From: Candidatus Methanophaga sp. GoMg3.2
Lineage (GTDB): Archaea > Halobacteriota > Syntropharchaeia > Alkanophagales > Methanospirareceae
Length of the DNA stretch: 6,885 nucleotides
NCBI GenBank assembly: GCA_013180565.1
Contig: QBUN01000403.1
Span: 1 to 6,885 of the forward strand
Reading direction: 5' to 3'
Below are positions 1 to 6,885 of this stretch, piece after piece. Under the pieces are notes generated by a model. The model did not search any database. It was not told the origin of the DNA and saw only the letters and a list, made by a program, of their open reading frames with translations. Positions within the stretch are counted from its first letter, which is position 1. The number at the start of each line of letters is the position of its first letter. The position numbers and the translations under genes are program-made.

Positions 1-334
1 CGATAGGCTTGTCCAGCTCGTCATCCCAGAAAATAGCGCCCATAATACATGCCTGCGCACAAAAACCGCAGCCTATACACTTATCCTTGTTCAATATCAC
101 TCCGCCACCTTTCCGTACCCTTAACGCATCCGTAGGACAGACCTTAGCACATGGCGGATACTCACATGCCCGACACACAACGACCACAAAACCGCGTTCT
201 ATGCCGCCTGCTGACCGCACCCTTATTGCAGACTTGTCAAAGCCAGCCCTACCTACTCTTCTTGTACATGCAAACATGCACTCCATACAGCCAATACATT
301 TGTTCACATCCAGTACCGCTAATTTCTTGACCAT
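1..334 (-). CDS. 4Fe-4S polyferredoxin, partial at its C-terminal end
   Basis: This is an electron-carrier protein of the HycB/CooF/DMSO-reductase-B-like ferredoxin type. The 111 visible residues hold three cysteine clusters: C13-x2-C-x2-C-x3-C23, C54-x2-C-x4-C-x3-C66 followed by Pro, and C86-x2-C-x2-C-x3-C96. The second cluster has the CRACEYPPC form typical of these multi-cluster subunits. Family members usually carry a fourth cluster, which would lie beyond the left edge because the reading frame is still open there. The ATG at 334-332 is the first start after an in-frame TAG at 340-338. A GGGAG ribosome-binding site at 350-346 sits 11 nt upstream. No signal peptide or membrane segment is visible, so it is probably cytoplasmic. 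Such proteins serve hydrogenases, CO dehydrogenases or aldehyde oxidoreductases; the partner gene is not in the window. The family type is fairly sure, the partner unknown. Confidence 0.88.
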   Translation of the reverse strand, partial: MVKKLAVLDVNKCIGCMECMFACTRRVGRAGFDKSAIRVRSAGGIERGFVVVVCRACEYPPCAKVCPTDALRVRKGGGVILNKDKCIGCGFCAQACIMGAIFWDDELDKPI

Positions 335-394
335 TATCTATCTATCTCCCTCACTCATCTTATTATGCATACACCTTATTTGTACCCTATGTAA

Positions 395-421
395 TAGATT
401 TCTTGTTCTGCTGTAAATCTA
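395..421. repeat. 7-bp inverted repeat upstream of the polyferredoxin
   Basis: TAGATTT at 395-401 is the reverse complement of AAATCTA at 415-421, with a 13-nt spacer. A direct repeat CTATGTAAT overlaps it at 387-395 and 419-427, 32 nt apart, about three helical turns. It lies between cofE and the polyferredoxin gene and could be an operator or a small leader hairpin. In AT-rich DNA a repeat of this size can also arise by chance. Confidence 0.3.
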
Positions 422-434
422 TGTAATCTTGTGG

Positions 435-443
435 TTATAAAAT
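435..443 (-). promoter_or_regulatory. Candidate TATA box for the polyferredoxin gene
   Basis: Read on the minus strand, the sequence is TTTTATAA just after the cofE stop codon. An archaeal start site about 25 nt downstream would fall near 410 and leave a leader of roughly 75 nt before the ATG at 334. The 114-nt gap after cofE makes a separate promoter plausible. Co-transcription with cofE is equally possible, as no T-rich terminator is evident in the gap. Confidence 0.3.
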
Positions 444-448
444 GTAAC

Positions 449-1213
449 TTACCTGAATATGTCTTCCTCCCGGGGGAACAGGACTTCTTTTATATCGCTT
501 TCGCAGCGCTTCAACTTCAATCCTCGCACAAGAACAACCGGTATGCCCTCTTTGAATTCACCCATTATAAGGTTCGCAGCCGCACATATCTCGTCCGCTA
601 TCGCTTCTTTTGTTACCATTGCGACCTTTCCAAACCGGTCCTCCTCGCCTCTCCTGTCCAGTAAAGCGGGAATGCCGGAAACACCCATGCACGTGCCGGT
701 TACGCCGTCTCGAAACGCTCGGCCGAAAGAATCAGAGAGCAGAACTGAAATTTCTACGCTACTACGCCGTTCTATCTCATCTTTGAGCAGATATGCACTC
801 CGTTGCGGGTCTTCGGGCAGCAACACCGCCTTGCCTTGCTCTACATTTGATTCGTCTACGCCCGCATTTGCACATACAAAGCCATGTTTGGTCTCTACAA
901 TGATATGATTCCGCATCTTTTTCACTACTTCTTTTGCCTCGTTGAGTACAAGTTGCGCGATTCTTGGGTCCTTCTCTGTATCTTTCGCCATCTGTTCCGC
1001 CACATCGCCCACTTCCACTTTGAGAAGGTCAACGACTCGGCCTTCGCTCTTTGATACTATTTTAGATGTGAATACGATTGCATCACCGTCTTCTAAACCA
1101 AGTTCTTTATCTTCTAATGCATTAAGGAATAAGGCGGTCAAATCATCGCCCTCTTTTATCTCCGGTAGGTTATCTATGCCTATTAGTTCCAGATGCTTCG
1201 CGAATTCCGGCAC
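449..1213 (-). CDS. cofE: Coenzyme F420-0:L-glutamate ligase (F420 gamma-glutamyl ligase)
   Basis: CofE adds L-glutamate residues to F420-0, using GTP, to finish coenzyme F420, the deazaflavin hydride carrier of methanogens and relatives. It acts in the cytoplasm. The 254 residues match the usual archaeal length of about 250. Family motifs are visible in order: LPEIKEGDDL (16-25), FTSKIVSKSEGR (48-59), HGFVCANAGVDESNV (110-124), LLPEDPQRSA (131-140), SDSFGRAFRDG (160-170), a GVSGI loop (177-181), RRGEEDRFGK (187-196), PVVLVRGL (225-232) and the end FPREEDIFR. D120 and D161 correspond to metal-binding aspartates known in the family; the residue after D161 is Ser where Thr is more usual. The start is GTG at 1213: an in-frame TGA lies at 1240-1238, there is no other start between, and a GGGGG ribosome-binding site lies at 1230-1226. 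It stands alone on the minus strand, divergent from the methyltransferase gene. Confidence 0.95.
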   Translation of the reverse strand: MPEFAKHLELIGIDNLPEIKEGDDLTALFLNALEDKELGLEDGDAIVFTSKIVSKSEGRVVDLLKVEVGDVAEQMAKDTEKDPRIAQLVLNEAKEVVKKMRNHIIVETKHGFVCANAGVDESNVEQGKAVLLPEDPQRSAYLLKDEIERRSSVEISVLLSDSFGRAFRDGVTGTCMGVSGIPALLDRRGEEDRFGKVAMVTKEAIADEICAAANLIMGEFKEGIPVVLVRGLKLKRCESDIKEVLFPREEDIFR

Positions 1214-1250
1214 TTTCTTCTTCTTCCCCCTTTTATCTCATTAGTCAAGA

Positions 1251-1270
1251 ACTTTAAATTAAATTAAACT
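1251..1270 (-). promoter_or_regulatory. AT-rich TATA-like element upstream of cofE
   Basis: On the minus strand this is a run of TTTAA/ATTTAA sequence ending in TTTAAAGT. Counting about 25 nt downstream puts a start site near 1230-1240, giving a short leader that contains the G-rich ribosome-binding site of cofE. The spacing suits an archaeal promoter. The long AT run makes the exact box uncertain. Confidence 0.45.
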
Positions 1271-1305
1271 TATACGTTCTCAAGAAAAAAAAATCAAAAA
1301 TGATC

Positions 1306-1367
1306 GCCACAGAGACCACAGAGCACACAGAGTGAACATACTCAGTGCTCTCGGTGTACTCGGGGGC
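1306..1367. repeat. CACAGAG-type imperfect hairpin repeat, 9-nt units
   Basis: The left arm, 1306-1332, is made of 9-nt units CCACAGAGA, CCACAGAGC and ACACAGAG. The right arm, 1341-1367, is made of CTCAGTGCT, CTCGGTGTA and CTCGGGGGC. The arms are 27 nt each with an 8-nt loop (1333-1340), and 19 of 27 positions are complementary. A-rich runs flank it at 1285-1300 and 1366-1374. It lies in the divergent region between cofE and the methyltransferase gene. Similar CACAGAG palindromes recur as dispersed intergenic elements in many environmental genomes, from memory. The right arm has decayed more than the left, suggesting an old copy. It encodes nothing visible. Confidence 0.7.
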
Positions 1368-1397
1368 AAAAAATACACTTTTTATATACAATTAAAA

Positions 1398-2075
1398 ATG
1401 CGAAAAAATCAGATTTTTGAAGAACGGGCAGAAGAATATGACAAGTGGTTTGATGAAAACCCGTTTGCCTACAAGTCAGAAGTTCTAGCTTTAGGGAAGT
1501 TCATACCAAAAAACAGTAAAGGTTTGGAAGTAGGAGTAGGTACAGGGAGATTTGCAGTTCCTATGGGTATCCAAATGGGTGTGGAACCAGCAAGAGCGAT
1601 GGCAGATATTGCAAGAAAACGTGGAATAGAAGTATATGAAGCAAAAGCAGAGAAACTCCCTTTTGATAATGAGTCGTTCGACTTTATTTTGATGACCACA
1701 ACAATATGCTTTTTACAAAATCCTATGCTTGCACTCCAGGAATCAACAAGAGTTATTAAACCCGGCGGATATATTATAATCGGAATGATAGATAGTGATA
1801 GTTTTCTTGGCAAGGCATATGAATCAAAAAAGAAGGATAGTAAGTTTTATAGATATGCCCACTTTTACTCGGTTAGTCAGGTTTTGAAGTGGGTTAGAAA
1901 ATTAGGTTACTCTCATATCAAAATTTGTCAAACAATATTCAAAAACCCAGGAAAGATAGCAGCTATTGAGCCTGTTAAAGACGGTTCTGGAAGAGGAGGC
2001 TTTGTTGTCATTTCTGCACAAAAGGATGTACGTCTGGACTTTCATCCGGATCACGTTCGGAGATCGCTTTCATGA
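1398..2075 (+). CDS. Class I SAM-dependent methyltransferase (Methyltransf_11-like)
   Basis: It transfers a methyl group from S-adenosylmethionine to an unidentified acceptor; the family is too broad to name one. The 225-residue protein has motif I GLEVGVGTGRFAV at about 42-54, an acidic/AEKLPF stretch near 82-87 (motif II-III region), FDFILMTTTICFL near 92-104 (motif IV region) and RVIKPGGYIIIG near 122-133. The opening IFEERAEEYDKWFDENP is the usual N-terminus, which supports the ATG at 1398. The frame stays open back to a GTG at 1332, but that start lies inside the hairpin repeat and would add 22 residues unlike the family. The conserved fold ends about GGFVVISAQK (codon 2022-2024); the last 16 residues are read from DNA antisense to the DUF362 gene. 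Three sampled 60-nt blocks (1501, 1681, 1801) are about 36% G+C, lower than the neighbours, and it is the only plus-strand gene, so recent acquisition is plausible. Confidence 0.87.
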   Translation: MRKNQIFEERAEEYDKWFDENPFAYKSEVLALGKFIPKNSKGLEVGVGTGRFAVPMGIQMGVEPARAMADIARKRGIEVYEAKAEKLPFDNESFDFILMTTTICFLQNPMLALQESTRVIKPGGYIIIGMIDSDSFLGKAYESKKKDSKFYRYAHFYSVSQVLKWVRKLGYSHIKICQTIFKNPGKIAAIEPVKDGSGRGGFVVISAQKDVRLDFHPDHVRRSLS

Positions 2076-3237
2076 TTTGACTCGCTACAGGCGGACATCC
2101 GGAAACAAAAACACCCTGCTCTTTATGCTGTTCTGTGCAGTTACCGATGCAGAGCGTACCGCATGGGACCGACTCGTGCCCCTTCCCAATTGCAATAGTA
2201 ACATTCTTTTGCTCGGGGAAGTAGTTGAACATCTTATCACCGTATCGTTTCAGGAACATAAAAAGTGTGGACTGGCAGGCACTGCAGGACTGTTCATCAA
2301 GTATTGTAACACCGGGGAACCGTATCGATAAGTTCTCGGGAGGGCGTTCAAAAGGCGAGCAAAAATCATGCCATGTATCCGGATTCACCTGTATCCTGGA
2401 GATGTCTATCACGCCGTATCCTCGCTCAGCGCCAATACGCAGGTGTGGCACATCCTCTGCATTCAGCCCCATGAGTGCGCATGCAACCGCATCTGCTGCG
2501 AATGGATCAATCCCAAGCACAACAAGATCGAGTTTCTTCGCCTGGCCAGCACTTGGCCCCAGCCCTTCCATACCAGTAGTGCCATCAACAATCGCTAGAT
2601 GCGGACGAAGAACAGAGGACATATCAGCAATAGCGATATTAAGCGATCTGTCACTCACACCCTCTATTTGAGGCAGCATGTGGAGCTCGATTTTTGTACG
2701 GCGCCACAGGCATCCTTTCATATTCTTCACTGCGAGCGTAACGACTGTGTGCATGTGGGTTTTCATTACCGGGATTGAAACGACAACGTCGTACTCGACC
2801 ACTTCCGGGCAGACCGTAAGCGACTGTATTGCAACGCCGCCTTCGACAATCACATGAACGGGCTGCCGAACGTCCATATCTATCAAAGGACAGTTACGCT
2901 CACGAGCCACAGACGCAATACCAGTTGCTTCGAATGCGGCCATTGTTTTGACGCCGATTATTGGACTCTCACCAACAGCGACAGTTGCTCCTGCCTCGCG
3001 GAACAGATCAATTGCTGCCGCTACAACCTGGGGGTTGGTTGTAATACCCGATTCGGGACTGGCAATTCGGCCTGCATTCGGCTTTAAAAGAACTCGCTTG
3101 CCCTTGACCGCAGCGAGGTTGATTTGCGCGAGAACCGCCCTCGTGTTATCATATGCGCCCTCTCCCGTAGCGACGTGGACATGTGGATTAGACCAGTCAT
3201 CGCTAAATGGCGTTGGCAGTAGAGATTTTATATTCAT
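2008..3237 (-). CDS. DUF362 protein with cysteine-rich C-terminal region
   Basis: The protein belongs to the DUF362 family, which has no settled reaction and often sits beside iron-sulfur proteins. In 409 residues the DUF362 core is clear: LLKPNAG (50-56), GITTNPQVV (64-72), VGESPIIG (88-95), IPVMKTHMHTVVTLAVKNMKG (155-175), AIVDGTTGMEGLGPSAG (215-231) and GIDPFAADAVACALMGL (242-258). After about residue 315 comes a separate region with C318-x2-C321, C359-x3-C363-x3-C367 and C381 in GCPPV, which could bind a metal or an iron-sulfur cluster (inference). No signal peptide or membrane segment is seen. The ATG at 3237 has no strong ribosome-binding site, so a short or leaderless transcript is possible. 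The last residues, roughly DVHPFVQK, are encoded in the 68-nt overlap with the convergent methyltransferase gene. Sampled base composition is G+C-richer than the methyltransferase. The substrate is unknown. Confidence 0.88.
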   Translation of the reverse strand: MNIKSLLPTPFSDDWSNPHVHVATGEGAYDNTRAVLAQINLAAVKGKRVLLKPNAGRIASPESGITTNPQVVAAAIDLFREAGATVAVGESPIIGVKTMAAFEATGIASVARERNCPLIDMDVRQPVHVIVEGGVAIQSLTVCPEVVEYDVVVSIPVMKTHMHTVVTLAVKNMKGCLWRRTKIELHMLPQIEGVSDRSLNIAIADMSSVLRPHLAIVDGTTGMEGLGPSAGQAKKLDLVVLGIDPFAADAVACALMGLNAEDVPHLRIGAERGYGVIDISRIQVNPDTWHDFCSPFERPPENLSIRFPGVTILDEQSCSACQSTLFMFLKRYGDKMFNYFPEQKNVTIAIGKGHESVPCGTLCIGNCTEQHKEQGVFVSGCPPVASQIMKAISERDPDESPDVHPFVQK

Positions 3238-3277
3238 TTTATTACATCTTTGAATTCCAGTTCCTCTTTACATACAC

Positions 3278-3285
3278 AAAATAAA
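3278..3285 (-). promoter_or_regulatory. Candidate TATA box for the DUF362 gene
   Basis: The minus strand reads TTTATTTT. A start site about 25 nt downstream would fall near 3255 and give a leader of about 18 nt before the ATG at 3237, a normal archaeal layout. Short AT-rich repeats lie just upstream: GATATT at 3296, 3303 and 3313, and TTATGAT twice at 3325-3338. Their role is unknown. Confidence 0.3.
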
Positions 3286-3364
3286 TCTTGATTTTGATAT
3301 TAGATATTGTTTGATATTTGGTGCTTATGATTTATGATTTCTCGCAGCTAAGGCAAAAATGAAT

Positions 3365-3469
3365 TTAAGGTATCCCTTCTCTATCTATGAGGTCAATCAA
3401 CTCATGCAAAGTCAGTTCAGCGATTTCCGCAGCTTTCCATAGTTGTAGTCTTTCCTTCCCGGTATAATC
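3365..3469 (-). pseudogene. Relic of a UPF0175-type small antitoxin-like protein (C-terminal part)
   Basis: On the minus strand, after an in-frame TGA at 3472-3470, a 34-codon frame runs to TAA at 3367-3365. It reads DYTGKERLQLWKAAEIAE and continues LTLHELIDLIDREGIP. This resembles the C-terminal end of UPF0175 proteins, where a KAAELAG-type helix is followed by a helix ending in a RGIP-type tail. These are small putative antitoxins often found in toxin-antitoxin pairs. No start codon, ribosome-binding site or N-terminal part is present; upstream lies only the T-rich end of the HdrA-like operon. I read it as a truncated, inactive remnant. The fragment is short, so the family call is tentative. 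Confidence 0.5.
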
Positions 3470-3489
3470 TCAGAGCCTTTCTCAATTAT

Positions 3490-3511
3490 TTAAAAATGGA
3501 AAAATAAAAAA
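3490..3511 (-). terminator. T-rich terminator of the hdrB/HdrA-like operon
   Basis: About 18 nt after the TAG stop at 3529, the minus strand enters a run reading TTTTTTATTTTTCC followed by ATTTTTA. Archaeal RNA polymerase terminates at such U-tracts without needing a hairpin. No strong stem precedes it. Confidence 0.6.
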
Positions 3512-3528
3512 GTACTCAGTGGATCTCT

Positions 3529-6246
3529 CTAAAACGCATAATCCAACTGAGCGTACAACTGCTTATCCTTGAAATACTTCAGCGACATCGCACTCGATGG
3601 GCAATAAGAAGCGCAACTTCCACAGCCTATACAGCCATCACCGACCTTCGCAACCTTCTTCACTCCGCTTACCACTGTTGCGACACCGAAAGTGACCACA
3701 GGCACCGTCTCCTCTGTCAGCGCGATCGCCTCAACTGGGCACACATCCACACACACACCGCACCCAACACATATCAGATCGTCAACTACTGAAGTCACCG
3801 CAGGTGTCTCAAGGAAATTCTTCGCCAGCAACACGTTAGCCCTAGACGCAGCCGCCGTGCTCATCGCTATGCACTCATCTATCATCGCAGGATAAACCGC
3901 AGAACCACAGATGAACACGCCCTCGTTTATCGTATCAACCGGCGTTAACACCATCTTCGGTCGTTCTTGCGCCTCCATAAAGAACCCATTTTTTAGTGGT
4001 ATATTGAACATCTTGCTCAATCGCTCATTCGCGTCTGCAGGCATCATTGGCGTGCTTAACACTATCTGGTCCGGCTTTATCTGTACCTCATCGTTGAATA
4101 TCACGTCGAACAGCGACAGAATACCATTACTAAATTCTGGCTGCTTCTTCTTGTCATATCTGAGGAATATCACACCCTTCTCTCTCGCATCTTTGTATAT
4201 CGCTTCCCACTTACCGTACGTCTTTATGTCCTGATATAACACGAATACGTTAGCGTCCGGGTTCTTCTCTTTCACTTTTAACGCACTATCCACCACTTCG
4301 ATGCTGGTAGACTTTGAATTAACTACTCCCTCGTTCGGTCCCATATCTTGAACAAACGCGATTGTCCCGGCATCTGATTTACCAGCCTTCCTGAATTCGC
4401 TCAGCGTTACTACCTTGTTATCAGAGCCATATCCCAAGTATCCCTCAGGCACGAATTCACGTGCACCGGTTGCGATTACACATGCGCCAAATTCTATCTC
4501 TTCATCCGTTCCATCTCCGACTATCCGCGCCTTAAACGAACCCGCTCTTCCTCTGACGTCCTCTTCTTTCGCGTTCGTATAGACGGTTATCCGCTCGTTA
4601 CTCTTTACTTTATCTACAAGTCCTGTTAAAACGTCAGAAGCTTTTTCACCACTCTGTAACTCCGTGAAATCCCTCAAACCGCCTCCAAGTTCAGGCTCAT
4701 TCTCCACCAGATATACTTCGTAGCCCGTATCGGCAATCCCAAGCGCCGCGGTCATTCCAGATACACCACCACCGATGACGAGTGCTTTTGGTGTCACAGG
4801 ATACCGCACAATCGGAATCTCATCAAGATACTTCGCTCGCTCTATTGCCATCCTTAGCGTATTTCCAGCCACGTCCGTCGCTTCCGCCTTATCATGCACC
4901 CAGGCACACTGTTCCCGTAAGTTCACGAACTCGAGTAGATACGGATTCAATCCAGCATTGGCACAGGCATCTCTGACTACATCCTCATATTCCCTCGGCG
5001 AGCAGCCCGCAAACACGATTCTGTTCAAGCCCTCGTCCACGATTCCACCTTCTATCGCTGACATCGCCTCTTTCATCGTCTTCGTCTCACTGTTCACCAG
5101 CTCTACGCCTTTCACGCCTTTCACTCGCTCCGCAACCGCAGGTATATCAACAGTCTGCCCCACTTCGCCTTCACAGTCACAGATAATAACGCCTATCTTT
5201 GGTGGCGCATCGCCCACTTCTATGTATTTCCTATCTTCCTGCCCTGGAATCGGCTCAGTGCGCTGCGAAAGAACCGCTGCTTTTAATGCCGCACCACTTG
5301 CCAGTCCAACGCTTTCACGCACTTTCATCGGTGCCGTTGCCGTTCCACAAGCGAAAATACCTGGAACACTAGTCTCTATCGGACTCGTGATACCGGTCTC
5401 AATATAGCCGTATTTATCCGTATTTACTCCCGTTATCTCTGCAAGTCTGCCTAAAGTCTTTGATGGTAGGAGGCCAACTGCAAGAACTACCATATCGAGT
5501 TTTAACTTATCTATCGTGCCTTTTTCTAGATTTTCGAACTTTACCGTCAGAGTGTCTCCCTCTGGTATCACCTCTGGTGTTCTTGACCTTATGTAATGCA
5601 CACCGTACTTATCCTTCAAATCCGCAACCAGCTCTTCATCCTTACCAAATACTCGTACATCCATGTAGAAGACGTAAACGTCAATATCCGGGAATCGCTC
5701 CTTTATGTCCCACACCTCTTTCGCGGTGTACGCACAACACGCCGTAGAGCATATCTCGTTCTCCTGGCATCGCGACCCCACACACTTGATGAATCCTATC
5801 CGCTTCACTTGCTTACCATCCGAAGGTCGCACCAGTTTGCCGCTATCACCAGCAGTCACAGTCTTGAGTATCCCCTCAAAATCCAACGAGGGTACAACAT
5901 CCGGACTTCCAAATCCATAACTCTTTGCTATCTCATCGAAGACATCATATCCCGGTGCCAACACCACGCTCTCCGCATCTATCTCCTTACCTGACGCTTT
6001 CAACTTGAAATTGCCCGCTGAGCCCGATAAACTCTCTAACTCGCTTGATAGCATCAGTTCTATGTTCGGATGATTACTCACCTTGGCAATGTATGGCGAT
6101 AATCCCATCTGGCATTCCGAGAGTTCAGCCATCTTTCCACCGAGTTCCGCATTCTTCTCTACTAAATAGACTTTATAGCCCGAGTTTGCAAGATCAAGAG
6201 CTGCTGTTATTCCTGCAACTCCGCCTCCAATAACTGCTATTCCCAT
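3529..6246 (-). CDS. HdrA-like double flavoprotein (tandem FAD halves plus 2x[4Fe-4S] ferredoxin tail)
   Basis: It is related to subunit A of heterodisulfide reductase and to QmoA/QmoB, cytoplasmic FAD/iron-sulfur proteins that route or bifurcate electrons. Order in 905 residues: (1) FAD half 1, GGGVAG at 7-12, with C155-VGSR, C160, C166 and C170-C171, ending in a GIFACG flavin motif near 296; (2) a domain like the N-terminus of HdrA, about 348-475, with ICDC (C356, C358), GCSPREYED (C415) and NLREQCAWVH (C447); (3) FAD half 2, GGGVSG at 492-497, ending in GVFICGSA near 776; (4) two ferredoxin motifs, C826/829/832/836 and C872/875/878/882. Half 2 has lost the CVGSR...CC cysteines (QDMGP and NSKSTS instead). 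Single HdrA proteins are near 650 residues, so this is a fusion. ATG 6246 is preferred, with AAGGTGG 7 nt upstream; GTG 6252 would add two residues. It directly follows hdrB. No MvhD- or FrhB-like domain is present. Confidence 0.9.
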   Translation of the reverse strand: MGIAVIGGGVAGITAALDLANSGYKVYLVEKNAELGGKMAELSECQMGLSPYIAKVSNHPNIELMLSSELESLSGSAGNFKLKASGKEIDAESVVLAPGYDVFDEIAKSYGFGSPDVVPSLDFEGILKTVTAGDSGKLVRPSDGKQVKRIGFIKCVGSRCQENEICSTACCAYTAKEVWDIKERFPDIDVYVFYMDVRVFGKDEELVADLKDKYGVHYIRSRTPEVIPEGDTLTVKFENLEKGTIDKLKLDMVVLAVGLLPSKTLGRLAEITGVNTDKYGYIETGITSPIETSVPGIFACGTATAPMKVRESVGLASGAALKAAVLSQRTEPIPGQEDRKYIEVGDAPPKIGVIICDCEGEVGQTVDIPAVAERVKGVKGVELVNSETKTMKEAMSAIEGGIVDEGLNRIVFAGCSPREYEDVVRDACANAGLNPYLLEFVNLREQCAWVHDKAEATDVAGNTLRMAIERAKYLDEIPIVRYPVTPKALVIGGGVSGMTAALGIADTGYEVYLVENEPELGGGLRDFTELQSGEKASDVLTGLVDKVKSNERITVYTNAKEEDVRGRAGSFKARIVGDGTDEEIEFGACVIATGAREFVPEGYLGYGSDNKVVTLSEFRKAGKSDAGTIAFVQDMGPNEGVVNSKSTSIEVVDSALKVKEKNPDANVFVLYQDIKTYGKWEAIYKDAREKGVIFLRYDKKKQPEFSNGILSLFDVIFNDEVQIKPDQIVLSTPMMPADANERLSKMFNIPLKNGFFMEAQERPKMVLTPVDTINEGVFICGSAVYPAMIDECIAMSTAAASRANVLLAKNFLETPAVTSVVDDLICVGCGVCVDVCPVEAIALTEETVPVVTFGVATVVSGVKKVAKVGDGCIGCGSCASYCPSSAMSLKYFKDKQLYAQLDYAF

Positions 6247-6248
6247 TT

Positions 6249-6885
6249 TCACACCACCTTCCCAAGTAACTCTTTTGTATCCACGGCATTTTTATCAAGT
6301 CCTAGTTCTTTCGCATCTATTCCCAGCGCGAGACCCAATAACTGCGTTATATACACAACCGGCATATCTATCTCAACATGGAGCGCTTTTTCTATATCCG
6401 CCTGCTTGCCATCCAACATCATGCCGCAGAGCGGGCATGCAAGCGCAATACAATCCGCACCGGCACTCTTTGCCGTGTCTAATATCTTCCGCGCCATCTC
6501 AAATGCTATATCACTCCGCGTCATCATAAGAGGTCCACCGCAACACAGCGACTTCATCTGACTGAAAGGGACTATCTCCCCGCCCATCAGCTCTATCAAC
6601 TTGTCCATCAACTCAGGGTCGTCAGGGTCATCAAAAGCAGTCTCCGGCGGTCTCCCAAGATAACAGCCATAATACGGCGCAACTTTCAGATTTAGCTTCT
6701 TCGAGATCTTACTTGACAATTCTTCCAGCCCTATGTCGTTTACAAAGACATCCAGTACATGCTTCGCATTTATCTTACCGTTATAGTCCAGTGAGCTATC
6801 TATCCCTTTCACTTTCGCACGCAGTTCATCATCGGCCTTCAACGCGATGTTACTCCGCTCTAAATTGTAATAGCAAATACTACAC
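6249..6885 (-). CDS. hdrB: CoB-CoM heterodisulfide reductase subunit B-like, N-terminus beyond the window
   Basis: HdrB is the cytoplasmic catalytic subunit that reduces CoM-S-S-CoB, or an analogous disulfide, on paired noncubane iron-sulfur clusters held by CCG domains. The frame is open to the right edge; 211 residues are visible. They begin with CSICYYNLERSN, the closing CxxC of the first CCG domain, as in the CxMCY segment of HdrB. The second CCG domain is complete: YYGCYLGRP (C74 of the visible part), CCGG (C114-C115) and CPLCGMMLDGKQ (C150, C153), with the family signature FDDPDDPELMD between. A TTG at 6842 could be misread as a start, but the motif upstream of it shows the gene is longer. 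Its TGA at 6251-6249 lies two nucleotides before the HdrA-like ATG. hdrC, if present, would be expected upstream, off the window. The true substrate may not be CoM-S-S-CoB, because HdrB paralogs serve other complexes. Confidence 0.92.
   Translation of the reverse strand, partial: CSICYYNLERSNIALKADDELRAKVKGIDSSLDYNGKINAKHVLDVFVNDIGLEELSSKISKKLNLKVAPYYGCYLGRPPETAFDDPDDPELMDKLIELMGGEIVPFSQMKSLCCGGPLMMTRSDIAFEMARKILDTAKSAGADCIALACPLCGMMLDGKQADIEKALHVEIDMPVVYITQLLGLALGIDAKELGLDKNAVDTKELLGKVV
6254..6260 (-). promoter_or_regulatory. Ribosome-binding site of the HdrA-like gene
   Basis: On the minus strand AAGGTGG lies inside the last codons of hdrB and ends 7 nt before the ATG at 6246. It is only 1 nt from the alternative GTG at 6252, so it favours the ATG. 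The arrangement suggests translational coupling with hdrB. Confidence 0.55.

Follow-up and report, generated by a model that had tools for sequence, protein, structure and literature searches.

The closest described relatives of the protein studied here are fused forms of HdrA, which the earlier note on this DNA had rightly said to be known in archaea. In the HdrA3/HdrA4 proteins of Chadwick et al. 2022 (PMC9012536) each chain has two HdrA cores, one with an N-terminal domain and one without it; the protein was proposed to be its own heterodimer, and the ANME-1 clusters that encode it have FdhB and lack FdhA. According to the same text, ANME-1 genomes have no membrane HdrDE and could depend on soluble HdrABC complexes. 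The type II HdrA of Lyu et al. 2025 (PMC12054007) has two thioredoxin-reductase domains and is found in clusters with mvhD, fdhB and hdrBC; K409 and E356 are given there as markers of bifurcating HdrA, and it is suggested that both halves of a type II protein could bifurcate. A third system, Elp-Hdr of Methanothermobacter marburgensis (PMC12350162), is alike in that HdrABC receives electrons from F420H2 through MvhD-like and FdhB-like proteins, and in that the arm of one HdrA is proposed to serve the FAD of the other HdrA; in the published model it delivers to FAD', HA4' and HA5' of that partner. From a legend in that paper together with the account of Chadwick et al., we read HA4 as the cluster of the thioredoxin-reductase domain.

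The window, by which we mean the whole stretch of 6,885 nucleotides that was analysed, encodes a protein that, judged from its sequence, is the fused HdrA of ANME-1 (Methanophagales). It was aligned with 144 relatives drawn from the best 120 of 6193 and the best 120 of 7925 proteins passing the cut-offs, 10 of the 154 fetched proteins (<850 or >1100 aa) having been dropped beforehand, so the counts given here describe near relatives and not the whole family. Equivalents of K409 and E356 were located by counting along the alignment with the PDB HdrA 5odc_A. The features are these:

6249..6884, minus strand: hdrB, its 5' end beyond the window, with a CCG domain (CoB_CoM_SS_B, 159.7 bits) and a stop that overlaps the GTG start of hdrA by 4 bases
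3529..6252, minus strand: open reading frame of the fused type II HdrA, 907 aa from GTG; an alternative ATG at 6246 gives 905 aa
5218..6252, minus strand: half 1 (aa 1-345), an armless HdrA flavin/thioredoxin-reductase core
6112..6114, minus strand: C47, an invariant cysteine (145/145 rows) within the HdrA Cys194/Cys197 region
5875..5877, minus strand: half-1 E126, equivalent to HdrA E356; E in 145/145 rows
5734..5784, minus strand: half-1 4Fe-4S motif C157, C168, C172 and C173; all four cysteines in 145/145 aligned rows
5719..5721, minus strand: half-1 K178, equivalent to the bifurcating-flavin lysine K409 of HdrA; K in 139/145 rows
4798..5205, minus strand: HdrA N-terminal domain ahead of half 2 (aa 350-485); query 351-578 aligned to 5odc_A 4-235
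3808..4797, minus strand: half 2 (aa 486-815), a flavin/thioredoxin-reductase core
4390..4392, minus strand: half-2 R621, at the position of the relatives' E356
4288..4350, minus strand: stripped half-2 stretch (aa 635-655), with D636, N645, T649 and S650 at the relatives' cysteines and D655 at the K409 lysine
3532..3807, minus strand: C-terminal ferredoxin domain (aa 816-907) with two 4Fe-4S motifs (Pfam Fer4)

The two thioredoxin-reductase domains in one chain place the protein in the type II (fused) class. It scores 568 bits against the NCBIfam HdrA2 model, under the full-length cut-off of 1100, and matches 5odc_A at E 4.6e-101. Both halves have the HdrA flavin/thioredoxin-reductase fold by sequence and by predicted fold (AlphaFold model with pLDDT 88.7 and pTM 0.88), so the second half is related to HdrA and is not a member of another family. 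The two GGGVxG flavin-binding motifs that the earlier note had seen in this chain lie at aa 9-14 (GGGVAG) and aa 494-499 (GGGVSG). Beyond what that note described, the arm domains, namely the N-terminal domain and the C-terminal ferredoxin, are attached to half 2 only, half 1 being without them; the inserted ferredoxin domain was found in neither half in the 5odc_A alignment and the aligned rows; and a lysine and a glutamate have been lost from half 2 along with the cysteines. Since published HdrA variants likewise vary in domain content (PMC12054007), we do not take the inserted ferredoxin domain to be an exclusive HdrA feature.

Half 1 retains its site. Its cluster cysteines lie in CVGSR (aa 157-161) and CSTACCAY (aa 168-175), and the residues at the putative bifurcating site of the window protein are K178 and E126 in half 1, with D655 and R621 at the half-2 counterparts. 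In the near clade, made up of the window protein and 58 relatives, half 1 has K in 58/59 rows and E in 59/59. C47 may not be the counterpart of Cys197, because it is kept in every row, even where the N-terminal-domain cysteines are gone.

Half 2 has been stripped of the corresponding residues. It reads QDMGP (aa 635-639) and NSKSTS (aa 645-650) at the places that match the half-1 motifs, and aa 628-664 hold no cysteine. The four half-2 cysteines of the relatives that keep them align with D636, N645, T649 and S650, so the pairing of the motifs made when the DNA was first described was correct. Across the alignment these four cysteines are all present in 79 of the 145 sequences and all absent in 66. 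Every one of the 79 keepers also holds the half-2 equivalents of the K409 lysine and the E356 glutamate; among the 66 losers the lysine is gone in 65 (kept in 1) and the glutamate in 58 (kept in 8). The half-2 core has 52 columns that are at least 97% conserved in keepers, and 39 of these persist in 90% or more of the losers, the greatest losses falling on the four cysteines, the lysine, Q797, the glutamate and A653. By the same test 42/45 such columns are kept in half 1 and 16/23 in the N-terminal domain. Q797 is kept by 11% of losers, its loss being chiefly in the near clade, and A653 by 18%. The pattern indicates that the half-2 loss is selective and not a matter of chance.

The loss is also conserved, a point on which the earlier note had asked for a check: the half-2 cysteines are gone in all 58 aligned relatives at 67% identity or more and in 35/35 examined genome copies. 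They are kept in 10 of the remaining 17 aligned rows below 960 aa. All 69 fused rows of at least 960 aa retain both sites, which shows that a protein can be fused without losing the half-2 site. In a set of 53 genomes from the order, at least 38 (a tally made by eye, some matches being cut by contig ends) have a match at 68% identity or more that takes in the bulk, or else a large part, of the fused protein; two others (G029 and G049) have fragments of it only. The 35 copies examined of these 38 have the half-2 lysine in one case (G013) and the glutamate in seven. The second copies in G022 and G023 have also lost the half-2 motif; the stretch around these copies, which are of the clade B kind defined below, has no hdrB or hdrC match, and an mvhD-like gene lies downstream. 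The copies in G036, G037 and G007 retain half-2 cysteines, lysine and glutamate alike. In two of these (L081 and L082, from G036 and G037) it is the opposite part that has been shed, the CxC of the N-terminal domain being lost and the half-2 cluster, K and E kept.

Loss of several cofactor residues might be read as mere decay of half 2, devoid of functional meaning, and the ratio dN/dS of the stripped stretch is indeed raised in two comparisons (0.52 against L013 and 0.40 against L014, with 0.11 against L002), which suggests that this stretch itself is less constrained. We consider such decay very improbable, however. Over the whole of half 2, dN/dS against L002, L013, L014 and L007 is 0.10-0.15 (0.04-0.12 in half 1; L001 was left out as too near the window for a useful ratio), values that point to purifying selection, and most of the conserved columns are kept. 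The eight C-terminal ferredoxin cysteines (828-884) are present in 145/145 aligned rows, including 66/66 losers, and the match is free of internal stops in 34 of the 38 near-clade genome copies among the matches listed. The reading of half 2 as a pseudogene is rejected on the strength of dN/dS and the retained columns.

The same retained features would suit a second arrangement, in which the half-2 FAD, having shed cluster and lysine, acts as an ordinary flavin for hydride transfer or relay and feeds the bifurcating flavin of half 1 in series. The flavin-binding glycines G494, G495, G496 and G499 do not vary in 76 aligned sequences, most conserved core columns of half 2 persist under purifying selection, and 60/66 losers have S, D, N or T in place of the lysine. 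We think this arrangement unlikely, as the published model has the arm deliver from iron-sulfur clusters and not from a second flavin (PMC12350162).

The losers divide into the near clade, here clade A (59 sequences with the window protein), and clade B (7 sequences); all of clade B and 33 of the 59 in clade A were placed in a tree, the other 26 being assigned by similarity. In a tree of the whole protein with the motif columns removed the trait needs two state changes, and trees of half 1 alone and half 2 alone need three and two. When all losers are constrained to one clade, the whole-protein data reject the constraint (p-AU 5.9e-11), half 1 speaks against it only marginally (0.048), and half 2 by itself is compatible with it (0.31). 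The sequences in the trees, 65 of the 145 in the first and 50 in the second, were chosen by hand to cover the spread, and the losing group was defined after the alignment had been seen. Two independent half-2 losses are the simplest reading of these trees. A single loss with recombination may be the history instead, and gene conversion between paralogs is possible because the two losing clades share similar replacement letters. All four N-terminal-domain cysteines are present in 7/7 clade B proteins. At loci L080/L106 and L083 a clade B-kind fused HdrA lies beside an mvhD-like gene and more hdrA-like matches, with no hdrBC in the stretch examined.

The fused HdrA is encoded beside HdrB and HdrC: hdrB lies in the window, and both genes are found in L001 and in relatives. 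L001, a contig of isolate GLR107 with 99.1% identity to the window across the entire window length, has the same fused hdrA gene after hdrC and hdrB. The order mvhD, fdhB/frhB-like, hdrC, hdrB, hdrA occurs in 19/19 near-clade genomes with enough upstream sequence and likewise in G036, G037 and G007, and the complete clusters examined have no open frame for a molybdopterin protein in the interval from mvhD to hdrA. On the other side of hdrA in the window, the next gene downstream (2008..3237, minus strand) encodes a DUF362 protein whose C-terminal tail is rich in cysteine; the F420-0:gamma-glutamyl ligase CofE (449..1213, minus strand) is also close to the Hdr genes, and a 4Fe-4S ferredoxin-like protein (2..334, minus strand) lies at the window edge. 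After the ferredoxin-like gene, L001 has a 589-aa open frame (7909-9678) that may encode an aldehyde ferredoxin oxidoreductase. At locus L013 the MvhD protein matches FlpD/MvhD, the HdrC protein (198 aa) matches HdrC and positions 4-95 of the 360 of QmoC about equally, and the FdhB-like protein (354 aa) is similar to beta chains of F420-dependent formate dehydrogenase (9t1s_M, E 7e-28). F420 would be the partner of the complex that we propose for the ANME-1 fused HdrA. A study of ethane oxidisers (PMC11493965) reports that in ANME-1 extracts neither CO oxidation nor formyl oxidation was coupled to the reduction of F420, reactions that concern other enzymes.

We propose, at a probability of roughly 0.55, that the type II HdrA of ANME-1 forms a pseudo-dimer within one chain, in which a single flavin does the electron splitting (or the merging, if the reaction runs in reverse) and the other half is a helper. 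Half 1 would hold the working flavin site, with K178, E126 and an adjacent 4Fe-4S cluster feeding HdrC and HdrB, while half 2 would supply the moving arm, formed by the N-terminal domain and the C-terminal ferredoxin, by which electrons would shuttle between the half-1 flavin and the MvhD/FdhB-like module. The flavin of half 2 would be served by no arm, since half 1 lacks one; the cluster and the bifurcation residues of half 2 would become dispensable and then be lost, leaving half 2 as a flavin-binding scaffold or a plain relay. If the arm-in-trans model is valid here, the loss is expected to fall on half 2 and to spare half 1. Assembly of the complex with its gene neighbours, delivery in trans within a fused HdrA and the direction of the reaction are suppositions of this proposal.

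The earlier note's view that a single chain could replace the dimer with two unlike flavin sites thus holds in so far as half 1 keeps its site and half 2 is stripped. Its asymmetric electron splitter is on weaker ground, both halves being without the inserted ferredoxin domain that would give electrons a low-potential way out. Either the C-terminal ferredoxin could take that role, or the complex may not bifurcate at all. In the latter case it would act simply as a relay, passing electrons in pairs by way of half 1 between the FdhB-like/MvhD module and CoM-S-S-CoB or the corresponding thiols. In known HdrA it is through the inserted domain that electrons leave to ferredoxin, and here the N-terminal-domain cluster is eroding as well: in the window C358, C360 and C417 are present and the fourth conserved cysteine has become M393; position 393 is Cys in 77/79 keepers as against 11% of losers; and in the near clade C393 is lost in 59/59 and C417 in 37/59. 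With the inserted domain absent and Cys393 gone from the window protein and all 58 near relatives, the ferredoxin branch, and bifurcation with it, may be missing. We nevertheless hold the plain relay to be doubtful, since half 1 in the near clade keeps both of the bifurcation markers named in PMC12054007 in 58/59 rows, and since making F420H2 from the coenzyme thiols alone would be strongly uphill, with the heterodisulfide at -145 mV.

Our preferred reading, one working flavin with a helper half, was set against the unfused cores of ANME-1 loci, which were read with local domain models. Of the 102 core-containing open frames, the comparison took in 20 fused and 60 single ones, leaving aside 12 that lie at the end of a stretch, 3 duplicates and 7 whose cores are broken or incomplete; L075 half 1 and L079 half 2, where the domain hits are broken, were classed by reading the hits. 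One left-out end fragment (L097:3-2243) has a doubtful partial match without the motif. Armless cores have the cluster in 15/15 unfused and 20/20 fused half-1 cases, and 17/20 fused half-2 cores are without it. Unfused arm-bearing cores have it throughout (14/14 without insert, 25/25 with insert and 5/5 with a long insert), 6 of the 14 without insert having G for K. An expectation that unfused tandem pairs decay alike was not borne out, as cluster and E are kept in 60/60 complete single cores. An armless partner is therefore not sufficient for decay, and the simple orphan model is weakened. At three loci (L085:3785-7375, L112:5751-9333 and L121:5137-8606) there are adjacent pairs of HdrA-like proteins of 571-600 aa, both arm-bearing and without the inserted ferredoxin, in which the cluster cysteines and E are kept and G replaces the K409 lysine. 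Only tentatively, then, do we put forward a broader account, in which the half-2 flavin was orphaned when the halves were fused and half 1 was deprived of its arm, ANME-1 lost cluster, lysine and glutamate twice independently and became equipped with a single-site bifurcase or confurcase, and HdrA dimers split electrons in trans. If it is true, the two unlike halves are evolutionary evidence for in-trans electron splitting by HdrA dimers.

Fused HdrA with complementary halves has been published (PMC9012536, PMC12054007), and the new part is the one-sided stripping of half 2. We found no statement of a joint loss of cluster, lysine and glutamate from half 2 in ANME-1 in the literature covered, which takes in main texts and few subscription journals; the text parts of PMC9012536, taken apart from its figures 8B and S8, make no mention of it. 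The prose of that paper places the N-terminal domain in the first half, whereas in the proteins read here it stands ahead of the second. Lyu et al. report that 75% of type II sequences conserve K409 and E356 (PMC12054007), whereas half 2 of this ANME-1 clade is without them; if only one flavin works, the published suggestion of two bifurcations per type II protein fails for this clade, and each HdrA chain would be expected to carry a single HdrBC. The HdrA-like subunit of Hyphomicrobium denitrificans (6tjr) differs in being a separate armless protein of 349 aa with no fused second half. Elp-Hdr (PMC12350162) differs in that its two full HdrA copies form a homodimer, with equal flavin sites and with inserted ferredoxin domains, and in that it contains ElpA. 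Set beside such dimers, in which transfer from arm to flavin is still unexplained, the ANME-1 protein would, if only one flavin works, be a ready single-site test of that transfer.
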